Positions 1-64,000 of a DNA stretch of 64,000 bases are shown in pieces (position 1 is the stretch's first letter; the number at the start of each line of letters is the position of its first letter). Origin of the DNA: Actinomycetota bacterium (lineage in GTDB: Bacteria > Actinomycetota > Thermoleophilia > Gaiellales > Gaiellaceae); assembly GCA_013816245.1 (NCBI GenBank), contig JACDEU010000004.1, forward strand, positions 1 to 64,000, written 5' to 3'. The notes under the pieces are model-generated. The model searched no databases. It was given only the letters and a program-made list of their open reading frames with translations, and had not been told where the DNA came from. A program made the translations under genes and the position numbers.

Positions 1-50
1 GCCGTCAAGGCCCCCGCCACTCCTCCGACGATCAAACGCCGGGCCGCCAT
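1..50 (-). CDS. Start of an unidentified gene cut by the window edge
   Basis: The DUF4331 stop codon and an ATG overlap here as TGATG on the minus strand. Only 16 residues are visible (MAARRLIVGGVAGALT). The basic then hydrophobic beginning would fit a signal peptide or a first membrane segment, and the overlap implies it is co-transcribed and translationally coupled with the DUF4331 gene. Function cannot be assigned. Confidence 0.55.
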   Translation of the reverse strand, partial: MAARRLIVGGVAGALT

Positions 51-1396
51 CAGGGCTTTTGCTGGCCCTTCGTGTTCTCGTAGCCGCTGAACGGATCTGC
101 CTGGTACGGGAACGTCGCCATGTACGACACGTCGTTCGCGTCGACGCCGTCACCGAGCGGCAGGCTGTGCCCGATCAGGACACCGCCGACAGCGCGTTCG
201 GAGATGTCGATCACGTCGTCTTCGAGCCGTCGCCCGTTGGGATAACCCGCCAGGTCGCCGCCGAGCACACCCAGGCGGTTGCCGTGGCCCACAGGCGCCG
301 ATGGTGCGATCGCGAGGTTGAGCCGGATCTCGTCCGCGAGCGTCGCACCCGTGTAGTTGAGGTTCGGCTCCTTCAGCCCGGTGAGCAGCACGGAGACGAG
401 ATCGGTGCGATTCGTCTCCTGGAATGGGCCAAACTGCGGGTAGAGCTGGTTGAGCAGCTTGGCGAGCACCGGACTCGAGTAGTACTGCTCGAACTGCTTG
501 TCCTTGTCCGGTGTGGTCGCGTTCCACTTGTCCTTGAGCTCGGTCGGGATCAGCAACTCGTTGATGAGCGGCTCGCCGAGACGCGACACCTGCTTCCACA
601 CCGTCGCCTTCTTCAGGACCTTGCGTCCCCGCCACTTCGCGAGGATCACCTTCGTCACCGGACGCTCCGTGGCCGACCAGAAGCCGACGATGTGATTCCC
701 GCCGTTGTCCAGTTGCGACAGCGGCACCTGCAGCGAGACTGCGTGCACGGCGTAGCCGGCGAAGAAATCCTTGCCGCCGCCGGTTGCACCTGTGCCTTTG
801 CGAATCGCAACGAGGTCGAACACCGCACCGATGTCTCCGAAGAAGCCGTCGTCGCGCTGGCCTGCGAAGACCTTCGAGCCATCGTTGAGGTCATGGATGC
901 CGGCCATTGCAAGTGCGTGGTAGCCAGGTGTCGACCGCGGCCCGATGTTGTCGGGAGGTGTCAACAGCCCGCTGCCGACGACACGAGACGACTTCCCGTC
1001 GACTCGCGTCACGGTGTACTCCTGCTGAGTGTTCTGGAACGCCACCGGAGCGCGATTCTTGAAGCGGAAGCGCCACGTGAGGTCAGGCTTGCCGTCGCCG
1101 TTCTTGTCGGCGTAGATCACGTAGCGGGCCGAAGGCGAGAACGTGTACCAGTTCGGGCCCGCGGCAGGATCTTCGCCGGGGATGTAGTTCGAGATGATCG
1201 TTACGGTGTCCGGTGCATCCGGGCTCCGGAACGCGTACGTGTCCGTGTTGTCCGCGGAGGGATCCTCCGAGATCAGCGGTGCCTCCCGGTGACTCGAGGC
1301 CTGGGCTGTCGCCGGGCTTCCGCCCCGCGATGTCAACGCTGCGACAAGCGCTGCCAGAGCTGCGGCCGCCAGGAGTAGGACTGCGAGCTTGCGCAT
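50..1396 (-). CDS. DUF4331 family secreted protein
   Basis: A 448-residue protein with a clear Sec signal (basic start, Ala/Leu-rich core, residues 1 to about 32). The mature part opens with ASSHREAPLISEDPSADNTD, the hallmark beginning of DUF4331 proteins, whose function is unknown. An EF-hand-like acidic stretch, YADKNGDGKPD, lies near residue 100. The ATG at 1396 is preceded by GGAGGACG, a good ribosome binding site. It is divergent from the ECF sigma factor gene with about 110 bases between them, and its stop overlaps the next gene, so it likely heads a small operon. DUF4331 genes are often found beside ECF sigma/anti-sigma pairs in actinobacteria, which would suit regulation by that sigma factor. 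That link is inference. Confidence 0.9.
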   Translation of the reverse strand: MRKLAVLLLAAAALAALVAALTSRGGSPATAQASSHREAPLISEDPSADNTDTYAFRSPDAPDTVTIISNYIPGEDPAAGPNWYTFSPSARYVIYADKNGDGKPDLTWRFRFKNRAPVAFQNTQQEYTVTRVDGKSSRVVGSGLLTPPDNIGPRSTPGYHALAMAGIHDLNDGSKVFAGQRDDGFFGDIGAVFDLVAIRKGTGATGGGKDFFAGYAVHAVSLQVPLSQLDNGGNHIVGFWSATERPVTKVILAKWRGRKVLKKATVWKQVSRLGEPLINELLIPTELKDKWNATTPDKDKQFEQYYSSPVLAKLLNQLYPQFGPFQETNRTDLVSVLLTGLKEPNLNYTGATLADEIRLNLAIAPSAPVGHGNRLGVLGGDLAGYPNGRRLEDDVIDISERAVGGVLIGHSLPLGDGVDANDVSYMATFPYQADPFSGYENTKGQQKP

Positions 1397-1482
1397 CGTC
1401 CTCCATGCTCCTTTCAGACGGCCGGTCGGGGATCTGCGGCCTTGGCCGTCGTATCGGCGCTGATTCGCCTGCCGACCACAAC

Positions 1483-1499
1483 CGGTTCGGACCGAACCG
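1483..1499. promoter_or_regulatory. 8-bp perfect inverted repeat in a divergent promoter region
   Basis: CGGTTCGG and CCGAACCG are separated by a single A in the roughly 110-base gap between the DUF4331 gene and the ECF sigma gene. Its position just upstream of the sigma gene's Shine-Dalgarno-like GAGGGG (1499-1504) suggests an operator or a promoter-proximal hairpin. No known binding protein can be named from the sequence. Confidence 0.45.
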
Positions 1500-1508
1500 A
1501 GGGGTGGC

Positions 1509-2144
1509 TTGTTGCGAATAAGCTCGATGAGCGAAACTGCTCGGCCAGTGGCTCGATCCTTTGCGCACCTTTCCGACGAGGCGGTCGTCGCGCTCCTCGC
1601 GCGTTCGGACGAGTCGGCGCTCGCCGAGCTCTACGACCGGTTCGGCCGCGTCGCGTACGGGCTCGCTCTCCGGATTCTTCGGGACGAGAAGCTCGCCGAG
1701 GACGCAGTGCAGGAAGGTTTCCTCACGGTCTGGCGGAACGCCGATCGCTTCATGCCGGAGCGCGCCAAGGCCAGCACGTGGTTGCTGACGCTCATCCACC
1801 GTCGCGCGGTGGATCTCGTGCGCCGCGAGGACCGGCGGCGTGCGGAACCTCTCAGCGACAGCATCGAACCAGAGTCGTCTGATTCCGCGGAGGACGATGC
1901 GTGGCTCCGCTTCGAGCGCGAGCGAGTGCAGTCGGCCTTGAAGCAACTGCCGGACCAGCAGCGCGAGGCACTCGAGCTGGCGTACTACGGCGGCTTCAGC
2001 CAGACGGAGCTCGCAGAAAGACTCGGACAGCCCGTCGGTACGATCAAGAGCAGGATGTTCACCGGCCTTGCGCGGCTTCGTGAGCTGCTTGCAGAGCCTG
2101 GATCTGGAGAGGCGGCATGGAAGCCGACGCCCTACACGACCTGA
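1509..2144 (+). CDS. ECF-type RNA polymerase sigma factor
   Basis: About 205 to 211 residues with the two ECF domains. Region 2 spans about residues 30-95 and contains EDAVQEGFLTVWRNA; region 4 spans about 135-200 and contains LPDQQREALELAYYGGFSQ and the recognition helix GQPVGTIKSRMFTGLARLR. The pattern resembles the SigK-type ECF group that pairs with RskA anti-sigma factors. The start is ambiguous: TTG at 1509 lies 4 bases after GGGG, whereas ATG at 1527 lacks a well-spaced binding site. The 3' end overlaps the anti-sigma gene by 28 bases, so the two are translated together. It probably directs its own operon and perhaps the divergent DUF4331 gene. Confidence 0.95.
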   Translation: MLRISSMSETARPVARSFAHLSDEAVVALLARSDESALAELYDRFGRVAYGLALRILRDEKLAEDAVQEGFLTVWRNADRFMPERAKASTWLLTLIHRRAVDLVRREDRRRAEPLSDSIEPESSDSAEDDAWLRFERERVQSALKQLPDQQREALELAYYGGFSQTELAERLGQPVGTIKSRMFTGLARLRELLAEPGSGEAAWKPTPYTT

Positions 2145-2818
2145 CCGCTGCCTACGCGCTCGACGCCCTCGACTCTGAGGATGCGCGCGCGTACGAGGCA
2201 CACCTTGCGCGCTGCGAGCGCTGTCGCGCCGAACTCGCCGAGCTTTCCGACGCTGCGGGTGCTCTTGCGTTCGGAACGGAAGCGCCCGTTCCCCCGCCCG
2301 AGTTGAGGGCCCGCATCCTGCAGGAGGCGGCGCGCGAGCGACCCAATGTCGTTCCTCTCCGCCCCCGCTGGGTCAAGCCCGTCGCGGCGATCGCGGCAGT
2401 CGCCGCCTGCGCCGCGATCGGCCTCGGCATCTGGGCCGCCTCGCTTTCGAGCAAGCTCGATCGCAGCGAAGCCAGTCTCGCCCGGCAGGAGCGGGTGGCG
2501 CAGATCGTCGGGCAACCCGGTTCGCGGACGATCTCCTTCGCGCGCGGGACCCTCGTGGTGGCACCGAACGGGGAGGCGGCCCTCGTGCTCAGAAACCTGG
2601 AGCCGCCGGGAGACGGTCGCACCTACGAGGCCTGGATTTCCGCAGAGGGGGCTCCCGAGCCCGCAGGTCTCTTCGAAGGTGGGGCTGCGGTGGCGATCCC
2701 GCTCGACCGGCCCGTGCCCGAAGGCGCCACGGTCATGGTCACCAGGGAACCCGCCGGCAGGCGCAAGAGCCCCTCCAGCCAGCCGTTCGCCATCGTGAGA
2801 AACGCGGCCCAGAGCTAG
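2117..2818 (+). CDS. RskA-like anti-sigma factor
   Basis: A 233-residue membrane-anchored anti-sigma factor. The N-terminal zinc-binding anti-sigma motif is visible as HLARCERC (His29, Cys33, Cys36). One transmembrane helix follows at about residues 87-107, then an extracytoplasmic domain typical of RskA (anti-sigma-K), ending with the GRTYEAWISAEG-type segment of that family. It should hold the upstream sigma factor at the membrane until regulated proteolysis releases it. The overlap with the sigma gene and the short 10-base gap to the penicillin-binding protein gene suggest one transcript. Confidence 0.93.
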   Translation: MEADALHDLTAAYALDALDSEDARAYEAHLARCERCRAELAELSDAAGALAFGTEAPVPPPELRARILQEAARERPNVVPLRPRWVKPVAAIAAVAACAAIGLGIWAASLSSKLDRSEASLARQERVAQIVGQPGSRTISFARGTLVVAPNGEAALVLRNLEPPGDGRTYEAWISAEGAPEPAGLFEGGAAVAIPLDRPVPEGATVMVTREPAGRRKSPSSQPFAIVRNAAQS

Positions 2819-2828
2819 AATCCGGCGC

Positions 2829-5264
2829 TTGCTTCGCCGGAGACGCAGCACCCGAGCGCCCGCTTCGAACGGGCGCCGGCGGAGAATCCAAAAGCTCCGC
2901 CTCACCGCCCTCCTCGTCATCCTCCTTTTGCTCGGCGTCGCATCGTTCACGTTCGGGCTCATCACGGCTGTGGCGGGCCAGATTCCGACCTGCGACCCGT
3001 CTCGCGTGCCCCGCAAGGTGGACGGGCATATCTATGCGAACGACGGGCACACGATCCTCGCCACGCTCCGCGGCTCCGAGAGCCGGATCCTCGTCGGAAC
3101 CGCCGACATCGCGCCGATCATGCAGCAGGCGATCGTCGCGGTCGAAGACAAGCGCTTCTACGAGCACCGCGGTGTCGACGTCCGTGGCATCGGTCGAGCC
3201 GTCTGGGCCGACGTCACGAGCAAGAGCGTCGTACAGGGCGGTTCGACGATCACGCAACAGTTCGTCAAGAACTCCTGTGTCACGAGCGCCCGGACGATCA
3301 GCCGCAAGCTCAAGGAGGCCGCGCTCGCGTGGCAGCTCGAGCAGCGCTGGAAGAAACTGCGGATTCTCACCGCTTACCTGAACACGATCTACTTCGGCAA
3401 CGGTGCCTACGGGATCCAGCGCGCCGCGCAGACGTACTTCAATTCCAACGCAGCGCGCTTGACGCTCCCCGAGGCAGCGTTGCTCGCGGGGATTCCGGCA
3501 GATCCGTCGCGGTTCGATCCCGTTACCAACCCGAAGAGCGCCAAGGCCAGGCGGCTCGAAGTGCTGAAGGCGATGCTCGCGCAAGGCGAGATCTCGGCCC
3601 GCGACCTCCGGCGCGCCGCCCGTTCGCCGTTGCCGAAGGCATCCGACGTGCGCCTTCCGGGCATCGAAGGTCCAGCGCCCTACTTTGTCAACTACGTGAA
3701 GCAACAGTTGATCGAGCAGTACGGAACGCGCCGAGTCTTCGGCGGCGGTCTCAACGTGCAGTCGACCATCGACCTCAGGCTGCAGAAGTTCGCCAGGCAG
3801 GCGATCGAGTCGATCCTCAAGGAACCGAACGGCCCATCCGCGGCGCTGGTCTCGATCCGCCCGAGCACGGGCGAGGTCGTCGCAATGTACGGCGGCGACA
3901 ACTTCCGGCAGAGCCAGTTCAACCTTGCCGTGCAAGGTGAACGTCAGGCGGGCTCGTCGTTCAAGCCCTTCGTGCTTGCGACTGCACTCAAGCAGGGCGT
4001 CTCACCGGCAACGACGTTTCCGTCGCGGCCCGTGTCGATCTTCATCGGCGACAAGTACTGGCCCGTGCACAACTATGAGAACTCCTACCTCGGCTCAGCC
4101 GATCTCACGACTGCGACGGTCGTGTCGGACAACACGGTGTACGCGCAGTTGACCCGGCTCGTCGGGCCCGCGAAGGTCGCCGCGACCGCACGGCAGCTCG
4201 GCATCACCCGGCACTTGAACCCGTACTTCGCGATCGGTCTCGGTGCAGACCCGGTGAGCCCGCTCGAGATGGCGCGCGCCTTCTCGTCCTTTGCGAACGG
4301 AGGCCGTCGCATCGACGGCTCCGTCTTCGGCAACCATCCACGTGCAGTCGCGCGGGTCAGCAATCCCGAAGGCAAGGTCGTCGACGACAACAAGCCGCTC
4401 AATCGGGCGGTACTCCAACGCGACCAGAACGCGTTGCTGACGAGCATCCTCGAAGGCGTCGTACGTTCGGGCACGGGCAAGCGCGCAGCGCTTTCCGACC
4501 GCGTCGTCGCCGGGAAGACCGGAACGACCGAGAACTACGGCGACGCCTGGTTCGTCGGGTACACGCCGCAGCTCGCGACTGCAGTCTGGGTCGGCTATCC
4601 AAATCGGCTCAAGCCGATGCTCACCGAGTACCACGGGCAGGCAGTCGCCGGGGGAACGTTCCCGGCCGAGATCTGGCGCACCTTCAACAGGCTCGCGCTC
4701 GCGGGCACGACTCCACAGTCATTTCCGCCGTACGCTTATGAATACTCCTCGGCGAAGCGAGTCGTGTGGCGGGACGGAGTGCTGCGGCTCGACAACGGCC
4801 ACTGTCGCAATACCGAGCTCGTCTCGTATTTCTCCGGCCGAGGACCACAGCGGAACGCGGACTGCAAGCCGAACGAAGTCGACGTCCCACGCGTCGTCGG
4901 AATGTCGTTGACACGGGCCAGGCTGCGGCTCGCCCTGCAGCCACTCTCGGCGAACATCGTCTACAAGCCCGCGCGGGCGAAGCAGCGCGTCGATCTCGTG
5001 CTCGACCAGTTTCCGCGCAAGGGCAGGCTCTCGTCGCACGACACTGTGACGCTGGTGCTGGCGAAACCGTTGCACGGAGTCGTCCCGAAGATCGTCGGGA
5101 TGTCGCTCCGTGACGCGCGGCGGCGGCTCCGCGGCAGAGGGCTCGTACCCGCGATCGAACACTTCGCCGACGGCCGCTCGGGCCGAGTGCTGGCACAGAG
5201 GCCCGTGGCCGGCGTCGCGGCCGGGCCGCGTATGAAGATCAGGCTGGTCGTAGGACACGGCTGA
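2829..5264 (+). CDS. Bifunctional penicillin-binding protein 1A with PASTA domains
   Basis: An 811-residue class A penicillin-binding protein that polymerises and crosslinks peptidoglycan outside the membrane. A basic cytoplasmic tail and one transmembrane helix (about 23-50) precede the GT51 transglycosylase domain, with [12 protein letters not shown] (catalytic Glu about 106) and [12 protein letters not shown]. The transpeptidase domain shows SSFK (about 375), SDN (about 435) and KTGT (about 562). Two C-terminal PASTA modules (about 685-745 and 750-811) begin [10 protein letters not shown] and [10 protein letters not shown] and should sense muropeptides or beta-lactams. The start is the TTG at 2829, 10 bases after the anti-sigma stop. 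The 3' end overlaps the convergent glycosylase gene by 26 bases. Confidence 0.96.
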
Positions 5265-5802
5265 GAAACGGCGAGCCCATCAGGCCGTAGCGCCACGAGA
5301 GCTCCGTCGCTCGAGTGATCCCGATCCGCGGCCCGGTGACGATCTTCGGGATCTCGAGTCGCTCTTCCAGCAGGAACGGAGGCTGATCGAGCGCAAGCCC
5401 GTCGTGCTCGCGGGTGATCGCGAGCGCCTGGCAGAGCTTTCCCGGCCCGGAGCACAGTTTCCGCGGCTCGTCGACTCCGCGGCGTGCGCGCTGCGCCTCG
5501 ATGCCGGCGGACGGCTCGAGCGCGCGAATGAGGACCGCCTCCGCGTCGTCGTCGCCGCCGCAGACGAGGTTGAGACACCAGTGGATCCCGTACGAGCGGT
5601 ACACGTAGGCGTGACCCGCAGGACCGAACATCGTCGCGTTACGTGCGGTGCGCCCGCCGTACGCGTGACTCGCGGGATCTTCCTGGTCATAGGCCTCGAC
5701 CTCCACGATCGTTCCGCCGATCTCGTCCACGAGCAGGGTTGCCCCGATGAGATCGGGGGCGACCTCGTGAACGCTTCGTGCGAAGAAGTCACGCGTCAGC
5801 AT
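5239..5802 (-). CDS. 3-methyladenine DNA glycosylase (MPG/AAG family)
   Basis: A 187-residue alkyladenine DNA glycosylase that removes alkylated purines in base-excision repair. The family signatures are present: [16 protein letters not shown] at the start, [18 protein letters not shown] with the catalytic Glu, the nucleotide-contacting [14 protein letters not shown], and [11 protein letters not shown]. The reading frame stays open upstream, but homology begins at MLTRDFF, so ATG 5802 is chosen; it overlaps the MFS gene stop by 14 bases, implying translational coupling. The 3' end overlaps the penicillin-binding protein gene tail to tail. Confidence 0.95.
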
Positions 5803-7078
5803 CGTCGGCCTGGGCGCCGTAGCGGAGAAGGGCGGGGAACGCCAACGCGAGCAGAAGACAGCCTGCGACGCAGGCAACCCCGCCGGAGACAATCGAGAAC
5901 CGCAGGCTGGTTGCCGACGCGAGGGCCCCGGCTTCGAGGTTGCCGATGGAAGGCGCGGCTGCGACCTGCATGAATTCGATGCCGGACACCCTCCCGAGCA
6001 TCCGCTTGGGCGTGATCCGGTAGAGCATCACGGAGCGCAGGATCGCGCTGATCTGATCGCCGAGGCCGGCGAGCGCGAGCAGCAAGAGGGCCAGCCAGAA
6101 CTGCTGTGCAAACCCGAATGCCGCAATTGCAACCCCCCAGAGCGTGGCGGTGACGACGACACCGAGACCCTGCCGGCGAACCTGCCGCAGTGGTCCGGAC
6201 AGAAGCGACACCACCAGCGCGCCTGCAGCAGGCGCCATGTACAGGTAGCCGACGAGAGCCGGATCGCCGAAGCGGTGCGCGGCGATCGCGGGAAAGAGTG
6301 CGCTCGGCATCCCGAAGATCATTGCGTTCGTGTCCACGAGGAAGAACCCGAGAATCACCGGCTGACTGCGGACGTAACGGAAGCCGGCGACGATCGAGCT
6401 CCAGCTCGGGCGATCCGCGTTCTCCGTGGCCACGAGGCGCGGCAGCAGCGCAACTGCCGTGATTGCGCCGACGTACGAGAGCGTGTCGCCAAGATAGATC
6501 CACTTGAGGTCGAGAAACTTGATCGCGAGACCCGCGAGCGCCGGCCCACCGACCGCACCGAACTGTGACGTGACGCTGTTGAGCGCCGACGCGGCCATGA
6601 AGTGCGCCTCGTCCACCAGTTGAGGCGTCATCGAGCGCTGCGCACCGACCCCGATGCTGAACGAGGCGGAGATGACGAACTGGAAGACGAAGAGCGGCCA
6701 GACACGCGGATGGCCCAGTGCGGCATTGGCAGCGAGGCCGAGGCTCCCGGTGATCATCCCGATCTGCTGCACGAGCATCACGCGCCGCCGGTCGAACGCG
6801 TCGGCGATCGCTCCGCCGATCACAGTGAGCGTGAGGAGCGGTACGAGGTGTGTCAACGAGATCAGGCCGACGGCCAGCGTCGACCCGGTCAGCTGGTACA
6901 CCTGATACGCGAGCGCGACCTCGGCGATCTCGGTGCCGATGAAGGAGATTCCCTGCCCGAACCAGAGGCGGCGAAAGGCCGGGTTGTGGCGCAAGGGCGA
7001 CACGTCGAGCGCAAAGCGAGACGCCCGCCGACGCCAGCCTTGGTTCTCGGCTGCTCCGACCCCCAGGTCGTCCGTCAA
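5789..7078 (-). CDS. MFS transporter, EntS/MFS_3-like
   Basis: A 429-residue integral membrane protein with about 12 hydrophobic segments. The N-terminal [12 protein letters not shown]-type motif (here [18 protein letters not shown]) and the loop [13 protein letters not shown] are typical of the MFS_3 group that includes the enterobactin exporter EntS and macrolide efflux proteins. The substrate cannot be read from the sequence. It starts at a TTG and lies directly upstream of the glycosylase gene in the same operon. Confidence 0.9.
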
Positions 7079-7466
7079 GACAGCTGGTTCTCGTCCCTGA
7101 CGAGCGCGAGGAACGCCATGCGGCCAGCGTGGTCGGGCATCGGCTGATTATCGCGGCCCGGCCGGAACCGGCGTCACTACACGTGCACGCGCGCGGGGGC
7201 TACGACACGGCTGATTCACGGCAAGCTAGCTGCGACCCTGTCCCGTACGGGCGCGTCTTGGGGTCTGACCCGAAGTACGGGGCCGTAGCGGACGCCTGTG
7301 GAAAAAGGAGTTACGCACCGGTGTGTGCCGACTCGCGGTCAACTTTCGGTTCTTGCTGCCTCGCTCCCCATGCCCGACTACTGGAAGAGGGTGTCCTCGT
7401 GCGAATAGGCGGCAGTCGTGAACCGCTCGGCCGTTGCCAGTGAGGTGACGTCCATCCGTCGGCCGG
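7079..7466. other. Gene-free stretch with short palindromes
   Basis: About 390 bases lie between the start of the MFS gene and the end of the DegT-type aminotransferase gene. Two short palindromes stand out: CCCGTACGGG (7242-7251) and GGGTCTGACCC (7261-7271). The second shares the GTCTGAC core with the repeat pair near 39.1 kb. A short ORF from GTG 7321 to 7443 follows an AAGGAG but has no convincing coding character. Nothing else was recognised. Confidence 0.4.
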
Positions 7467-8594
7467 CTACGCGATCGAGGCGCGGAGCACCCCGACGACA
7501 CGTTCCTGGTCGCCGGGCTCGATCTGGCTGAAGAACGGCAGAGCCATCGTTCGCGCGGCTGTTTGCTCGGCGACAGGGCACAGGCCCTCGCCGAATCCGA
7601 AGGTTTCGCGCATGTACGGCTGCAGGTGGATGCAGGGAACGTACTCCGCCGTCGCGACGCCCTCCCGCCGTAGCGAGTCCATGACGGCCGCACGGTCGAG
7701 TTCGGAAGCCAGCTTCACGACGTAGACGAACCAGGAACGGCAGTGCTCGCTGTCGTCTGACGTCGGCGCCTCGACGCCTTCGACCGGTGCCAGAAGCTCT
7801 TCATAGCGGCGGGCGGCGGCGTTGCGAAGCTCGAGGATTCGGTCGAGCTTCTCGAGCTGTGCAAGCCCGATGGCGGCCTGTACGTCGGTCCAGCGGTAGT
7901 TCAGACCGAGGCGGACGTGGTGGAACCAGCCACCGTCTCCGTCGTAGGAGCGCCCCTGGTTGCGCAGGCTGCGAAGGAGCTGCCATTCCTCCTCCGAGTG
8001 CGTGACGACGACGCCGCCTTCGCCGGTCGCCATCTGCTTGTTGGGATAGAAGGCGAAAACCGCCGAGGGGCCGTGTGCGCCGAGCGGACGGCCGCGGTAC
8101 TCCGCGCCCAGCGATTCACACGCGTCTTCGATCAGCGCCAGCCCGTGACGGTCGGCGATGGCACGAAGCTCGTCGAGCTCACAGGGATAGCCGAACATGT
8201 CGACAGCGACGATCGCCTTGGTGCGCTCGGTCACCGCGGCTTCGACCGCGGCTGGATCCATGTTCAGCGTCACCGGATCGACGTCGGCGAAAACCGGTGT
8301 GGCGCCTTCGACGACGAAGCAGTTCGCGGAGGCCACGAACGACAGGGGCGAGGTGATCACCTCGTCGCCGGGGCCGAGCCCCGCGATCCTGCACAACAGG
8401 TGCAGCCCCGCCGTGCCGCTCGACACTGCCGCTGCGTACGGCGCACCGACCCGCTCCGCGATCTGCTCTTCGAACTTCTCGATCCACGGCCCGAGCGAGA
8501 GCCGGCCGGACCTCAGGACTTCGAGGACGAGCTCTTCCTCCCGCTCGTCGAGCCACGGCCGGGAGAGCGGGAGCTCCCGGACTGCCTCCTTCAC
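7467..8594 (-). CDS. DegT/DnrJ/EryC1-type PLP aminotransferase
   Basis: A 375-residue PLP enzyme of the sugar-aminotransferase fold, typically making amino sugars on nucleotide-activated sugars. Visible motifs are AVSSGTAGLHLL for cofactor phosphate binding, IEDACESLGA (Asp157) and the PLP-lysine segment YPNKQMATGEGG (Lys186). GTG at 8594 is chosen because homology begins at VRELPLSRPWLDEREE and the codon overlaps the ilvE stop as GTGA. Co-expression with a branched-chain aminotransferase is unusual for a sugar aminotransferase, so its substrate may be something else. Confidence 0.9.
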   Translation of the reverse strand: MKEAVRELPLSRPWLDEREEELVLEVLRSGRLSLGPWIEKFEEQIAERVGAPYAAAVSSGTAGLHLLCRIAGLGPGDEVITSPLSFVASANCFVVEGATPVFADVDPVTLNMDPAAVEAAVTERTKAIVAVDMFGYPCELDELRAIADRHGLALIEDACESLGAEYRGRPLGAHGPSAVFAFYPNKQMATGEGGVVVTHSEEEWQLLRSLRNQGRSYDGDGGWFHHVRLGLNYRWTDVQAAIGLAQLEKLDRILELRNAAARRYEELLAPVEGVEAPTSDDSEHCRSWFVYVVKLASELDRAAVMDSLRREGVATAEYVPCIHLQPYMRETFGFGEGLCPVAEQTAARTMALPFFSQIEPGDQERVVGVLRASIA

Positions 8595-9526
8595 GCCTCG
8601 GCTCTGGCGCGCTCGGTCGACGCGTACTCCAGCCAGTGCGACCAACGCTCGCTCTTGCCGCGGACGGTGTCGAGGTACGCCGTCTGGATCTTCAACGTAA
8701 TCGGCCCGGGAGCACCGATCGGCTGGTCGTCGACCTCGCGAAGCGGCGTCACCTCCGCAGCAGTCCCCGTCATGAATACCTCGTCGGCCAGATACAGATC
8801 GGTGCGGATCAGCTGCTTCTGCACGACCGGGTATCCCAGGTCCTCGGCGATCTGGATGATCGTGTCGCGGGTGATGCCCGGCAGGATCGACGCCGCAAGG
8901 TCCGGCGTGTAGATCGTTCCGTCTTTCACGATGAACACGTTCTCGCCCGACCCGTCGGCGATGAAGCCGTCGTCGGTAAGGAGGATGGCCTCGTCGTACC
9001 CGCCCCGGTTCGCTTCCATGACGGCAAGCATCGAGTTGAGGTAGATGCCGGTGGCCTTCGCGACGTGCGGGATGACGTTCGGCCCGACGCGCGTCCACGA
9101 CGAGATCTTCGCGCGGATGCCCTTCTCGAAGCCGTCCACGCCGAGGTACGTCCCCCACGGCCAGGACATGATCACGACGTCGACGGGATTCCCTGTTGCA
9201 GCTACGCCGAGCTCGCCGTAGCCGAAGAACGCGATCGGACGGAGGTAGCACTCGGCCACACCGTTCGCGCCGATCAGTTTCATCGACGCCGAACGAAGCT
9301 CCTCGAGCGTGAAGGGCAGTTCCATGTTCAGAAGTCGCGCGGAGTTCTGCAGGCGCTGCAAGTGCTCCGTCAGACGGAAAACGGCGCTGCCTTTTGGGGT
9401 TTCGTACGCGCGAATTCCCTCGAACACGCCGGAGCCGTAATGCAGTCCGTGCGAACCGACGTGGATCTTGGCGTCGGCCCAGTCGATGAGCTCGCCGTTC
9501 ATCCAGATCTTCTCGAGTTCCTGCAT
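8591..9526 (-). CDS. ilvE: Branched-chain amino acid aminotransferase
   Basis: A 311-residue fold-type IV PLP enzyme that transfers amino groups between branched-chain amino acids and 2-oxoglutarate. It shows HVGSHGLHYGSGVFEGIRAY near the start, the active-site lysine in NVIPHVAKATGIY (Lys157), and the C-terminal phosphate-binding and specificity segments GSGENVFIVKDG and FMTGTAAEVTPL. Length matches the family. The stop overlaps the next gene's GTG start. ATG at 9526 is followed by the family-typical ELEKIWMNGELIDW. Confidence 0.95.
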   Translation of the reverse strand: MQELEKIWMNGELIDWADAKIHVGSHGLHYGSGVFEGIRAYETPKGSAVFRLTEHLQRLQNSARLLNMELPFTLEELRSASMKLIGANGVAECYLRPIAFFGYGELGVAATGNPVDVVIMSWPWGTYLGVDGFEKGIRAKISSWTRVGPNVIPHVAKATGIYLNSMLAVMEANRGGYDEAILLTDDGFIADGSGENVFIVKDGTIYTPDLAASILPGITRDTIIQIAEDLGYPVVQKQLIRTDLYLADEVFMTGTAAEVTPLREVDDQPIGAPGPITLKIQTAYLDTVRGKSERWSHWLEYASTERARAEA

Positions 9527-9587
9527 TGCAGAGTGCTCCTTTGAGCGGAGGGCTGGGCCGGTCGAATTCTACCCGCGAGTCCTGTCG

Positions 9588-10004
9588 TCAACCTCCCCCC
9601 TTTTGGCTCTCCTCCGTCAAATCGGCTGGCCTGGCCCCGGTCAGACGGCTCAACTGCGCGGGAGCAAGGCCCAGGACATGGCGGGGTGTCCCTGCTTCCA
9701 GCCACACCGTGGGGGCCGTCAGTGCGGTCTGCTCGAGGAGCACAGTCGAGCCCGCAAAAGGGAATTCCGGCCGCTGCGCAGTCACCAGCTCCGAACAGGC
9801 GGCGGCCCGGGCAAGCTTCCGTCGGTCGAGCGTTCCGCCGGCGGGAACGAGTGCGACGACGAGGCGCTGCTCACATTCGAATGCCGTCGCGACGAGTTGG
9901 AGACCGGGCGGTACCTGCGCGCCCGCAAGAAGCTCCTCGAGCTGTCCCTCGAGCCCCGAAGCCCGGAGGAAGCTCGCAACGCGCTCGACGGCTTCGGGCC
10001 ACAC
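9588..10004 (-). CDS. YbaK/EbsC-like aminoacyl-tRNA deacylase domain protein
   Basis: A 138-residue protein resembling the YbaK/ProX trans-editing domain, which hydrolyses mischarged tRNAs such as Cys-tRNA(Pro). The matching parts are an N-terminal PEAVERVASFLRASGL helix, the LVPAGGTLDRRKLARA strand-helix, and the C-terminal VWLEAGTPRHVLGLAPAQL segment followed by LTGA. The usual GxxxxxIVKSLVF stretch is poorly conserved and the central loop is short, so activity or specificity may differ. It is divergent from the small frameshifted gene at 10080. Confidence 0.7.
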   Translation of the reverse strand: MWPEAVERVASFLRASGLEGQLEELLAGAQVPPGLQLVATAFECEQRLVVALVPAGGTLDRRKLARAAACSELVTAQRPEFPFAGSTVLLEQTALTAPTVWLEAGTPRHVLGLAPAQLSRLTGARPADLTEESQKGGG

Positions 10005-10079
10005 GGAACCACGATACGCGCAACCAATCGAGCCGGTTCTCCGTTCTTGAATTGCCAGTCAATCGACGGGAGACGAAAG

Positions 10080-10417
10080 ATGGCCGAACGCGAGCTGCGG
10101 ATCGCGCATACCGAAGCGCTGTTCCGCGATGTCAACGAGCGATCGCAGAGAGCGCCGAGCGCTTCGACGCAAGCGACGCCGAGTTCGTCTGCGAATGCGC
10201 CGATGCCGCCTGCGCGGAACGCGTCCCTGCGACGCTCGTCCACTACGAGGAGGTGCGCTCCGATGCGACCCACTTCCTGCTCGTTCCGGGCCACGAAGTC
10301 GAGGAAATGGAACGAGTTGTGAAGAGGCCGCACAAGCGCTTCGCAATCGTCGAGAAGTTCAATGCGATCGTCGCCCGGACGGTTCGCCAGCTCAACCCGC
10401 GCACCGAACTGGGCTAG
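10080..10417 (+). pseudogene. Small CECxxxxC protein gene interrupted by a frameshift
   Basis: From ATG 10080, with GGGAG upstream, the frame reads MAERELRIAHTEALFRDVNER to about 10139. It then stops making sense, while another frame continues IAESAERFDASDAEFVCECA and on to a stop at 10415-10417. Restoring one base after the GAGCG near 10140 gives a continuous protein of about 112 residues. I recall small actinobacterial proteins of unknown function with the same layout (NEALFREVNER, then VCECxxxxCxxR, then a VPGHE segment). The Cys pairs suggest metal binding. It is either a true pseudogene or a sequencing error. The last four bases (CTAG) are shared with the convergent methyltransferase gene. 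Confidence 0.75.
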
Positions 10418-10902
10418 TAAAGAAACGGAAGAAACCGGCGCGACGTGCGCAGGCGGTATTCCTCGTAGCCCGGAAAGCGTGCGACCAGCTCGCGCTCTTC
10501 GACCGCCGACTTCGCCCGCCAGAGCGCAGCGAGTGCGGCACTCAGCACGAGCGCCGAAATGCTGTACGCGAGCGAGATGCCGGCGAAGAGCAGAATGCCC
10601 CCGCCGTACATCGGGTGGCGCACGAGGCGGTATGGCCCCACCTCCACGCGCTCGCCTCCCCGCGGCGGCGTGGTGTACGTGGTGAAGGAACCGCCGAGCG
10701 AGCGATACGCCCAGATCGCAAGGCCGAGGCCGAGGAGTGCGAGCGCGATCCCCAGAATGTTCAAAGACTGCCGGACGGAATCCGGCCACTCTGGAGGCAG
10801 CAACCACGCCGCCGCGATCCCGGCCATCAACGCGAATTGCCCGGCGACCCAGAGGCCACCCTGCGCGCGGAACTCACTCCAGCGAGATGAAGCGCGCGTC
10901 AT
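10414..10902 (-). CDS. Isoprenylcysteine carboxyl methyltransferase-like membrane protein
   Basis: A 162-residue integral membrane protein with about four hydrophobic segments. The C-terminal half carries the ICMT/PEMT-type S-adenosylmethionine site: VGPYRLVRHPMYGG followed by EERELVARFPGYEEYRLRT. Bacterial members methylate small molecules or lipids that are mostly unknown. Its ATG lies inside the end of serA (29-base overlap), so the two are probably co-translated, though no metabolic link is obvious. Confidence 0.88.
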   Translation of the reverse strand: MTRASSRWSEFRAQGGLWVAGQFALMAGIAAAWLLPPEWPDSVRQSLNILGIALALLGLGLAIWAYRSLGGSFTTYTTPPRGGERVEVGPYRLVRHPMYGGGILLFAGISLAYSISALVLSAALAALWRAKSAVEERELVARFPGYEEYRLRTSRRFLPFLY

Positions 10903-12445
10903 CGAACTCGGAGTGAATCGTCTGCACGAGCTGCGGCGGTGCAGGCGTGTCGATCGAGAGAACCATCAGCGCCTGCCCACCCTGCCGGGTACGCGAGACG
11001 GTCATGTTCGCGATGTTGACGGCCAACTCGCCGAAGAGGGTTCCTACTTTGCCGATGACGCCGGGCACGTCGTCGTAGCGGAACACGACGAGCAGCGGTG
11101 CGAGCTCCATGTCGAGCTCGAACCCAAGCGCGCTGACGAGCCAGAGCCGATTGTCGTTGCCCATGGTCGTGCCGGCGACCCGGAGCGCAACTCCGCCCGC
11201 GACCGCCTCGACCCTCACGAGGTTTGTGTAGTCGCGCGCCGAGCGGCTGCGCTCTTCTCGTACTTCCACCCCACGCTCCGCAGCGATCATCGGTGCGTTC
11301 ACGTAGTTCACCGGCTGATCGGAGCGTCCCTGAAAGGCTCCGTTCAAGGCGGCCACCGTGAGCAGCCGGGTGTCGTACTGGGCGAGCGCCCCAAAGTACG
11401 TGAGCCGCAGCTCTTCCACGTGTCCCGCTGCGAGCTCCATGGCCAGACGCCCGAGCTTGGCGGCGAGCGGGATGTACGCGCCGAGCACCTCGAGGTCCTC
11501 CGCGCCGATGACCGGGATGTTCACGGCGTTGCTCACGAGGCCGCCTTCCAGCGCTGCGGCGACTTGCTCCGCGATGATCACTCCCGCGCGGTCTTGCGCT
11601 TCCTCGGTCGACGCCGCGAGATGCGGCGTCGCGACGACGTTGTCGAGCTCGAGCAGCGGCCCAGAGTACGGCTCCGTCGAGAACACGTCGAGCGCGGCAC
11701 CCGCGACCTTTCCGGACTTCAGTGCGTCGAGGAGTGCATCTTCGTCGAGGAGGTCACCGCGGGCCGCGTTCACGATGCGGACACCGTCACGCATCCGTGC
11801 GATCGCAGAAGCATCGACCCCGTGGCGGGTCTCGTCCGTCAACGGGAGATGAAACGTGAGGAAGTCCGCCGCGCCGTAGACGTCCTCAGCAGTCTCGAGT
11901 CGCTCGACGCCCAGTTCGCGGAAGCGTTCTGGCGCGACGTACGGATCGTAGGCAACGACACGCATCCCGAGACCGGCGGCGCGCCTCGCGACCTGCTGGC
12001 CGATGCGACCGAAGCCGAGCACGCCGAGCGCCTTGTCCGCCAGCTCGACGCCGCCGTACGTCTTTCGCTCCCACCGGCCCTGCTTGAGCGCGGCGTGAGC
12101 CTGTGGAATGTTCCTGGTCAAGGCGACGAGAAGGCCGATCGTGTGCTCCGCAGCCGAGATGACGGTGGATTCCGGAGCGTTGGCAACGACGATGCCGCGC
12201 CGCGTGGCGGCCTCGACGTCGACGTTGTCGACGCCGACTCCCGCGCGTCCGATCACCTTGAGGTTGTCTGCACGGCTGATGAGCTCGGCAGTCAGCTTCG
12301 TCGCGGAGCGTACGACGATCGCGTCGTAAGCGCCGATCGACTCGGCAAGGTCGGAGTCGCTGTCGATGTCGACGTCGAAGCCGCGATCGCGCAGAAGACG
12401 GATTCCGGCCTCCGCGATCGGTTCGCGGACGAGGACTTTGCTCAA
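10874..12445 (-). CDS. serA: D-3-phosphoglycerate dehydrogenase with ACT domain
   Basis: A 523-residue long-form SerA that commits 3-phosphoglycerate to serine synthesis with NAD. Domains in order are the substrate-binding lobe, the Rossmann domain (LGVLGFGRIGQQVARRA near 145), the catalytic segment ATPHLAASTEEAQ (His near 280), an ASB domain, and a C-terminal ACT domain (about 450-523) for serine feedback. It starts with TTG overlapping the preceding aminotransferase stop as TTGA, which couples two serine-pathway steps. Confidence 0.96.
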   Translation of the reverse strand: MSKVLVREPIAEAGIRLLRDRGFDVDIDSDSDLAESIGAYDAIVVRSATKLTAELISRADNLKVIGRAGVGVDNVDVEAATRRGIVVANAPESTVISAAEHTIGLLVALTRNIPQAHAALKQGRWERKTYGGVELADKALGVLGFGRIGQQVARRAAGLGMRVVAYDPYVAPERFRELGVERLETAEDVYGAADFLTFHLPLTDETRHGVDASAIARMRDGVRIVNAARGDLLDEDALLDALKSGKVAGAALDVFSTEPYSGPLLELDNVVATPHLAASTEEAQDRAGVIIAEQVAAALEGGLVSNAVNIPVIGAEDLEVLGAYIPLAAKLGRLAMELAAGHVEELRLTYFGALAQYDTRLLTVAALNGAFQGRSDQPVNYVNAPMIAAERGVEVREERSRSARDYTNLVRVEAVAGGVALRVAGTTMGNDNRLWLVSALGFELDMELAPLLVVFRYDDVPGVIGKVGTLFGELAVNIANMTVSRTRQGGQALMVLSIDTPAPPQLVQTIHSEFDDARFISLE

Positions 12446-13596
12446 ACGGGGGTGTGCTCGGCCCAGGCTTCGAGAGCGCGCGTGACGGCGACACCGCGCT
12501 CGATCTCGGCACCCGCGTCGGTGAGGACGAGCTCGACTGCCGCGAGCGCGGTGGTGATGTCGAACACGTTGAACCAGCCGATGTGCCCGATTCTGAAGAT
12601 CTTTCCTTTCAGGTCCCCCTGACCGTTCGCGATCGTGATTGCGAAACGGTTGCGCAGACCCTCGACGATCTCGGTCGCATCAACTCCGTCAGGAGCTCGG
12701 ATTGCGGTCACGACCGCGGAGCTCTCCTCGTCGGGCGAGAACAGCTCGAGCCCCATCGCCTTGGCGCCCTCGCGGCATGCGCGTCCAAGCCGTGCGTGCC
12801 GGCCAAATGCGGCCTCCAGCCCTTCTTCGAGGAGTAAGCCGAGGGCGACGTTCTGCGCGCGGACGATCGGGATGGCCGGGGTGAACGGTGCATCGAGCTT
12901 CGCCTGCGCCTTCCGCGTGCGCTCCCAGTCCATGACGTAGCGCGGCGACGTCGAGATCGACGCCGCTTCGAGCGCGGCGGGAGAGACGGAGACGAATGCG
13001 ATGCCCGGCGGGCACATCAATGCCTTCTGCGATCCCGAGACGACGACGTCGATTCCCCAGGCGTCGGTCTCGAGCGGGACGGCGCCGAGACTCGAGACGG
13101 CATCGACGACGACAAGCGCGCCTGCCTCCTTCGCCACGGCTGCGAGCGACTGGACATCGCACACGACGCCCGTCGAGGTCTCCGAATGGGTCAGGTAGAC
13201 AACGCGGACATCGCCGGCCTCGGCCAGCGCCGAGCGCAGGTCCTCCGGCTCGGGAGTCTCCCCCCACTCGAGCCGCGTATGCACGAGATCGGCGCCGAAC
13301 GCTCTCGCCATTCCGGCCCAGCGCTCACCGAAGTTCCCCGCGGAGATGACCAGTTGCCGGTCACCCGGCGATGTCAAGTTGGCGACGGCGGACTCGAAGG
13401 CGCCCGTTCCCGACGTGGTGAACATCAGGACGTCGTGCTCGGTGCGGTACACCTCGCGCAGGCGGGCGAGACACTGTTCGTAGATCTCGCGGTAGTCACG
13501 CTCGCGGTGGTGGATGACCGGCTTGGCCAGCTCGGCGAGCACCTCGGGTGGCACGGGCGTCGGCCCCGGCGTGAGCAGGTAGCGCTTCTCGGCCAT
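12442..13596 (-). CDS. Class V aminotransferase (alanine-glyoxylate/phosphoserine type)
   Basis: A 384-residue fold-type I PLP enzyme. It begins with the LLTPGPTPVPPEVL signature of the alanine-glyoxylate/serine-pyruvate aminotransferase family, has TTSGTGAFESAVANL for cofactor binding, DAVSSLGA, and the PLP lysine in SGSQKALMCPPG (Lys191). Because it overlaps serA by four bases and heads the pair, it probably supplies the phosphoserine aminotransferase step, as similar enzymes do in some organisms lacking SerC. That role is inferred from context only. Confidence 0.88.
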   Translation of the reverse strand: MAEKRYLLTPGPTPVPPEVLAELAKPVIHHRERDYREIYEQCLARLREVYRTEHDVLMFTTSGTGAFESAVANLTSPGDRQLVISAGNFGERWAGMARAFGADLVHTRLEWGETPEPEDLRSALAEAGDVRVVYLTHSETSTGVVCDVQSLAAVAKEAGALVVVDAVSSLGAVPLETDAWGIDVVVSGSQKALMCPPGIAFVSVSPAALEAASISTSPRYVMDWERTRKAQAKLDAPFTPAIPIVRAQNVALGLLLEEGLEAAFGRHARLGRACREGAKAMGLELFSPDEESSAVVTAIRAPDGVDATEIVEGLRNRFAITIANGQGDLKGKIFRIGHIGWFNVFDITTALAAVELVLTDAGAEIERGVAVTRALEAWAEHTPV

Positions 13597-13629
13597 CGCC
13601 TGAGACTAGCGAGGCCTGCCCGAACCGGC

Positions 13630-13658
13630 GGAGGGGGCCAAAAGCGCCGGCCCCCTCC
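13630..13658. terminator. 10-bp perfect hairpin, possible terminator
   Basis: GGAGGGGGCC and GGCCCCCTCC pair around a 9-base loop between the 3' end of the hypothetical gene at 13665-14330 and the start of the aminotransferase gene. It could end the leftward transcript of the former. There is no clear T-run after it. Confidence 0.5.
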
Positions 13659-13664
13659 AATTCG

Positions 13665-14330
13665 CTAGAGCTGTTCGCTCTCAATCAGTGGGAGTACTTC
13701 GCATTTCCCGGTCGTCGAATTCGGGAGTTCACCCGGAGGACACGGAGTTGCGCTCTCCGGGCTCGTGCAGCTCCCTTCCACGCGGGTGATGACCGCCGCG
13801 CAGACCGCGTCATCAGGGGTATCCGAGGTGGGGCAGGAATTCTGTACCCGCTCCGGATGGCCGTTCATCTGCTCGCTCACCGACTGCGCTGCATGGATAG
13901 AGCCGGCCGAAACGCCGAAGTACTCCACGAGGTTGTCCTGAAGCCCTGCAGAGGCGAAGACGAGACTGCCGATGTCAGCTTCCGTCAGTCGAGACGTCAG
14001 AACCTGGCTCGAGTCCTGCGTGCCGGTCCAGACCGAGTCTGCGCCACAGGCCTGGTTCGAGCCCACGCCCTTCCGCACCGGCCCGTGTTGGGACTGGGCC
14101 ACGTTCGCCCGTACGGCACGTAGCACCTGATGCTCCTTCTGCTTCGTGACGATCTTGCAGAAGCCAGAGCTCTCCTGATGAATCTCATGGCGATACCACC
14201 GCTGCCGAACTCGATTCCCTGCTGCTGTTCGCCGGCCGCAGCCTTGGGCACGGGCGAACTGGTTGTACGCGTCATCGAGCGTCGACACGTTCTTGCCGCT
14301 CGTGGAGTTCTGGTTCACGAGCGAGCACAT
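13665..14330 (-). CDS. Hypothetical Cys-containing protein, possibly frameshifted
   Basis: An open frame of up to 221 codons that matches no family I recognise. The C-terminal two thirds read as a sensible soluble protein, with CPTSDTPDDAVCAAV and a Cys/Pro/Ser/Thr-rich tail ending CEVLPLIESEQL. Codon third positions are GC-rich at the start (to about 14256) and again from about 14170, but not in between. There the next frame (PVPKAAAGEQQQGIEFGSGG) has the more host-like codons. Coding-like sequence also continues upstream of the ATG (CPAQDSDANMC) to a stop near 14369. It may be a gene fragment with two compensating shifts. Low GC at wobble positions near the end hints at foreign origin. Confidence 0.45.
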   Translation of the reverse strand: MCSLVNQNSTSGKNVSTLDDAYNQFARAQGCGRRTAAGNRVRQRWYRHEIHQESSGFCKIVTKQKEHQVLRAVRANVAQSQHGPVRKGVGSNQACGADSVWTGTQDSSQVLTSRLTEADIGSLVFASAGLQDNLVEYFGVSAGSIHAAQSVSEQMNGHPERVQNSCPTSDTPDDAVCAAVITRVEGSCTSPESATPCPPGELPNSTTGKCEVLPLIESEQL

Positions 14331-14663
14331 GTTCGCGTCGGAATCCTGTGCCGGACACAGATGCGATCAAAATCAAGCGTTTCGTCCCATCCCCCATCTG
14401 TGCGCTGCCGCCGCGACCCCAACCGGAACTTCTAAGTGCTTTATCGCTTCATAACGGTGCTGACCCCTTTCCGGGTTCGTGCGGGGACCGCTCTCAAAGG
14501 GGCGGTGCTCTCGGGAGACCCCTAGGCCCTGACCCCTCCTCGTTGCAATAACCACAAAGATGTCTAACTTCCGCGGTCGGGGGCAGTCTTACCTTCGACA
14601 CAACCAGCCGTCCTCGGCTGCGGCAGACTCACGAGGCGGCGTTGATCCGGGGGGATCACTCAG
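14331..14663. other. Upstream region of the Rpf-like gene with hairpins
   Basis: This 333-base stretch has no convincing gene. TGACCCC motifs occur near 14462 and 14530, with several GC-rich inverted repeats around them. Just before the Rpf-like start, TGATCC-GGGG-GGATCA (14643-14658) forms a 6-bp hairpin that contains the G-run serving as ribosome binding site. Actinobacterial rpf genes often have a ydaO-type c-di-AMP riboswitch leader; I could not match its conserved blocks here. Confidence 0.35.
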
Positions 14664-15224
14664 ATGCACCAGAAGCTCACACGCCTATTCGCGTGCGCCT
14701 GCGCCCTTGTGGTTTCGCTCGCGGCTGCCACGACACTGCGCGCCGAGCCGCCGCCGGAGCCGGCGACGACCACAGAAACCGCAGAGCCTGAGGTCGATCA
14801 GCGCGAGTTCCAGCGGCAGATCGACAGATATCGCCACGAGGTCTGGCGCTGGCAGCGGATCATGGGGAATCCGCTCACACGCCAACTGCAAAACGCGCCG
14901 GTCGCCGTCGAAGCGAAGATCGCCACCTGGAAGCAAGTGGCATCGGAGATCCGACGCCGCGCGCAGAACCCCCCGCACAAGCGGGAGTGGCTGTGCATCC
15001 ACCATTTCGAGGGCGCCTGGAACGACCCCAACCCTCCGTACTACGGAGGATTGCAGATGGACCTGGGCTTCCAGCGCAAGTACGGCCGTCAGCTGCTGGG
15101 GACGAAAGGGCCGGCGAACCACTGGACCCCTCTCGAGCAGATGTGGGTTGCCGAACGTGCGCACCGTGCCGGCCGCGGCTTCTATCCGTGGCCGAACACG
15201 GCGCGCTATTGCGGCTTGATCTAG
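14664..15224 (+). CDS. Secreted Rpf/transglycosylase-like cell-wall hydrolase
   Basis: A 186-residue exported protein with a Sec signal (residues 1 to about 27), a Pro/Thr-rich linker and a helical middle part. The C-terminal domain (about 108-186) resembles the resuscitation-promoting-factor transglycosylase fold: WLCIHHFEGAWNDPNPPYYG with a candidate catalytic Glu, then GGLQMDLGFQRKYG, the LEQMWVAERAHRAGRGF helix and WPNTARYCGL. It should cleave peptidoglycan glycan strands. The 3' end overlaps the convergent small gene by 4 bases. ATG follows a G-run held in a hairpin. Confidence 0.85.
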   Translation: MHQKLTRLFACACALVVSLAAATTLRAEPPPEPATTTETAEPEVDQREFQRQIDRYRHEVWRWQRIMGNPLTRQLQNAPVAVEAKIATWKQVASEIRRRAQNPPHKREWLCIHHFEGAWNDPNPPYYGGLQMDLGFQRKYGRQLLGTKGPANHWTPLEQMWVAERAHRAGRGFYPWPNTARYCGLI

Positions 15225-15568
15225 GTGGACAGGAGACGCTCGAAGAACGAGCGGTAGCGCTTGAGTGCCACTCGCATGTCTTCTGTGGAAACGTCTTCCG
15301 TGTCGAGCTGCGCCTCCAGAGACTGCCGCTCCTCCTGAAACGTCTTCGTCAGCCGGGTCATGACCTCGTTGACGAGGGCATCAGCCTCCTCGACCGATTG
15401 TCGGGGCTCATCGACGAACGTGACTTGAATCGACTGCCAGCGTTGCCTGAACTGTTGGGCTTCACCCTGGTCCAGTAACGCCTCGAGCTGCCCATCGGGC
15501 CTATCGCCCGTTTGGGCGCTTTCTTCTGTGCCCGTTGCTTCGGCGCCTGAAGTCCCGGCTTCGCTCAT
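15221..15568 (-). CDS. Small conserved protein, paralogue of its neighbour
   Basis: A 115-residue soluble acidic protein of unknown function. The segment RQRWQSIQVTFVDEPRQSVE, followed by ADALVNEVM, and the C-terminal STEDMRVALKRYRSFFERLL clearly parallel the C-terminal domain of the adjacent gene product (EWRDTKGRFVDDPKGAV, ADELVQQVM and STEDLRHSVRHYGALFVELL). The two genes share an ATGA overlap and so arose by tandem duplication within one operon. The first 30 residues are low complexity. Confidence 0.85.
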   Translation of the reverse strand: MSEAGTSGAEATGTEESAQTGDRPDGQLEALLDQGEAQQFRQRWQSIQVTFVDEPRQSVEEADALVNEVMTRLTKTFQEERQSLEAQLDTEDVSTEDMRVALKRYRSFFERLLST

Positions 15569-16185
15569 CGCAGCCGCTCCACCCGGTTGGACTCGCGACC
15601 ATCGATCGCATCGTCGTCCTGGCTCGAGACGTCGTCGACATTCTCGGGCTGGTCGTCGACGTCGAGCAACTCGACGAACAACGCACCGTAGTGTCGAACG
15701 GAGTGGCGAAGATCTTCGGTGGATGCTTCACCTCGCTCGCTCGCAAGTGCGATGCCGTGCGCTGTCCGATACTTCTCGACGAGGTCGGGGTGCTCGACGG
15801 AGATGTCGGCTGCCCGCTGCTCGAAGTCGTCCATCGGATAGCCACGGTCCCTCATGACCTGCTGGACCAGCTCGTCGGCCCGCACAACTGCGCCCTTCGG
15901 ATCATCGACGAAGCGACCCTTCGTGTCCCGCCACTCTTGTACGTAACCGACCCGCGCCTCTGGCGACAGAGGGCGTAGCTCGAGCTCGTCGTGACGCTTC
16001 TCGCGTTCTCTGAGCTCCCGTTCCGCGTCGCGGCGTCCGCCGCTCCTGTCGATGGTGCGGTCATATTCAGGACCGAAACGTTCCTGCAGCGAACGAGTGC
16101 GGCGGGTGCGCATGGCACCCCACCACACACCGAGCACCACGATTGCGACCACGACAGCGACCACGATCCAAACCCATGTATCCAT
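15565..16185 (-). CDS. Membrane-anchored conserved protein
   Basis: A 206-residue protein with one N-terminal transmembrane helix (about 4-24), a charged linker and a soluble C-terminal domain of about 100 residues. I recall this architecture as a conserved hypothetical family in actinobacteria, without known function. The C-terminal domain is shared with the downstream gene product, which lacks the anchor. An ATGA overlap joins the two. About 110 bases separate it from gatB. Confidence 0.85.
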   Translation of the reverse strand: MDTWVWIVVAVVVAIVVLGVWWGAMRTRRTRSLQERFGPEYDRTIDRSGGRRDAERELREREKRHDELELRPLSPEARVGYVQEWRDTKGRFVDDPKGAVVRADELVQQVMRDRGYPMDDFEQRAADISVEHPDLVEKYRTAHGIALASERGEASTEDLRHSVRHYGALFVELLDVDDQPENVDDVSSQDDDAIDGRESNRVERLR

Positions 16186-16297
16186 GTCAACTCCTTCCGG
16201 CTGCTAGGAAAACCGGGGGTTAGAACAGAGGGCTACCCGACGTCAGGCGCGCGAAACGTCGGCTCGTGCACCGGTGCGTGATCCCGAGGCAGCATGT

Positions 16298-17719
16298 TCA
16301 GTCGCGCAGCTTCGCGCGCAGCAGCTCGTTGACGATCTTCGGATCGGCCCTGCCGCGCGTCTTCTTCATCACCTGGCCGACGAAGAAGCCGAGCAGTCCC
16401 TGCTTGCCACCCTTGTATGCCGCGACCTGCCCCGGATTGTCGGCGAGGATCCGCACCACGAGCGGCTCGAGCTCGGCGGTGTCCGCGACGAGCGCATCGC
16501 CGAGATACGTTTCGGCGCGGAACTGGGGGTCGCCGCTCTCGGTGAGCGCCCGGGTGAAGGTCTCGCGCGGGATCGTCGCGCGTGCGGCGATCAGCTTGCC
16601 GAGCTCGGTGCCGTCGACCGCCGCTGGGTCGACTCCCGTCGCGACGAAGTCGTTCATGAGGACATTCGAGGCGGCCTTCGCATCCACGCCGTTCAGCGCA
16701 ACCTGTTCGTACAAGGCAGCGAGCGCGGCCGAGCCGTTGAGCACTTCCGCGTCGTAGTACGACAGCTCGTACTCCCGTTCGAAGCGGCGAATCCGTGAGC
16801 CCGGCAGTTCGGGGACTTCGATCCGTAACCGCTCGACGAGCTCGGTGGACGGATCGAGCGGAACGAGGTCCGGCTCGGGAAAGTAGCGATAGTCATCGGC
16901 CTCCTCCTTCCGGCGCCGCGCGGTGACGAGGTCCGACTTCACCTCGTAGTCGAGCGTCTCCTGCACGACCTCGCCTCCGGACTCCCACATCTCTATCTGC
17001 CGCCGGAGCTCCGCCTCGATGCCGCGCGCGATGTGGTTGAAGGAGTTCATGTTCTTCAGCTCGGTGCGCGTCCGATAACCCTGCTCCCCCACCTCGCGCA
17101 CGGAGACGTTCGCGTCTGCGCGCAGTGTTCCCTTTTCCATCTCCGCGTCGGAGACGCCAAGCTCGACGATCGTCTGGCGCAAGAGCTGCAGGAAGCGCTT
17201 GGCCTGGTCGGCGGACCGGATGTCGGGCTGGGTCACGATCTCGACCAGCGGCGTACCACCACGGTTGAAGTCGACGTTGGAGTGGGCGGAGCCGACGATA
17301 CGACCGGTTGCTCCCCCGACATGGATCGTCTTCGCCGCATCCTCTTCGAGGTGCGCGCGAACGATGCCGATTTCGGTGTCGCCGCCCGGGCCCGGGACGA
17401 CGAACGAGCCGTCGACGCAGAGTGGCTCGTCGTACTGGGAGATCTGGTAGCCCTTGGGATTGTCCGGATAGAAGTAGTTCTTGCGGTGAAAGACCGCATG
17501 CTCGGCGATCCGGCAGTTCAGCGCATGGCCGAGCTTGATCGTCCACTCGACTGCGGTCTCGTTCGGGACGGGGAGCGCGCCGGGGAACGCGAGGCAGACC
17601 GGGCACGTGCGGGTGTTCGGCTCGCCGCCGTAACCGGCCTCGCAGCTGCAGAACATCTTGGTGCGTGTTTTGAGCTGGACGTGGATCTCCAGACCGATGA
17701 CGGGCTCCCACTCAGGCAT
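16298..17719 (-). CDS. gatB: Asp-tRNA(Asn)/Glu-tRNA(Gln) amidotransferase subunit B
   Basis: A 473-residue GatB, the kinase-like, tRNA-binding subunit that phosphorylates misacylated Glu/Asp-tRNA so it can be amidated. It opens with EPVIGLEIHVQLKTRTKMFC, keeps the zinc-type cysteines of CSCEAGYGGEPNTRTCPVC, and has FHRKNYFYPDNPKGYQISQY, HSNVDFNRGGTPL and DYRYFPEPDL. The YqeY-like tail domain (about 325-473) ends with KKTRGRADPKIVNELL. ATG 17719 is chosen because family homology starts there; it overlaps the preceding small gene by 8 bases. Confidence 0.97.
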   Translation of the reverse strand: MPEWEPVIGLEIHVQLKTRTKMFCSCEAGYGGEPNTRTCPVCLAFPGALPVPNETAVEWTIKLGHALNCRIAEHAVFHRKNYFYPDNPKGYQISQYDEPLCVDGSFVVPGPGGDTEIGIVRAHLEEDAAKTIHVGGATGRIVGSAHSNVDFNRGGTPLVEIVTQPDIRSADQAKRFLQLLRQTIVELGVSDAEMEKGTLRADANVSVREVGEQGYRTRTELKNMNSFNHIARGIEAELRRQIEMWESGGEVVQETLDYEVKSDLVTARRRKEEADDYRYFPEPDLVPLDPSTELVERLRIEVPELPGSRIRRFEREYELSYYDAEVLNGSAALAALYEQVALNGVDAKAASNVLMNDFVATGVDPAAVDGTELGKLIAARATIPRETFTRALTESGDPQFRAETYLGDALVADTAELEPLVVRILADNPGQVAAYKGGKQGLLGFFVGQVMKKTRGRADPKIVNELLRAKLRD

Positions 17720-17963
17720 AGAGGTACTCCTTCGCCTGGAGGAACGGCACCTCGATGTCGCCGCGCACCTCGAAGATTGCGAGGTACTCCTCAAGTGCTC
17801 CGTGCATCCGGATGAGGCAGAGCTCTCTTTCTCCGGCTTCGAGCGAGAGCCGAACGTCGTCGATCTGCACCGCGCGTGAGCCGTCGAGCACGCGTGGGCG
17901 CACGCCGAACACCCGCTCTACGGCGAGGACGAAGTCGGCGGCCCGGTCGACGATTCGCCTCAT
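17712..17963 (-). CDS. Small unidentified protein inside the gat operon
   Basis: An 83-residue protein encoded between gatA and gatB, overlapping gatA (ATGA) and gatB (8 bases), so it is clearly translated in the operon. It reads as a compact alpha/beta domain, with [18 protein letters not shown] followed by strands such as [20 protein letters not shown] and [18 protein letters not shown]. No family was recognised. Position suggests an accessory to the amidotransferase or to tRNA charging, but that is context only. Confidence 0.85.
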
Positions 17964-19366
17964 CGCAGCCGCTCCGGAACCGTGTCGAAGCCGATCGCTA
18001 GCTCGAGTGCGTGGCCGGCGCGGAACAGCGTGTTCTCGGAGAACTGCGGTCCGATCAACTGGAGACCGACCGGGAGCCCTTCCGAAAGACCGCAGGGGAC
18101 CGACAGGCCGGGGAGCCCGGCCATGTTCGGGGGGATCGTCAGAACGTCGGCGAGATACATCGCCAGTGGGTTCTCCGACTTTTCCCCGAGCTTGAACGCG
18201 ACCATCGGCGAGGTCGGGCTGATCAGGACGTCGAAGCGCTCGAACGCAGCGTCGAACTCGCGTGCGATGACAGTGCGCACTTTCTGCGCCTGTCCGTAGT
18301 ACGCCTCGTAGTAGCCGGCGGACAGTGCATAGGTGCCGAGCATGATGCGCCGCTTCGGCTCGTCGCCGAAGCCGGCGTCACGCGTGCGCGCGACGAGCTC
18401 GTAGTAGTTGTCGGCCGGCACTCGAAGCCCGTAGCGCACACCGTCGTAGCGCGATAGATTCGAGGACGCTTCCGCGGGAGCGATCAGGTAGTAGCACGCC
18501 ATGCCGTATTCGACCGAGCGCGGCAGCTCGCACTCGCCGACGTCAGCGCCAAGGCTCGCGCAGAGATCGATCGCGCGACGTACGGCCGCGGCCACACCGG
18601 GCTCGATGCCTTCGGCCTCGTTCAGCTCCTTCGGCACGCCGACACGCAGGCCCTTCAGATCCTCGCCGTCCGGAAGCTCGACCGGAGGAACGTCGACGGT
18701 TGTGGAGTCGGAGTCGTCCCGGCCGCTGATGATCCCGTAGAGGAGCGCGTTGTCTCGCACGTTCTTCGTGACGGGCCCGACCTGGTCGAGGCTCGAAGCG
18801 AACGCGACGATGCCGTAACGCGACACTGTTCCGTACGTCGGACGCAGCCCGACGTTGCCGCAGAGCGCAGACGGCTGCTTGATCGACCCGCCCGTGTCGG
18901 AGCCGAGCGCCCACGGGGCAAGGCCCGCCGACACGGCCGCGGCCGAACCGCCGCCGGAGCCACCCGGCACGCGAGTGGGGTCCCACGGGTTCTTCGAAGG
19001 ACCGTACGCGGAGTTCTCGGTGGACGATCCCATCGCAAACTCGTCCGTGTTCGTCTTGCCGAGCAGCTGCAGGCCCGCGGCCTTGCAGCGCTCCGCGACC
19101 GTCGAGTCGAAGACGGGCACGTAGTTCTCGAGGATCTTCGAGCCTGCGGTGGTGCGCACACCCTTCGTGGAGATCACGTCCTTGAGCGCGATCGGCACGC
19201 CCTCGTTGTCGTCGGAGTCGACGAGTGTGAGGAAGCAGTGGAGCTCCTCGTTGCGGGCGTCGATCGCCTCGCGGTAGGCAGCCCGAAGCTCGGCGCCTGA
19301 AACGTCGCCTCGCTCCAGCAGCCCCTTGGCCTCCTCGGCCGTGAGTCTGAGCGTGTCGATCGTCAC
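17960..19366 (-). CDS. gatA: Asp-tRNA(Asn)/Glu-tRNA(Gln) amidotransferase subunit A
   Basis: A 468-residue amidase-signature enzyme that releases ammonia from glutamine for GatB. The Ser-cisSer-Lys triad is intact: Lys62 (PIALKDVIS), Ser137 ([11 protein letters not shown]) and Ser161 ([12 protein letters not shown]), with the same spacing as characterised GatA. It starts with GTG overlapping the gatC stop as GTGA. The N-terminal helical segment before the amidase core is shorter than in many GatA proteins. Confidence 0.97.
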
Positions 19367-19668
19367 GCAGACGACTCCTCGGCTGCGCCGGTTGGCGGCA
19401 CACGGAAATAGTCGGCATCGCGTTCAGGCGCGTTGGCGAACACGTCGTCGAGCGAGAGCGACGGCCGCGGCTCGTCGGGCCTGAAGACGTTCACCACCGC
19501 GAGCGGATGAGAGGTCGGCGGCACGTCCGAGAGATCGAGCTCGGACACCTTGCCGACGGCGGCGAGGATGTCGTTCAGCTCGACGGTGAGCCGCGCAATC
19601 TCTTCCTCGCTCAGCTCGAGCTGGGCGAGCGCTGCGACATGGAGCACGTCTTCTCTGCTGATGGCCAC
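19363..19668 (-). CDS. gatC: Asp-tRNA(Asn)/Glu-tRNA(Gln) amidotransferase subunit C
   Basis: A 101-residue GatC that clamps GatA and GatB together. It shows the family pattern [20 protein letters not shown], then [20 protein letters not shown] and the C-terminal [12 protein letters not shown]. The likely start is GTG 19668. It is the first gene of gatC-gatA-small gene-gatB, downstream of the cold-shock gene terminator, so the operon should have its own promoter in the 15-base gap or inside the terminator region. Confidence 0.95.
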
Positions 19669-19683
19669 GACCTGAATCCTTCC

Positions 19684-19711
19684 AAAGAAGAGGCCCCCTT
19701 TCGGGGGCCTC
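19684..19711 (-). terminator. Rho-independent terminator of the cold-shock gene
   Basis: On the minus strand a perfect 9-bp stem (GAGGCCCCC with GGGGGCCTC, 19690-19711) closes on a GAAA loop and is followed by TTCTTT. It sits 28 bases after the cold-shock stop codon and before gatC, so it should separate the two transcripts. Confidence 0.85.
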
Positions 19712-19738
19712 GTTATTCACTTGGTTCCGAAAGGAAAG

Positions 19739-19939
19739 CTAGACAGGCTGGACGTTCGCGGCCTGGGCGCCCTTGGGGCCCTGCACAACCTCGAACTCAA
19801 CTCGCTGACCTTCGGTCAGCGACTTGTAACCCTCCTGCGTGATGGCGGAGAAGTGGACGAAGACGTCCTCTCCACCCTCACGCTCGATGAATCCATAGCC
19901 CTTCTCGTTCGAAAACCACTTCACGGTGCCCTGAGCCAA
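19739..19939 (-). CDS. CspA-family cold-shock protein
   Basis: A 66-residue single-domain RNA-binding protein. The RNP1 and RNP2 motifs are visible as KGYGFI and DVFVHF within the five-strand OB fold, starting [20 protein letters not shown]. Cold-shock proteins melt RNA secondary structure. It is a single-gene transcript with a strong terminator and a 5' leader of up to about 75 bases towards folD. Confidence 0.97.
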
Positions 19940-20014
19940 CGACTTCCTCCTTCAAAACATGCGACGGCCCGGGCACCGAGCCGCCACTACTGATACAGCG
20001 GGCCGGAGTTTAGC

Positions 20015-20869
20015 TCAGATGCGCGGGAACGCAAGCTTGCCGCGGCGGTACCGGGCGGCCCGCACTCCGTTGCCGAGCAAGGCGGCAATCGTCATCGGGC
20101 CGACGCCGCCCGGAACGGGCGTGAGGAATGCCGCGACATCGGCGACATCCGCCTCCACGTCTCCCATCACTCCGGAGTCCGTGCGAGTGATCCCCACGTC
20201 GACGACCGTCGCGCGCTGCTTGACCATGTCCGAGGTGATCACTCCGGGGAGGCCGACGGCGGCGACGAGGATGTCCGCATCGAGGGTGTGCCGAGCAAGA
20301 TCCTCCGTGCGGGAGTGGCAGATCGTCACCGTCGCGTTGGCCTGCAGAAGGAGCAGTGCCAGTGGCTTGCCGACGAGCGGGCTACGCCCGACCACCACCG
20401 CCCGTTGGCCGGCAATCGGGATGCGGTACTCGTCGAGCAGGTGCATCACGCCGAGCGGTGTCGCCGGGACGAGCGTTTGGCGGCCGAGGTAGAGCTGTCC
20501 TGCGCTGAACGGATGCAGCCCGTCGACGTCCTTCATCGGATCGATCGCCCGCATCACGCGCGCTTCGTCGATCTGCTCGGGCAGCGGCGTCTGGACGAGG
20601 ATCCCGTCCACCTCCTCGTCCTCGTTCAGCTGCTCGACGAGCTCGACCAGCTGGTCCTCCGGCGTAGTCGAGGGCAGGCGATGGTCGATCGCCGCGATTC
20701 CCACCTCCTCCGCCGCCTTGTGCTTGAGGCGGATGTAGATCTCCGACGCGGGATCATCGCCGACGAGCACGGTGGCAAGGCCGACGTGGCCGAGCTCCAC
20801 GATCTCGTTCTTCAGCTCGCCGCGCAGACGTGCCGCCAGGGCAGTGCCGTCCATCAAGGTTGCGTTCAT
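20015..20869 (-). CDS. folD: Bifunctional methylenetetrahydrofolate dehydrogenase/cyclohydrolase
   Basis: A 284-residue FolD interconverting methylene-, methenyl- and formyl-tetrahydrofolate. The catalytic YxxxK is in ASEIYIRLKHK (Tyr45, Lys49). DGILVQTPLP, the PMKDVDGLHPFSAG loop, VVGRSPLVGKPLALLLL and TPVPGGVGPMTIAALL are all present. ATG 20869 follows GGAAGGGG and matches where homology begins (MDGTALAARLRGELK). That ribosome binding site is buried in a long-range stem of the upstream leader. Confidence 0.96.
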   Translation of the reverse strand: MNATLMDGTALAARLRGELKNEIVELGHVGLATVLVGDDPASEIYIRLKHKAAEEVGIAAIDHRLPSTTPEDQLVELVEQLNEDEEVDGILVQTPLPEQIDEARVMRAIDPMKDVDGLHPFSAGQLYLGRQTLVPATPLGVMHLLDEYRIPIAGQRAVVVGRSPLVGKPLALLLLQANATVTICHSRTEDLARHTLDADILVAAVGLPGVITSDMVKQRATVVDVGITRTDSGVMGDVEADVADVAAFLTPVPGGVGPMTIAALLGNGVRAARYRRGKLAFPRI

Positions 20870-21035
20870 AATGCCCCTTCCAGTGATGCCGCCGAGTCTC
20901 TGGGTTCCGAGCGCCAAGCCAGAGGCCCCACTCGCTCGCAGCCAAGGCCGGTAAGCCTTGGTAAGAGCGAGTGGGGACTCTGGCGCAGCGTGATCGCGAG
21001 CCAGAGGCCGGCATGTATTGCTGGAAGGGGCACTA
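20870..21035 (-). promoter_or_regulatory. Structured leader of folD, candidate cis-regulatory RNA
   Basis: Nested inverted repeats fill the gap between the ferritin-like gene and folD. Outer arms TGCCCCTTCCAG (20872-20883) and CTGGAAGGGGCA (21021-21032) pair over 12 bp, extended by ATGCCG/CGGCAT (20886-20891, 21009-21014). A 19-bp stem with one mismatch (20919-20937 with 20965-20983) encloses CCAAGGC/GCCTTGG (20942-20948, 20955-20961). CTCTGGC at 20978-20984 can instead pair with GCCAGAG at 21000-21006, so two folds compete. The outer stem hides folD's GGAAGGGG. No known riboswitch class was matched. A transposable inverted-repeat element is the alternative. Confidence 0.6.
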
Positions 21036-21854
21036 CTACGGGATCAGGGTCAGTTCGACGCCGCTGACGTCGAGGCCCAGCGATTCCGCAAGATGGACAC
21101 CCAGCTCGAGATCCTCCCGAAGGCGGACAGCGTCGCGGGACTCCATTGCGCGGCCGATCCAGGCTCGCTCGCGCGGGCGCCACATTGCGTGCGCGGCGAA
21201 CTCGGGCAGCAACCTGTTCGCAGCGTCGACCAGCTTCTGGTTCATCTTCTTCGAGAGGTCCTGGAGCAGCACCCGCTCGTACGCCATGCCGGCACCGTGA
21301 TGGATGCCGTCGTCCGTGGCGAGGCGATTGCAGACGTCTTCGAGCACCGTTCCGCGCGCTGACCTGGCGATCATCCGAAAGCGCGAGATGATCAGCCGCT
21401 CATAGAAGACCTGCATCAGGAAGACCTTCTCTTCCAGCGTGTCGGCCTCGAGCGTCAGGTGAGCAAGGTTGTCGAGGTGAGGATCGCGCTCGGCTGTGCC
21501 TCCGGCTTCCGTGACCAGCTTGAGCCATGCCTCGGTGTGACGCGACTCGTCTTGCACCATCGTCGAGTAGTAGAGCTTCGCCTCGACGTCGGGCGCAATG
21601 TTGAGGAGCTGTGACGCCATGTCGCAGGCCAACATGTCCGCCTGCAACTGCTGCGTCAGCACCGACCGCCACATGTCCTTGCGCCGTGCGCGGCTTTGCG
21701 GCGAGCCCTTGCCCTCCGGAATCGGAGGAAGCTCGCCCCAGGGTAGATCTCGGACCTGCCACTCCTGGCGCTTCGCAAGCTCGTAGAAGCGAAGCACGGC
21801 GGCGTACGCCTCGCGGCAGTCGGTGGTGATCTCGATCAGCTGATCCGTGGCCAT
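21036..21854 (-). CDS. Ferritin-like diiron protein
   Basis: A 272-residue, mostly helical protein of the ferritin/ribonucleotide-reductase R2-like superfamily. Candidate metal-binding helices are QLQADMLACDMASQL, MVQDESRHTEAWLKL, FYERLIISRF and LATDDGIHHGAG, giving an E/H-rich four-helix site. The function is unknown: an oxygenase, oxidase or R2lox-like role is possible. It lies upstream of folD on the same strand, separated by the structured leader, and its ATG is divergent from the HMG-CoA reductase gene. Confidence 0.75.
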   Translation of the reverse strand: MATDQLIEITTDCREAYAAVLRFYELAKRQEWQVRDLPWGELPPIPEGKGSPQSRARRKDMWRSVLTQQLQADMLACDMASQLLNIAPDVEAKLYYSTMVQDESRHTEAWLKLVTEAGGTAERDPHLDNLAHLTLEADTLEEKVFLMQVFYERLIISRFRMIARSARGTVLEDVCNRLATDDGIHHGAGMAYERVLLQDLSKKMNQKLVDAANRLLPEFAAHAMWRPRERAWIGRAMESRDAVRLREDLELGVHLAESLGLDVSGVELTLIP

Positions 21855-21901
21855 GTGGGAGATTATGCGGGTCCGGCGCCGCGTAAGCTCTGGAGGTGGA
21901 A

Positions 21902-23134
21902 ATGAAGCGGTGGCCTCGGAAGAACGATCCGGAGTCGATCAGCGCGCGCCAGAAAGCACTTGGCCTGAGCGACGGCGTGACGAAGATCGATCTCTCACCG
22001 TTCGTCGCGGCACAGGAGATGCTGACCGGAGCCGCGGTCATCCCGGTGTCGGTGGTCGGGCCGTTGCAAGTCGAGCTCGGCGAATACGAGCTCGAAGAGC
22101 CCTTCGGCCGTGTCTCCGAGACCGGTCGTGCCACCGACGAGGTGTTCGTGCCGCTCGCGCACACGGAAGGCGGTCTGTCCGCATCGCTGTATCGCGGGGC
22201 GCGGGCCGCGGCCGAGTCCGGCGGCTTCCGAACGTACGTGCTCCAGGACCGAATTACTAGAGCATCTTGCTTCGTCTGCAAGTCGACGGAGGAGGCGGTT
22301 CAGCTTGCGCGGTTCCTCGACGCTCACGTCGCCGAGATGAGGCGCTGGCTGTCGGAGCGCCAGGAGGCCACGATCTCGAGATACGCAAAGCTGCGCGAGG
22401 TCGAGACGCACGTCATCGGCCCGATGTGTCACGTCATGTGGGCGTTCACGACCGGCGATGCCTGCGGCCCGAACATGATCACGCGTAATGCGTACGCACT
22501 GAACATGGCATACGTCATGGAGCAAGCGCCGGTAAAGCCCGAGCGCGCAATCCTCGAAGCGAACATGGGCGGCGACAAGAAGCCATCCCACCGCTACTTC
22601 GAGCGCGGCGGGCACGGCAAGACCGTCCTCGCCGAAGCGGTGCTCACCGAGGAGGCGGTGCGACGCGTGCTGCGGACGACGGTCGACGACCTCCTCGACC
22701 TTTCCTACGTCGGCACGCACGGCGCCGTCGCGTCGGGCATGCAGTCGGTCGCGTTCACACCGGCGTCGGCAATCGCCGCGATCTTCGCCGCGACGGGTCA
22801 GGACCTCGGGATGGTCGGGACCAGCTCGATGGCGCACGGCACCGGGCGACGGGTCGACGGTGGCATCAACTGCGCGATTCGCCTGCCGGGACTCGAGGTC
22901 GGGACGGTCGGGGGCGGAACGGTCTTCCCGTACGCACGCACCTGGCTGCAGCTGATGGACTGCGCGGGAGTAGGCAAGGTCTACCGCTTTGCGCAGATCG
23001 TGGCCGCAGCGACGCTCGCCCTCGAGATCTCGGCGAGCGCGGCGATGGCGACCGCCGGCTCGGAGAACTTCTTCCGCGCGCACCACGAGCTCGGCGGAAA
23101 CCGCGAAAAGTCCGGCCCGCTTCGCGAGCCATGA
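21902..23134 (+). CDS. Hydroxymethylglutaryl-CoA reductase
   Basis: A roughly 410-residue HMG-CoA reductase making mevalonate from HMG-CoA. Catalytic features are visible: the Glu of AHTEGGLSASLY, the Lys of MGGDKKPSHR, the Asp of ATGQDLGMVGTSS and the C-terminal His of AHHELGGNR, plus AVIPVSVVGPLQVEL, TTGDACGPNMITRNAY and GTVGGGTVFPYA. ATG 21902 has GGAGG five bases upstream and is preferred over GTG 21896. No other mevalonate gene is nearby. Most actinobacteria use the MEP pathway, so this may serve a special isoprenoid or be acquired. Confidence 0.9.
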   Translation: MKRWPRKNDPESISARQKALGLSDGVTKIDLSPFVAAQEMLTGAAVIPVSVVGPLQVELGEYELEEPFGRVSETGRATDEVFVPLAHTEGGLSASLYRGARAAAESGGFRTYVLQDRITRASCFVCKSTEEAVQLARFLDAHVAEMRRWLSERQEATISRYAKLREVETHVIGPMCHVMWAFTTGDACGPNMITRNAYALNMAYVMEQAPVKPERAILEANMGGDKKPSHRYFERGGHGKTVLAEAVLTEEAVRRVLRTTVDDLLDLSYVGTHGAVASGMQSVAFTPASAIAAIFAATGQDLGMVGTSSMAHGTGRRVDGGINCAIRLPGLEVGTVGGGTVFPYARTWLQLMDCAGVGKVYRFAQIVAAATLALEISASAAMATAGSENFFRAHHELGGNREKSGPLREP

Positions 23135-23174
23135 TGACTTTTCGCGGAAGGTGTCGAGTCGTTGCGTATGAGGC

Positions 23175-23199
23175 CCACCGCCGGCAAAGCCGGCAGTGG
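23175..23199. terminator. Hairpin between convergent genes, possible bidirectional terminator
   Basis: CCACCGCCGGC and GCCGGCAGTGG pair over 11 positions with one imperfect pair around an AAA loop, in the 74-base gap between the ends of the HMG-CoA reductase and FAD oxidoreductase genes. No T-run follows on either strand. Confidence 0.5.
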
Positions 23200-23208
23200 C
23201 GGCGGCTC

Positions 23209-24609
23209 TCAGCGCGTGCCGATTTCCATTCCGAACAATCGGGGTAGTGCGGCCCCGACACGGGCCGGGAACGGGGCTCGGCGGTTTTCTTCGTCCGCCC
23301 GCTCGCAGGCGAGGATGGCGGAGCGCACGAGCGCGCCGCCGAGATGCTTGAGCGGCTCCGGAGGGAGCGACGGCACCTGTCGCGAGGCGAGCGGCAGCGC
23401 GGTCCACTCATCCTCGAGACGCAACACGAGCGACGCGAGGATCTGACCGCCGAGCCACGTCGGTCCGACGCCGTGACCGGAATACCCGAGGCCGTAGTGA
23501 ATGCGCTTGCCGCTCACGGTCCCGAAGAAGGGCAGGTGGTCGGCAGAAACGTCGATCGGTCCGCCCCACGCGCGCTCGATTGGCGCCTCCGCAAGGCCCG
23601 GCAGTAGGCGGCGTAGGCCGTGCTCGGCCCGCGCGGCGGTCGGTGTGTCTCCGGTGAAGCGTCCGTCGAGGCGGCCGCGAAAGCCGATCGGGCCCGAGCC
23701 GCTTCCCATTAGCACGCGCCCGTCGTTCGTCGTGCGGAAGTAGTGCAGGAACATCCGTGCGTCGAGGACGGCCTCGCCGCCTGTCCATCCGATCTCTTCG
23801 AGTAGCTCGGGGACGGGCTCGGTGAGCACGACGTACGAGCCGAAGTTCGTCACGTGGCGTGCGACAGGACGCCAACCGGTCGCTGCCGCGTTGATCGCGA
23901 CGACCACCTCCCGCGCGCGCACGCTTCCGCTCGGAGTCCCGACTTCGCCGTCGCGAATGCTTGTCGCCGGCGAGTGCTCGTGCAGCTCGACTCCCGCGTC
24001 CGAGACGCCATGCCGCAATGCGCGGACGAGCCGTGCCGGTTGCACGGTCGCCCCGTCCTTGAAATACACCCCCGTCCTGAACACCGGCGAATGGATTCGC
24101 CCGGCGACCTGGTCAGCGTCGAGCGGAACTGCTTGCTCGGCAGCACCCACAGCTGCGGCCGCGGCGACGGCGCGCTCGACCGCCGCGTCCTGTCCCGGGG
24201 TGGTCGAGACCATCAGCATTCCCGACTCGCGCAACCACACGTCCTCCCCGCGCGCTTCGGAGAACGAGCGCACAGCCGGGACGATCCGCTCCGCCGCGCG
24301 TGCGAGCAGAAGGGCGCGTTCCTGCCCCAGTTGCGGCACGAGATCGCCGAGCGCCGCCCAGTAGCCGTGCAGAAAGCCGCCGTTTCTCCCACTCGGGCCG
24401 GCGCCGCACACCTCGGCTTCAAGCAGGACGATGCGGAGCGTTGGCTCGCGCTCCTTCAGTGCAAGCGCAGTCCAGAGACCCGTGTAACCACCGCCGACGA
24501 TGCAGACGTCGGCTACGACCTCTCCTTCGAAACGTGGGGACGGTTCCTCGGGGCCGGCCTCGTCCAGCCACCACGGTGGGAAACGCGGCGCGACGGATGG
24601 ACCGGTCAA
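23209..24609 (-). CDS. FAD-dependent amine/amino-acid oxidoreductase (PuuB-like)
   Basis: About 466 residues of the DAO/glycine-oxidase superfamily, closest in layout to gamma-glutamylputrescine oxidase. The N-terminal WW motif (FPPWWLDEA) is followed by the FAD site VCIVGGGYTGLWTALALKE, then the flavin loop CGAGPSGRNGGFLHGY and, near the C-terminus, YGLGYSGHGVGPTWLGGQ. The start is TTG 24609, overlapping the permease stop as TTGA. As last gene of the leftward polyamine operon it probably oxidises an imported amine or its derivative to an aldehyde. The exact substrate is unknown. Confidence 0.88.
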   Translation of the reverse strand: MTGPSVAPRFPPWWLDEAGPEEPSPRFEGEVVADVCIVGGGYTGLWTALALKEREPTLRIVLLEAEVCGAGPSGRNGGFLHGYWAALGDLVPQLGQERALLLARAAERIVPAVRSFSEARGEDVWLRESGMLMVSTTPGQDAAVERAVAAAAAVGAAEQAVPLDADQVAGRIHSPVFRTGVYFKDGATVQPARLVRALRHGVSDAGVELHEHSPATSIRDGEVGTPSGSVRAREVVVAINAAATGWRPVARHVTNFGSYVVLTEPVPELLEEIGWTGGEAVLDARMFLHYFRTTNDGRVLMGSGSGPIGFRGRLDGRFTGDTPTAARAEHGLRRLLPGLAEAPIERAWGGPIDVSADHLPFFGTVSGKRIHYGLGYSGHGVGPTWLGGQILASLVLRLEDEWTALPLASRQVPSLPPEPLKHLGGALVRSAILACERADEENRRAPFPARVGAALPRLFGMEIGTR

Positions 24610-25463
24610 TCGGCTGCTGCGGCAAACCGCTCGCGCCGCATCTGCACGAGCACGTTCGCGACCATCCCGATCACCGCCACGCTGAAGATGACCGTTCCGA
24701 TCACGTTGACCTGTGGCGGCGCGCCGACACGGGCGGCGCCCCACACGAACAACGGGAAGGTGGTCCTCGGGCCGGCGTTGAAATACGTGACGACGAAATC
24801 GTCGATCGAGATCGCGAAGCAGAGGAGCAGCGCGGCCAGGAGGGCCGGAGCGATCAACGGCAGAGTCACCCTGCGGAAGGTCGCCCACTCGTTGGCGCCG
24901 AGGTCCATCGCCGCCTCCTCCAGGTGTCGGTCGAAGCCGATCAACCTCGCTTTCACCGTCACGACCGCGAAGCTGATGCAGAACATGACGTGGGCAATCA
25001 GGATCGTCCAGAAGCCGAAGACGATCGTGAGATTCAAGAAGAGGGTGAGGAGCGACGCTCCGAGCACGATCTCCGGTGTCGAGAGCGGCAGGAAGATCAG
25101 GAAATTCGTGACGCCGCGACCACGGAACCCGTAGCGCACGAGCGCGAGTGCGATCAGCGTTCCGAGCGCCGTCGCGATCAGGCTCGCGATCAGCGCGATC
25201 TCGAGGGAGAGGACCATCGCGCTTCGCAGCCCCGGCACGCCGTCCCAGTTCTTCCAGTTGTCGAGGGTGAAGCCGGACCACACGTAGTTGAAGCGGCCCT
25301 TCGGATCGTTGAACGAGAACGCGATCACGATGCCGATCGGCAGCATCAGGTAGATGAACGCGAGCAGCGCGTAGACCGTCAGCACGTGGTGCTTAACGAA
25401 TTCCCACGCCGAGCTCAGGGCATTCGAGTGCAGGCGTTGCTCGGCTGCGGCGGCTGTGCTCAT
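24606..25463 (-). CDS. potC: Polyamine ABC transporter permease (PotC-like), copy 1
   Basis: A 285-residue inner-membrane permease with about six transmembrane segments and the EAA loop EEAAMDLGANEWATFRRVTL, which docks the ATPase. The order of genes (regulator, aminotransferase, ATPase, binding protein, two permeases) marks it as the second permease of a PotABCD-type importer. Its ATG lies inside a perfect 10-bp hairpin (25461-25483), and the only ribosome-binding-like GGAG crosses the loop, so translation may be controlled or weak. Confidence 0.93.
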   Translation of the reverse strand: MSTAAAAEQRLHSNALSSAWEFVKHHVLTVYALLAFIYLMLPIGIVIAFSFNDPKGRFNYVWSGFTLDNWKNWDGVPGLRSAMVLSLEIALIASLIATALGTLIALALVRYGFRGRGVTNFLIFLPLSTPEIVLGASLLTLFLNLTIVFGFWTILIAHVMFCISFAVVTVKARLIGFDRHLEEAAMDLGANEWATFRRVTLPLIAPALLAALLLCFAISIDDFVVTYFNAGPRTTFPLFVWGAARVGAPPQVNVIGTVIFSVAVIGMVANVLVQMRRERFAAAAD

Positions 25464-25622
25464 CGGCCGGTCTCCGGCCGATGAGCGGTGGAAGGGGCCA
25501 ACGGGGAAACCGGGAGGTTTCCCCTCTCGTTCTCCTCAGCCCACGCGGCGATCCGAGCGGCGCGGGGGTTGAGGCGATCCCTAAAGAAGAGAGCTCGTGA
25601 GGGAAACCTGGTTTCCCTCACG
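25461..25622. repeat. Cluster of three perfect hairpins between potB and potC
   Basis: CATCGGCCGG/CCGGCCGATG (25461-25483, 3-base loop) includes the potC start codon. GGGGAAACC/GGTTTCCCC (25503-25524, 4-base loop) and CGTGAGGGAAACC/GGTTTCCCTCACG (25596-25622, 1-base spacer) share the core GGGAAACC. They fill a 184-base gap in an otherwise tightly overlapping operon. They could be a REP-type insertion, an RNA-processing or stabilising site, or a differential-expression device. Confidence 0.65.
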
Positions 25623-25647
25623 GGAGCCAGCTGAAAGCGAGCGACCG

Positions 25648-26505
25648 TCATCCCGTGAGCTTCTCCGTGCCGACTGCACGTGCGTAGAGGGCGACCATGA
25701 TCAGGATGGCTGCCATGAGGACGAACGACATCGAGGCCGCTGCGGGATAGTCGGTCAGCTCGAGAAACTTCGACTGGATCACGTTGCCGATCATGTGGTT
25801 CTTCGGCGCGCCGAGAAGCTGTGCGTTGATGAAGTCGCCTGCGGCAGGAATGAACGTCAGCAGTGTGCCGGCGACGACTCCGGGCAGGGAGAGCGGCAGC
25901 GTGATGCGCAGGAAGGCCTTCCACTTGCTCGCGTAGAGATCCTGCGCGGCCTCGATCAGACGCCCGTCGATCTGCTCGAGCGACACGTACAGGGGCAGCG
26001 CCATGAACGGGAAGAAGTTGTAGGTGATGCCGGCGACCACTGCCGTCGAGGTCGCGAGCAGGCGACCGTCGTGGCCGAGGATTCCGACGTCGCGGAGGAC
26101 GCTGACGACGGGCCCCTGATCAGCGAGGATCGTTTCCCACGCGAGCGTGCGGATCAGATACGTGACGAAGAACGGTGCGACGATGAAGAGCAGCAGCAGG
26201 TTCTTCCAGCGGCCGCCGCGGAACGCGATCCAGTACGCGAGCGGGTAGCTGAACACCAGCGCCAGGATCGTTGCGATCCCGGCATATTCGAGCGAACGGA
26301 TGAAGTGACCGCGGTAGTTCTTGATCGCGTCCCAGTAGTTCCCCCACGCCCAGGTGAACGAGTAGCCGACGTCGAAGTTGCCCGATTCGAGCGACTGGTA
26401 GGCGAGGAAGCCGAGCGGGACGACAAAGAAGAGCGCGAGGTACAACAGCCCCGGCCCGAGCAGGAGGTACGGCGTGAGATTTCTGTGACGGTGCAGGAAT
26501 CCCAC
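25648..26505 (-). CDS. potB: Polyamine ABC transporter permease (PotB-like), copy 1
   Basis: A 285-residue permease with six predicted transmembrane helices. It has the PotB-type opening YLLLGPGLLYLALFFVVPLG and the EAA loop EAAQDLYASKWKAFLRITLP. It lies 13 bases after the substrate-binding protein gene and is part of the leftward importer operon. Confidence 0.93.
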   Translation of the reverse strand: MGFLHRHRNLTPYLLLGPGLLYLALFFVVPLGFLAYQSLESGNFDVGYSFTWAWGNYWDAIKNYRGHFIRSLEYAGIATILALVFSYPLAYWIAFRGGRWKNLLLLFIVAPFFVTYLIRTLAWETILADQGPVVSVLRDVGILGHDGRLLATSTAVVAGITYNFFPFMALPLYVSLEQIDGRLIEAAQDLYASKWKAFLRITLPLSLPGVVAGTLLTFIPAAGDFINAQLLGAPKNHMIGNVIQSKFLELTDYPAAASMSFVLMAAILIMVALYARAVGTEKLTG

Positions 26506-26518
26506 GCCGTTTGCCTCT

Positions 26519-27679
26519 CTAGCCGGAGATGAGGTTTTGCCAGGTGGTCAGGTACTTCTGGTTACTCAGCACAGCCGCGTCGATGATGTGGACGTTGTCG
26601 AGCATCTTCTGCGTCGGGAAGATGAGCGTGTTCTTCGCGACCGCCGGATCGATCTTCTGCAGCGCCTCTTTCGCGCCCTTCACCGGACAGATGTAGTTGA
26701 CGTAGTCCTCGATCAGCGCCGCCACCTTCGGGTCGTACACGTAGTTCATGTAGACGGACGCCGTGTACACATTGCCGCCCTTCGGAATCAGCATGTTGTC
26801 CGTCCAGATATCTCCGCCGGCCTCGGGCAGATTCCAGTGGAGATGCTTGTTGTCCGCCTGGAGCTGCACGACGTCGCCCGACCACGCCATGCAGGCCGAG
26901 AGGTCACCCTTCGAGAGCGGCCCGGTGTAGTCGTTGCCCGTGAACTGGCGCACCTGACCCGAGTTGACCGCAGCCTTGATCCGCTTGATCGCCTTGTCGA
27001 ACGTCGCGTCGGTGACCTTCGCCGGATCGTCACCGTTGGCGAGCATCACGAGCGCCAGAGTGTCCCCCATCTCGTTCAGCAGCGTGATCTTGCCTTTGAG
27101 CTTCTTGTTTTCGAGCAGGTCGTCCATCGACAAGATCGGGTCGGTGAGCTTGTCGTTGTAGGCGATGCCGGTCATACCGGACTGCCAGGGAAGGCTGTAG
27201 TCGCGGTTCGGATCCCAGTTCGGATGGGCGAGCGCATCCTGCAGGTTCTTGATGTTCGGGATCGCGCTCTTGTCGAGCTTCTCGACCCACCCCTTCTTGA
27301 TCAGAAGCGAGGGATAACGCGAGTTGTCGGTCATCACGATGATGTCTCGGTCGATCGACTGCCCGCGGGAAAGCGGCCCCTGGATCTTGCCGAAGTAGGA
27401 CGCGTTGTCGTTGATGTCCTCGGTGTACTGGACGGTGGTGCCGGTCTTCTTCTTGAAGGCATCGAGCGTGGGATGCTTTTTCGTCTTCTCGTTCACGTCG
27501 ATGTACAGCGTCCAGTTGGAGAACCGGAGCGTCTTCGCGAGCGTCTTGTTTCCGCCCGAGGTCGTGGCAGCGGACTTGGAGCTGCCGCCGCAGGCCGCGA
27601 GCACGCCAGGCACCGTGAGGAAGGCGCCACCCGCCGCAGCGCGGCGGAGAAGGTCGCGTCGGTTCAGAGCATCGGTCAT
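26519..27679 (-). CDS. potD: Polyamine-binding lipoprotein (PotD-like), copy 1
   Basis: A 386-residue extracytoplasmic binding protein. The N-terminus has a twin-arginine-like RRDLLRRAAAGGAF followed by the lipobox LAAC (Cys near 30), so it is probably a Tat-exported lipoprotein. The mature part has the FSNWTLYIDVNE opening typical of PotD/PotF folds and DYSLPWQSGMTGIAYNDKL. It should capture spermidine, putrescine or a related amine for the adjacent permeases. An ATGA overlap joins it to potA. Confidence 0.93.
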   Translation of the reverse strand: MTDALNRRDLLRRAAAGGAFLTVPGVLAACGGSSKSAATTSGGNKTLAKTLRFSNWTLYIDVNEKTKKHPTLDAFKKKTGTTVQYTEDINDNASYFGKIQGPLSRGQSIDRDIIVMTDNSRYPSLLIKKGWVEKLDKSAIPNIKNLQDALAHPNWDPNRDYSLPWQSGMTGIAYNDKLTDPILSMDDLLENKKLKGKITLLNEMGDTLALVMLANGDDPAKVTDATFDKAIKRIKAAVNSGQVRQFTGNDYTGPLSKGDLSACMAWSGDVVQLQADNKHLHWNLPEAGGDIWTDNMLIPKGGNVYTASVYMNYVYDPKVAALIEDYVNYICPVKGAKEALQKIDPAVAKNTLIFPTQKMLDNVHIIDAAVLSNQKYLTTWQNLISG

Positions 27680-28764
27680 TCGGGTCCCTCCAGTGAGTCG
27701 ACGACGAAGGTGGAGTCTGGGCTCCAGCTGAGCGTGAGTCGTTGCCCCGGCGAGGCTCCGTTCAGGCCGGGTGAAGCATTCTGACGGTAGACGGTCAGCC
27801 GGCCACAGGCGGTCTCGACGATGTATTGCGTGGCGACCCCCACGTATGCCTCCTCGACGATCGTCCCGTCGAGGGTGTTCGACTGCCCCTCCCCGAGCGC
27901 GATCTTCTCGGGCCTGATCCCGACCGCAACCTCGCCCGTCCGCCCTTGCAACGCTTCGGGACGGACGCGCACTTCGGGGCCGCGGCGGAGCTGGACCGTG
28001 TCAGAGCTGCTCACTGTGCCGGGAATCAGGTTGGAGACCCCGAGGAATCCCGCGACGAACGCCGTCGCGGGCGTTTCGTACAGCTCGGTCGGGGTCCCGA
28101 GCTGCTCGATGCGGCCGTGGTTCATGACCGCGATCTTGTCTGCCATCGTCATTGCCTCTTCCTGGTCGTGCGTGACGTGCACGAAGGTGATGTCGATGTC
28201 GTGCTGAATGCCCTTCAGCTCCAGCTGCATCTGTTTGCGGAGCTTGAGATCAAGAGCGCCGAGCGGCTCGTCGAGCAGCAGCACGCGCGGCTTGTTCACG
28301 AGAGCTCGAGCGAGGGCTACCCGCTGCTGCTGTCCGCCGGAGAGTTGGCTGGGCTTGCGCTTGCCCATTCCTTCGAGACCGACGAGCCGCAGGATCTCGT
28401 TCACCTGGCCGGTCAGTGTCTGGCCGCGGATCGAGCGGCGACGGAGCCCGAAGGCCACGTTCTCGAAGATCGACAGGTGCGGGAACAGCGCGTACGACTG
28501 GAAGACGGTGTTCACGTCGCGCTTGTACGCGGGCAAGCTGCTCACCTCCGCGTCGCCGAGGTAGATCTCGCCTTCCGTCGGCTGTTCGAAGCCGCCGATC
28601 ATCCTGAGGGTCGTCGTCTTGCCGCAACCCGATGGGCCAAGGAGGGCGTAGAAGCTGCCGTGCTCGATCTCGAGGCTGAGGCGATCGACTGCGACGACGT
28701 CGTCGAATCGCTTCGTGACGTCGACGAGCCGGACGTCGGGGTTTCCGTTTTCCCCGACCGTCAC
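27676..28764 (-). CDS. potA: Polyamine ABC transporter ATPase (PotA-like), copy 1
   Basis: A 362-residue ATPase with Walker [15 protein letters not shown], the Q-loop [17 protein letters not shown], signature [15 protein letters not shown], Walker [13 protein letters not shown] and the H-loop [16 protein letters not shown]-terminal TOBE domain (about 275-360) follows. GTG 28764 is chosen because it overlaps the aminotransferase stop as GTGA and homology begins at [17 protein letters not shown]. Confidence 0.95.
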
Positions 28765-30182
28765 CGGTTCACTCGGTGGGTGGCCCCGTCGGGCGCGCCT
28801 TCCAGGTCTGCAACACGCGTCCACGCTTCGCTGAGAACGTCACCGAGAATCGAGACGATCTGGTCGAACTCGTGCTGGCCGGCGATGAGGGGAGGCGAGA
28901 TCTGTATCACCGGGTCGCCGCGATCGTCGGCCCGGCAGATGAGACCACGCTCGAAGAGGCGAGGCGACAGAAAGCGACGCAGGAGCGTCTCGCACTCTTC
29001 GTCGTTGAACGACTCGCGGGTTTCCTTGTCCTTCACCAGCTCGACCGCATAGAAGAAGCCCGTGCCGCGGACGTCTCCGACGATCGGCAGGTCGAGAAGC
29101 TGCGAGAGCGTCTTCTTGAACGTGTCCTGCGTGTCCGCGACATGCTCGACGATCTTGTCTCGCTTCATGATCTCGATGTTCTTCAGTGCGATTGCGGACA
29201 TCACCGGATGCCCGCCGAACGTGATTCCGTGGGCGTACATGTTCGTATCGCGCATGAAGGGCTCCATCACCCGGTCGCTTGCCACGACAGCGCCGATCGC
29301 TGCATAGGAGGACGAGAGCCCCTTCGCGATCGTCATCAAGTCGGGCTTGATGTCGTAGCGCTCCGACCCGAACCACGCGCCGACCCGGCCGAAACCGCAG
29401 ATCACCTCGTCGGCGCAGAGCAGGATGCCGTAGCGGTCGCAGATGTCGCGCACGCCTTTCCAGTAGCCCTCCGGGGGCGTGAACGACCCGCCGGCGTTCT
29501 GAACCGGCTCCATGATCACCATCGCCACCGTCTCGGCGCCCGTCGCGTTGATCGTCTGCTCGAGGTCGTCGAGCAGGAAGGCTGTGAACTGCTCCTCCGT
29601 CTCGTCCGACGGCCGGTGGTAGCGATTGGTGTTGCGTACGTGCAGGACCTCGGGCACGAGCGGCTCGAACGGGTTGCGCAGCTCTGGGATGCCGTTGATC
29701 GATAGGGCGCCCATCGTCGTGCCGTGATACGCGACGTGGCGCGAGATCGCCTTCCAGCGCCGGCCGTCGCCACGAGCAGTGAAGTACTGCCGCGCGAGCT
29801 TCCACGCCGATTCGACCGCTTCGGAGCCACCTGAGACGAAGAAGAGCCGGTTGAGGTCCCCCGGCGTCAGCGATGCGACTTCAGAAGCGAGCTCGATCGC
29901 CCGCGGATGTGCGTAGCCCCAGTTGGTGTAGAAGGGCAGCTCGCGCATCTGCGCGGCCGCCGCCTCACCGATTTCCGCGCCGTACCCGTAGCCGATGTTG
30001 ACCGAGAAGAGCCCCGCGAGCGCGTCGAGGTAGCGCTTGCCCTTCGAGTCCTCGAGATAGCACCCGTCGCCTCGGACGATGATCGGCACCTCGCCGTCCC
30101 CACCCATGCGCGTGAAGTGCAGCCAAAGGTGTTCTCGCGCAGCGCGTTGCAGATCGAGCGTCTCAGGTGCAGTGGCGGTCAA
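28761..30182 (-). CDS. Class III aminotransferase, polyamine-pyruvate type (SpuC-like)
   Basis: A 473-residue omega-aminotransferase. It shows LDALAGLFSVNIGYG, SGGSEAVESAWKLARQYF, RHVAYHGTTMGALS, the cofactor Asp in LLCADEVICGFGRVG and the PLP lysine in MTIAKGLSSSYA. The layout matches putrescine/cadaverine-pyruvate aminotransferases of the SpuC group, which convert a diamine to an aminoaldehyde. Translation overlaps the upstream regulator by four bases and the downstream potA by four bases. The substrate assignment rests on context and overall resemblance. Confidence 0.9.
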   Translation of the reverse strand: MTATAPETLDLQRAAREHLWLHFTRMGGDGEVPIIVRGDGCYLEDSKGKRYLDALAGLFSVNIGYGYGAEIGEAAAAQMRELPFYTNWGYAHPRAIELASEVASLTPGDLNRLFFVSGGSEAVESAWKLARQYFTARGDGRRWKAISRHVAYHGTTMGALSINGIPELRNPFEPLVPEVLHVRNTNRYHRPSDETEEQFTAFLLDDLEQTINATGAETVAMVIMEPVQNAGGSFTPPEGYWKGVRDICDRYGILLCADEVICGFGRVGAWFGSERYDIKPDLMTIAKGLSSSYAAIGAVVASDRVMEPFMRDTNMYAHGITFGGHPVMSAIALKNIEIMKRDKIVEHVADTQDTFKKTLSQLLDLPIVGDVRGTGFFYAVELVKDKETRESFNDEECETLLRRFLSPRLFERGLICRADDRGDPVIQISPPLIAGQHEFDQIVSILGDVLSEAWTRVADLEGAPDGATHRVNR

Positions 30183-30736
30183 TGTTCCTCCCCTACTCGG
30201 GTACCCCAGTCATACAGCTGCTTCACCATCTGGAGGTAGAGGAAGGTCTCCGTGGAGACGACTCCTTCCAGCGCTCGCATTCGATTCGTGACCTCGAGGA
30301 GCTCGCGGCGGTCGGTCGCGACCACCTCGACGACGAGGTCGTATTGCCCGGCGGTGACGACGACGTAGTCGGCCTCGATCCAGCTGGCGATCTCGTCGGC
30401 CACGGGCTCGGGCGAACCGGCGGTCTTGACACCTACGAGTGCCTGCTCGAAGCCGAGGCCGAGCGGATTCGTGACCCCGACCACCTGCAGGATGTCCTCA
30501 CCGCAGAGGCGGGCATACCGGGCCCGGACTGTCGCCTCGGAGACGCCGAGCCGCGAGGCGATGGCCCGGAACGACTCCCGGCCGTTCGCCTGGAGCGCTT
30601 CGATGATCCCCTGGTCGAGGCCGTCGATGCGAGGAGGCGCACTGATGGGCCCTCGGTGGGGCTCGGCCACGGCCGGCTGCGCGATGGCTCTACGCAAAGC
30701 GAGGCGATTCGTACCACGCGCCGCGCATTCGGTCAA
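30179..30736 (-). CDS. Lrp/AsnC-family transcriptional regulator
   Basis: About 160 to 185 residues. The helix-turn-helix domain contains IDGLDQGIIEALQANGRESF followed by RAIASRLGVSEATVRARYARL. The RAM ligand-binding domain follows, with YVVVTAGQYDLVVEVVATDR. The first 35 residues are probably not translated: the frame opens at a TTG, but the family normally starts just before IDGLDQ, and a GTG within AVAEPH is an option. As first gene of the leftward operon and divergent from the amine oxidase operon, it is the likely switch for both. Confidence 0.92.
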   Translation of the reverse strand: MTECAARGTNRLALRRAIAQPAVAEPHRGPISAPPRIDGLDQGIIEALQANGRESFRAIASRLGVSEATVRARYARLCGEDILQVVGVTNPLGLGFEQALVGVKTAGSPEPVADEIASWIEADYVVVTAGQYDLVVEVVATDRRELLEVTNRMRALEGVVSTETFLYLQMVKQLYDWGTRVGEEH

Positions 30737-30755
30737 CGAAAGCCCCTACTTGAAC

Positions 30756-30766
30756 TCGCATTGCGA
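30756..30766. promoter_or_regulatory. Candidate operator between the two polyamine operons
   Basis: TCGCA-T-TGCGA forms a near-perfect palindrome in the roughly 70-base gap between the regulator gene and the amine oxidase gene. The flanks are more AT-rich than the surroundings (TTGAACTCGCATTGCGAATG), as is common for Lrp-type sites. A role as the regulator's site is inference. Confidence 0.45.
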
Positions 30767-30809
30767 ATGTTGGATGCTCCTCTCGCAAACAATCCGGGGA
30801 GGAGTGGAA

Positions 30810-32369
30810 GTGGCGAGAACACCGCTAGCGCAGCGCATCGAGGACGCGTATGCCGAGGTCGTCGAGAGTCGGACGACCCGACGCGAGCTGGTCAAGCGGA
30901 CGGCAGTGGCCGGGGCCGCACTGGCAGGGGCGAGCACGATGGGTCGCTTCGCAAAGGCAGCCCAGAGCGCGGCACAGCCGCAGATCGCGGTGGTCGGAGC
31001 CGGCCTCGCCGGGCTGACGTGCGCCTATCGGCTAAAGCAGGCCGGGCTCAACGCCCAGGTCTACGAGGCGAATCCCGAGCGCATCGGCGGTCGCTGCTGG
31101 ACGATCACCAGCTTTGCGGACGGCCAGATCGCGGAGCACGGCGGCGAGCTCATCGACCAGGGCCACACCGCCATGCGCCAGTTGAGTCAGGAGCTCGGGT
31201 TCACACTCGACAACCTGCTCCAGGCACAACCGAAAGGCACTGAAGACTTCTTCTACGTCAACGGCGCGAAATATCCGTATTCGCAGCTCGTCGTCGACCT
31301 GAACGGCATCTACCAGAAGATGCACAAGGACGTCTCCGCAGCCAGCTACCCGACGCTCTGGAATCTGTACACCCAGCGCGGCTTCGAGCTCGATCACATG
31401 TCGATCACCGACTGGCTCAACGAGACGATTCCGAACGGCGGCGCGAGCTCCAACCTGGGCCGTGTGCTCGACATCGCCTACAACATCGAGTACGGCGCCG
31501 AATGCAGCGAGCAGAGCGCGCTGAACCTGCTTTACCTCCTCGGCTACTCGGGGCAGGGTCAGTTCCGCGTCTTCGGCCCGTCGAACGAGAAGTACCACGT
31601 CAAGGGTGGCAACGACCAAATCCCGACGGAGATCGGAAATCGCCTTTCGGGACAGATCAGGCTCGACCACGTGCTGACCGCGATCAAGCAGAACAGCGGC
31701 GGTTCGTTCACCCTGACGTTTCAGAACGGCGCCACGACGCGGACGACGACTGTCGACCATGTCGTGCTCGCGATCCCGTTCTCGATGCTGCGCGAGGTCA
31801 ACTACTCCAAGGCGGGTTTCGAGCGGTTGAAGGTGACTGCGATCAGAGAGCTGGCCATGGGAACGAACTCCAAGCTCCATGTGCAGTTCAAGGACCGCTT
31901 CTGGTACATCGCCAAGAACAACGGCAACACCTACGCGGACACCGGCTACCAGAACACCTGGGAAGTCACCCGAGCCCAGAGCGGAGGAAAGGGCATCCTG
32001 GTCGACTACACGGGGGGTACGATCGGTGCGAGCTTCGGCACCGGGACGCCTCAGGAGCGTGGGGAGCAGTTCATCAATCAACTGGCCCCACAATTCCCGG
32101 GCATCGACATTGGGACGCACTGGGACAAGAGCGATCCCGGGACGGTGACGGTGGACTACTGGGCCGGGTACCCGTGGAGCAAGGGCTCGTACTCCTACTG
32201 GAAGGTCGGGCAGTACACGAAGTTCTCCGGGATGGAAAAGGAGCGCCAGGGGAACTGCCACTTCTGCGGCGAGCACACGTCTCAGGACTTCCAGGGCTAC
32301 TTGAACGGAGGCGTCGAGACCGGTGAGCGCGCTGCAGGCGAGATCCTGGGAGACCTGAAGCACGCGTAA
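30810..32369 (+). CDS. Tat-exported flavin monoamine oxidase
   Basis: A 519-residue flavin amine oxidase. GTG 30810 is chosen because GGGGAGGA ends six bases upstream. The N-terminus carries a twin-arginine signal (TTRRELVKRTAVAGAALAGA, about 25-45), so the enzyme should act outside the membrane. The FAD site is IAVVGAGLAGLTCAYRLKQ, followed by RIGGRCWT and the C-terminal CHFCGEHTSQDFQGYLNGG. It would deaminate amines to aldehydes with hydrogen peroxide release. The stop overlaps the next start as TAATG. Confidence 0.93.
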   Translation: MARTPLAQRIEDAYAEVVESRTTRRELVKRTAVAGAALAGASTMGRFAKAAQSAAQPQIAVVGAGLAGLTCAYRLKQAGLNAQVYEANPERIGGRCWTITSFADGQIAEHGGELIDQGHTAMRQLSQELGFTLDNLLQAQPKGTEDFFYVNGAKYPYSQLVVDLNGIYQKMHKDVSAASYPTLWNLYTQRGFELDHMSITDWLNETIPNGGASSNLGRVLDIAYNIEYGAECSEQSALNLLYLLGYSGQGQFRVFGPSNEKYHVKGGNDQIPTEIGNRLSGQIRLDHVLTAIKQNSGGSFTLTFQNGATTRTTTVDHVVLAIPFSMLREVNYSKAGFERLKVTAIRELAMGTNSKLHVQFKDRFWYIAKNNGNTYADTGYQNTWEVTRAQSGGKGILVDYTGGTIGASFGTGTPQERGEQFINQLAPQFPGIDIGTHWDKSDPGTVTVDYWAGYPWSKGSYSYWKVGQYTKFSGMEKERQGNCHFCGEHTSQDFQGYLNGGVETGERAAGEILGDLKHA

Positions 32370-33643
32370 TGGCGATCAGCGAGCACACGAAGTCGGATCA
32401 GGTCGTCGCCGACCGTGGGCGTTACGTCGCTCGTGGTGTGGCGACGACCCCGCTCGTCGTCGCCCGCGCCGAGGGCGCACGGATCTGGGACGTCGACGGG
32501 CGCGAGTACGTCGACTTCGCCGGCGGGCTCGGGTGCCAGAACACGGGCCACGGCTTCGCGGCGGCTGCGATCCACGAGCAGGTCGACCGCTATCTCCACC
32601 AGTGCTTCATGGTCGGGATGTACGAGCCGTACGTCGAGGTCTGCCGCTTGCTCGACGAAACCTGGCCCGCCTCCGGCGTCGAGACGAAGTCGCTGCTCCT
32701 GAACTCCGGCGCCGAAGCGGTCGAGAATGCCGTGAAGATCGCGAGGACCGCCACCGGGCGTCCCGCCGTGATCGTGTTCGACCATGCGTTCCACGGTCGA
32801 ACGAGCCTCACGATGGCAATGACGGCGAAGGTCGTTCCGTACAAGCAGGGCTTCGGCCCGTTCCCGGGCGAGGTGTACCGATCCGCCGCGCCGTATCCGT
32901 ATCGAGGCGTCTCGTCGGACGACGCGCTCGACGCCCTCGGTCATCTGTTCAAGCAGGACGTCGACCCGGCAACCGTCGCGTGCATCGTGCTCGAGCCCGT
33001 GCAGGGCGAAGGCGGGTTCGTCGCGATGCCGCCGGACTTCCCGGCACGGCTCAAGGAAGTCTGCAGGGAGCACGGGATCCTCTACGTCGACGACGAGGTG
33101 CAGGCAGGCATCGGCAGGACCGGGCCGGTGTGGGCGATCGAGCACTACGACACCGTCCCGGACCTGATCGTCTCGGGAAAGTCCCTTGGCGGCGGTCTTC
33201 CGCTGGCCGGAGTGACAGGACCGACAGAGCTGATGGACGCGGTGCCACCGGGCGGCCTCGGCGGGACCTTCGGGGGAAACCCGGTCGCGTGTGCGGCGGC
33301 GGTGGAAGTCCTTCGGGAGGTCAGAAGCGAAGCGTTCCGCACGCGCGCCGACGAGCTCGGCATCCGGGTTCGCACACGCCTCGAGCAGCTTGCGGCGCGG
33401 AACGCGGCCGTCGGGGAGGTGCGCGGGCTCGGCCCGATGCTCGCTCTCGAGCTGGCCGACCCCACCCCGGAGCTCGCGAAGTCGGTGACATCCGCCGCAC
33501 GCGACCGCGGCCTCGTCCTGCTGTCTTGCGGTATCTACGGGAACGTGATTCGGATCCTCGTGCCCCTCACGATCGACGATGCGCTCCTCGAGCGCGGACT
33601 GGACTTGCTGGAGGAATCGCTTGGCGACGCCCGCGCTGGCTGA
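32369..33643 (+). CDS. gabT: Class III aminotransferase, 4-aminobutyrate type
   Basis: A 424-residue PLP enzyme of the GabT group. It shows [66 protein letters not shown], the cofactor Asp in [16 protein letters not shown] and the PLP lysine in [19 protein letters not shown] aminotransferase converts GABA to succinate semialdehyde. The placement between an amine oxidase and a transporter supports that step of putrescine catabolism. It overlaps both neighbours. Confidence 0.9.
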
Positions 33644-34682
33644 TTCGGAGCCGGCAGCACATCCCGTGCCTGCGGCGGAGCTCGACGTCCGGCTCGACGG
33701 AATTCGCAAGACCTACGGCGACGTCGTTGCGGTCGACCGGGTCGATCTCGAGATCCCGGCCGGCGAGTTCTTCACCCTGCTCGGGCCGTCGGGGTCGGGG
33801 AAAACGACGACGCTCCGCCTCATCGCCGGCTTCGAACGTCCGGATGAAGGGCACATCGAGCTCGCCGGCGCCGACGTCACGAACCGCGCTCCTTACGAAC
33901 GCGACGTCAACACCGTGTTCCAGGACTACGCGCTCTTTCCGCACATGACCGTGGCCGAGAACGTCGCCTACGGGCTGCGGGTCAAGCGCGTCCCACGCGC
34001 CGAACGAAAGCGGCGGGTCGAGGAGATCCTGAAGGTGGTCCGCCTGCCGGAGCTCGGTGACCGCAAGCCTGTGCAGCTCTCCGGCGGCCAGCGGCAGCGC
34101 ATCGCGCTCGCCCGCTCGCTCGTGAACACGCCGAAGGTGCTCCTGTTGGACGAGCCGCTCGGCGCACTCGACCTGAAGCTACGCCAGGAGATGCAGATCG
34201 AGCTGAAGCGCATCCAACGCGAGGTCAGCGACGTCGGCATCACCTTCGTCTACGTCACACACGACCAGGAGGAGGCGCTCACCATGAGCGACCGCCTCGC
34301 GGTCTTCAACAAGGGCCGGATCGAGCAGATCGGCGCGCCGGCCGAGGTGTACGAGTGTCCCGCAACCGAGTTCGTGGCCGGCTTCGTCGGAGTCTCGAAC
34401 GTGCTCGAGCGGGACGGCAAGAAGTTCACCGTCCGTCCGGAGAAGATCCGGATGCAGTTCGACGAAGCCGGCGACGGCGAGCTGGGTCGCATTCGCGACG
34501 TCGTTTACGTCGGCATGTTCACCAGGTACATCGTCGAGCTCGACTCCGGGGGCGAGCTCACCGTTGTCAGGCAGAACCTCGAGACGTCCTCACAGGAGGC
34601 GCTCGAGTCCAGGGGCAAACGGGTGCGCCTCGAATGGCGGCCCGAGCACACCTTCGAGATCGAACGAGGAGGAAACGAATGA
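33621..34682 (+). CDS. potA: Polyamine ABC transporter ATPase (PotA-like), copy 2
   Basis: A 353-residue ATPase with Walker [35 protein letters not shown], signature [15 protein letters not shown], Walker [13 protein letters not shown] and a TOBE tail. TTG 33621 is chosen because GGAGG ends six bases upstream; it overlaps the gabT end by 23 bases. It is clearly paralogous to the ATPase encoded at 27676-28764, each belonging to its own importer set. Confidence 0.94.
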
Positions 34683-35824
34683 GAAGGATGCACAGGAGGC
34701 ACGTGTTCGTCGCCGCACTGGCCGCGGCGCTATGCGTGCCCGCGTCGGGAGTCAGCTCGGCTGCAGGGCCGACGATGATCACGAAGGCCGGGAAGAACGA
34801 GGGCGCTCTCAACCTGATCGCCTGGGAGGGCTATACGTACAAGCAGTGGGTCACCCCGTTCACAAAGGCGACCGGCTGCAAGGTGCGGTCGAAGTTCGGT
34901 GCTTCGTCCGACGAGATGGTGACGCTGATGCGGACCGGCCAGTACGACGCTGTCTCGGCCTCGGGCGACGCAAGCCTCCGGCTGATTCTCGGCAAGGACG
35001 TTCGCGCGATCGACCCGAAGGTCATCCCGGACTTCAAGAACTTCATTCCTGCCCTGAAGGCCCCATCTCACAACACTGTGAAAGGCGTGCACTACGGGAT
35101 CTCGCTGCAGTGGGGCCCGAACACGCTCATGTACAACACGAAGAAGGTCAAGCCGAAGCCAACGACCTGGGGCGTGCTCTACAGCTCGAAGTACAAGGGC
35201 AAGATCACCGTCCCGGACAACCCGATCCAGATCGCCGACGCGGCGCTCTACCTCGCTAAGACGAAGCCCGCACTCGGGATCAAGGATCCGTATGAGCTGA
35301 ACGACGCGCAGTTCAAGGCAAGCGTCGACCTGCTGAAGAAGCAGCGGCCGCTCGTGAAGAAGTACTGGGCGTCGGCCGGTGACGAGATCGACCTGTTCAA
35401 GAGCGGCGGTGCGGTCGTCGGAGCGTCCTGGCCCTACCAGACCAACACGCTCAAGACCGCGAAGGCTCCTGTCAGCGACCTGATCCCGAAGGAAGGCGCG
35501 ACGGGCTGGGCCGACACGTGGATGATCTCGTCCAAGGCCAAGCATCCGAACTGTGCCGTCTCGTGGATCAAGTGGGTCTCGACGCCGAAGGTGCAGGCTC
35601 AGCAGGCGATCTACTTCGGCGAGACGCCGGCGAACACGAAGGCGTGCGCGATCATGGACAAGCTGTCCAAGGGCTCGTGCGCCCAGTACCACGGCAACGC
35701 GAGCGCGAAGTACTTCAACTCGATCAAGTTCTGGAAGACGCCGCAGAAGGACTGTGGCAACGGCCAGAGCAACTGCATGGACTACACGAAGTGGCAGCAG
35801 GCCTGGACCGACATCAAGAGTTGA
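34679..35824 (+). CDS. potD: Polyamine-binding protein (PotD-like), copy 2
   Basis: A 381-residue secreted binding protein with a Sec signal ([20 protein letters not shown], about 1-28). Unlike copy 1 it has no lipobox, so the mature protein may be freely diffusing or held by other means. [20 protein letters not shown], followed by [15 protein letters not shown], is typical of the PotD/PotF fold. An ATGA overlap couples it to potA, with GAGGAGGA upstream. Divergence from copy 1 suggests a different amine preference. Confidence 0.93.
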
Positions 35825-35873
35825 GTTGACGTCGCAGGCGTACCAAGGCGCCGACTTGGCGGCGCCGCAGAGC

Positions 35874-35900
35874 GGCTGCGCGGGCTTCGCCCGCGCAGCC
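35874..35900 (+). terminator. Strong hairpin between potD and the permease genes
   Basis: GGCTGCGCGGGC and GCCCGCGCAGCC form a perfect 12-bp stem with a TTC loop, followed by TTGTCACC, in the 93-base gap after the second potD gene. Such hairpins after binding-protein genes often act as attenuators or 3'-end stabilisers, raising binding protein over permease levels. Confidence 0.65.
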
Positions 35901-35917
35901 TTGTCACCCAGCAGCTT

Positions 35918-36847
35918 GTGAACACAACAACGGCAGCACCGAAAAGCCCATTGGGCACGGCGGGCCGGCCTCTGTCGGCCCGCCGCCGTCTGTCCGCTGC
36001 ACTGTGGCGGCGGCCGTGGCTGCGAGCAGTCGCGTTGCTCGGGCCGCCGCTCGCCTGGATGCTGATCTTCTACCTTGCGGCCCTGGCGGTCCTGTTCGTG
36101 TCGGCGTTCTGGAGCATCGATGCGTTCACCGGGAAGCTCACCCACGCGTGGACGTTGACGAACTTCGACACGATCCTTCACAGCTCGACGTATCACCAGA
36201 TTGCTTTCAGGACGATCTGGATGGCGGTCGCGGTCACGCTCACCGACGCGTTGATCGCTTTTCCGTTCGCGTACTACATGGCTCGCGTCGCACCACCGCG
36301 CATGCGCACGATCCTCTTCGTGCTCGTGCTGCTGCCGCTGTGGTCGAGCTATCTCGCGCGAATCTACGCGTGGCGTCTGATCCTGAACCAGGACGGTGCG
36401 CTCAACTGGTCGCTCGCCAAGGTCGGCCTCCCCGAGCAGAGCTGGGCCTTCACGAACACGGCCATGTGGATCGTGTTCTCCTACATTTGGCTGCCGTTCA
36501 TGATCCTGCCGGTCTACGCTGCGCTCGAACGGATCCCCGACTCGTTCATCGAAGCGTCGCGCGACCTCGGCGGACGCAATTGGACGACCTTCCGGCGGGT
36601 GATCGTGCCGCTCGCGCTGCCCGGCCTCGCGGCAGGCTCGATCTTCACCTTCTCGCTGACGCTCGGTGACTACATCACGCCGACGCTCGTGGGCAACGTC
36701 GACTTCATCGGGAATGTCATCTATCGGAACGTGCTCGGACTGACGAACAATCTGCCGTTCGCCGCCGCGTACGCCACCGTGCCGCTGATCGTGATGGCGG
36801 TCTATCTGACGCTCGCCAAACGGCTGGGCGCATTCGAGGCGTTGTAG
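35918..36847 (+). CDS. potB: Polyamine ABC transporter permease (PotB-like), copy 2
   Basis: A 309-residue permease with a basic cytoplasmic tail of about 40 residues and six transmembrane helices. The EAA loop reads EASRDLGGRNWTTFRRVIVP. It starts at GTG 35918 after the inter-gene hairpin. Its stop overlaps the next gene's GTG (TAGTG). Confidence 0.92.
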   Translation: MNTTTAAPKSPLGTAGRPLSARRRLSAALWRRPWLRAVALLGPPLAWMLIFYLAALAVLFVSAFWSIDAFTGKLTHAWTLTNFDTILHSSTYHQIAFRTIWMAVAVTLTDALIAFPFAYYMARVAPPRMRTILFVLVLLPLWSSYLARIYAWRLILNQDGALNWSLAKVGLPEQSWAFTNTAMWIVFSYIWLPFMILPVYAALERIPDSFIEASRDLGGRNWTTFRRVIVPLALPGLAAGSIFTFSLTLGDYITPTLVGNVDFIGNVIYRNVLGLTNNLPFAAAYATVPLIVMAVYLTLAKRLGAFEAL

Positions 36848-37653
36848 TGGAGGCGCGCGCGACCAGGGTCTCACTCGGCGTCTGGACGTTGCTCGTCGTC
36901 CTGTTCCTGTGGCTGCCGCTCGTCCTCATCTGCGTCTACGCCTTCAACTCGTCGAACATCCAGAGCTGGCCGATCGCCGGGTTCAGCACCAAGTGGTTCC
37001 ACGCCGCATGGCACAACGAAGAGGCACGGAGCGCCCTCGTCCTGTCTTTGAAGGCCGGAGCCATCGCGACCGTGATCGCGCTCGTCCTGGGGACGGCAGC
37101 GGCGACGGCGGTGAGCCGCTTCCGCTTCTTCGGGCGAGATGCTGTGACGTTCCTGCTCGTCCTCCCGATCGCGCTACCGGGAGTCGTCACTGGCATTGCG
37201 CTGAACTCGTTCTTCAACAACAACCCGGTCCACGGTCTCAGCCCGTCTCTCTGGACGATCGTGATCGGGCACGCGACCTTCTGCATCGTCGTCGTCTACA
37301 ACAACGTCGTCGCCCGGCTGCGCCGGACACAGACCTCGTTGACCGAAGCGTCGATGGACCTCGGCGCGGACGGCTGGCAGACCTTCCGCTTCGTCACTTT
37401 TCCCGTCATCTCGACCGCCCTCGTCGCGGGTGCGCTACTCGCCTTCGCGCTCTCCTTCGACGAGGTGATCGTCACGACGTTCACTGCCGGCGCCCAGAAC
37501 ACGCTGCCGATCTGGATCCTCGGGAACTTACGCCTCGGCCAGCAGCTGCCACAGGTGAACGTCGTCGTCTTTTTCGTGATAGTCATGACCGTGCTTCCCG
37601 TCACCGTCGCGCAGCGCCTGACGCGCGACACGGGGATCCTGCGAAGGAGGTAG
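36847..37653 (+). CDS. potC: Polyamine ABC transporter permease (PotC-like), copy 2
   Basis: A 268-residue permease with six transmembrane helices and the EAA loop EASMDLGADGWQTFRFVTFP. It has the PotC-like pattern FSFDEVIVTTF (here ALSFDEVIVTTFTAGAQNTL), which contacts the substrate channel. Three bases separate it from the aldehyde dehydrogenase gene, and its last codons (GAAGGAGG) supply that gene's ribosome binding site. Confidence 0.93.
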   Translation: MEARATRVSLGVWTLLVVLFLWLPLVLICVYAFNSSNIQSWPIAGFSTKWFHAAWHNEEARSALVLSLKAGAIATVIALVLGTAAATAVSRFRFFGRDAVTFLLVLPIALPGVVTGIALNSFFNNNPVHGLSPSLWTIVIGHATFCIVVVYNNVVARLRRTQTSLTEASMDLGADGWQTFRFVTFPVISTALVAGALLAFALSFDEVIVTTFTAGAQNTLPIWILGNLRLGQQLPQVNVVVFFVIVMTVLPVTVAQRLTRDTGILRRR

Positions 37654-37656
37654 ACC

Positions 37657-39093
37657 GTGAGCACCACCGTTTCCAAGCACCAGAACCTCATCGGCGGCGA
37701 GTGGGTCGACGCGTCGAGCGGCGAGACCATGGAGGTCCTCAACCCCTCGACCGGCGAGGTGATCGCGGAAGTGCCGCGCGCGTCGGCCGAAGATGTCGAC
37801 CGTGCGGTCCAGGCGGCGAAGAAGGCCCTCGTCGAATGGCTGGAGACCACGCCGGGCGAGCGAGCGCAGATGCTGCTCAAGCTCGCAGACGTGCTGGACG
37901 AGCACGCCGAGGAGATCGCCGAGCTCGAGTCGCTGAACGTGGGCAAGCCGCTCTCGTACGCGAGGGACGAGATTCCGGTCGCCTCCGACAACATCCGCTT
38001 CTTCGCAGGAGCCGCGCGCGTCCTCGAGGGCAAGTCGGCCGGGGAGTACATGCGGGGCTACACCTCCTGGCTGCGACGCGAGCCGATCGGGATCGTGGGC
38101 GGGATCGCACCGTGGAACTACCCGCTGATGATGGCGATCTGGAAGCTCGCCCCCGCACTGGCCGCGGGCAACGTGCAGGTGTTGAAGCCGTCGGAGCAGA
38201 CGCCGCTGACGACGTTGCGCTTCGCGCAGCTCGCGGCGGAGATCCTGCCGCCCGGGGTTCTGAACGTCATCACCGGCGACGGTGTCCCCGCGGGTGAGGC
38301 GATCGTGAAGCATCCGGACGTGCGCCTCGTGTCACTGACCGGTGACGTCGAGACCGGCAAGATCATCGCTCGGACGGCTGCTGACAATCTCAAGCGCGTG
38401 CACCTCGAGCTCGGCGGCAAGGCGCCCGTGATCGTCTTCGACGACGCGGATCCGGCCGCCGTCGCCGAGGGGATCAAGATCGGCGGCTACTGGAACTCGG
38501 GACAGGACTGCACAGCCGCCTCGCGTGTCGTTGCCGGCCCGAAGATCTACGACCGGCTGCTCGAGGAGCTCGTCCCGGCTGTGGAGTCGCTGCACGTCGG
38601 CGATCCCGCGGAGGGCGAGGAGATCGAGATGGGCCCCGTGATCTCGAAGGCCCAGCAGGAGCGTGTGCTCGGCTTCCTCGACCGTGCGAAAGGCGCGACC
38701 GTCCTGACGGGCGGTGGCACGAACGGGGATCGCGGCTTCTTCGTCAAGCCGACGGTGGTCGTCGACGTCGGGCAGAACGACGAGATCGTCCAGCGGGAGG
38801 TCTTCGGCCCGGTTGTCACCGTGCAGCGCTTCGCCGACGACAACGAGGCGATCGCCTGGGCGAACGACGTGAACTACGGGTTGGCAGCGTCCGTGTGGAC
38901 GCGCGACGTGGGCCGCGCGCTCAATGCTTCACGGAAGCTCCAGTTCGGGACGGTGTGGATCAACGACCACATCCCGCTGATCAGCGAGATGCCGCACGGC
39001 GGCTTCAAGCAGTCGGGCTACGGCAAGGACTTGTCCGCGTATTCGCTCGAGGACTACACGCAGATCAAGCACGTGATGGCGAAGATCGACTGA
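37657..39093 (+). CDS. Aldehyde dehydrogenase, gamma-aminobutyraldehyde type
   Basis: A 478-residue NAD(P)-dependent aldehyde dehydrogenase. Catalytic Asn is in [15 protein letters not shown], the general base Glu in [12 protein letters not shown], and the nucleophile Cys in [15 protein letters not shown]; the last resembles PatD/YdcW 4-aminobutyraldehyde dehydrogenases. It would oxidise the aminoaldehyde made by the aminotransferase or oxidases to GABA. It starts at GTG 37657 with AAGGAGG upstream and ends the rightward operon. Confidence 0.93.
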
Positions 39094-39111
39094 GTTGCGA
39101 CACACTTTCGT

Positions 39112-39205
39112 CCTGGTGTCTGACACCCGCCGTTGGAAGGAGCTTGGCTCGACGAGCCGTTTCGCGGCCGCGGAACCGACCGCCGGCACGGTGTCTGACA
39201 CCAGG
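39112..39205. repeat. REPIN-like pair of inverted palindromic repeats
   Basis: CCTGGTGTCTGACACC (39112-39127) and GGTGTCTGACACCAGG (39190-39205) are inverted copies differing only at the central base. They flank a GC-rich 62-base spacer with its own short stems. Each copy contains the 13-base palindrome GGTGTCTGACACC. Two REP units facing each other are the definition of a REPIN. Such repeats are spread by RAYT transposases elsewhere in a genome. A related palindrome lies at 7261-7271. Confidence 0.75.
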
Positions 39206-39213
39206 GGTGGCCT

Positions 39214-40206
39214 TTGAAGCCACGCCCGCTTCCCGCGGGCGGGACGATCGGCGTCGCTGCGGCGTCGAGCCCGTTCGAGGAACGGTCAGAGATCGACCGG
39301 AGCGTGCGCTGGTACGAGGAGCGCGGCTACCGCGTCAAGCTCGCCGACGGTGTCTACGCCCGTGACGATTTCGTCGCCGGCGACGCCGAAGCACGAGCAC
39401 GTGACGTCAACGCCCTGTTCGCCGACCCGGACGTAGACCTCGTTCAGCTGCTGCGCGGCGGTTACGGCGCCTCACAGGTCGTCCCGCATCTCGACTTCGA
39501 CCTGATCGGGGACAACCCGAAGCCGCTCGTCGGCTACTCCGACGTGACCGCACTCCACGTGGCGATTCGCCAGCGCACGGGCCTCGTCACCTTCTACGGG
39601 CCCGGCTTCACCGGCATGGGGAGCTCGAAGCGCGGCGACTGGTCGAAAGAACGATTCCTGCGTGCCGTCGGTGACCCGGAGCAGCTCGGGGAAATTCCGC
39701 CGCGGCCCGACGACCCATACGTCGGCGCCATCGGTGGCGGCAGGGCGAGCGCTCCCCTCGTCGGCGGCTGCCTCTGGCTCTTGCGTGAGACTCTCGCAAC
39801 GCCGTGGGAGGTCGACCTCGACGACGCGATCCTGTTCTTCGAAGACGTGCACTGCCCTCCGTGGCACGTCGACGGGATGCTCACGCAGCTACGGAACGCA
39901 GGCAAGCTCAATCGGATCAAAGGGGTCGCGATCGGTGAGATGTACAAGTGCGAGGAGTGGCGGCAGCCCGAGCCGTGGCTGCGAAGCCGCTCGATGGAAG
40001 ACGTGTTCGAACATCACCTCGGACCGCTCGACGTGCCGGTCGTGCACAACCTCCCGCTCGGACACGGAGATCATCTCTGCACGATTCCACTCGGCGTCAC
40101 TGCAACGATCGACGCCGACGCGCACACGCTCGTGATCGAGGAATCTGCGCTTAACGCTAGGCGCGAACGATCCCGGCGCGAGCAGGCCCCAGCCGCATCC
40201 CGATAA
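39214..40206 (+). CDS. LD-carboxypeptidase (S66 family)
   Basis: A 330-residue serine peptidase of the LdcA/MccF family. It begins with LPAGGTIGVAAASSPFEERS. The nucleophile Ser lies in LVGYSDVTALH, Glu in AILFFEDVHCPPWHVDG and His in LPLGHGDHLCTIPLG, giving the Ser-Glu-His triad. It removes D-Ala from muropeptide tetrapeptides in wall recycling or detoxifies acyl-nucleotides. TTG 39214 is the apparent start. The 3' end overlaps the convergent MFS gene by 50 bases. Confidence 0.92.
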   Translation: MKPRPLPAGGTIGVAAASSPFEERSEIDRSVRWYEERGYRVKLADGVYARDDFVAGDAEARARDVNALFADPDVDLVQLLRGGYGASQVVPHLDFDLIGDNPKPLVGYSDVTALHVAIRQRTGLVTFYGPGFTGMGSSKRGDWSKERFLRAVGDPEQLGEIPPRPDDPYVGAIGGGRASAPLVGGCLWLLRETLATPWEVDLDDAILFFEDVHCPPWHVDGMLTQLRNAGKLNRIKGVAIGEMYKCEEWRQPEPWLRSRSMEDVFEHHLGPLDVPVVHNLPLGHGDHLCTIPLGVTATIDADAHTLVIEESALNARRERSRREQAPAASR

Positions 40207-41824
40207 CCGCCTCCGCCGCCGACAGGCTCGGCCCGAAACCGGTGACGGCGGTGAGAAAGGCGCGCCGGTCGAGCGCAAAGACGGTCGCAGGGGTCTTCGC
40301 CCTGACAGTGGCCGTACGCGGCAGATCGCGCAGCAGAGCAATCTCGCCGAACGAGTCCCCTGGGCCGAGTGTTTGCACGAGCTTGGTGTCGACGTACACC
40401 TCGAGCGTTCCGTCCTTGACCAGGTAGAAGCGGTCACCCGCCTCGCCCTGCCGGATGACGTCGTCGCCGGTCGGGGCCTGGAGTTCCTCCAGGGCCCCCG
40501 CGAGCTGCTCCAGGGTGGCCTCGGGAAGCGGGGCGAAGATCGGGTTCGACTGCAAGAGCTCGAGCCGGTCGCGAGGAACCCGTGACGCCCGGTCCATCTC
40601 GTTGAGCCGCGGCCACGCGGGCACGACGAGAAGCGGCAGGAGTGCTCCGGCCGCGATCAACGCACCTCGCGTTCCGAGCCAGTTCAGCAACAGCGGCGCG
40701 GCCAGCGCGCCGAGGCCGACGGACAGCAGGAACAGGCTCTCCATCACCCCGAAGACCCGCGCGATCACCTCGTCCGGCGCGGCGCGCTGAAGAAGAGTCA
40801 TGCCGGAGACGTCCACGATCGTGTTGCCGATTCCGACGACTCCGAGCAGGACGAGCGCGAAGATCTGATTGGGCCAGATCGCAACAAGCGCGATCGGCAC
40901 GCCCCAGATGAAGATCCCGAGGCCGAAGTCGGCGGCAAGCCGCCCCCGGCCGACGAGCGCGGCGGCTGCCAGCGCTCCGAGCAGGCCGCCGATACCAACG
41001 GCGGAATTGAGGAAGCCGACGCCGGCGTTGCCCGTGTCGAGCAGCTTCAGCGCGATCACGACGATCAGCACGTTCAGCATCCCGTCGACGAAGGTCTGCG
41101 CGGAGAACAGCCCGACGAGCAGGCGCAGCCGGCGCTCCTTCGCAATCGTCCGGAAACCCAGGAGCAGCTCGTCGACGACCGAGCCCGGCTCCGTGACCCC
41201 ACGCTCGACCGCGCCGACCGGATGGACTCCCAGCACGAGGATCGCCGACCCGACGAGAAGAGCGGCGGTCACGATGAAGACCGCTCCAGGGCCCGAAGCC
41301 GCAAGCAGCAGCCCCCCGATCGCCGGGCCCCCGAAGATCCCTATGCTCTCGACCGCGCTGGCGGCAACGTTGGCCGCGGTCAGTTCCTCGGGCGTCCGGG
41401 CGAGCGACGGGACGAGCGCAGCCTGTGCCGGACGGAACGCGGTCGCCGCGATGCCGACCAGGCCGGAGATCACATAGATGACCATCGGGCTTGCGTGAAT
41501 GTAGGCCGCGACGGCCGCTCCGCCGATGAGGAGCGCCCGCGCGAGATCCGAGGCCACCATGACGACCCGCCGGTCGTAACGGTCTCCCAGGAGGGCCGCG
41601 AAAGGCGAGGCGGCCGCGGCCGCGAGCCAGCGGGACATGCCCACGATCCCGACCGCCGTGGCTCCCCCCTGCTCATAGGCATAGACGACGATGGCGATCG
41701 CGTAAGCCCACGTACCTAGAAGAGATCCCGCCCAGGCCAGCTGGATGCGGCGAAGCCCGGGATTGGCGAAAACCTCCCGAAACGCCCGACCGGACTCAGC
41801 CAAATGCCCCAGAAATCGCCGCAC
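40157..41824 (-). CDS. MFS transporter fused to a cyclic-nucleotide-binding domain
   Basis: A 555-residue two-part protein. Residues about 1-420 form an MFS_3-type transporter with the typical opening FANPGLRRIQLAWAGSLLG and loop LLGDRYDRRVVMVASDLAR. Residues about 435-545 form a cyclic-nucleotide-binding domain with GDRFYLVKDGTLEVYVD and the phosphate-binding cassette GDSFGEIALLRDLPRTATV (Glu and Arg present). Transport might therefore respond to cAMP or cGMP. The substrate is unknown. It is divergent from the tandem-repeat protein gene. Confidence 0.93.
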   Translation of the reverse strand: MRRFLGHLAESGRAFREVFANPGLRRIQLAWAGSLLGTWAYAIAIVVYAYEQGGATAVGIVGMSRWLAAAAASPFAALLGDRYDRRVVMVASDLARALLIGGAAVAAYIHASPMVIYVISGLVGIAATAFRPAQAALVPSLARTPEELTAANVAASAVESIGIFGGPAIGGLLLAASGPGAVFIVTAALLVGSAILVLGVHPVGAVERGVTEPGSVVDELLLGFRTIAKERRLRLLVGLFSAQTFVDGMLNVLIVVIALKLLDTGNAGVGFLNSAVGIGGLLGALAAAALVGRGRLAADFGLGIFIWGVPIALVAIWPNQIFALVLLGVVGIGNTIVDVSGMTLLQRAAPDEVIARVFGVMESLFLLSVGLGALAAPLLLNWLGTRGALIAAGALLPLLVVPAWPRLNEMDRASRVPRDRLELLQSNPIFAPLPEATLEQLAGALEELQAPTGDDVIRQGEAGDRFYLVKDGTLEVYVDTKLVQTLGPGDSFGEIALLRDLPRTATVRAKTPATVFALDRRAFLTAVTGFGPSLSAAEAVIGMRLGPARAGIVRA

Positions 41825-41947
41825 CGGGAGCAGGATCGCAGCCCGAGTTGCGTATTTGAAGGGCAGCAGGGAAGATTCCTGCGAGGTGAGCCGTCTAGTA
41901 CCTGAAAACCGGCATCCCGCCGAGTCCCTTCTAGAAGGAGGATTTCA

Positions 41948-42316
41948 ATGTCCGACGAGCGCTTCGAGCAGGATGAGGCCAAGGACGACGAGGACGTCGA
42001 GGCCCACAAGAAGCATTCGCAGGCGCTGAATCTCGAGGCCACGACTGAGGCCGGCGACGATTCAGACGACGTCGAGGCCCACAAGAAGCATTCGCAGGCG
42101 CTGAATCTCGAGGCCACGACTGAGGCCGGCGACGATTCAGACGACGTCGAAGCACATCGCAAGCATTCGATGGCCCGCAACACCGCGGCCAGCGACGACT
42201 CCGACGATTCAGACGACGTCGAAGCACATCGCAAGCATTCGATGGCCCGCAACACCGCGGCCAGCGACGACTCCGACGATTCAGACGACGTGGAAGCACA
42301 TCGCAAGCACGCCTAG
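41948..42316 (+). CDS. Acidic tandem-repeat protein (DVEAHxKH repeats)
   Basis: A 122-residue, very hydrophilic protein built of a 16-residue leader and five DVEAHxKH units. Two 25-residue units read DVEAHKKHSQALNLEATTEA plus an acidic end; two 24-residue units read DVEAHRKHSMARNTAASDDS plus an acidic end; the last stops at DVEAHRKHA. No signal peptide or membrane segment is present. ATG follows GAAGGAGG, an excellent ribosome binding site, and a strong terminator follows, so it is a well-expressed single gene. No family is recognised. Metal binding by His/Asp or a multi-core peptide precursor are possibilities. Confidence 0.9.
   Translation: MSDERFEQDEAKDDEDVEAHKKHSQALNLEATTEAGDDSDDVEAHKKHSQALNLEATTEAGDDSDDVEAHRKHSMARNTAASDDSDDSDDVEAHRKHSMARNTAASDDSDDSDDVEAHRKHA
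41993..42316 (+). repeat. In-frame tandem DNA repeats, 75 and 72 bp
   Basis: A 75-base unit is repeated exactly (41993-42067, 42068-42142), followed by a 72-base unit repeated exactly (42143-42214, 42215-42286) and a truncated third copy (42287-42316). Perfect identity at silent positions implies very recent expansion or ongoing gene conversion. Copy number may vary between strains. Confidence 0.95.
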
Positions 42317-42334
42317 CGTGCGTTCCATGCGTTG

Positions 42335-42363
42335 GCGAAGCCCGGGCATTGCCCGGGCTTCGC
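42335..42363 (+). terminator. Rho-independent terminator after the repeat protein gene
   Basis: GCGAAGCCCGGGC and GCCCGGGCTTCGC form a perfect 13-bp stem with an ATT loop, followed by GCTTTCT. It lies 18 bases after the stop codon of the repeat protein gene and just before the convergent GAF gene end. Confidence 0.85.
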
Positions 42364-42368
42364 GCTTT

Positions 42369-43007
42369 CTAGAGGAGTTTCTCCAGCTCTGCGAGCAGCC
42401 GGAGCGCGGCCGCACGCGATCCGTCCTCGTCGTCTCGCTGGTGCTCGAGGGCCTCTGCCACCCGGGCGACGACTGCGAGGTCACCTTCCCCCGCAAGGGC
42501 CGCCTGGGCGCGCCGCGCCCGCTGCAGGAGGTCGAGCGCGATCGCGGCCTGGTTCGCGAACAGCCCGAGCAGGTCCATCTCGGCGAGCGTGAACCTCGTG
42601 TCCTGCGGCCGGTCGAGCACCTCGAGGACGCCGAGCGCGCGCTCGTCGTGGAGGAGCGGCACGGCCATCAGACCCTTCGGGACGAACCCGGTGCTCTCCG
42701 CGGTCTCCCGGGAAAAGCGCGGATCCTTGAGGACGTCCTCGATCACGAGTGGTTGCCGGCTGACGAGGACGAAGCCGGCGATCCCAGTGCTGGACGGGAA
42801 CCGCTTGCCGATCAGCGACTCCGAAGCCTCGTCCGCCGCGGCCTCGAAGACGAGCTCGTCCGCCTCCTCGTCGAGGAGCAGGATCGAAGAAGCCTTGGCC
42901 TTGAAGATCGCCCGCGCCACGTCGACGATCGACTGCAGCAGGGCGCGGAACTGGTCTTCCGAGCCGAGCACGCCGGCGGCGACGGCCGCACGAAAGTCGT
43001 CGCTCAC
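42369..43007 (-). CDS. GAF-domain protein
   Basis: About 212 residues, mostly one GAF domain (about 20-165): FRALLQSIVDVARAIFKAKA, SSILLLDEEADELVFEAA, GIAGFVLVSRQPLVIEDV, and the C-terminal AEMDLLGLFANQAAIALDLL helix. A helical tail of about 45 residues follows. GAF domains bind small ligands or cyclic nucleotides; no output domain is attached. GTG 43007 overlaps the subtilase stop as GTGA, so the two proteins are made together. Confidence 0.9.
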   Translation of the reverse strand: MSDDFRAAVAAGVLGSEDQFRALLQSIVDVARAIFKAKASSILLLDEEADELVFEAAADEASESLIGKRFPSSTGIAGFVLVSRQPLVIEDVLKDPRFSRETAESTGFVPKGLMAVPLLHDERALGVLEVLDRPQDTRFTLAEMDLLGLFANQAAIALDLLQRARRAQAALAGEGDLAVVARVAEALEHQRDDEDGSRAAALRLLAELEKLL

Positions 43008-43825
43008 TTGCCGCTCCCCACGTTCGTCGCCGCGAGGTAGAGAACGCTCTTCAGCTGGAAGGGAGTCAGCTCCGGGTGCTTCGACAGCACGAGCGCAGCG
43101 ATGCCCGCGATGTGCGGGGTGGCGAAGCTGTTGCCCGTGCAGACGAGGCGGCCGCCGCCGTTCCAGGCCACCTCGACGTCGAGCCCCCGGGCGAAAAACT
43201 CGACCGGCGGGGCAGGGTTGTAGTAGTACTCGAGCGGATCGGAGCCCTCGTGGCTTCCAACGGAGATGACGCTCGAGAAGCGCCAGGGATAGCTCTCGAC
43301 TGGCATGTTGTGTGCGGAGGCCACGAGCATCGTCCGGCGGAAGTATGCGGTGTCCGCGAGCTCGTGCAAGAGGGATGCGAACTTCTGCTTCGTCGTCGAG
43401 AGGCTCATGTTGATGACGTCGTACCCCTGCTCGATCGCCCACTTGAGGCCTTCCAGCAATACAGCGCCGCTGCCCGTGTACCCCGCACCGAGAACACGGA
43501 CGCTCACGAGCTCGCACTCCGGTGCCAGCGACCGGATCACACCGGCGCAGGCAGTTCCGTGGCCGCAGAGATCGCCCTCGGTGTCCTCGTCGTCGATGAT
43601 CACCTCGTTGCCCTCGATGGAGATGGCGACCGACTGCTGGACCTCGCCCACCATGGGGTGGCCGCCCTCGATGCCGCTGTCGAGCACGCATACCCGGGCG
43701 CCGGCGCCCGTCGCTTCGCCCCACGCCCACTCCCGCGTGATCTCCCCTGGCCACTCTTCGGGTAGCTTGATGCTCTCGACCGACGCGGCGGGGAGGCTCC
43801 AGGCGGGAAGTTCTTCTTCGGACAC
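43004..43825 (-). CDS. Subtilisin-like (S8) serine peptidase without signal peptide
   Basis: A 273-residue subtilase with the intact triad Asp49 (VCVLDSGIEGGHP), His89 (DLCGHGTACAG) and Ser233 (TGNSFATPHIAG), and the oxyanion Asn173 in SAHNMP. No signal peptide or inhibitory propeptide is seen, and the catalytic core starts within 45 residues, so it probably acts in the cytoplasm. It is translationally coupled to the GAF protein and lies close to the repeat protein gene. Small intracellular subtilases of this type sometimes mature peptides, which is a hypothesis here. Confidence 0.92.
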   Translation of the reverse strand: MSEEELPAWSLPAASVESIKLPEEWPGEITREWAWGEATGAGARVCVLDSGIEGGHPMVGEVQQSVAISIEGNEVIIDDEDTEGDLCGHGTACAGVIRSLAPECELVSVRVLGAGYTGSGAVLLEGLKWAIEQGYDVINMSLSTTKQKFASLLHELADTAYFRRTMLVASAHNMPVESYPWRFSSVISVGSHEGSDPLEYYYNPAPPVEFFARGLDVEVAWNGGGRLVCTGNSFATPHIAGIAALVLSKHPELTPFQLKSVLYLAATNVGSGK

Positions 43826-43881
43826 TGCGTCAGCCTAACGAGGTCAGGGTCCGGGAAGACAAGGCGCTCGTCGCCCGTCCT

Positions 43882-44079
43882 GTGGGCGAAGTGTTTCCGC
43901 AATCGCCGCAAGAGATCGCTCGAGACCGCCACGCCGACCTCCTTCGCGAGGCGACCCGGCAGCAATCGGCAGCGATTATCCGTGAGGAGGCGGACCGGCC
44001 GGTACGGGTGCATGCGAGAGCCCTTTGGACTGCCGCGGGAAGGGTCGTCACGCGGCGTCTGGCGGTTCCGGCCGCCTGA
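43882..44079 (+). CDS. Possible small basic protein
   Basis: An open frame of up to 65 codons in the 255-base gap between the subtilase and cyclodeaminase genes. The product, with EIARDRHADLLREATRQQSA and a basic tail, resembles small Arg-rich proteins (ARERHRDLLREAE type) that I recall being frequent in actinobacteria. Starts could be GTG 43882 or GTG 43891; neither has a strong ribosome binding site. Rather weak evidence. Confidence 0.4.
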   Translation: MGEVFPQSPQEIARDRHADLLREATRQQSAAIIREEADRPVRVHARALWTAAGRVVTRRLAVPAA

Positions 44080-44080
44080 T

Positions 44081-44659
44081 CTACTCCCGGGCCGCCCGCG
44101 CCTCTTCTGCGGCGCGGGCGGCGTTTTCTGCCAGCCTCGCCGCCTCGCGAACCCGCTCGTCGCCCGCAGAGGCCGTCAGGTTCACACCCACCAGCTCGGC
44201 CGCTGCACTCGCGGCGGCCGCCGCCAGGAGGCCGGCCGTGACGGCGTCGGCGTGGAACGCGGGATCGCCGTTCCTGGCCACGACGACCGACAGTTCGGCG
44301 ACGTCCGCGGCGATCCGGGCGATCTGAAGCGGTGGCTCGGCCGCGCGGGCGAAGGCGCGCCCGAGCGCGAAGTCCCGGCGCTCCCCGGCCTCACCGCCGT
44401 CGTCCTCGCGCGCTCGGAGCGCTGCCTCATACTGCTCCGCGTCCGCCTGGGCGAGAGGAGCCGCGCGATCGAGCAGGGACTCGGCCTGCGCAGCGATCCC
44501 CCGGCCTTCGGGCCACGCGGGGGAGGTTCTGGCGACCTTGGCGAGGAGTGCGGCAGCGACCGCTGTCACGAGCGCTGCGACGGAGCCGCCACCCGGGGTT
44601 CGTCCCTCGGCGGCGACGTCCTCGAGAAATTCCCGCAGCGACCTGTCCAGGAAGGTCAT
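44081..44659 (-). CDS. fchA: Cyclodeaminase/cyclohydrolase family protein
   Basis: A 192-residue all-helical protein of the formiminotetrahydrofolate cyclodeaminase/methenyl-tetrahydrofolate cyclohydrolase family. It shows SLREFLEDVAAEGRTPGGGS followed by VAALVTAVAAALLAKVA and the later IARIAADVAELSVVVARNGD. FchA converts methenyl- to formyl-tetrahydrofolate. With FolD also in the window its need is unclear, and a side role is possible. Confidence 0.88.
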   Translation of the reverse strand: MTFLDRSLREFLEDVAAEGRTPGGGSVAALVTAVAAALLAKVARTSPAWPEGRGIAAQAESLLDRAAPLAQADAEQYEAALRAREDDGGEAGERRDFALGRAFARAAEPPLQIARIAADVAELSVVVARNGDPAFHADAVTAGLLAAAAASAAAELVGVNLTASAGDERVREAARLAENAARAAEEARAARE

Positions 44660-44680
44660 GCGGGGATTCTGCTGGAAGCG

Positions 44681-44935
44681 CTACTTCGACTTGAAGCGAA
44701 CCCGCAGCTCTTCGACGACCGCCGGACCGCGCTCGTAGCCCTCGGCCTCGAGCGCGGCCTCGAGATCGGCGACGAGACGGGCACGAAACTCGGCATCGGC
44801 CTCCGCGCGGGCAACGATCTGGTCGAGCCCGGCCTTCGCCAGCGGCAGCTCTTGCGCTGCGCGCACCCATGCCTCGGGCGCCGGGGGCAAAGCCCGGATC
44901 AGGCGCGCGAGGCGCTCTTCGTCGAAAGCGGTCAT
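44681..44935 (-). CDS. Small protein coupled to an ECF sigma factor
   Basis: An 84-residue helical protein read from the ATG at 44935 that overlaps the sigma factor stop as ATGA. The sequence contains FDEERLARLIRALPPAPEAW, VRAAQELPLAKAGLDQIV and a C-terminal RLVADLEAALEAEGYERGP. It has no zinc motif or membrane helix and so is not a standard anti-sigma factor. Its coupling suggests it binds or modulates the sigma factor. No family recognised. Confidence 0.8.
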   Translation of the reverse strand: MTAFDEERLARLIRALPPAPEAWVRAAQELPLAKAGLDQIVARAEADAEFRARLVADLEAALEAEGYERGPAVVEELRVRFKSK

Positions 44936-45495
44936 CGTGAACCAGACGTGGGAGCGGCCTCGTTTCTTCCCTCGAGGAGCTCGCGGAGGCGTGCCAGGCA
45001 TCTCGAGATCCGGCTGGCGATCGTGCCGGCGGGCAGGTCGAGGGCTTCGCCGATCGTCTTGTAGCTCTCGTCGCGGGCGAAGAACCGGTCGAGGACCTCG
45101 CGGCAGTGCCCGGGAGTCGCGGCAAGCGCCTCGTGGACCGCGAGCGCCTCTTCGAGCTGGTTCAACGTCTCCTCGCTGCCCGCGAGCTCGAGCTCCTCGT
45201 CGGTCGTCGGTCGCTCGCGGGAGGCGGCGCGCAGGCGGTCGATGCAAAGCCGGCGTGTGAGCTGGGCGAGCCAGGGGCGCACGGCGGCATCGTCGCGCAA
45301 GCCATCGAGATGCTGATACGCGCGCGCGAACACTTCCTGGAACACGTCCTCGGCATCGGCGTCCGGAAGCCGGAAGGCCTGGACGGAGATCGCATAGACG
45401 TAACGGGAGAACCGCTCGACGAGCTCGGCCCAGGCCTGCTGGTCGCCGGTACGGCAACGCGCGACGAGCTCACTGTCGGTCAAGGCCTGCGCCAT
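44932..45495 (-). CDS. ECF-type RNA polymerase sigma factor
   Basis: A 187-residue ECF sigma factor. Region 2 contains DADAEDVFQEVFARAYQHLD and VRPWLAQLTRRLCIDRLRA; region 4 contains VLDRFFARDESYKTIGEALD and LPAGTIASRISRCLARLRELL. It is followed by a small coupled gene instead of a normal anti-sigma gene. It lies 29 bases after the last gene of the tad locus on the same strand, so it may be part of that transcript. Confidence 0.95.
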   Translation of the reverse strand: MAQALTDSELVARCRTGDQQAWAELVERFSRYVYAISVQAFRLPDADAEDVFQEVFARAYQHLDGLRDDAAVRPWLAQLTRRLCIDRLRAASRERPTTDEELELAGSEETLNQLEEALAVHEALAATPGHCREVLDRFFARDESYKTIGEALDLPAGTIASRISRCLARLRELLEGRNEAAPTSGSR

Positions 45496-45524
45496 GCCGC
45501 AGATTCTGACGTGTTGCTACGTCG

Positions 45525-46994
45525 TCAGGCGGCCGGGGACTCGCCGGCGTTCGACCCGAGCTGTTTCGTCCACCATTCGGATTCCCGGCGGTCGAAGTTC
45601 TCCTGGAGCTGCGTGACGTACATGGAGAGGTCGCTTTCACGGGTCGAGAGCGTGGCCTCGAGCTCGGCGCCCGCCTTCTCGCGCTGCTCGAGCCGCTGCT
45701 CGCGGACCTCGAACTCGGCCTCGAGCTGCGCCTCGCGCAGGTTGAGGGCGGCATCGCGCTCCTCCAGCTCCTTCGCTCGGCCGGCGAGGACCTTCTCCCG
45801 CTCGTCGAGCCCCTTCTCCTTGCCCTCGTAGCGGCTCCGCGACGCAAGGATCGCCTGCTCGGCCTTGTTGAGGCCGGCCTCTCTCGCCGAGAGCTCTTCG
45901 TCGCGCTGTTTCAGGCGGCGCTCAGCGAGCTCGTCGACTTCAGGCTTGTGCGACTCTTCGGCGGCCCGGCGGAGCGCCGCTTCCTGGCGGTGGAACTCGG
46001 CTTCGCGGGCCATCAGCTCGGCCTCACGCCGATCCATGTTCGCGAGCTGCGCCAGCGCGTCCTTCGCAACCGTGTCGCGTTCCTGAAGCTCGCCTTCGAG
46101 CTGCTGCAGCCGTGCGGTGAGGTCGCTCGCCCGGCTCGAAAGCTCTAGCTCGCGCTGATCGAGCTCGCGCGCACGCGCGACGAGCTCTTCCTGGTTCCCG
46201 CTGCTGTTGGCCGCGAGCTCGGCCTCACGTTTGTCGAGCACCTTCTCACGAGCTTCGACCTGGACTCGAGACTGGGTCGCTTCGCGCTCGGCCTTCGCGA
46301 GCGTCGCCTCGCGTTCCGCGAGCGCCTTTTCGAGGGAGCGAACCTGCTCCTCCTTGGCCCGTGCCTTTTCTTCGCTCTCTGTCAGCGAGCGCATCAGCTT
46401 CTCGTGGCGGGCCTCGGTCTCCCGAAGGCCCCTCGAAACGCGCACCTCAGATCGGGCGAGCTCCTTCTCCTTCTGTGCAAGGTCCTCGACTTTTTCCTTG
46501 AGCTCCTTTGCCACTGCCGCGCGCTGCTCGTCGGCTGTCTTCAGTTCGTGCACCTTGAGCTCGATCGTCCGCTCGCTCTTCGCGAGCGTCGATTCGGTCT
46601 TCGCGAGAGTCTCTTTCAGCTCGAGCAGGCCGTCGAGCTCGACGAACCGCTGAGTCATCTTGCGCTCACGCTCCTCCAGCTCCGTCTCGGTAGCAGCGAG
46701 CGCAGCGGCGCGGCGATCCAGCGCAGCCGACTGCTCCGCCAGTACTTGCTCTTGCTGCACCTCGCGCCCCGAGGCCTCGACCTGCTCGTTCAGCGAGGCC
46801 CTGAGCTCCTGCTCGCGAGCGAGCGAAGCGTTTAGCTCGAGCCGCAACGTTTCGGCGTCGCCGTCTTCGGCGACGGGTGCGGCCGCGGTGATCGCCTCGG
46901 CGGGAGACCTCGGCTCGGGAGTCTCAGTCGACTGGAGCTTGGCTCTCAGTCCACTGCCGAAGCCGCCCTCAGTGCCTTGTTCGGCGACGGACAT
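45525..46994 (-). CDS. Long coiled-coil protein attached to the tad locus
   Basis: A 489-residue protein, almost entirely Glu/Lys/Arg/Ala/Leu heptads from about residue 48 to 470 (for example ELEERERKMTQRFVELDGLL and REKVLDKREAELAANSSGNQ). No signal peptide or membrane segment, so probably a cytoplasmic filament or scaffold. It lies 10 bases after tadC and is co-transcribed with the pilus genes. It may position the secretion machine or link it to cytoskeleton or cell pole; that is inferred only from place and shape. Confidence 0.88.
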   Translation of the reverse strand: MSVAEQGTEGGFGSGLRAKLQSTETPEPRSPAEAITAAAPVAEDGDAETLRLELNASLAREQELRASLNEQVEASGREVQQEQVLAEQSAALDRRAAALAATETELEERERKMTQRFVELDGLLELKETLAKTESTLAKSERTIELKVHELKTADEQRAAVAKELKEKVEDLAQKEKELARSEVRVSRGLRETEARHEKLMRSLTESEEKARAKEEQVRSLEKALAEREATLAKAEREATQSRVQVEAREKVLDKREAELAANSSGNQEELVARARELDQRELELSSRASDLTARLQQLEGELQERDTVAKDALAQLANMDRREAELMAREAEFHRQEAALRRAAEESHKPEVDELAERRLKQRDEELSAREAGLNKAEQAILASRSRYEGKEKGLDEREKVLAGRAKELEERDAALNLREAQLEAEFEVREQRLEQREKAGAELEATLSTRESDLSMYVTQLQENFDRRESEWWTKQLGSNAGESPAA

Positions 46995-47004
46995 TCCAGA
47001 CTTC

Positions 47005-47913
47005 CTAGAACTTGAAGAGCTTAGCGAGGTTGAGGAACGCCGGCCCGAGGATCACCAGGAACATCGCCGGGAAGATGAAGATGACTGTCGGGAACATCAT
47101 CTTGATCGGTGCCTTGGCCGCCTTCTCCTCGGCGAGTAGCTGCCGCTTGAGGCGGGTGTCGCCGGCCTGAACCTTCAGGATGCGTCCGAGAGAGATACCG
47201 AGCTGGTCGGCCTGGATGATCGCGCGAACGAAGCTCGACATCTCCTGCGAAGCGCTTCGGTCCGCCATTTTCTTGAGCGCCTCGATACGACCTTCGCCGA
47301 TGCGGATTCCGCCCAACGCGAGCTCGAACTCTTCGATCAGCGGCCCGTCCATGTGCTCCGTGAGCTTCTGGACCGCTCCGTCGAAACCGAGCCCGGCCTC
47401 GACGCTCACCGCGAGCAGATCGAGCGCATCGGGTAGCTGTGCGGACACGGCGGCCTGGCGCGAACGGATCCGGGTCTGAAGATAGAGATTTGGGGCGAAC
47501 GCACCGATGCCCGCGAAGAGGATCGCGGTCAAGAACATGTATTTCGGTGCACTCGCACTGCCGAGCACGGCACCAAAGAAGAACCCACCGGCCGCCAAGA
47601 TTCCCTTTGCGCCGATGATCGTCGTCGGCGACGTCTTCCGCATCCCGGCCGCCATCAACTTCGCCGAGATGATCTCGGACGAAATGCGGGGATTGATGCG
47701 AAGAACGAAGCGTGCGACTTTTGCGATGAGAGGGTCGAGGGCGCGATCGCGGAAGCGCGGGAGCTCTGTACCGCTCGTCCGACGCACCAGGCCGTAGTTG
47801 GCAGCCCGATGCACGAGGTTCCGTCGGTTCCTCATGGGCGAGGTCGCGACCTCGGCCAAGTAGAAGACGGCGCCACCCACGGCAGCGATTGCAAGGATCA
47901 GGGTCATTGGCAT
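47005..47913 (-). CDS. tadC: Tad pilus inner-membrane platform protein TadC
   Basis: A 302-residue type II secretion F-domain protein with N-terminal and C-terminal transmembrane helices. The T2SSF core contains LPDALDLLAVSVEAGLGFDG, ALGGIRIGEGRIEALKKMAD and VRAIIQADQLGISLGRILKV. It forms the platform with TadB through which the TadA ATPase drives Flp pilus assembly. Four bases separate it from the VWA-TadB fusion gene. Confidence 0.93.
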   Translation of the reverse strand: MPMTLILAIAAVGGAVFYLAEVATSPMRNRRNLVHRAANYGLVRRTSGTELPRFRDRALDPLIAKVARFVLRINPRISSEIISAKLMAAGMRKTSPTTIIGAKGILAAGGFFFGAVLGSASAPKYMFLTAILFAGIGAFAPNLYLQTRIRSRQAAVSAQLPDALDLLAVSVEAGLGFDGAVQKLTEHMDGPLIEEFELALGGIRIGEGRIEALKKMADRSASQEMSSFVRAIIQADQLGISLGRILKVQAGDTRLKRQLLAEEKAAKAPIKMMFPTVIFIFPAMFLVILGPAFLNLAKLFKF

Positions 47914-47917
47914 GTCA

Positions 47918-49786
47918 TCAACCTCGGAAGGAAACGATCTTTTTTAGGATTAGGGAACCGAACGCCATCATCACGAGCCCGATGGCGATCAGCATGTGGC
48001 CCGTGCTCGTTGTCCAGAGCGGATGCATGTAGGTGCGGTCCACCAAAGTGATGACGCCGGCAAGGAAGAAGGGAATCCCGACCAATGTGTAGGCCGACAT
48101 CCGCCCCATCGCTGTCAATCCTTTGATCTTGCGCGCGAACTGCTGACGCGCGCGCACAGTGTCAGCGACCATGTCGAAGAGAGTCGCAAGCGATCCACCA
48201 ACCTGGCGCTGGATCGTCACTGCAGTGATCGCGAACTCGAAGTTCTTCGAGGCCATTCGCTCTGCCATCTCGGCGAGCGAGTCGTCCATCGGGCGCCCGA
48301 GGGAGGCTTCGGTCAGCACGCGCTTGACTTCCTTGTCCGCCGGCGGGTGTCCTTCGTCGACGACGGCCTGCAACCCTTGCTTGAACGAATGGCCGGCCTT
48401 CAGAGATGCAGCGATGGTGATCAGAAGGTCAGGAAGCTGATCCTCGAAAGCCCGCAATCGCTTCCGCATCTTGAGCCAGAACCACGAGTACGGCGTCATG
48501 GCGGCAATGGTCGCAAGGACGATCAGGATGACCGGTGACGCGCCGAAGAGAAACGCGAGCATCGCCATCAAGATTGCAGCGCCGACGCTGATCCAGAAGA
48601 ACTCGACGGTGCGAAGCTGGACATCGGCCCGCTCGAGCATGCGGCTGATCATGCGCCAGTGCTTGAGATCTCCCAGAGTCTTCTCGGTCGCCTGGAAGAG
48701 TGACGCGAACAGCTCGCTCCGTCGCTCTTTGCGCACCTGCTTCGGGTTGCCCGTCGACTCGCCCGTGAACACGGCGATGCGGCTACGCACCCATGACCCG
48801 CGGATTCCGGTGAGGAAGAAGAGACACGCGAAGAGGACGAGCATGGCGACGCCGATCGCAACGGCGAGCGGACCACCCGGTCCGTAGGCGTTCTTTGGGA
48901 CGAGCCGCGACGGCTCGGGCAGAGGCGTCGTGCTACCTGCCGGAATCTTGGCCAACGTCGTCGTGGAGCCTTCTCCGACGACCGACGCGGTCAGGCGAAT
49001 CTGATCACCCGGAATCGAAGCGGTCACGTACTGGACCCGCCAGGTCTTCTTCAGGGCCGCAGCGACGTTTGCATACACCCGTCCGAGATCCGAAGACGAT
49101 GAAGCGCCGAAGTACTGACCGCCGGTAGACGTCGAAAGCTGGAGGAGCGGCTCCGGCGTGAAGCCCTCGCCTTCGATGCCAATCGTGTAGATCGCCGCGT
49201 TGGCCAGCCGGGCTGCTGCAATCGCCGAGGTGAGACTGATCGCGCTCGCGTTGTCGGCACCGTCTGTCAGAACGATGATGACGCGGCCCGGCAACGGATT
49301 GCCGAGCAGCTGGCGTGCTGCCGTCGCGACGGCGTCGTAGAGGGCGGTGCCACGGGCCGAATCGGGTCTCAGGTGCGTGAGCGGGTCGGTGGCGTCGAGC
49401 TTGACCGTCGAGAACGGCGAAAGGGTCGTCACGGCCGAACCGAAGGCGATAACGGAAAGCTGGTCGTTCGCCTTCTTCGCGGCGACGAAGGCACGGGCAC
49501 CCGAAGAGGCATCGGCGAGCGGCTTGCCGCGCATCGACTGGGAGCGGTCGATGAGCAGCGTCGCGGCGACGATGCTGCCGAGGTTCTGCGCCTCGAAGCC
49601 GGCGACGGGCGAGCCGTTTTCCCAGAGTGCAGGCTCCCCTCCACCGGTCGGCGAGAAGATCGACGCGCGGATCGTCGGGTAACTTGTCGCGTCGACCCCC
49701 CGCAGTTGTACTGCCGCGCCGGCGGCGGCAGGAAGGACGAGGAGGGTGAACGCGAGGCTGGCGACTGCGAGCCGGAGCCGGCTCAT
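47918..49786 (-). CDS. tadB: VWA domain fused to TadB-like pilus platform protein
   Basis: A 622-residue fusion. A Sec signal (about 1-23) leads to an extracytoplasmic von Willebrand A domain (about 60-245) with the MIDAS motif LLIDRSQSMRG and VIIVLTDGADNASA. A transmembrane helix near 335 is followed by the TadB/T2SSF part (about 370-622) with LPDLLITIAASLKAGHSFKQ and VQRQVGGSLATLFD-type sequence (here TIQRQVGGSLATLFDMVAD). ATG 49786 overlaps the tadA stop as ATGA. The VWA part may bind adhesive or pilus proteins outside while the rest works in the platform. Confidence 0.92.
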   Translation of the reverse strand: MSRLRLAVASLAFTLLVLPAAAGAAVQLRGVDATSYPTIRASIFSPTGGGEPALWENGSPVAGFEAQNLGSIVAATLLIDRSQSMRGKPLADASSGARAFVAAKKANDQLSVIAFGSAVTTLSPFSTVKLDATDPLTHLRPDSARGTALYDAVATAARQLLGNPLPGRVIIVLTDGADNASAISLTSAIAAARLANAAIYTIGIEGEGFTPEPLLQLSTSTGGQYFGASSSSDLGRVYANVAAALKKTWRVQYVTASIPGDQIRLTASVVGEGSTTTLAKIPAGSTTPLPEPSRLVPKNAYGPGGPLAVAIGVAMLVLFACLFFLTGIRGSWVRSRIAVFTGESTGNPKQVRKERRSELFASLFQATEKTLGDLKHWRMISRMLERADVQLRTVEFFWISVGAAILMAMLAFLFGASPVILIVLATIAAMTPYSWFWLKMRKRLRAFEDQLPDLLITIAASLKAGHSFKQGLQAVVDEGHPPADKEVKRVLTEASLGRPMDDSLAEMAERMASKNFEFAITAVTIQRQVGGSLATLFDMVADTVRARQQFARKIKGLTAMGRMSAYTLVGIPFFLAGVITLVDRTYMHPLWTTSTGHMLIAIGLVMMAFGSLILKKIVSFRG

Positions 49787-51231
49787 TGAAACGCTCCCTT
49801 GAACTTCGAAGCCTGGTGGCCCTGTCCGACAACGGGTGACTCGGTGTCGTCCTTCGTGAAGAAGGTTGGCTGGAGAACGACACCGTTCGCCGCCATCTTG
49901 TCGAGGAAGTTCGGCTTGAGGCCGCTGCAAGACAGAGGCGACAGCAGGCGGACGGTCGTGCTCCCCGATGCTGCTTCCTCGTCCGGAGGCCGCGCGACGA
50001 AGATGTCCTGAAGAGTGATCACATCGGACTCCATGCGGAGCACCTCGGTGACGTGCGTGATGCGGCGTGAGCCGTCTACGAGACGGCTGATCTGTACGAG
50101 CAGGTCGAACGCGCTCGAGACCTGCTCGCGGATCGCCCTCAGTGGGAGCTCGACACCGGCAGTCAGCACAAGGGTCTCGAGGCGCGACAGCGCGTCGCGC
50201 GGCGAGTTCGCATGGATCGTGGTGAGCGACCCTTCGTGGCCGGTGTTCATCGCCTGGAGCATGTCCAGGGTCTCCGGCCCGCGGACCTCGCCGACGATGA
50301 TCCGGTCGGGGCGCATGCGCAGGGCGTTTCGAACGAGCTCACGAATGCGGATCTCACCCTGGCCCTCGATATTGGGCGGGCGGGACTCGAGCGTGATCAC
50401 ATGGTCCTGCTGCAGCTGGAGCTCGGCAGCGTCCTCGATCGTGACGATGCGCTCGTCACCCGGAATGAACGCAGACATCGCGTTCAACGTGGTCGTCTTA
50501 CCGGTACCTGTACCGCCCGAGATCAGGATGTTCAGCTTTCCCTTGACGCAGGCGGCCAGGAACTGTGCAGCCTTCGGCGAGATGGAACCGAACGTGATCA
50601 GGTCGTTCATCGTGTACGGGTCGCGCGAGAACTTTCGGATCGTCAGCGTCGGGCCTCTCAGGGCCAGCGGAGGGATGATCGCGTTCACGCGGGAGCCGTC
50701 GGGAAGACGCGCGTCGACCATGGGGGACGCCTCGTCGACGCGCCGCCCGATCTGGGAGACGATCTTGTCGATGATGCGAAGCAGATGCGAGTTGTCGGCG
50801 AAAGCCGCCGTTGTCCGCTCGAGCTTGCCGAGACGCTCGACATAGATCCGGTCGTATGCGTTGACCATGATCTCCGTGACGGAGTCGTCTCGCAGGAAGT
50901 TCTCAAGAGGCCCGTAACCGAGAATGTCGTCCGTGATCTCTCGGATGATCTGGCGTCGTTCCTCGCGAGTCAGCGGCGTCCGGTCCAGCACGAGCTGTTC
51001 CGTGACGGCACGCGTGACGCGCTCGTTCAGGTCCCCGGTGGCCTCGCGCTTGAAGAGCTCCGCGCCGAGCGTGGCGATGCACGCGTGGTGGATGCGGGTC
51101 TTCAGCTCCGCATATGGATCCTGTCCGGCCGTGGAGTAGCTTGTTTCATGCTGCTGCCCATTTGTGAGCAGCTCCGCCGTTGCGGACGAGCCCCCGTTGG
51201 GGGTTGGTTTGAGGCGGTCGTGGAGGCTCAT
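49783..51231 (-). CDS. tadA: Tad pilus assembly ATPase TadA/CpaF
   Basis: A 482-residue secretion ATPase. It has GYGPLENFLRDDSVTEIMVN, Walker A ILISGGTGTGKTTTLNAM, the Asp box IVTIEDAAELQL, Walker B-type MRPDRIIVGEVRGPE and the His box GHEGSLTTIHAN. The C-terminus is extended by about 60 residues beyond the ATPase core. It powers Flp pilus extrusion through TadB/TadC. Four bases separate it from tadZ. Confidence 0.96.
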   Translation of the reverse strand: MSLHDRLKPTPNGGSSATAELLTNGQQHETSYSTAGQDPYAELKTRIHHACIATLGAELFKREATGDLNERVTRAVTEQLVLDRTPLTREERRQIIREITDDILGYGPLENFLRDDSVTEIMVNAYDRIYVERLGKLERTTAAFADNSHLLRIIDKIVSQIGRRVDEASPMVDARLPDGSRVNAIIPPLALRGPTLTIRKFSRDPYTMNDLITFGSISPKAAQFLAACVKGKLNILISGGTGTGKTTTLNAMSAFIPGDERIVTIEDAAELQLQQDHVITLESRPPNIEGQGEIRIRELVRNALRMRPDRIIVGEVRGPETLDMLQAMNTGHEGSLTTIHANSPRDALSRLETLVLTAGVELPLRAIREQVSSAFDLLVQISRLVDGSRRITHVTEVLRMESDVITLQDIFVARPPDEEAASGSTTVRLLSPLSCSGLKPNFLDKMAANGVVLQPTFFTKDDTESPVVGQGHQASKFKGAFQ

Positions 51232-51234
51232 TGG

Positions 51235-52434
51235 TTACGACCTCGCAAGCGCAGGCAGGAGACGACGCTTCTTCGCTTCTTCCTTCGGAGCTGCGAAGAG
51301 CTTCTTCGCCACCGACTTGATCGCCTTCGACACGTCAGCGCCCTCCTCTGCAAGGACCACGGGGTTGCCGCGGTTGACCGCAAGCGGAACGGCACGATCT
51401 GACGGGAGCTCGAAGCGGACCTTCATGCCGAGCGCGCCCTCGACCTCATTCGGCTTCATGCCGACCTTGGAGTTCGAACGGTTAAGGACGATCTGAACGC
51501 GCTGCTTCGGGAACGACAGCAGGTCGAGCGTCTGCAGAGCCAGGCGCAGGTTCTTCAGCGTCGGCACGTCGAGCGAGCACAGCAGCAGCAGTTCGTCGGT
51601 GCGGTCGAGCGTAGCCAGCATGGGGCCGTGGAAAAACGGGGACGTGTCGACGATGATCACGTCGAACGCCTCCCGTGCGACCTCGAGCAGGCGGCCGAGC
51701 TTGGCCTCCGTGACCAGCTCCGCATCCTCTGGGCGAAGTGGAGCAGGCAGTACCTCGAGGCCACAAGCGTGCTTCGTCGTGTAGCCGGCCAGCTTCTCCG
51801 CGTCGAGCTCGCCGGGAGCAACGACCAGGTCGTAGATCGTCTTCTCCGGCTCGATGCCGAGCATGATCGCGGCGTCGCCGAACTGTAGGTCGAGGTCGAG
51901 GAGCAAAGTCTTTCGCCCCTCGAACTTCGCGCAAGCGGCGGCGAGGTTCGTCGCCGTGACCGTCTTGCCCGTACCGCCCTTCGGTGAGAACACCGTGACG
52001 ATCTTGCCCTGGCGGGTTCCGCCGCCGATGCTGCTGGGCCGTCGCGTCGTGTGCGTAGCCTTCCGAATCGCGAACACGACGTTCTCGACCAGCTGGGGCA
52101 GAAGCAACACGTCGGCGATGTCCGCGTCGAGCGCCTGGTCGAGCAGCCCGGCGGAGCCGCTCGATGCCACGATCATGACCGGGGCGCGCGTGTGCTCACG
52201 AATTCCTGCAAGCTCGTCCGCGGGCAAACTCGCTCCGCGGGTGGCGTGAAGGATGACGTCGAGGTGGCCGCCCGCGAGTGCGGGAGCTCCCTCGGCGACG
52301 GTCGTGGTGGCACCGACGAGCTCGATCTCGGGATGACCCGCGAGCGACTCACAAAGCTTCTCGAACCCTTCACAGGATCCGGTTGCGAAGAGGCGCACGC
52401 GCTCCCGCTGAGTTGTCTCGGTAGTGGAGCTCAT
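51235..52434 (-). CDS. tadZ: Tad pilus localisation ATPase TadZ/CpaE
   Basis: A 399-residue protein with a receiver-like N-terminal domain (about 12-130) lacking an obvious phosphorylation triad, then a ParA/MinD-type ATPase (about 145-385) with the deviant Walker A VFSPKGGTGKTVTATNLAAA and TLLLDLDLQFGDAAIML. TadZ places the pilus machinery in the cell. Its ATG overlaps the cpaB stop (TAATG). Confidence 0.94.
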   Translation of the reverse strand: MSSTTETTQRERVRLFATGSCEGFEKLCESLAGHPEIELVGATTTVAEGAPALAGGHLDVILHATRGASLPADELAGIREHTRAPVMIVASSGSAGLLDQALDADIADVLLLPQLVENVVFAIRKATHTTRRPSSIGGGTRQGKIVTVFSPKGGTGKTVTATNLAAACAKFEGRKTLLLDLDLQFGDAAIMLGIEPEKTIYDLVVAPGELDAEKLAGYTTKHACGLEVLPAPLRPEDAELVTEAKLGRLLEVAREAFDVIIVDTSPFFHGPMLATLDRTDELLLLCSLDVPTLKNLRLALQTLDLLSFPKQRVQIVLNRSNSKVGMKPNEVEGALGMKVRFELPSDRAVPLAVNRGNPVVLAEEGADVSKAIKSVAKKLFAAPKEEAKKRRLLPALARS

Positions 52435-53186
52435 TACGGCCTCCTTCCAGGTCCGTCGGAGAGCATGAGCCTCGAGTCCTGATAGGTGTTCGAGGTGTCG
52501 AGCGAGCTGGACGGCGGTCGCAACTCGAGGTGGAAACCTCCGTCGACCCCGTTCTTCTGAATCCAGAGCAGCTTCTGCGACTGTGCATCCGTCACGCGCA
52601 ACTGCACCGACATGCCGCCAGATCCAGATGCCACGGTCGAGGAAGAAGTTCCCTGCGGTGCGGTGAGAACCAGGAGGTCGCGAAGAACGACGCGACTCAC
52701 GAGCGAGCCGTCACCGCCGGTTCCGGTCTTGACTTCCCAAGTTCCGACCACGTCGACGTGGTCGCCCACCTGCAGGGTGCCTGCGAGCAGCTGGTCACCG
52801 TTGCCCGGGAGCTGGTATGCGCGCTGCGTGCCTTTGATCTTTGCGCGAATGCCCTGCTCTTGCGGTGCAGCGAAGCGGCGCGAGCTGACCTGCTCACCCT
52901 GGAAGATGTCCTGGATCGCGACGTACTGGGAAAGCTGATCCGGAGACGAGATCGCTCCGGGGACACGCACCTTGCGAGGCACGGTCTGCTGCTTCAGCAT
53001 CTTCTTGTCGATCACGTCCGCGCCAGAAGTACCTACCGGGATGTCGCGCGCGGCGACGAGCACCGTCACCTTGCCTTCCCCGTGCTGCACGTGGCGCTTG
53101 TAGTTGACGACATACACGCTCGTCAAGATGGCTGCGAGAGCGGCCAGCGCGACGGCGATACCGATATTCTTAACGCGGTAGTTCAT
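52434..53186 (-). CDS. cpaB: Flp pilus assembly protein CpaB/RcpC
   Basis: A 250-residue protein with an N-terminal transmembrane helix (about 6-28) and a SAF domain (about 38-105) including VTVLVAARDIPVGTSGADVI, then a RcpC-like beta domain (GNGDQLLAGTLQVGDHVDVV). It belongs to the pilus channel or periplasmic part of Tad systems. No outer-membrane secretin gene follows, as expected for a monoderm. Confidence 0.92.
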   Translation of the reverse strand: MNYRVKNIGIAVALAALAAILTSVYVVNYKRHVQHGEGKVTVLVAARDIPVGTSGADVIDKKMLKQQTVPRKVRVPGAISSPDQLSQYVAIQDIFQGEQVSSRRFAAPQEQGIRAKIKGTQRAYQLPGNGDQLLAGTLQVGDHVDVVGTWEVKTGTGGDGSLVSRVVLRDLLVLTAPQGTSSSTVASGSGGMSVQLRVTDAQSQKLLWIQKNGVDGGFHLELRPPSSSLDTSNTYQDSRLMLSDGPGRRP

Positions 53187-53223
53187 AGTCCTTTCTCTTT
53201 TCGTTTGAAGGGCCTGAGGACTT

Positions 53224-53256
53224 GAGAGCTATTCGATGGTCGAGAGCTATTCGATG
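53224..53256. repeat. 15-bp direct repeat duplicating the tadG gene end
   Basis: GAGAGCTATTCGATG occurs at 53224-53238 and again at 53242-53256, an 18-base spacing. The second copy carries the tadG stop codon on the minus strand; the first is a leftover copy downstream. It looks like a small slippage or recombination duplication and has no clear function. Confidence 0.8.
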
Positions 53257-54191
53257 AGTTGAATCGACTGCACGCCCCAAGTACTTGAGGGTCCGGAGCC
53301 GGGCGCGCCACCGCCGCTACCGGCGAGGATTCCCTGCGCGATGAACTCCGTGAAGTAGCCGCGGAGGGAGGCGTTGTTGCCCTGCACGTTGAAGCTCGTT
53401 AGGTGGAACCCGATCCAGCCGATGATCTCGTAGACGGCGTTCTGACCCCCTCCGTTGAGCTGCTTGAAGACAGGAAAGAGCAGGACGGTGCCTATACGGG
53501 CCTGAAGCGCGTCCTGAATATTGGAAGACGAGAATTTGGCGCCCGGGTCGGAGTTGTAATTCCCGAGCCCGAGATACTTGTCGAAGCCGTGGAGGATCCA
53601 GTCGGCCTCCTCGGACGAGCCCGGCGTGCCGCTGGCGTCCTTGCCGAGGTTCAGCATTCCGTAGGCGCCGGGGGCCCCCATCGGGTCGTAGTCCATCGTC
53701 GTGGGAACCTGGAAGTCCGGCGTGCTGTTGGCGCCGCAGTTGTGGATCAGCGGGTGAGCGCAGTTGACCACCATCGGGGCGACGAACCGCGCCTGCGCCG
53801 GCGGGCCGACACGCACCTTCGCGCGGGCGTCGATGTTCGCTCCGGGGATGCCGAGGACACCGCTGAACAACCCTGCGTCGGTCCGTTTTGCCTTGACAGT
53901 GATCGTGTCGTTCGGGAGAGTCGTCGAGGAGATCACGATGTCGGCGCCGGCGACGTCGCCGCCGTTCTGGTTCGCGTAGTTCATCGCCATGGTCGCTGCG
54001 CTGCTCGGACTGCCGGGCAATTGCTGCGCGCCGGCGAGCGCTGCGGCGTCGGCGGTGCCCTGCAGCCGACGCTTGGTCCGGAACCAGGCTCCAGCGTCGA
54101 GGACAAGTGCGGCCATGCCGAGCATGACCGCGACCGAAACGACCATCAAGACGACAGCCTGACCGCGCTCATTTTTGCGGGCAAAAGTCAT
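53247..54191 (-). CDS. tadG: TadG-like pilus-associated protein
   Basis: A 314-residue protein opening with the TadE/G-like N-terminal signature ERGQAVVLMVVSVAVMLGMA, followed by DAGAWFRTKRRLQGTADAAA and LAGAQQLPG. The remaining 230 residues are extracytoplasmic, with two Cys (NCAHPLIHNC) that may form a disulfide. TadG acts as a minor pilus or cell-surface component. ATGA overlap with tadE. Confidence 0.88.
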   Translation of the reverse strand: MTFARKNERGQAVVLMVVSVAVMLGMAALVLDAGAWFRTKRRLQGTADAAALAGAQQLPGSPSSAATMAMNYANQNGGDVAGADIVISSTTLPNDTITVKAKRTDAGLFSGVLGIPGANIDARAKVRVGPPAQARFVAPMVVNCAHPLIHNCGANSTPDFQVPTTMDYDPMGAPGAYGMLNLGKDASGTPGSSEEADWILHGFDKYLGLGNYNSDPGAKFSSSNIQDALQARIGTVLLFPVFKQLNGGGQNAVYEIIGWIGFHLTSFNVQGNNASLRGYFTEFIAQGILAGSGGGAPGSGPSSTWGVQSIQLIE

Positions 54192-54586
54192 TCGACTCGC
54201 TCCTTCATAGTCGTGTTGAGCCGCCCGCTCGCAACCACCCAGCCCAGGAGGCTGATGTCGTATGGGTACGAGGCCGTAACCGTGACGTCAGACCCGGCCG
54301 CAAAAGAACCTGAGCAATTCATCAGGAAGTCGGTGCCTGGGTTTTGAAGATTTGCACCAGCCGCGTATCCGGCGGCCTCGCAGTCGCCCTTTGCATTGCC
54401 GGAGCTCCGCGAAACCGCACCCTTTCGAGCCGCGGCGCGTGCGGCGTCGGTCAGCGCGATGTAGTTGTTGAAGACGATCCCGAACTGAATGATTCCGAAC
54501 AGCACGACGACCAGGATCGGCAGGATGAGCGCGAACTCCGTCGCCGTCTGCCCTTGTTCGCTTTTGATCGTGTGCTTCACGTTCAT
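54188..54586 (-). CDS. tadE: TadE-like minor pseudopilin
   Basis: A 132-residue minor pilin. The cleavage and helix region is SEQGQTATEFALILPILVVV, with the Glu at the TadE position, then DAARAAARKGAVSRS. ATG 54586 is chosen because it has GGGAG upstream and puts the signature at residue about 10. It is co-translated with tadG. Confidence 0.9.
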   Translation of the reverse strand: MNVKHTIKSEQGQTATEFALILPILVVVLFGIIQFGIVFNNYIALTDAARAAARKGAVSRSSGNAKGDCEAAGYAAGANLQNPGTDFLMNCSGSFAAGSDVTVTASYPYDISLLGWVVASGRLNTTMKERVE

Positions 54587-54658
54587 GTCGCTCCCAACTA
54601 GAAAATTCGGCGAGGCCCTCGCCACCGGGGAGAGGGCCCCGCCTTCATGTCCGGGCGG

Positions 54659-54841
54659 CTAGGTGAAGAGCCGCGCCAGACCAATCAAGGCACTTGCAGC
54701 GTTACGAGGAACGGAGGTGAAGTTCAGCAACGAGGTACCGCTGATCACCGACAAAGACATCGCGTACTGCGGGGTCGTCTGCGCGCACTCCTGCGAGAGA
54801 CCTGCGATGGACTTTGCTATGCGATACCGACAGAGCTTCAC
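54659..54841 (-). CDS. Divergent Flp-like pilin
   Basis: A 60-residue protein between the flp and tadE genes. GTG 54841 has AAGGAG eight bases upstream. The middle, SQECAQTTPQYAMSLSVIS, aligns with the Flp motif GQTMAEYGIVLAV, but the Gly before the cut is Ala and the Glu at position 5 is Gln. A short hydrophobic helix follows, less hydrophobic than in the two good pilins. It is either a minor, unprocessed pilin or a decaying copy. Confidence 0.6.
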   Translation of the reverse strand: MKLCRYRIAKSIAGLSQECAQTTPQYAMSLSVISGTSLLNFTSVPRNAASALIGLARLFT

Positions 54842-54873
54842 CTTCAGGCTCCTTTCCTTTTATTTACCTTGCT

Positions 54874-55050
54874 TTAGAGGCGGTTGGACACAGCGGTGAG
54901 CGCGCCCTGGATGGCCCCGGAAAGGACGCCAAGCACGCCGATCACGCCGACCGTGATAACTGCCAGGACGATGCCGTACTCGGCCATCGTCTGACCCTCT
55001 TCGACGGCAAGCCGTACGCGGAGGTACTGGACCAGATCTGAAATCGACAA
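54874..55050 (-). CDS. flp: Flp pilin, copy 1
   Basis: A 58-residue major pilin: LVQYLRVRLAVEEGQTMAEY is followed by a hydrophobic helix (GIVLAVITVGVIGVLGVLSG). The prepilin peptidase should cut after the Gly of EEG, leaving Glu5-Tyr6. TTG 55050 is the only sensible start, with AGGGGGTGA seven to eight bases upstream. It differs from copy 2 at six of about 162 positions across the gene. No prepilin peptidase gene is visible in the window. Confidence 0.92.
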   Translation of the reverse strand: MSISDLVQYLRVRLAVEEGQTMAEYGIVLAVITVGVIGVLGVLSGAIQGALTAVSNRL

Positions 55051-55463
55051 GATGGATTCACCCCCTTTCGGCAGTTCGAGCGCGCGCGGGCGCGCGGAAT
55101 GAAAAGGCGTTGGTGTTCCTCGTGTGGGAATCGACTCGAAGTTCGGTGACACTCGCTGACACGCTGATGAGTCCCTTCTTTCTCGAGGCGCGCCGCTTCG
55201 CCTTACTGGTCAATCTCGTTCCGTCATCGTCGTCAGGGCGGTAGGGCACACATCCCTCGCAGGGGTGATCTGCTGCACCGTTCCCCTCAACGAGGGAGAA
55301 CTCGGCAACGGATCGCTGGTCAGGCGAAACGCGAGTTGACCGAGCGCGGAGCTAGGTGAGTGCGCCCGAAGAGCGTGAGTGGGACGAGCTCAAAGAGGTC
55401 GGGCCTTGTCGCTTCGCTCGTCCTTCACCACGCTCCTCGCGGAGCCCCATCTCTCACACTTTT
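55051..55463. other. Spacer between the two flp genes
   Basis: About 410 bases without a gene. The part next to copy 1 (to about 55065) belongs to the flp duplication. The part at 55224-55319 is a conserved upstream element also found before copy 2. The stretch 55330-55463 holds only short GC-rich stems. A 3' terminator for copy 2 is not obvious. Confidence 0.5.
55224..55319 (-). promoter_or_regulatory. Conserved upstream element of flp copy 1
   Basis: This block resembles 55730-55822, upstream of flp copy 2. Shared parts on the plus strand include TCATCGTCGT, AGGGCA, GGGTGATC, CGTTCCCC, GAGGGAG and CGGCA. Both carry a short CCCTC/GAGGG-type stem on the minus strand. Conservation beyond the coding repeat suggests a common promoter-regulatory region or leader RNA. 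Confidence 0.5.
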
Positions 55464-55640
55464 TTAGAGACGATCAGAAACGGCCTGAAGCGCGCCCTGG
55501 ATGGCCCCGGAGAGGACGCCAAGCACGCCGATCACGCCGACCGTGATAACTGCCAGGACGATGCCGTACTCGGCCATCGTCTGACCCTCTTCGACGGCAA
55601 GACGTACGCGGCGGTACTGCACCAGATCTGAAATCAACAA
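55464..55640 (-). CDS. flp: Flp pilin, copy 2
   Basis: A 58-residue major pilin nearly identical to copy 1, with the same EEGQTMAEYG cleavage motif; differences are in the leader (QYRRVRLAV) and near the C-terminus (ALQAVSDRL). TTG 55640 is the matching start, but the purine-rich ribosome binding site of copy 1 is changed here to GGTCAATCC, so translation may be weaker. It is the first gene of the leftward tad locus. Confidence 0.9.
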   Translation of the reverse strand: MLISDLVQYRRVRLAVEEGQTMAEYGIVLAVITVGVIGVLGVLSGAIQGALQAVSDRL

Positions 55641-55729
55641 GATGGATTGACCAACTTCCGCAGCTCGAGCGCGCGCGTGACGCGGATTGGAAAATGGATG
55701 CGGCGTTGCTGCTGACACGCCGTCCCCGT

Positions 55730-55822
55730 TCATCGTCGTGGCTGCGAGAGGGCATGTGTCCCCCTCCTGGGTGATCCGCGTCGACGTTCCCCCACGTGAG
55801 GGAGCGGCACCGGACCGCTTGG
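55730..55822 (-). promoter_or_regulatory. Conserved upstream element of flp copy 2
   Basis: Second copy of the element described at 55224-55319, sitting about 90 bases before the copy 2 start (174 bases in copy 1). It lies in the divergent region shared with the hydrolase gene at 55920, whose promoter may overlap it. Confidence 0.5.
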
Positions 55823-55919
55823 GATCGATAGTCAAACACCGTAAGCGGCTGCGGAACCAACGCAGAGATTCCGCGCCCGAAGGTGGCGGTCAGGGCGCTT
55901 TACCAGAAGGAGCATGGCA

Positions 55920-57251
55920 ATGCCACGACGGTTCATACGCAGAGACAACTGGGAATTCGGCGGTAAGCCGGAACCCACAAAGGTGGAGTCCGCCGAGCCC
56001 AAGTCGCGGAAGCGTCGGCTCGCCTCAACGCTCGTCTTCACAACGATCTTCTTCGCCGGCGCGTCACTCGCAGCAGTTGCGGGCGACCAGCTCAGGCCCC
56101 TCGTCGTGAACGACGCTCAGGAACTCGCAGCGCCCGACGCGACAACTACCGCGGAAGAGACAACGACCGCGGAAGCCACGGACGCCTCGGCGCCCGATGC
56201 TTCTACAGCGGAAGAGCCCGCAGCAGCGGCTGCCCCGGCACCTGCCGACGCGACCGCGGCACCCGCCGACTCTGCGGATGCCACGACAGCAGATGAAGCC
56301 GTGGCACCGCTGCGCACTTCGACGCTCGCACCGGCGGCTTCCACCGGAGCAGCGGCTCAGGCCGATCCGGGCGCACCGAAGCCGGCAGGCAAGGCAGCCC
56401 GTGGCTGGAAGAAGACCCAGCTGCGCACGATCCTCCTGCCGAAGCTGAAGCCCGCCCCGACGCCCGAGCTCGAGGGCCCAGCCGATGCTTCCACGATCTG
56501 GATCAACTCGCAGCTTCCCGATCCGACCCCGCCCGCACTGCGTTTGTCGCCGAAGTTCGCAGCGAACCTGCAGGCGGCCGCAAAGGGTGCCGGTCTGGAT
56601 TGGTCGACGATGCTCGGAATCCTGCGTGCGAGGGGCGCGACCGGACATTCCCCGACCGGCCTCGCCACGCTCCGGAAGCTGGCCTCGCGGCTCGCGACCT
56701 ACGGTCCCGCGAAGGGAGACTGGGCTCGCATCGTCTCGTACTCCGGCGACACGAGCTTCGCCGACAGGGCCGCTGCGCTCGCGCGGTATGACCGGGCTGT
56801 AGGCCTCACGGCTCTCACCAAGGGCCTCGAGGCGGCGAAGAAGTCGATCGCGACCCGGCTGCTGTCAGACCCGTCCGTCTCGATCTACGAGAGCGGCCGG
56901 AATGACATGGTCCTGAACAGGGTCGACGTGCGTGTCCTGACCGTGATCGCGTACCTCCGCGAGTCGTTCGGGCAGGTCAGCGTGTCGTCTCTGATCACCG
57001 GCCACCGCTTGTATGCTCGGCCCGGCGTGATCTCGGCGCACATCGCCGGCCACGCGGTCGACATCTCAGGCCTCGGCAGCACCTCGATCCAGGGACATCA
57101 GGAGCCCGGCGGAATGACCGAGCGGGCTGTGCGTGACATCCTGTTGCTGCCGGTGGAGGTCATGCCGCGGCAGGTCATCTCCCTGCTGGGCATGGGCGGA
57201 CCGTCGTTCCCGATGGCCGACCACTACAACCACATCCATATCGGGTTCTAG
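55920..57251 (+). CDS. Membrane-anchored cell-wall hydrolase with M15-like domain
   Basis: About 443 residues. A basic cytoplasmic segment and one transmembrane helix (about 35-57) are followed by an Ala/Thr/Pro-rich linker (about 70-160). A transglycosylase-like helical domain (about 205-310) contains GLDWSTMLGILRARG and SFADRAAALARYDRAVGL. A C-terminal M15/VanY-like peptidase domain (about 345-443) has TGHRLYARPG, SAHIAGHAVDISG and DHYNHIHIGF, giving His/Asp zinc ligands. ATG 55920 is preferred over 55914 because AAGGAG lies seven bases upstream. Being divergent from the pilus locus, it may open the wall for pili. Confidence 0.8.
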   Translation: MPRRFIRRDNWEFGGKPEPTKVESAEPKSRKRRLASTLVFTTIFFAGASLAAVAGDQLRPLVVNDAQELAAPDATTTAEETTTAEATDASAPDASTAEEPAAAAAPAPADATAAPADSADATTADEAVAPLRTSTLAPAASTGAAAQADPGAPKPAGKAARGWKKTQLRTILLPKLKPAPTPELEGPADASTIWINSQLPDPTPPALRLSPKFAANLQAAAKGAGLDWSTMLGILRARGATGHSPTGLATLRKLASRLATYGPAKGDWARIVSYSGDTSFADRAAALARYDRAVGLTALTKGLEAAKKSIATRLLSDPSVSIYESGRNDMVLNRVDVRVLTVIAYLRESFGQVSVSSLITGHRLYARPGVISAHIAGHAVDISGLGSTSIQGHQEPGGMTERAVRDILLLPVEVMPRQVISLLGMGGPSFPMADHYNHIHIGF

Positions 57252-57595
57252 TGGCGGAAGCCGTGCTTCGGCGCGAAGACGGAAGCATCGTGTGTGAGCG
57301 CTGTGTCCTGGCGGACACGGCGCTCACGCGCATGAAGGGACTGCTCGGCCGGCGCGAGCTGCCGAACGGCGAAGGAATTCTCCTGAAGCCGGCTTCGTCG
57401 GTGCACATGGCGTTCATGCGCTTTCCGATCGACGCCGTGTTCCTCGATCGCGACCTGCGAGTGGTGAAGATCGCAGCGGATCTGAGGCCCTGGCGTGCCG
57501 CAGGCAGTCGCGGCGCAAAGGCCGTGCTCGAGATTCCCGCGGGTGAGGCGCGACGCCGCGATCTCAGCGTGGGCGATCGACTGGTCGCCGGCTAG
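57251..57595 (+). CDS. DUF192 family protein
   Basis: A 114-residue small beta-rich protein of the DUF192 family. It shows CVLADTALTRMKGLLGRREL, GEGILLKPASSVHMAFMRFP, IDAVFLDRDLRVVKI and the AKAVLEIPAGEA end. The function is unknown; it often lies near pilus or secretion genes in actinobacteria. The GTG start overlaps the preceding stop (TAGTG). No signal peptide, unlike many homologues. Confidence 0.93.
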   Translation: MAEAVLRREDGSIVCERCVLADTALTRMKGLLGRRELPNGEGILLKPASSVHMAFMRFPIDAVFLDRDLRVVKIAADLRPWRAAGSRGAKAVLEIPAGEARRRDLSVGDRLVAG

Positions 57596-57929
57596 TCGTT
57601 TTCGCAGACGTCGCCTGCGACAGCACCCATTCGGTGCGCAGCTCCCGCGCGCGATCCTCGAGGTCGGTGAGCAGCGAACGCACCTCGTCCAGCTGCGGGC
57701 GAAGCTTGTCGACACGGCGGAGCTCTGACGCGATCTGCGCGAGCGAGCTGGCAGGGCTCGCGTTCAACCTGCGAATCCGACGTTCGCTCGCTTCAAGCTG
57801 GCCGCTGACCGTGCGCTCCCAGGCCCCCGCCTCCTCCTTGAGCGTTCGGAGCTCGGTCTCCGTCGCGGGTCGGCGGTCGAGCACCTCGCGGAGTCGTTTG
57901 ATCAGGGCGAAGTCGAGCGGCTCGGGCAT
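57564..57929 (-). CDS. Small coiled-coil protein of unknown function
   Basis: A 121-residue helical protein with heptad-like regions such as FALIKRLREVLDRRPATETE and QIASELRRVDKLRPQLDEVR. It has no signal or membrane segment. Its 3' end overlaps the convergent DUF192 gene by 32 bases. Codon use supports this strand over the opposite frame. No family recognised. Confidence 0.65.
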   Translation of the reverse strand: MPEPLDFALIKRLREVLDRRPATETELRTLKEEAGAWERTVSGQLEASERRIRRLNASPASSLAQIASELRRVDKLRPQLDEVRSLLTDLEDRARELRTEWVLSQATSAKTTSRRPVDRPR

Positions 57930-58081
57930 CCGAAGACCGCAAGCCTTTCAGATGCGCAGAGCGTTCGCCCGAGCGGGATCGCTAGGGGCGCCATGGCCAC
58001 GATCTCGTCTCAAGGTGCCGGGAGGCGACGCCGATAAAGCGCAGATCTCCTACCAAGCACCGCAGGAGGACCGCAGATCTC

Positions 58082-59218
58082 ATGAAACGCAGCTTCGACA
58101 TGACCCGCTCGGGTACGACGGAGTGGAGCGAAACGACGGCCCGCCTGAACAAGGTGGCGCGTTCGCGCGGCTTCTCCGGACGCACGCTGCTGCTCAGCGC
58201 CGCCGTGGGGTTTCCGGCGAGCATTGCCCTGCTGATGCTGTCGCTCCGTTCGCTAGACGGACGTGCGCTGCACGAGTCGCTGCACTCCGCCAACCCGGCA
58301 GTCTTGGCCCTCGCTGTGTGCGCGAGCTCGCTCGTGTATGTCGTGCAGGCGGCGCGCTGGCGCTTGGTGGCTCAGCCGTCACCTCCCCTTCCGTTCCGCA
58401 GATTCCTCGATTGGGCGGTCGGAGCGATCGCAGTGAACAACGTCGTCCCCGGGCGTCCTGGCGACCTACTTCGGATCGAATGGCTGTCGCGCGCCGCGAA
58501 GATGCCGCGCGCCCGGGCGCTCGCCTCGGTGGTAGTCGACCGGGGTTTGGATCTGGCGGTCCTCGTGGCGGCGCTCGCGTTCACCTACCCCAGCGTCGGG
58601 AATGCGCACAGGATCGATCACGTCGGTGTCGTCGCTCTCCTCCTCGTGATGCTCGCAGGCCTGGTCGTCATCGGCGCGGTCGCGTACAGCCGGCGTGCGA
58701 GGCGCGCACCGGTAGGCCGTCTGCGCAGCTTCGTCACGAACGTCGCATGTGAAGTGTGCAGCCGCGTTCGAGGCTGGCGCGGAGTCGCGGCGGTCATGCT
58801 CAGCCTGCTCGCATGGGGCCTCTGGAGTGCGAGCGCCTGGCTGGTGGCCTCATCGGTTGGAATCCCGCTGACGCCGCTCGATCTCCTGTTCGTGACCGCG
58901 GTGATCAATCTCGGTGTCGCAATCCCATCGTCGCCGGGATTCATCGGGACGTACCAATGGCTCAGCGTGTGGTCGCTCGGCGTACTGGGCGTGAACCACA
59001 CGTCCGCGTTCGCCTTTTCGATCCTCATGCACGCAGCATGGTTCGTCCCGACGACACTCGCAGGCGCCGTGTTGATCCTTCGAAAGTGCCCGCCGCTCGT
59101 AGCGGGGCTGATCGCCGATCGACGTTCGCAGGGCAATGTCGCCGGAAGGGTCGTGGCACTCCCGAGAAAGCTGCCAACGGCCGACGCGGTAGGCGCCCGC
59201 GCGAAGACACGACGGTGA
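58082..59218 (+). CDS. LPG-synthase-type flippase-like membrane protein (UPF0104)
   Basis: A 378-residue integral membrane protein with about eight hydrophobic segments, of the lysylphosphatidylglycerol synthase transmembrane family. Signatures include the AVGAIAVNNVVPGRPGDLLR loop and LGVAIPSSPGFIGTYQ. Such proteins translocate lipids or lipid-linked sugars. The stop overlaps the next GTG as GTGA, which ties it to the two GT87 glycosyltransferases and suggests lipid-linked glycan synthesis. Confidence 0.9.
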   Translation: MKRSFDMTRSGTTEWSETTARLNKVARSRGFSGRTLLLSAAVGFPASIALLMLSLRSLDGRALHESLHSANPAVLALAVCASSLVYVVQAARWRLVAQPSPPLPFRRFLDWAVGAIAVNNVVPGRPGDLLRIEWLSRAAKMPRARALASVVVDRGLDLAVLVAALAFTYPSVGNAHRIDHVGVVALLLVMLAGLVVIGAVAYSRRARRAPVGRLRSFVTNVACEVCSRVRGWRGVAAVMLSLLAWGLWSASAWLVASSVGIPLTPLDLLFVTAVINLGVAIPSSPGFIGTYQWLSVWSLGVLGVNHTSAFAFSILMHAAWFVPTTLAGAVLILRKCPPLVAGLIADRRSQGNVAGRVVALPRKLPTADAVGARAKTRR

Positions 59219-60375
59219 CGACCGGTCAGCAGGTATCGCTCGGCGGGCAGGGCAAGGTCGGAGTCTCTCAACTAGGTCTCCACGACGCAGCGCGGCGTGC
59301 CGGCAGTGTGTTCCTGTACATCGTCCTGCCTGCTCTGCTCGTGACCGCGGTGATCGGCGGATCGTTCGGTGATCACTTCGCTTTCGACTTCCATCAGTTC
59401 TGGCAGGGCGGACGAGACGTGGTCAACGGTCACTCTCCCTATCCGTCCGCCGGTTCCCTGCCCGCGGGCAATGAGGAGAGCCTCGACCCGCTGGGGATCC
59501 AGCACGTCTTCCGCTTTCCGTACCCGGCTCCGGCGGCGCTCGCAATGGCGCCTTTCGGACTGCTTCCGTTCACGCTGGCCGCGTCGATTTTCCTCGTCTG
59601 CTCTTTCGCCGCCGTCTTCCTTGCCCTGCGGCTCCTCGGCGTTTCGGATTGGCGGTGCTACGGCGTCGTGTTCGCCTCGATGCCTACGGTCGGCGCGCTC
59701 CGGCTCGGCACGTTCACGCCACTGCTCCTGCTCGGCCTCGCCCTCGTCTGGCGCTACCGAAGCCGGCGAGTCGTCGTCGCAGGCGTCGTCGGCTGTCTGA
59801 TCGTTGCGAAGCTCTTCCTGTGGCCGCTCCTCGTCTGGCTCCTCGTGACTCGTCGCTTCGCGGCTGCGGCGCTCGCCCTCGTGTCGGCGGTGACGATCAC
59901 CATCGGCAGTTGGGCCGTGCTCGGTTTTGCCGGGCTCGGCGAGTACCCAAAGCTTCTCTCAGCGCTTGCGACCACCGTTCAGGGAAGAGGTTGGTCGACC
60001 GTGGCACTCGGGCTCTCCCTCGGGCTCTCGGCCGCGACCGCAAAAACGGTCGCGCTCGTGCTCGGTGGCGCGGCACTCGCGGTCATCCCCCTCGCCCCTC
60101 GTGAGAAGCGCGATCTCTGGGCCTTTTCGCTTGTAGTCGCAGCTGCGATCTTGCTGTCCCCGATCGTGTGGCTCCACTACTTCCTGCTACTCGTCGCGCC
60201 ACTGGCGCTCGCGTATCCGACGCTGTCGCCGGCCTGGTTCATCCCCCTCGGCTTCTGGGTGTGGCCTTTTCAGGAGACAGGTGGAGACATCTGGAAGATC
60301 GGTCTCGGTCTCGCTGCCCTCGCCGCGCTCTGCGCAGCCGTCCTCCACGCCCCTCCGCGACCTCGGCCGTCTTGA
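59215..60375 (+). CDS. GT87/DUF2029-type membrane glycosyltransferase, first of two
   Basis: A 386-residue polytopic protein of the GT-C fold. It has FDFHQFWQGGRDVVNGHSPY (the extracytoplasmic Asp-containing loop), FRFPYPAPAALAMAPFGLLP, SDWRCYGVVFASMPTVGALR and a C-terminal SPIVWLHYFLLLVAPLALAY. GT87 enzymes use polyprenyl-phosphate mannose-type donors to build surface glycans. GTG 59215 overlaps the previous stop. Confidence 0.88.
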   Translation: MTTGQQVSLGGQGKVGVSQLGLHDAARRAGSVFLYIVLPALLVTAVIGGSFGDHFAFDFHQFWQGGRDVVNGHSPYPSAGSLPAGNEESLDPLGIQHVFRFPYPAPAALAMAPFGLLPFTLAASIFLVCSFAAVFLALRLLGVSDWRCYGVVFASMPTVGALRLGTFTPLLLLGLALVWRYRSRRVVVAGVVGCLIVAKLFLWPLLVWLLVTRRFAAAALALVSAVTITIGSWAVLGFAGLGEYPKLLSALATTVQGRGWSTVALGLSLGLSAATAKTVALVLGGAALAVIPLAPREKRDLWAFSLVVAAAILLSPIVWLHYFLLLVAPLALAYPTLSPAWFIPLGFWVWPFQETGGDIWKIGLGLAALAALCAAVLHAPPRPRPS

Positions 60376-61655
60376 GCTCGAAAGTTCCCAAGAGCGCCGT
60401 CGCCACGTCCGTGCCGGGCCGCCGGCCGACAGCGGTCGCCTTGCCCGGGTTCTTCCTCGCCGGGCGAAGGATCCTCGATCCACTGCTTTTCGGCCTGCTA
60501 CCCCTCGCCTTCGCAGCACTCGTGATGTACGCCGAAGCGAGACAGGGTCTCCTCGGTTTCGACTTCAAGGGAACGATCTGGCAGCCGGGGCATGAGATTC
60601 TCGCGGGACATTCACCGTATCCTCGGCCGCTGGCGGCCGCGATGGACTCGGGTAACCCGTCCGTCTATCCACCGGTGGTGCTCCTGCTGGCGCTCCCTTA
60701 TGCACTCGTGCCGTTCACGATCGCGTACGCCGCGTGGACCGTAACGCTTGTCGCTGCAGTGCTGGTGGCTCTGCGAATTCTCGGTGCTCGCGACTGGCGT
60801 TGCTACACGATCGCGCTCGGATCTCTTCCGGTCGCGTACGGCCTGGCGCTGGGAAATCTCGTCGTCCTGCTCGTGCCGCTTCTGGCCTGCGCCTGGCGGT
60901 ACAGGGCGAGCCCCCGCTGGAGTGGTCTCGCGGTCGGGGCCGGCATCGCGCTGAAGCTCGTTCTGTGGCCCCTGCTCGTCTGGTTCATCGTCACTCGTCG
61001 CTGGCGCGCGGCATTCATCGCCGCCGCTTCAGCCGTGATGTCGATGGTCTGTGCGTGGGCAATCCTGGGCTTCGACGGCTTGCGCGACTACCCGCAGCTT
61101 CTCCGAGTGAACAACGATCTGTACGCAGCACACAGCTGGTCCCTGTTCGCGGGTGGAGTAGGGCTCGGCCTTCCCTGGTCCGTAGCAAGTGCGTTGGCGT
61201 CACTCGCCGGTGTTGCCTTGCTTGCCCTCGCGTTCGTGTCGATTCGGCGTCGCAACGGAGATCGCATTGCCTTCTGCGTCGTCGTCGTCGCGTCGATCGC
61301 ATGCTTGCCGATCGTCTGGCCGGCGTCACTCGTCTTGCTGCTGGTGCCGATTGTCCTCGTTGCGCCCTCGGCCGATCTGATCTGGGTCCTGCTTACGGCG
61401 CTCTGGCTTGGAGCCGCTGTGCCGCGCCAGCTGGCCGACGCCGGGAGCCCGAGCACGGATGCCCCTTCGATCGTCTGGAGGATGCAGCACGCCGGACCGC
61501 CAACCGCACAAATCGCCGCCTTCACCGCACTCGTCGCACTGATCACCGTTCTCGTCCTGCGGCGCGCCGGCCGAATACGCTCGGTCGATCCTGGGACCTC
61601 CTGCCTACGAGTACCACGGCCTGATGGCGGAGGCCTGGGACCTCCTCCGCGGTGA
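60372..61655 (+). CDS. GT87/DUF2029-type membrane glycosyltransferase, second of two
   Basis: A 427-residue paralogue of the preceding gene product, sharing FDFKGTIWQPGHEILAGHSP followed by YPRPL, VYPPVVLLLALPYALVPFTI, and ARDWRCYTIALGSLPVAYGL. The start is TTG 60372, overlapping the previous stop as TTGA. It ends with a short proline-rich tail that overlaps the methyltransferase gene by 32 bases. Tandem duplication with divergence suggests two successive sugar additions. Confidence 0.87.
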   Translation: MSSKVPKSAVATSVPGRRPTAVALPGFFLAGRRILDPLLFGLLPLAFAALVMYAEARQGLLGFDFKGTIWQPGHEILAGHSPYPRPLAAAMDSGNPSVYPPVVLLLALPYALVPFTIAYAAWTVTLVAAVLVALRILGARDWRCYTIALGSLPVAYGLALGNLVVLLVPLLACAWRYRASPRWSGLAVGAGIALKLVLWPLLVWFIVTRRWRAAFIAAASAVMSMVCAWAILGFDGLRDYPQLLRVNNDLYAAHSWSLFAGGVGLGLPWSVASALASLAGVALLALAFVSIRRRNGDRIAFCVVVVASIACLPIVWPASLVLLLVPIVLVAPSADLIWVLLTALWLGAAVPRQLADAGSPSTDAPSIVWRMQHAGPPTAQIAAFTALVALITVLVLRRAGRIRSVDPGTSCLRVPRPDGGGLGPPPR

Positions 61656-62340
61656 CACCTCGGGTTGGGACGACCGGCCGTTCTACCTCGAGCTGATCCG
61701 ACGCTCCGGTGAGCCCGTGCTCGACGTCGGCTGCGGCACAGGGCGATTGCTCCTCGACTATCTGGCCGAAGGGATCGAGATCCACGGCGTCGACGTCTCG
61801 CCGGAGATGCTGGCGCTCTGCCAAGCGAAGGCTTCGACGCTCGGCCTGGAGCCCACCTTGTACGAGCAGGCCGTCGAGGACCTGAACCTGCCGCGTTACT
61901 ACCGGACGATCATTGTCCCCTCTTCGTCGATCCAGCTTGTCATCGATCCGGCGACCGCCGGTCGCGCGATCGTGCGTCTCGCCTCACACCTCGAGCCCGG
62001 AGGCACGCTCGTGATGCCCTTCATGACGCTCAAGGGCGACGAGGAGTGGACGAGGGAAGCGGTACGGCCGGATGGTGCTCTCGTACGGCGCACTGCGAAG
62101 TCCGAGTACGACCCGGTGACGGAGCTCGAGGATACCGACGACCTCTACGAAGTGCTCGTCGACGGGAAAGTCGTCGCGGCGGAGCGCCATGTGCAGAAGC
62201 CCGCGACGCGGAGTTACACAGTCGACCAGGCCCGAGCGCTCTACCTGCAGGCGAGGCTGGAAATCGAGCGGATCGTCGACGGGTTCAGCGACAAACCGCA
62301 CGAGGACGGCGCTGTGTTCACCGTCATCGGCGCTCGCTGA
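61624..62340 (+). CDS. Class I SAM-dependent methyltransferase
   Basis: A 238-residue methyltransferase with motif I VLDVGCGTGRLLLDYLAEG, the acidic strand end IHGVDVSPEML and YRTIIVPSSSIQLV as motif IV. The C-terminal half has a beta-rich insertion typical of small-molecule enzymes. The substrate is unknown. It overlaps the GT87 gene, so it may decorate the same glycan. It ends 50 bases before tRNA-Cys. Confidence 0.9.
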   Translation: MAEAWDLLRGDTSGWDDRPFYLELIRRSGEPVLDVGCGTGRLLLDYLAEGIEIHGVDVSPEMLALCQAKASTLGLEPTLYEQAVEDLNLPRYYRTIIVPSSSIQLVIDPATAGRAIVRLASHLEPGGTLVMPFMTLKGDEEWTREAVRPDGALVRRTAKSEYDPVTELEDTDDLYEVLVDGKVVAAERHVQKPATRSYTVDQARALYLQARLEIERIVDGFSDKPHEDGAVFTVIGAR

Positions 62341-62390
62341 CCCGCGCACCTCGTCTTCGGAACCTCCGGATACCATGGCCCCGCTCAAGC

Positions 62391-62461
62391 GGCGCCGTGG
62401 CCGAGTGGCTAGGCAGAGGCCTGCAAAGCCTCGCACACCAGTTCGATTCTGGTCGGCGCCT
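62391..62461 (+). tRNA. tRNA-Cys (GCA)
   Basis: A 71-base cloverleaf. Acceptor GGCGCCG (62391-62397) pairs with CGGCGCC (62454-62460) plus discriminator T. The D-arm is GCC...GGC. The anticodon stem GAGGC/GCCTC encloses CTGCAAA with anticodon GCA. The T-arm is ACCAG-TTCGATT-CTGGT. No CCA is encoded. The U discriminator is the cysteine identity element. Confidence 0.96.
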
Positions 62462-62642
62462 TTTCGACAAAAGCACCGAACGGGGGGAGCCCCCACGAGA
62501 GGTCTCGGACGCTCTCCATTGCTCGTTCTTTGTTCAGCCGCCGCAGGTAGATCTCGGTGGTGTCGGCCTTCGTGTGCCCAATCAACCGCTGCAACGCATC
62601 TCGTTCGCCCGGGTGTGTGACGCAAAGACGGCCAAGGTCTAT
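62409..62642 (-). pseudogene. C-terminal remnant of a tyrosine recombinase (integrase)
   Basis: The minus-strand frame reads ALQRLIGHTKADTTEIYLRR then LNKERAMESVRDLSW, the catalytic His-containing GHTK box and Tyr-box (TTEIYLRR) that end phage-type integrases. The N-terminal part and the Arg box are missing: upstream the frame gives only GRLCVTHPGERD and then unrelated sequence. Its stop codon lies in the tRNA-Cys gene, so the gene once read into the tRNA, as integrases of tRNA-targeting islands do. Confidence 0.8.
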
Positions 62643-62773
62643 CTGACAGAGGCTCTCTTCGAAGAATTGCCCTTCGCCGACAAACCCGAAGCGCCGCTCG
62701 AACAGCGGATCGACGAGTCCTACGAATCAGCTCAACGCGTTGCTCGAAGCGGCGGACTGGGAGACCGAGTAGC
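62624..62773 (+). pseudogene. Decayed gene end with a frameshift
   Basis: The plus-strand frame gives AKVYLTEALFEELPFADKPE then APLEQRIDES with host-like codons to about 62733. After that the good frame shifts by one base and ends TNQLNALLEAADWETE and TAG at 62771-62773. Removing one T restores a joined C-terminus of about 48 residues. The beginning is lost against the integrase remnant. No family recognised. Confidence 0.5.
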
Positions 62774-63015
62774 GCATAATCACTTTTTCGACACTTTCCC
62801 CGGTGTTACAGAACCGGGGGAACCTTCCGATAACTGGGCGATACGAGCGGGCAGACTCCCCGATGCTCGCGGATCATCCTGTCGTCGTCCGTGCGCCGGA
62901 ATGATTTGTCGAGGTCGATGCTTGACCTTCCTGCTCAGATGGCGAGACTGAGGATTGTGGAAGCGCAGCGTTCGGGGATAGGTCGTGTCGTGGGGCTTGT
63001 CGTGTTAGCGATCTC
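62774..63015. other. Non-coding stretch in the tRNA-Cys island remnant
   Basis: About 240 bases with lower GC and no convincing gene. CCCCGGT/ACCGGGG (62798-62804, 62813-62819) could be a hairpin after the decayed gene. The rest shows no clear signal. Confidence 0.4.
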
Positions 63016-63156
63016 ATGCTTGGAGGCGTCGGAGGAGTCATTGCTTTCGTCGCGGTGAAGTGGAGGCTTATTCCGAACCATGCGGTCGCATTGATGGCTG
63101 TTGTGGTTCTCGTCCCGTTGGTTCTATGGGGCTTCACCCAGGACGACCGAGCGTAG
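63016..63156 (+). CDS. Possible 46-residue membrane protein
   Basis: A short ORF from ATG 63016 reads MLGGVGGVIAFVAVKWRLIP then NHAVALMAVVVLVPLVLWGF and ends TQDDRA. Two hydrophobic helices with a basic loop between are plausible for a small membrane hairpin. There is no strong ribosome binding site, and it lies in a decayed region, so it may be a fragment. Confidence 0.35.
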   Translation: MLGGVGGVIAFVAVKWRLIPNHAVALMAVVVLVPLVLWGFTQDDRA

Positions 63157-63319
63157 ATCCGCTGGGCCCTGGTCGGGGGCGGAACCCTGGCGTATCACTC
63201 GCTCGATGATCCGTCCGCGTAGCCGCGGCCGCCTCCACTGCGACGAGGTAAGGCGCCAGAAGGTCTCCGACGTCCGCGGGCTTTGCCCGTCGCAGCCGCA
63301 AGCGCCCTCGGAGAAAGAC
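63157..63319. other. Gene-free stretch before the lipoprotein terminator
   Basis: About 160 bases with normal GC but no open frame of interest on either strand. It marks the edge of the degraded island. Confidence 0.35.
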
Positions 63320-63366
63320 CGTCCGGAAGTCATCATGCTCGGCGAAGCCGAGCAGACTTCCGGACG
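63320..63366 (-). terminator. Long stem-loop terminator of the lipoprotein gene
   Basis: CGTCCGGAAGTC (63320-63331) pairs with GACTTCCGGACG (63355-63366), and TGCTCGGC (63336-63343) pairs with GCCGAGCA (63347-63354) around a GAA loop, with a 4-base bulge between the stems. On the minus strand TCTTTCTC follows. It begins 3 bases beyond the stop codon. Confidence 0.8.
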
Positions 63367-63369
63367 CTA

Positions 63370-63825
63370 CTAGCCGCAGGCCAGCTTGCCGCCGCCTGCG
63401 ATCGGGCGGTTGGACTCCAACACCTCGAAGCACCAGTAGCAACGCGGCGCGACGATCGCGGCTGCAAGGTCGATGTACCTCGCTCGTTGGTGGATGGGCA
63501 AGGCCTCCTCGGTGATGTCGCGCTCGAACTGGTCGAGCGCCTTGTTGACGGCCGGATTCCCGTATTCCGCCTGACGCTTGATCGTCTTGATCACGACACG
63601 CAGTCGCTGCAGGTCGCGCTCGAGCCGCCTGCGCTGCGCGGCCTGCTTTGCCTTCGAGAGGCCCTTGCAATGCCGCGGCTGATCTCGCTGAACCTCGACC
63701 GTCTCGACCGGATAGGTCGTTACCTCGGCGGTCGTCACCTGGGCAGCCTGCTTCGTCTCACCGCCACAGCCCGCTAAGGCGACTGCCCCGACCAAAAGCG
63801 CGGCGAGGGCGAGACCCCGGTCCAT
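63370..63825 (-). CDS. Putative lipoprotein
   Basis: A 151-residue protein with a lipoprotein signal: basic start, LALAALLVGAVALAGC with the lipid-accepting Cys at 20. The mature part has a Thr-rich linker, a helical segment AQRRRLERDLQRLRVVIKTI and a C-terminal CYWCFEVLESN pair of Cys near the end. The function is unknown. It is transcribed from the window end towards a strong terminator, 21 bases after the neighbouring oxidoreductase gene. Confidence 0.85.
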   Translation of the reverse strand: MDRGLALAALLVGAVALAGCGGETKQAAQVTTAEVTTYPVETVEVQRDQPRHCKGLSKAKQAAQRRRLERDLQRLRVVIKTIKRQAEYGNPAVNKALDQFERDITEEALPIHQRARYIDLAAAIVAPRCYWCFEVLESNRPIAGGGKLACG

Positions 63826-63846
63826 GTCGCCAGGGTAGCCGGAGGC

Positions 63847-64000
63847 TCAGGCCGCAACCCCCGTGAACTGCGGGATGATCTCGTCGCCGTACGTCTTCAG
63901 CGTCTCCTCCTGCCCATGCGTCATGAGGTAGACGTTGAACTGGTCGACGCCGATCGACTCGAGCTCCTTCAGCTTCTTCGTCGCGTCCGCGGCCGTTCCG
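63847..64000 (-). CDS. C-terminal end of a luciferase-like monooxygenase (partial)
   Basis: The last 51 codons of a gene that enters from beyond the window. The sequence ATKKLKELESIGVDQFNVYL, followed by MTHGQEETLKTYGDEIIPQF, is the C-terminal pattern of LLM-class flavin or F420-dependent oxidoreductases. The catalytic part is outside the window. Confidence 0.75.
   Translation of the reverse strand, partial: GTAADATKKLKELESIGVDQFNVYLMTHGQEETLKTYGDEIIPQFTGVAA

Follow-up and report, generated by a model that had tools for sequence, protein, structure and literature searches.

A five-tag repeat gene and its neighbours

Within the 64,000-nucleotide stretch of DNA analysed here (the window) lies a small gene whose product carries five copies of the sequence DVEAH, hereafter the tag (Table 1). 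The first two repeat units are identical at 75 of 75 bp and the third and fourth at 72 of 72 bp, Tandem Repeats Finder scores the two arrays at 100% and 99%, respectively, and the fifth unit is truncated. The initial annotation's description of an acidic ORF of five DVEAH repeats in two exact families of 75 and 72 bp is thus borne out by the ORF, the repeat finder and the unit identities. The peptide contains 38 Asp/Glu against 14 Lys/Arg, together with 10 His and no Cys, and its gene is present as a single copy in its own genome. An AlphaFold (AF2) model shows no fold (pLDDT 57.6, pTM 0.17), and searches of Pfam, NCBIfam (up to E 10) and PDB with the peptide returned no meaningful match. An Rfam scan of positions 40000-44500 found no RNA, and a literature search on the tag sequence and on 'aroma-sacti' found no relevant paper.

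Table 1. Coordinates of the repeat-peptide gene, its control signals and neighbouring genes in the window
Feature	Coordinates	Strand	Evidence and remarks
MFS transporter with C-terminal cyclic-nucleotide-binding domain (MFS-cNMP), 555 aa	40157..41824	-	Pfam MFS_1 1.7e-28, cNMP_binding 2.1e-19; divergent from peptide gene
ECF-sigma-type promoter, GGGAAGATT-N14-CGTCTAGT	41869..41899	+	Strict form in 36/44 loci, spacing always 14
Shine-Dalgarno sequence AAGGAGG	41935..41941	+	Sequence, just 5' of ATG
Peptide ORF	41948..42316	+	122 aa, ATG start, five DVEAH tags, acidic; syntenic relatives in ~46 loci
75-bp unit pair, identical, DVEAHKKHSQALNLEATTEAGDDSD	41993..42142	+	Tandem Repeats Finder and sequence
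72-bp unit pair, identical, DVEAHRKHSMARNTAASDDSDDSD	42143..42286	+	Tandem Repeats Finder and sequence
Short terminal unit DVEAHRKHA and stop	42287..42316	+	Sequence
13-bp GC-rich hairpin between convergent peptide and GAF genes	42335..42363	.	Fold z -4.0
GAF-domain protein	42369..43007	-	Pfam GAF 5.1e-20; start overlaps S8 stop (GTGA)
S8 subtilase	43004..43825	-	Pfam 7e-28; alignment; AF2 model
NHLP-clan-like helical protein, 84 aa	44681..44935	-	Directly downstream of sigma gene; sub-cutoff PF14407 4.6e-8, NF038399 6.4e-7
ECF sigma factor	44932..45495	-	TIGR02937 1.1e-23, above cut-off; near locus in most genomes

The S8 subtilase appears to be an intact enzyme, with catalytic residues D49, H89 and S233 and the oxyanion residue N173 invariant in 37 aligned sequences and an AF2 model (pLDDT 89.8) that has the subtilisin fold; no signal peptide was seen on inspection by eye. 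The S8 and GAF genes are translationally coupled. The NCBIfam models nearest to the subtilase, all scoring below their cut-offs, include the peptide-maturation protease QhpE and PatA/PatG. The MFS-cNMP protein has a match, also below cut-off, to the NCBIfam 'ryptide export' model, and we regard it as a candidate exporter of peptides. A Pfam scan of eight neighbouring proteins in the window found no modifying enzyme, whether of the radical SAM, the YcaO or another type.

A widespread family of tag peptides at S8 loci

We collected relatives by anchoring the search on the S8 protease of the locus (E<=1e-40), which is present in 51 of the 299 genomes of the class and yielded 55 S8 loci that could be oriented, including that of the window. 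A script found a tag peptide in 44 of these and inspection by eye added two more (L048 and L078). Six loci without a tag peptide (L043, L046, L068, L072, L077 and L082) are cut by a contig end, so that the search for small DVEAH proteins and their neighbours suggested by the initial annotation places a tag peptide in 46 of the 49 uncut S8 loci, at the same position and mostly with two to four tags per ORF. The remaining three (L079, L080 and L081) are true exceptions, and their S8 genes are divergent (52-60% identity). Relatives within the same genus and order are likewise small acidic ORFs with two to four tags. The constant partners of the peptide gene are MFS-cNMP, GAF and S8, with an ECF sigma gene in most loci, and the NHLP-clan-like gene, whose product is RiPP-leader-like, follows the sigma gene in most loci that have one. 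Wherever the contig extends far enough, MFS-cNMP accompanies the peptide gene, and the two remain divergent even in rearranged loci; in L040 and L074, the peptide, S8 and GAF genes are co-oriented.

A single-tag DNA pattern was dropped as too common, its six other matches in the same genome lying in ORFs unlike the repeat peptide, and we therefore used a two-tag pattern, which is independent of the S8 anchor. This pattern occurs in 23 of the 299 class genomes, 21 of which are S8-positive; the remaining two have the peptide gene next to GAF, and there the contig breaks off before S8 in one and within a partial S8 gene in the other. Fisher's test on the raw table gives 2.5e-16, a value that overstates the evidence since the genomes are related and not independent. 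Two-tag ORFs number one in the window, compared with none in 100 codon-shuffled windows and none in 558 kb of non-Gaiellales loci.

Across the class the tag consensus is [DE][VF]E[AGL]H. Among 118 tags from 44 loci, the His is present in all and the Glu in 116, the looser positions holding V, F or I and then A, G or L. Entropy over these copies is 0-1.1 bits at tag positions versus 2.4-3.8 bits in the flanks, which are acidic on the N-terminal side and variable after the tag; the pattern is that of a multi-core precursor, in which a conserved recognition sequence punctuates variable repeated units. The spacers between tags are hypervariable between genera and are often built from micro-repeats of three to five residues, such as GPTAE, AENV, GNTD, GQTA, GTEP, SPRQG, SPPVG and GKESV. 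The suggestion that the repeat is rapidly expanding fits these data, with copies identical at the DNA level here and relatives having mostly two to four tags with different spacers.

The conservation bears on two simpler explanations. That the ORF is spurious or decaying and without function is hardly credible: slippage could yield two exact repeat families and a low-complexity spacer, but the tag is kept in dozens of genomes with many synonymous spellings (16 different DNA spellings of DVEAH among the 118 tags), behind a Shine-Dalgarno sequence and a conserved dedicated promoter, and this conservation largely refutes the idea. A protein buffering metals or protons through His and acidic repeats, as the initial annotation entertained, is very improbable. 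The 10 His and 38 Asp/Glu of the window copy and the few RH-rich relatives are in keeping with it; however, the 49 peptides scored are without exception acidic and free of Cys, 20 of them have His in the tags alone, and buffering would leave the constant protease and MFS-cNMP partners unexplained. We rejected metal buffering as a general role, conserved His or Cys ligands beyond the tag being absent from the 49 peptides. The view that the peptide fits no known family holds insofar as Pfam and NCBIfam give no meaningful match, but by tag and synteny it is no orphan and is a member of a widespread, as yet unnamed family.

Tags also occur in other settings. In a genome of the same genus, a 310-aa ORF combines two DVEAH tags with a hydrophobic segment and repeats of the PIAMVSDAASSGPV type, and lies away from the S8 locus (L163, G007:C45, 2727-3656, minus strand). 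In another genome that has an S8 locus, a second tag peptide adjoins a second MFS-cNMP gene (L164, G247:C18), with neither S8 nor GAF within that 16-kb stretch. In L166 (G171, S8 near 17460), EVEAH occurs within the N-terminal segment of S8 itself, possibly as a self-tag or by coincidence.

Control signals of the peptide gene

ECF-type promoters have the form GGAA ... CGTC, and the site before the peptide gene has this look and is near-invariant. Its consensus upstream of the first tag is GGGAAGAT[T]-N14-[CG]GTC; most of the eight loci lacking the strict form have a variant of one or two bases or are cut by the contig, and the window site is the only perfect match of its pattern in its own genome. 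The linked ECF sigma factor probably reads this promoter and is a candidate regulator. A second promoter-like site (44971-44941) precedes the NHLP-clan-like gene; it overlaps the last part of the sigma coding region, and a transcript starting from it would lack a leader, which makes its role as a promoter doubtful.

The initial annotation took a good ribosome binding site and a terminator as signs of expression. The former is clearly present, as a strong AAGGAGG just before the ATG. As for the latter, a strong GC-rich hairpin of 13 bp does lie 3' of the stop (-35.5 kcal/mol over a 67-nt stretch, z -4.0), but a consensus terminator scan did not call it because it lacks a T-run; we think it likely to be a bidirectional terminator without a T-run, serving the peptide and GAF genes. 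The peptide gene is presumably expressed.

The S8-GAF module outside the Gaiellales

A scan of 84,980 species genomes revealed S8 relatives at about 55-67% in Streptomyces, Nonomuraea, Microbispora and others. All 47 non-Gaiellales S8 loci have the GAF gene, and 43 have a class III cyclase-AAA (cyclase-ATPase) gene; MFS-cNMP is found in only one, as against 78 of 88 loci of the Gaiellales-type set (in which some genomes are counted twice), where the cyclase is rare. An aroma-sacti-type small protein is encoded in 34 of the 47, and its leader mostly ends in a [DE]V[EQ][AG][HQ]-like tag (EVEGQ, EVQAH, EVEGH, DVEAH or the like), after which comes a short core. Two of these loci (L150 and L159) encode StsA-related sactipeptide precursors scoring above the curated cut-off (138.1 and 134.6 bits versus 75), with W..PEVEVH directly before the Cys core and EVEVH as the tag. 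Leaders, modifying enzymes and transporters differ between the Gaiellales and Streptomyces-type loci, and their common denominator is S8-GAF plus the tag.

In StsA, the RRE protein StsC binds WxxP, and this binding tolerates changes at the two residues that follow, E(-11) and M(-10) (PMC12710340). By our alignment these two residues probably correspond to the start of the tag, which would then be free for another reader, for example the protease.

Further tag-bearing peptides were seen near loci of this kind. Near S8-cyclase loci of Kibdelosporangium and Streptomyces (L121, L154 and L162) are small peptides that contain Cys and bear EVEAH or EVEGH in their leaders, with no NCBIfam match where tested. 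In a different class, a four-tag peptide, DVEGHARQREDMTGDDVKGHKMPREDM..., is encoded from 8757 onward on the plus strand (L176, G489:C43); two class III cyclase-AAA genes adjoin it, and the contig runs out soon after.

Radical SAM genes accompany the S8-GAF relatives in some loci, and together with the NHLP-clan-like protein at the window locus they lend some weight to the notion that the repeat peptide is a RiPP precursor modified in trans, its tags being leader elements for an enzyme encoded elsewhere in the genome and S8 then trimming the modified units. We consider this distinctly unlikely, given the absence of Cys from 49 peptides, of a modifying enzyme among the eight neighbours scanned, and of common modifiable residues in the spacers.

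A predicted substrate of the S8 protease

Since the tag and S8-GAF are what the two kinds of loci share, leaders, modifying enzymes and transporters being different, S8 (or else GAF) is the simplest candidate for reading the tag. We propose, with about an even chance of being right, that the peptide is a multi-unit substrate of the neighbouring S8 protease, yielding short peptides. An ECF sigma factor, probably the linked one, would switch the gene on, and its product would be a dedicated, disordered multi-unit substrate of the cytosolic protease, which would recognise each [DE][VF]E[AGL]H tag and cut there or close by, so that several short peptides of variable sequence are set free. Export of these peptides would fall to the divergent MFS transporter, presumably gated by cyclic nucleotides, and the GAF partner would tune the protease. 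The multi-core precursor suggested by the initial annotation gains from the conserved S8 neighbour, whose family accompanies RiPP precursors with the same leader-end tag, although the processing itself is a prediction from sequence.

What follows the tags sits less well with a substrate. A cut right after the tag would leave some last products of only two to four residues (KR, RMK or RKHA), too short for a typical product, and the stretches after the tag have no common chemistry (poly-RH, SPPIG, GNTD, AENV) that would suit one receptor or one modification. This is the strongest objection to the substrate reading, and it favours the main rival, a disordered multivalent regulator, with no precursor role, whose tags bind in the S8 active site or to the GAF protein to inhibit, scaffold or localise, and whose spacers are free linkers expanding by slippage. 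Conservation limited to the tag and acidity, the unfolded AF2 model, and an S8 without an obvious classical inhibitory prodomain agree with such a regulator. We nevertheless think it somewhat unlikely, as this type of tag also ends the leaders of sactipeptide-type precursors encoded next to the same family of proteases, a setting in which processing is the more natural role, and as the micro-repeats directly after the tag look selected in many species.

Extending the substrate reading, we tentatively suggest, as possible rather than probable, a peptide-production system not described before: a cytosolic subtilase, under the control of an ECF sigma factor and of parts linked to cyclic nucleotides, would cut multi-copy tag precursors into short, unmodified, species-specific signalling peptides, and Streptomyces relatives would reuse the same tag-protease module for modified peptides. 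The locus offers a concrete and testable tag-protease pair, common to actinomycete sactipeptide-type clusters and to a variant without modification in uncultured Gaiellaceae from soil. Should the tag prove to be where S8 recognises its substrate, this would give such clusters a rule for their maturation protease and a means of searching for precursors, and might reveal a new class of hypervariable signal peptides in bacteria.

Comparison with known systems

The cyanobactin precursor PatE is a multi-core RiPP precursor cut by the S8 proteases PatA and PatG. This system and the window locus both have repeated units of variable sequence set between copies of a conserved recognition sequence, and both include an S8 protease; the window differs in having no cyclase or heterocyclase domain in the neighbours scanned, and its S8 falls far under the PatA model cut-off (31.5 vs 421). 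QhpE (NF049966), the subtilase that matures quinohemoprotein amine dehydrogenase, is also an S8 protease with a partner-peptide role of the kind proposed here, but the window S8 scores 101.5 bits against a cut-off of 165, and no Qhp partners were found in the neighbouring proteins scanned. The Os1348/Franean1_4349 NHLP-clan proteins (NF038399, PF14407) are resembled, below cut-off, by the small protein after the sigma gene, which is separate from the repeat peptide.

Closer are the StsA-related sactipeptide and aroma-sacti precursors (NF045559 and NF045560), which adjoin the same S8-GAF pair and whose leaders carry at their end, ahead of a short variable core, a tag of the [DE]V[EQ][AG][HQ] type. 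The window locus has both this type of tag and the S8-GAF partner, an association found here and not a published criterion. These precursors have a helical leader of about 50 aa, usually a single tag, and Cys cores in the StsA types; the window peptide has no such leader and no Cys, carries five tags, and does not match NF045559 or NF045560 in NCBIfam searches up to E 10. A Cys core and a radical SAM maturase, which mark the StsA and aroma-sacti systems, are absent from the 49 peptides and from the scanned neighbours, respectively. Although the peptide resembles a multi-core precursor, it cannot be classed as a RiPP: the scan of its neighbours gave no modifying enzyme, and the processing is a prediction. 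The most fitting description is a form of the S8-GAF peptide module that has several tags but no leader, with the NCBI aroma-sacti and StsA-related models as its nearest named relatives.
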